Source: a bacterium (lineage in GTDB: Bacteria > Thermosulfidibacterota > Thermosulfidibacteria > Thermosulfidibacterales > JALWSI01). From it: a DNA stretch of 5,418 nt. Shown here one piece after another: positions 1-5,418 of the stretch. The position numbers and the translations under genes are program-made. A model generated the notes under the pieces. That model did not search any database. It worked only from the letters and a program-made list of their open reading frames with translations, and was not told where the DNA came from. Position 1 is the stretch's first letter. Each line of letters begins with the position of its first letter. The DNA is taken from positions 1 to 5,418 of the forward strand of contig JALWSI010000147.1 in the NCBI GenBank assembly GCA_027080315.1, read 5' to 3'.

Positions 1-408
1 CTGGTTATGAACGATAAAGACGTCCTCCATCTCTGCTGCTGTGATCGGAACTGGGAGAGCCCGGACGGGTTGAAGAGGGATTTTGACGTTACCCTTACCT
101 ATGAAAGGGGTAAGGTTGAGAAGGAGGACATGTCCATCATCACCGATATAGTCATTCCAAAGATAGAAGAGTTCAATCCCGATCTCTTCTTCTGGTATTT
201 TGGATTTGACACCTGCTCTGGTGATTATGGAAGCTTGGGGCTTAGCAGAGAGTTTTTTGTGGAGATGGGTAGGAAACTGGTGGATATGGCTTACAGAAAC
301 TGGAATGGCAAGATGCACGTGGTTCTTGCCGGTGGGGCCAATCGTGAGACCGCAACCTGGTTGCTTCCAAGGGTGATTCAGCTTCTTGCTCAGGAGGAGA
401 TCCTTTGA
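1..408 (+). CDS. Histone deacetylase-family protein (AcuC/HDAC-like), C-terminal part, 5' end outside window
   Basis: The frame is open from base 1, so the Met at base 7 is probably internal and the gene starts upstream. The visible 135 codons match the C-terminal third of the arginase/deacetylase fold (numbered from that Met). A strand ends in HLCCCDRNW, then IPKIEEFNPDLFFWYFGFD (50-68) corresponds to the family block 'iP.i..f.PDl.....GFD', where the final Asp (D68) is normally a Zn ligand. It is followed by SGD and a Leu-rich loop, then the closing strand HVVLAGGA (104-111). The family removes acetyl groups from lysine or polyamine-type substrates in the cytoplasm. At the position of the family's catalytic Tyr (GGY) this protein has Ala (GGA, codon 337-339), so activity may be altered or absent. 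The N-terminal His-Asp catalytic region lies outside the window. Its TGA overlaps the TTG start of the next gene, implying an operon. Family assignment is fairly safe; substrate is unknown. Confidence 0.8.
   Translation: MVMNDKDVLHLCCCDRNWESPDGLKRDFDVTLTYERGKVEKEDMSIITDIVIPKIEEFNPDLFFWYFGFDTCSGDYGSLGLSREFFVEMGRKLVDMAYRNWNGKMHVVLAGGANRETATWLLPRVIQLLAQEEIL
392..399 (+). promoter_or_regulatory. Ribosome binding site deciding a TTG start
   Basis: AGGAGGAG lies inside the last codons of the deacetylase-like gene, 5 nt before TTG at 405-407. This strong Shine-Dalgarno match supports the rare TTG start of the ferredoxin gene. Confidence 0.75.
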
Positions 409-872
409 AGTTCTCAAAAAAGGTTGTTTTGGAATTCCCTCAGCACACTTGGGACCAGCCCATAATCTACGCCTTGAACACCAAATACGATCTTATGTTC
501 AACATAATAAAGGCTAAGATCACCCCTCGTCAGGAGGGGGTTATGACCCTTGAACTCTCGGGGGATAAGGAGAACTTTGACAAAGGCATAGAGTTTCTCA
601 AAGAGGTGGGGGTTAGAGTTAGGTTTCTTGCTGGGGACATTGAAAGAGATGAAAAACTTTGCACCCATTGTGGATTGTGTACAGTGATCTGTCCCACCGA
701 TGCCCTATCTTTAAACCGGGATACCATGGAGGTCTCTTTTGATAAGGAGCGTTGTGTGGGTTGCGAGTTATGTGTTCCCTTGTGTCCTTTTAAGGCGATA
801 ATTATGAATATCCCTTCCCATTCCCAACGTAACAGTCTTCAGAACAATAGAAGAGGTAATAAAAAGCCTTAA
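405..872 (+). CDS. NIL-domain ferredoxin, 2[4Fe-4S] type
   Basis: A 155-residue cytoplasmic protein in two parts. Residues ~4-76 resemble a NIL domain, the ACT-like small-ligand fold also found at the C-terminus of MetN transporters; the pattern is a strand VVLEFP, a helix, a beta pair with MTLELSG, and GIEFLKEVGVRVRFL. Residues ~84-133 form a bacterial-type ferredoxin with two CxxCxxCxxxCP motifs: Cys86/89/92/96 and Cys117/120/123/127. Each should hold one 4Fe-4S cluster. A basic tail of about 20 residues follows. NIL-ferredoxins are known in anaerobes, where relatives (for example MA1822 of Methanosarcina) act with a DUF39 protein in homocysteine formation. No DUF39 gene is visible here, so a role in sulfur or methionine metabolism is only a suggestion. 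The TTG start is chosen because of the strong SD at 392-399 and the overlap TTGA with the upstream stop, which indicates translational coupling. The stop overlaps the stop of the convergent PilZ gene. Confidence 0.88.
   Translation: MKFSKKVVLEFPQHTWDQPIIYALNTKYDLMFNIIKAKITPRQEGVMTLELSGDKENFDKGIEFLKEVGVRVRFLAGDIERDEKLCTHCGLCTVICPTDALSLNRDTMEVSFDKERCVGCELCVPLCPFKAIIMNIPSHSQRNSLQNNRRGNKKP
869..872. other. TTAA palindrome supplying both convergent stop codons
   Basis: The + strand ferredoxin gene ends with TAA at 870-872. The minus-strand PilZ gene ends with TAA read from 871-869. The palindromic TTAA serves both, leaving no intergenic DNA and no visible hairpin terminator around it. Confidence 0.9.
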
Positions 873-1549
873 TCGTCCTTTGCAATTTCATCGTTATCAA
901 CCAGACGGCATACCTCTTTCAGCTCAGGAATCTTCTCTCTCATCACCTGTTCTATCTTCTCACTTGCTTCTGGAGATAGCGTATCAAACATGATCCCGTA
1001 GCCGTTGAAACCGGGCACATCTGTGGGAACCATCCTTACCGCTTTCCCGAGCGTGCTTATCTTTCCTCCGTCTATGTAGAAGGTGCAGATTATTGGAAGG
1101 TCCAGAGGTAGTATTCCTGCCACTGTAGCGAAACAACCCTTCTCTGTGAGGTCTCCCACCACTCCACCCAGGAGAGCCTCGCTGTCCTCGGTGGGATACC
1201 TGAAGGTTGCACATAAGTGCACCGGTATCCTTACGCTGCTTCTCATGTCGCATATCTCAAACTTTGAGCTTAGAGAGAACCTAACTAATCTGGGAGAGTC
1301 GGATATTTTAAGCACCTTGCTTTTGAAGCCTGCTCTCTTTTTGTCAACGGCAAAAGAGAGTAAAACCTCCTCTCCCTCGTTAAAGAAGATGGGGTTTCCT
1401 TTGTGGTCACAGGGCTCTAAGACCTCTAAGAAATCATCTGATACGTCCCAGATCACACCTCTTGCTTTTGGGAAGGTGCTCATCTTGTCTTCTGGGGAGG
1501 GGAAAATGTCTACGCTGGAGCATCTTGAAACGAGCTTTTTGGGGTCCAC
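869..1549 (-). CDS. PilZ-domain protein (YcgR-like two-part layout), probable c-di-GMP receptor
   Basis: A 226-residue soluble protein without signal peptide or membrane segment. The first ~98 residues form a beta-rich N-terminal region like the PilZN/YcgR-N domain (EGEEVLLSF near 58-66, VRFSLSSKF near 89-97). The PilZ domain follows. It shows the arginine motif RSSVR at 103-107 (RxxxR), then DLTEKG at 133-138, matching D/NxSxxG with Thr in place of Ser, and ends with GYGIMFD at 183-189 and a C-terminal helix. In the family these two motifs bind cyclic di-GMP, and YcgR-type proteins act on flagella or polysaccharide export. The partner here is not known. The start is GTG at 1549-1547: an in-frame TAA lies 18-20 nt upstream and AAAGGA (1560-1555) sits 5 nt before the GTG. 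A later ATG (codon 23) has no comparable SD. The gene begins only 21 nt after tRNA-Ser on the same strand, so it is probably expressed on the tRNA transcript or by readthrough. Confidence 0.87.
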   Translation of the reverse strand: MDPKKLVSRCSSVDIFPSPEDKMSTFPKARGVIWDVSDDFLEVLEPCDHKGNPIFFNEGEEVLLSFAVDKKRAGFKSKVLKISDSPRLVRFSLSSKFEICDMRSSVRIPVHLCATFRYPTEDSEALLGGVVGDLTEKGCFATVAGILPLDLPIICTFYIDGGKISTLGKAVRMVPTDVPGFNGYGIMFDTLSPEASEKIEQVMREKIPELKEVCRLVDNDEIAKDD

Positions 1550-1570
1550 TTTTTTCCTTTCTCTTTATCT

Positions 1571-1661
1571 TGGCGGAGAGGGAGGGATTCGAACCCTCGA
1601 TACGGTCTTCCCGTATCCTCGCTTAGCAGGCGAGTGCCTTCAGCCGCTCGGCCACCTCTCC
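1571..1661 (-). tRNA. tRNA-Ser, anticodon GCU
   Basis: The 91-nt minus-strand gene folds as a complete class II tRNA. It has acceptor stem GGAGAGG/CCTCTCC with G73 and an encoded CCA (1573-1571). The D-arm contains GCCGAGCGGCTGAAGGC and the anticodon stem is CTCGC/GCGAG with loop CTGCTAA. The anticodon GCT is at 1627-1625. The long variable arm is GATACGG, loop GAAGA, CCGTATC, and the T-arm is GAGGG-TTCGAAT-CCCTC. The long variable arm and G73 are serine identity features; it reads AGC/AGU codons. It stands between the propeller operon and the PilZ gene, all on the same strand. Confidence 0.98.
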
Positions 1662-1665
1662 GCAT

Positions 1666-1727
1666 TTTGGGGAACAGGTGCCTTTCCCATCTTCTGAGGT
1701 ATAAGATAGGCCCCTCTGTTCCCCAAA
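1666..1727. repeat. 12-bp inverted repeat / imperfect stem-loop ahead of tRNA-Ser
   Basis: Perfect 12-bp arms TTTGGGGAACAG (1666-1677) and CTGTTCCCCAAA (1716-1727) are separated by 38 bp. The inside can extend the pairing: GCCT (1680-1683) with AGGC (1708-1711) and ATCTT (1689-1693) with AAGAT (1703-1707), leaving a 9-nt loop and a 5-nt bulge. It starts 9 nt after the stop of the second propeller gene and ends 4 nt before the mature 5' end of tRNA-Ser. Neither strand has a T-run after the stem, so it is not a classical intrinsic terminator. It could be an RNA processing or stabilising structure at the operon 3' end, or a paired protein-binding site; the sequence alone does not decide. Confidence 0.75.
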
Positions 1728-1732
1728 GTCAA
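1703..1732 (-). promoter_or_regulatory. Candidate sigma70-type promoter for tRNA-Ser (and PilZ gene)
   Basis: On the minus strand TTGACT (1732-1727, five of six to the consensus -35) is followed after 18 bp by TATCTT (1708-1703, four of six to the -10). Transcription would begin near 1696, about 35 nt before the mature tRNA 5' end. One arm of the inverted repeat falls in the spacer and the other in the tRNA leader. The prediction rests on consensus matching only. Confidence 0.4.
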
Positions 1733-1743
1733 GTGGTCACTTG
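1730..1743. repeat. Small inverted repeat over a stop codon
   Basis: CAAGTG (1730-1735) and CACTTG (1738-1743) are perfect 6-bp arms around a 2-bp centre. They span the TGA stop of the second propeller gene (1739-1737) and abut the candidate -35 box. It may be a small operator, or chance. Confidence 0.35.
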
Positions 1744-3491
1744 CCCAGGTGTAGAACGGTGTAGGTGAGTTCCCATATTCCGTCGGCTTTAAAGTTAGAG
1801 AGGTCGTCTTGCACCGTAGAGGGAACCACCAGAATGTAGAATATATAGTCCCCTTCCGGAAGAAGCAGGTCCCCCGTTATGGGGTTCACCACAGAAAAAG
1901 CAGGAAGTACCTCTGCCTTCAGTGGAGCCATCATATTCTTCTTCCAGGGGGCCAGGGTTGTTGATGAGAAGCTCCCGTCAGGTTGCAGGATATAGAGACC
2001 ACTGCCTATGCCAATAGCGAAGTAGATGTTTACAGCCACTGGGTTTCCTTCTTCATCCACATAGAGGGGCAGAGAAAGGTCAATTTTAAGCTGGGTGCCG
2101 TTATTAGCTACGCTACCCAACCCCAGGTAGTTGCCCTCTGTTACATCAGGATCCTCTTGAAGGGAGGGATTTCTCACCTCAGCGGTCTTGAGGGTGTGAG
2201 AAAGCACGTGGCCTTTGTAGCGAATAATCTTCCACTCGTAGCCTCCCACGCTTCCAGACACACCAACCACTGTGGCCTCTCCTGTCTTTGATACCACCAC
2301 CTTGTAGCCAGTTTCGTTGATGCCAGAATCGCCTATGATATCGCTCCATAGCTGGTCGCCTTCGCTATTGTAAGAGATTACCAGAATCTCCTTCTCGCTA
2401 CCGTTGTAGGTGTATCCCGTAACTATGACATTGCCGGACAGATCGCAGGCTACATCGTAGGCCTCGTCGTTATTACCGCCGTCGTAGCTTCTTGAGATCA
2501 CTTCGCTGCCATCAGATGGGTCATACCACACCACCTTGAGGTTACGCCGGCTCTCCTTTTCGTATCCGGCCACCACAACCCTTCCAGTGTTGTCAAAGGC
2601 TACGCTCCTTGCTTCACTGGTGGTGTCCATAACCTTGGTCCAAAGCAAGTTGCCTTCTGCCGAGAGCAGAACCACTGTCCAACGATGGTCAGTTCCGTTG
2701 TAAGAATAACCCACTGCAGCCACCTTGCCATCTGGTGCAACAGCCAGGTCCTTCATCTGTCCGGTGGGAAGATCTGGCCCTGCTTTCTCCCAAAGCACTT
2801 CACCGTCAAGGGTGTTCATCCCTATGAGTAGCCAGGAGGAGGCTGTTGAGTTGCTTCTCATTCCACCTACCACCGCTAAGTGGTTTCCTCCAGTACCTAC
2901 AAAGTTTGCAAAATCGTTGGTGGTTCTCGTTAGGGTCTTGGCCCATGCCCTGTTTCCAGTTGTGGTGTCGTATGCATGAACCCTGATGTAAGTGTTGGAG
3001 CCATCGTTTGTGTATCCTGCAACTACAGCGGTGTCTCCATCCAGGTCTATGGCCCTGGCCTCGTCGTCGTGCCCGTTGTTATCCCAGGAGTCTTGCCAGG
3101 TGATCTCTCCACTTAAGGGGTCTATCTCTACAACGTGCCAGTCTTTACTTGAGCTGTTGCTTCCTTGGCTACCTGCAACAATCACCTTTGAGTCTATTTC
3201 AGCCACCCCGTAGGCAGTGTCACAATCGCTGAAGTCCTTTGTGAGTTGAGAAGGCAGCTTTTTTCCGCTTTCGTAGTAGATGATGCTCCAGTCGTCTCCT
3301 CCAGGTGAATGCTCCACGGTTCCTGCCATGGCCACGTTTCCTTGGTTGTCAACAGTAACGGCAGGAGGGGTATTGCTTCCAGTTACCGTGCTGGGAGGAT
3401 AAAGCCTCTCTGTGCTGCCGTCTGCCAAGGCGTAGCTGCATAGCATCGCCACTGTGCAAAGGGCAATTAGTAGCTGAATTAATCTCCTCAT
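1737..3491 (-). CDS. Exported 8-bladed beta-propeller protein with conserved C-terminal domain (paralogue 2)
   Basis: 584 residues. A Sec signal peptide occupies 1-23 (MRR, hydrophobic core, cleavage after ALA), with no lipobox, so the mature protein should be periplasmic or secreted. Residues ~41-430 hold eight repeats of about 50 residues, anchored by 'hxVxG' strands ending at G57, G107, G159, G209, G261, G309, G359 and G410. Typical blades read DGKVAAVGYSYNG... followed by 'GNLLW'. This resembles delta-60/SBBP-type propeller repeats. Residues ~431-584 form a separate domain with YLGLGSVANNG (455-465), LPEGDYIFYILVV (544-556) and a final strand LTYTVL; the neighbouring protein has the same domain. 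Propellers of this kind bind ligands or partners; no catalytic motif is seen, so the function is unknown. ATG at 3491 is preceded by AAGGAGG with a 6-nt spacing, starting directly after the stop of the upstream paralogue. A PQQ-type enzyme is less likely, because repeat length and motifs differ. Confidence 0.88.
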   Translation of the reverse strand: MRRLIQLLIALCTVAMLCSYALADGSTERLYPPSTVTGSNTPPAVTVDNQGNVAMAGTVEHSPGGDDWSIIYYESGKKLPSQLTKDFSDCDTAYGVAEIDSKVIVAGSQGSNSSSKDWHVVEIDPLSGEITWQDSWDNNGHDDEARAIDLDGDTAVVAGYTNDGSNTYIRVHAYDTTTGNRAWAKTLTRTTNDFANFVGTGGNHLAVVGGMRSNSTASSWLLIGMNTLDGEVLWEKAGPDLPTGQMKDLAVAPDGKVAAVGYSYNGTDHRWTVVLLSAEGNLLWTKVMDTTSEARSVAFDNTGRVVVAGYEKESRRNLKVVWYDPSDGSEVISRSYDGGNNDEAYDVACDLSGNVIVTGYTYNGSEKEILVISYNSEGDQLWSDIIGDSGINETGYKVVVSKTGEATVVGVSGSVGGYEWKIIRYKGHVLSHTLKTAEVRNPSLQEDPDVTEGNYLGLGSVANNGTQLKIDLSLPLYVDEEGNPVAVNIYFAIGIGSGLYILQPDGSFSSTTLAPWKKNMMAPLKAEVLPAFSVVNPITGDLLLPEGDYIFYILVVPSTVQDDLSNFKADGIWELTYTVLHLGK

Positions 3492-3497
3492 TTTTCT

Positions 3498-3504
3498 CCT
3501 CCTT
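3498..3504 (-). promoter_or_regulatory. Ribosome binding site in the propeller gene junction
   Basis: AAGGAGG (3504-3498) directly follows the TGA of the first propeller gene (3507-3505) and lies 6 nt before the ATG of the second. The whole junction is 13 nt, so ribosomes ending the first gene can restart on the second. Confidence 0.8.
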
Positions 3505-5265
3505 TCACCTTAAGTTTATGGCGGTGTATTCAATAAAGTACTTTTGGGTTTCCCAGTTGAAGCTATTAAAGTTCTCAGCATCTTCTCCATAAAGGGCTGC
3601 AATGAAAAAGAGATACTCCCCCTCTGGAATGGTTAGCTCTCCCTCATCATTTCTGACGCGTATGCTTGGCAAGAGGGTGCCTTCTACAGGGTATGAGAGA
3701 TCTTTCAAAACAGGCTCGTCTTGGGTGGTTAGTGTAAACTCCTGATCAAAGAAGAGAATCCCCACAGAGGGAACCACTATGCCAGCGTAGGCTGCTATTT
3801 GAAGCGGCAGATACGTTGAGTTGTCCAGAAATACGGGGAAGGCAACAGAGAACTCCACGCTGTCCCCACCATTGGCTATCTGGCCTATTCCAAGGTGCTC
3901 TTCTGTTGATACATTTGTTTTCTCTTTTGGAGAGACGAAAAGGATCTTTTGCCCAAGGGTTTCTGTGCCATACTGCTGGCCGAACGCCATGAGCTTCCAA
4001 TCTTCTCCGGTTCTTCCCACAAGGGCTATCCCTCCATCTGGGGCAAGGGATAGTTGAGGATCCGTGTCTTCTGTTCCTCCGTCGTAGGTGTACTCCCAGA
4101 CCTTCTCTCCGAGAGACGAGAAACGACCTATCCACCAATCGTCATCCTTTCCGTTGTTTGAGATGCCTATTGCAACAATGTGGGTGGATAGGTCTCCTTT
4201 TACCTGTGTTATGTTCTGGTCGTTCTCTTCAGAAAGCCACTTTCTCCAGAGTTCCTTTCCCTCTTTGTCAACTGCCAAAAGCAGACCCTCTTTCCCTAAT
4301 TTCTCGCTTACGTAAGAGGTTCCACCTATGGCCCATCCTACTCCTGGTATATCCGTTGCAGATAAGGCCCTGTCTTCGTGGTCTCCTCGGTAGTATCCCC
4401 TCCAGAAGACTCCACCAGAAGAGCTGTACTGAACGAAGATCCAGTCATTGCCTTCTCCTCCATTGGTGGTACCGCACACCAAGGTTCGCCCTTTATTGTC
4501 TAAGGCAAGGTCAGTTGCCTCTGCTGTTCCGTCTCCATACTCCTTCTTCACCCAGCTTCTCTCCCCTTGGGATTGGTAGCTCAGCAGCACCCAGTGCTTA
4601 TCCTCTTCGCTGCCCGAGTTGCCCAGAACCAGCAGATTGCCGTTGTGGTCAAATTTAAGGGCCACCAGAGAGTCGTCTCCTTCGTCGTCGTATATTAAGG
4701 GATTGCTCCATACCATGCCTCCCTGCCCATTGTACAAGAGAACGAGAAGGTCGTCGTCGCTTCCGTTATTGGTGATGCCTCCAACGGCTATTCTCTCTTC
4801 CCCCTCGGGATTCACCCATACAGCCACTGCCAAACCCTTGTCTCCGTGGGGTCCTGGATATCCCCTCTGCCACTTCACCTCTCCCTCTTCTGAGAACATG
4901 ATCACCAGACAGTCATCGTCTTTGCCGTTGTTGGTGGTTCCAACCACAACCACCTCTCCTTTCGGGGTTATTGCCACTGCGGAAACCGTGTCGTCATGGC
5001 CTCCGTCATAGCTCTTGCGCCAGAAAAGAGAGTATTCACCGGTACTATCCCTTTTGTAGAGAGAGACGCTCCAGTCCTTCTCACCAGACTCTTTGATTAC
5101 TGTGCCTGCAACGGCAATTGAACCCTTCACACCGTAGGCCACCTTTGGCGGGTAGATGCTGCCAGCCATGGGTTCCTCAAAGATGGGAGTTTCTGCCAGT
5201 GCAGCTGTTGTCCATATTCCAGATATTGCTATTACCAGCACCCAGATAAGAGGCTTGAGCTTCAT
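3505..5265 (-). CDS. Exported 8-bladed beta-propeller protein with conserved C-terminal domain (paralogue 1)
   Basis: 586 residues, first gene of the pair. The signal peptide is 1-24 (MKLK, hydrophobic core, cleavage after ALA, before ETP). Residues ~37-433 carry eight propeller repeats of 50-55 residues, with key glycines G54, G109, G163, G215, G265, G315, G367 and G417. Many blades end 'GE..W...Y.GG..D', for example WRKSYDGGHDD (82-92). The last blade (VGRTGEDWKLMAF, 416-428) is short, and the strand at YPPKVAYGVKG (38-48) may complete it in the usual ring closure. Three blades contain acidic turns NNGKDDD/NNGSDDD (112-118, 166-172, 370-376). Residues ~434-586 are the C-terminal domain shared with the next gene: HLGIGQIANGG (457-467), IPEGEYLFFIAAL (546-558) and IEYTAI near the end. 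It is probably periplasmic or extracellular and its ligand is unknown. ATG at 5265 has AAGGAGG 8 nt upstream. It shares 'YPP', 'AGTV' and 'DWS' in blade 1 with its neighbour, supporting an old tandem duplication. Confidence 0.88.
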   Translation of the reverse strand: MKLKPLIWVLVIAISGIWTTAALAETPIFEEPMAGSIYPPKVAYGVKGSIAVAGTVIKESGEKDWSVSLYKRDSTGEYSLFWRKSYDGGHDDTVSAVAITPKGEVVVVGTTNNGKDDDCLVIMFSEEGEVKWQRGYPGPHGDKGLAVAVWVNPEGEERIAVGGITNNGSDDDLLVLLYNGQGGMVWSNPLIYDDEGDDSLVALKFDHNGNLLVLGNSGSEEDKHWVLLSYQSQGERSWVKKEYGDGTAEATDLALDNKGRTLVCGTTNGGEGNDWIFVQYSSSGGVFWRGYYRGDHEDRALSATDIPGVGWAIGGTSYVSEKLGKEGLLLAVDKEGKELWRKWLSEENDQNITQVKGDLSTHIVAIGISNNGKDDDWWIGRFSSLGEKVWEYTYDGGTEDTDPQLSLAPDGGIALVGRTGEDWKLMAFGQQYGTETLGQKILFVSPKEKTNVSTEEHLGIGQIANGGDSVEFSVAFPVFLDNSTYLPLQIAAYAGIVVPSVGILFFDQEFTLTTQDEPVLKDLSYPVEGTLLPSIRVRNDEGELTIPEGEYLFFIAALYGEDAENFNSFNWETQKYFIEYTAINLR

Positions 5266-5378
5266 GGTTCTTTCCTCCTTGCTGCTATATTTAGCGTTGC
5301 AAAGGGGCTTTTACCACAACTTATTGGGGACCACAAGGGTTAAGATCATAAAAGCAGAGGGTTTATATTGGGGAGGGT
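5266..5378 (-). promoter_or_regulatory. Leader region of the propeller operon
   Basis: This is the 113 bp between the tRNA-His 3' end and the first propeller ATG. AAGGAGG at 5280-5274 is the ribosome binding site. A weak promoter can be drawn on the minus strand: TTGTGG (5336-5331), 17 bp, TAAAAG (5313-5308). A TATGAT (5350-5345) has no matching -35. TTGTGGT occurs twice as a direct repeat (5336-5330 and 5319-5313) with a 17-bp period. No clear terminator hairpin for tRNA-His is visible, so readthrough from the tRNA into the operon is possible. The ribosome site is solid; the promoter is not. Confidence 0.4.
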
Positions 5379-5418
5379 TGGGGTGAGTGGAGGGATTTGA
5401 ACCCTCGACCCTCGGAGC
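5379..5418 (-). tRNA. tRNA, 3' half, most likely tRNA-His (GUG); 5' part outside window
   Basis: The minus strand shows the end of a tRNA. It has T-arm GAGGG-TTCAAAT-CCCTC, 3' acceptor strand CACTCAC (5389-5383), discriminator C (5382) and encoded CCA (5381-5379). A 5-nt variable loop GGGTC (5411-5407) precedes the T-arm, so this is a class I tRNA. Upstream of it TCCGA fits the 3' anticodon stem, and GC at the window edge fits the loop end after GTG. In bacteria C73 is the hallmark of tRNA-His, where it pairs with an extra 5' G. The anticodon itself is not visible, so identity is inferred. Confidence 0.8.

Follow-up and report, generated by a model that had tools for sequence, protein, structure and literature searches.

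The window analysed here, a stretch of 5,418 nucleotides from contig C147 of a bacterial genome assembly (1.84 Mb in 253 contigs), contains two adjacent genes, here called A and B, whose products end in the same kind of C-terminal domain (hereafter the tail). The question raised by this locus is whether A and B form a dedicated pair, as an initial annotation made from the sequence had suggested, and what the shared tail contributes to them. The reading that we consider likely is that both are secreted or periplasmic propellers of the delta-60/PQQ kind, each carrying one C-terminal modular tail common to many exported proteins. A literature search returned nothing on the delta-60 repeat or on the tail domain.

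Genes A and B and their propellers

Gene A (1737..3491, minus strand) codes for a protein of 584 aa, and its open reading frame and a Pfam PQQ_2 match predict an exported delta-60/PQQ-like beta-propeller followed by a C-terminal accessory domain. Gene B (3505..5265, minus strand) codes for a protein of 586 aa, predicted from its open reading frame and a match to TIGR02608 below the cut-off to be an exported beta-propeller that ends in a domain of this type as well. The locus had been placed at 1740-5157; the two open reading frames do exist, but the end at 5157 leaves out the first 36 codons of B. As read from the open reading frames, a gap of 13 bp separates the two genes, and each is preceded by a Shine-Dalgarno-like sequence: AAAGGAGGAG (AGGAGG; 3495..3504, minus strand), within the gap and ahead of A, and GCAAGGAGGA (AGGAGG; 5272..5281, minus strand), ahead of B. 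Since the genes are contiguous, lie on the same strand and have such a site each, they are probably co-transcribed. A signal-peptide-like N-terminal stretch was recognized by eye in both proteins, in agreement with the initial annotation. The putative signal peptide of A comprises approximately residues 1-24 (3420..3491, minus strand; MRRLIQLLIALCTVAMLCSYALA|D, ALA|D), in which n, h, and c regions could be distinguished, and that of B also approximately residues 1-24 (5194..5265, minus strand; MKLKPLIWVLVIAISGIWTTAALA|E, ALA|E).

The propeller parts occupy 2202..3419 in A and 3976..5193 in B (both minus strand), and repeat analysis divided each of them into eight units of ~50 residues. Residue-similarity autocorrelation, evaluated against shuffled sequences, peaked at lag 51 in A (z 6.6) and at lags 50 and 52 in B (z 6.0 and 5.7, respectively), and a hydrophobic-G strand motif recurs eight times in A (53..406) and eight times in B (50..413) with a spacing of ~50 residues. 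The two proteins had been described as eight-bladed propellers: the eight units are evident in each sequence, but the number of blades, and with it the closure of an eight-bladed ring, is extrapolated from this count. Regarding family assignment, residues 119-309 of A matched PF13360 (PQQ_2, BamB-like propeller) with 46.2 bits, above the cut-off of 27.6, and no match of B to this family was found up to E 1. Against the delta-60 repeat TIGR02608 (cut-off 76.5 bits), A reached 53.3 bits (E 1.7e-14) and B 34.4 bits (E 1.5e-8), both below the cut-off; against PF06739 (SBBP, cut-off 20.5 bits), B scored 13.7 bits, also below, and the paralogue C140 scored 41.1 bits. Judged by these profile scores, A and B are related to TIGR02608, yet not filed as members. 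They resemble the delta-60/DUF5122/SBBP/PQQ-like propellers (TIGR02608, PF17164, PF06739, PF13360) in being exported bacterial proteins built of ~50-residue units; however, they fall under the curated cut-offs of TIGR02608 and DUF5122, and the tail lies outside the description of these families.

Protein A was also modelled without an alignment. This model had a pLDDT of 55 overall and useful confidence only for approximately residues 90-390, and it was used for the propeller only. Structural alignment matched it to solved propellers with Z 25-36, which places this part of A in the beta-propeller fold. The nearest solved fold was that of the propeller at the C-terminus of CylK, a Friedel-Crafts alkylating enzyme (PDB 7fh6, 7ron; Z 36.5 over 342 residues, rmsd 3.2); its identity to A is, however, 17-18%, and A gives no sign of catalysis. 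The CylK alignment spans residues 67-429 of A and omits the first unit, and therefore the match does not fix the number of blades. At the sequence level, A had no match among solved structures, and a search of a collection of 84,980 species with full-length A gave no confirmed relative.

Family status and predicted fold of the tail

The tail makes up the C-terminal end of both proteins, with a length of ~150-155 residues, at 1740..2213 in A and 3508..3975 in B (both minus strand); the ranges first given, 1740-2201 and 3508-3966, are correct within a few residues. Three alignments were used for its analysis: A1, representing this lineage; A2, mostly other phyla; and A3, of 23 rows, from which the tail of A was modelled. 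The proposed homology of the two tails was upheld, since a query with the tail of B recovered that of A in the same genome (E 5.6e-13) and the blocks pointed out as shared do align (GLG/GIG..AN.G, LPEGDYIFY/IPEGEYLFF, and WELTYTV/YFIEYTA). The tail of B, which is the most diverged copy of this genome, matched profile A1 with E 1.7e-53, being itself a row of A1, and the independent profile A2 with E 1.2e-4. Profiles A1 and A2 align with each other over 112 columns (probability 99, E 2.3e-18), indicating that the tails of this lineage and the foreign ones constitute one family. No part of alignment A1 was sufficiently conserved for scanning the species collection, and A2 was used instead.

The initial annotation could not place the tail in any named family, and profile scans of Pfam and NCBIfam, in which no real match to a well-characterized domain appeared, led to the same result. 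In Pfam none of the 23 aligned members matched at E <= 0.1, and the scan of NCBIfam with these 23 members gave a single match (E 0.051) that was taken as chance-level; scans of both proteins and of their tails against Pfam, NCBIfam, and PHROGs provided no family for the tail. Caprin-2, the sole solved-structure match of profile A1, was rejected as a relative, its E of 0.9 being taken as chance, and a sequence search of solved structures with alignment A3 found none. A search of viral contigs yielded no relative either, and there is consequently no sign of a phage origin.

From alignment A3, AlphaFold2 built a high-confidence beta-sandwich model of the C-terminal domain of A (pLDDT 90.6, pTM 0.85). 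Foldseek gave no match for it in the PDB at E <= 1e-3, and a fold search of BFVD was likewise negative at that threshold. A structural aligner returned many generic Ig/FnIII-like matches, among which RbmA, a biofilm scaffold, ranked first (PDB 4be6; Z 6.5 over 95 residues, rmsd 3.0); according to the calibration of this aligner, a Z under 8 may reflect a mere common arrangement. The modelled tail is likewise a beta-sandwich, as are Ig/FnIII-like accessory domains such as RbmA, but its identity to RbmA is 12% and a Z of 6.5 is not diagnostic. In alignment A3, W573 is invariant (23/23 rows) and P545 and G547 are present in 21/23; the conserved aromatic residues are W573, W516, Y549, Y552, and Y490. 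The tail is a modular domain, predicted to be a beta-sandwich and uncatalogued in the libraries searched, and it probably belongs to a known general kind, the Ig-like accessory domains that exported proteins of bacteria carry.

Carriers of the tail and relation of A to B

Searches of the contigs of the same genome located the tail on about eleven proteins or fragments, A and B included. Three more propellers end in it (C140, C109, and C95), as do a PPC-type lipoprotein (C158), a subtilase (C206; L060 2321-4912, G000:C206; Pfam Peptidase_S8), and a papain-family protease (C216; L025 1763-3754, G000:C216; Pfam Peptidase_C1 and Lectin_like). It is also borne, close to the N-terminus, by a GH5 enzyme (C208; Pfam Cellulase). 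Two further copies (C3 and C90) are fragments at contig edges, both running off the right end, and a further delta-60 propeller (C220; G000:C220 1-1078) runs off the contig start. Because of these assembly breaks, the count for this genome probably underestimates the family. The tail of the C216 protease groups in the tail tree with that of the C95 propeller (97/94), to which it is 54% identical; thus, within a single tail lineage, the domain is joined to two unlike front parts.

Profile searches found the tail in Nitrospinae, Nitrospirae, Deltaproteobacteria/Thermodesulfobacteriota, one Deferribacteres genome, and one Persephonella genome. A likeness to exported proteins of Deltaproteobacteria had been remarked upon at the outset, and the tail does occur on such proteins. 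The carrier genomes searched have 1-13 copies each, and in a broad sample the tail was found at E <= 1e-3 in 4/385 other genomes: its spread is wide yet patchy. Partner domains elsewhere (Pfam) include matrixin, BNR, FG-GAP, FGE-sulfatase, multihaem cytochrome, and BACON. Its position varies as well, from the C-terminus to near the N-terminus (C208, L097, L099, L107, and L109) or nearly alone after a signal peptide (L048/L084, 210 aa). One Nitrospirae protein (L101 34-2427, minus strand) has two tail copies followed by multihaem cytochrome-type motifs.

This distribution bears on the earlier proposal that A and B are a conserved two-gene unit whose products work together. That they form a dedicated heteromeric complex, at the surface or in the periplasm, by means of their tails is in our judgement highly improbable. 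The gene arrangement described above, with probably one transcript, and the tail-only tree, in which the A and B copies form a moderately supported group (91/79), are consistent with such a complex. However, B sits on a very long branch in that tree, and the full-length tree leaves open how A is placed with respect to B and C140. The propellers of A and B are 23% identical and their tails 27%, whereas the corresponding values for A and C140 are 24% and 45%, so that the A-B propeller identity is not above that of A and C140, and the tail of A is nearer to that of C140 than to that of B. (The same A-B values led us to reject a recent tandem duplication as the origin of the two genes.) The tail is better kept than the propeller clearly in the pairs A-C140, C109-A, and C95-C109, but not in the pairs with B. 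Since the tail is present on many other proteins of this genome and on unrelated proteins elsewhere, its being shared is uninformative on binding between A and B. Moreover, none of eight genomes of the same order contained a homologue of A or B at the search cut-offs, and the pair is therefore unconserved in the available relatives; matches elsewhere are to propellers alone, such as one of 388 aa in G045. A and B are better understood as belonging to a lineage-specific set than as a dedicated pair, and the latter reading is corrected here.

Possible roles of the tail and neighbourhood of the genes

In the mode of action that we propose for A and B, the signal peptides would direct both proteins via Sec to the periplasm, from where some tail proteins may exit through the type II secretion system that the genome appears to have, given three secretins and one GspE above the curated cut-off. 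GspE-like and secretin genes also occur in type IV pili. The propeller face would bind a ligand, which may be a sugar, a protein, or a wall polymer, and the tail, probably a unit for spacing, adhesion, or docking, would hold the variable front on the cell surface, the matrix, or the substrate. Other Ig-like domains serve as pure spacers, and binding may consequently be absent.

Two more specific roles for the tail were considered. It could be a carbohydrate-binding module that brings its partner to a polysaccharide, a reading that we regard as tentative and rather doubtful: GH5, a lectin-like domain, and BNR and FG-GAP propellers among the partners, together with the conserved aromatic residues listed above, agree with it, but the tail is also attached to proteases, multihaem cytochromes, and FGE-like proteins, and its fold matches are generic. 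Alternatively, the tail might be a recognition or sorting module that serves type II secretion or fixes proteins to the outer surface, with a role, though not a sequence, like that of the type IX C-terminal domain. The two would be alike, as far as role is concerned, in being Ig-like terminal domains shared by unrelated secreted proteins. The recurrence of the tail on unrelated exported enzymes and propellers, with several copies per genome, and the secretins and GspE of this genome are in line with such sorting, which nevertheless seems unlikely. The tail is not always at the extreme C-terminus, as a sorting domain would be: its position near the N-terminus of several carriers sets it apart from the type IX domains and counts against a simple C-terminal sorting tag, and its spread is patchy although type II secretion is common. 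Type IX secretion is not known to be typical of the phyla carrying the tail. In its broadest form, the tail would be a docking or secretion-recognition domain in a general surface-display system, used to tether or pass on chemically unrelated exported proteins, with propellers and enzymes as exchangeable heads, across Nitrospirota, Nitrospinota, Desulfobacterota-like bacteria, Deferribacterota, and Aquificota; this too we hold to be improbable.

If the tail were given a name, a set of surface proteins in every carrier genome could be annotated. Its carriers include enzymes, cytochromes, and propellers from little-studied, mostly uncultured bacteria, and one testable question, namely what the shared module holds on to, would replace many separate hypothetical proteins.

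The A-B unit is flanked by tRNA genes, with tRNA-Ser(GCT) downstream (window 1571-1661) and two tRNAs upstream (C147 5382-5553), the nearer of which (5382-5465) is interrupted by a run of 10 N just past the right end of the window. Outside the window, the next exported gene (C147 5684-7117, minus strand) codes for a protein with FN3 (fibronectin-like) parts and a Y_Y_Y domain. When compared with profile A3, the C-terminus of this protein scored 15.1 bits, slightly above the 9.6 bits of the highest-scoring of 900 shuffles; it is a possible distant relative of the tail, as judged from this score, and was excluded from the counts. On the other side, the A-B unit adjoins a gene for a PilZ/YcgR-like protein (window 872-1549, minus strand), of a c-di-GMP receptor family. 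Beyond it lie a gene for a protein with a NIL domain and two 4Fe-4S clusters (window 405-869, plus strand) and, upstream of that gene, a fragment of the histone-deacetylase family (window 7-405).
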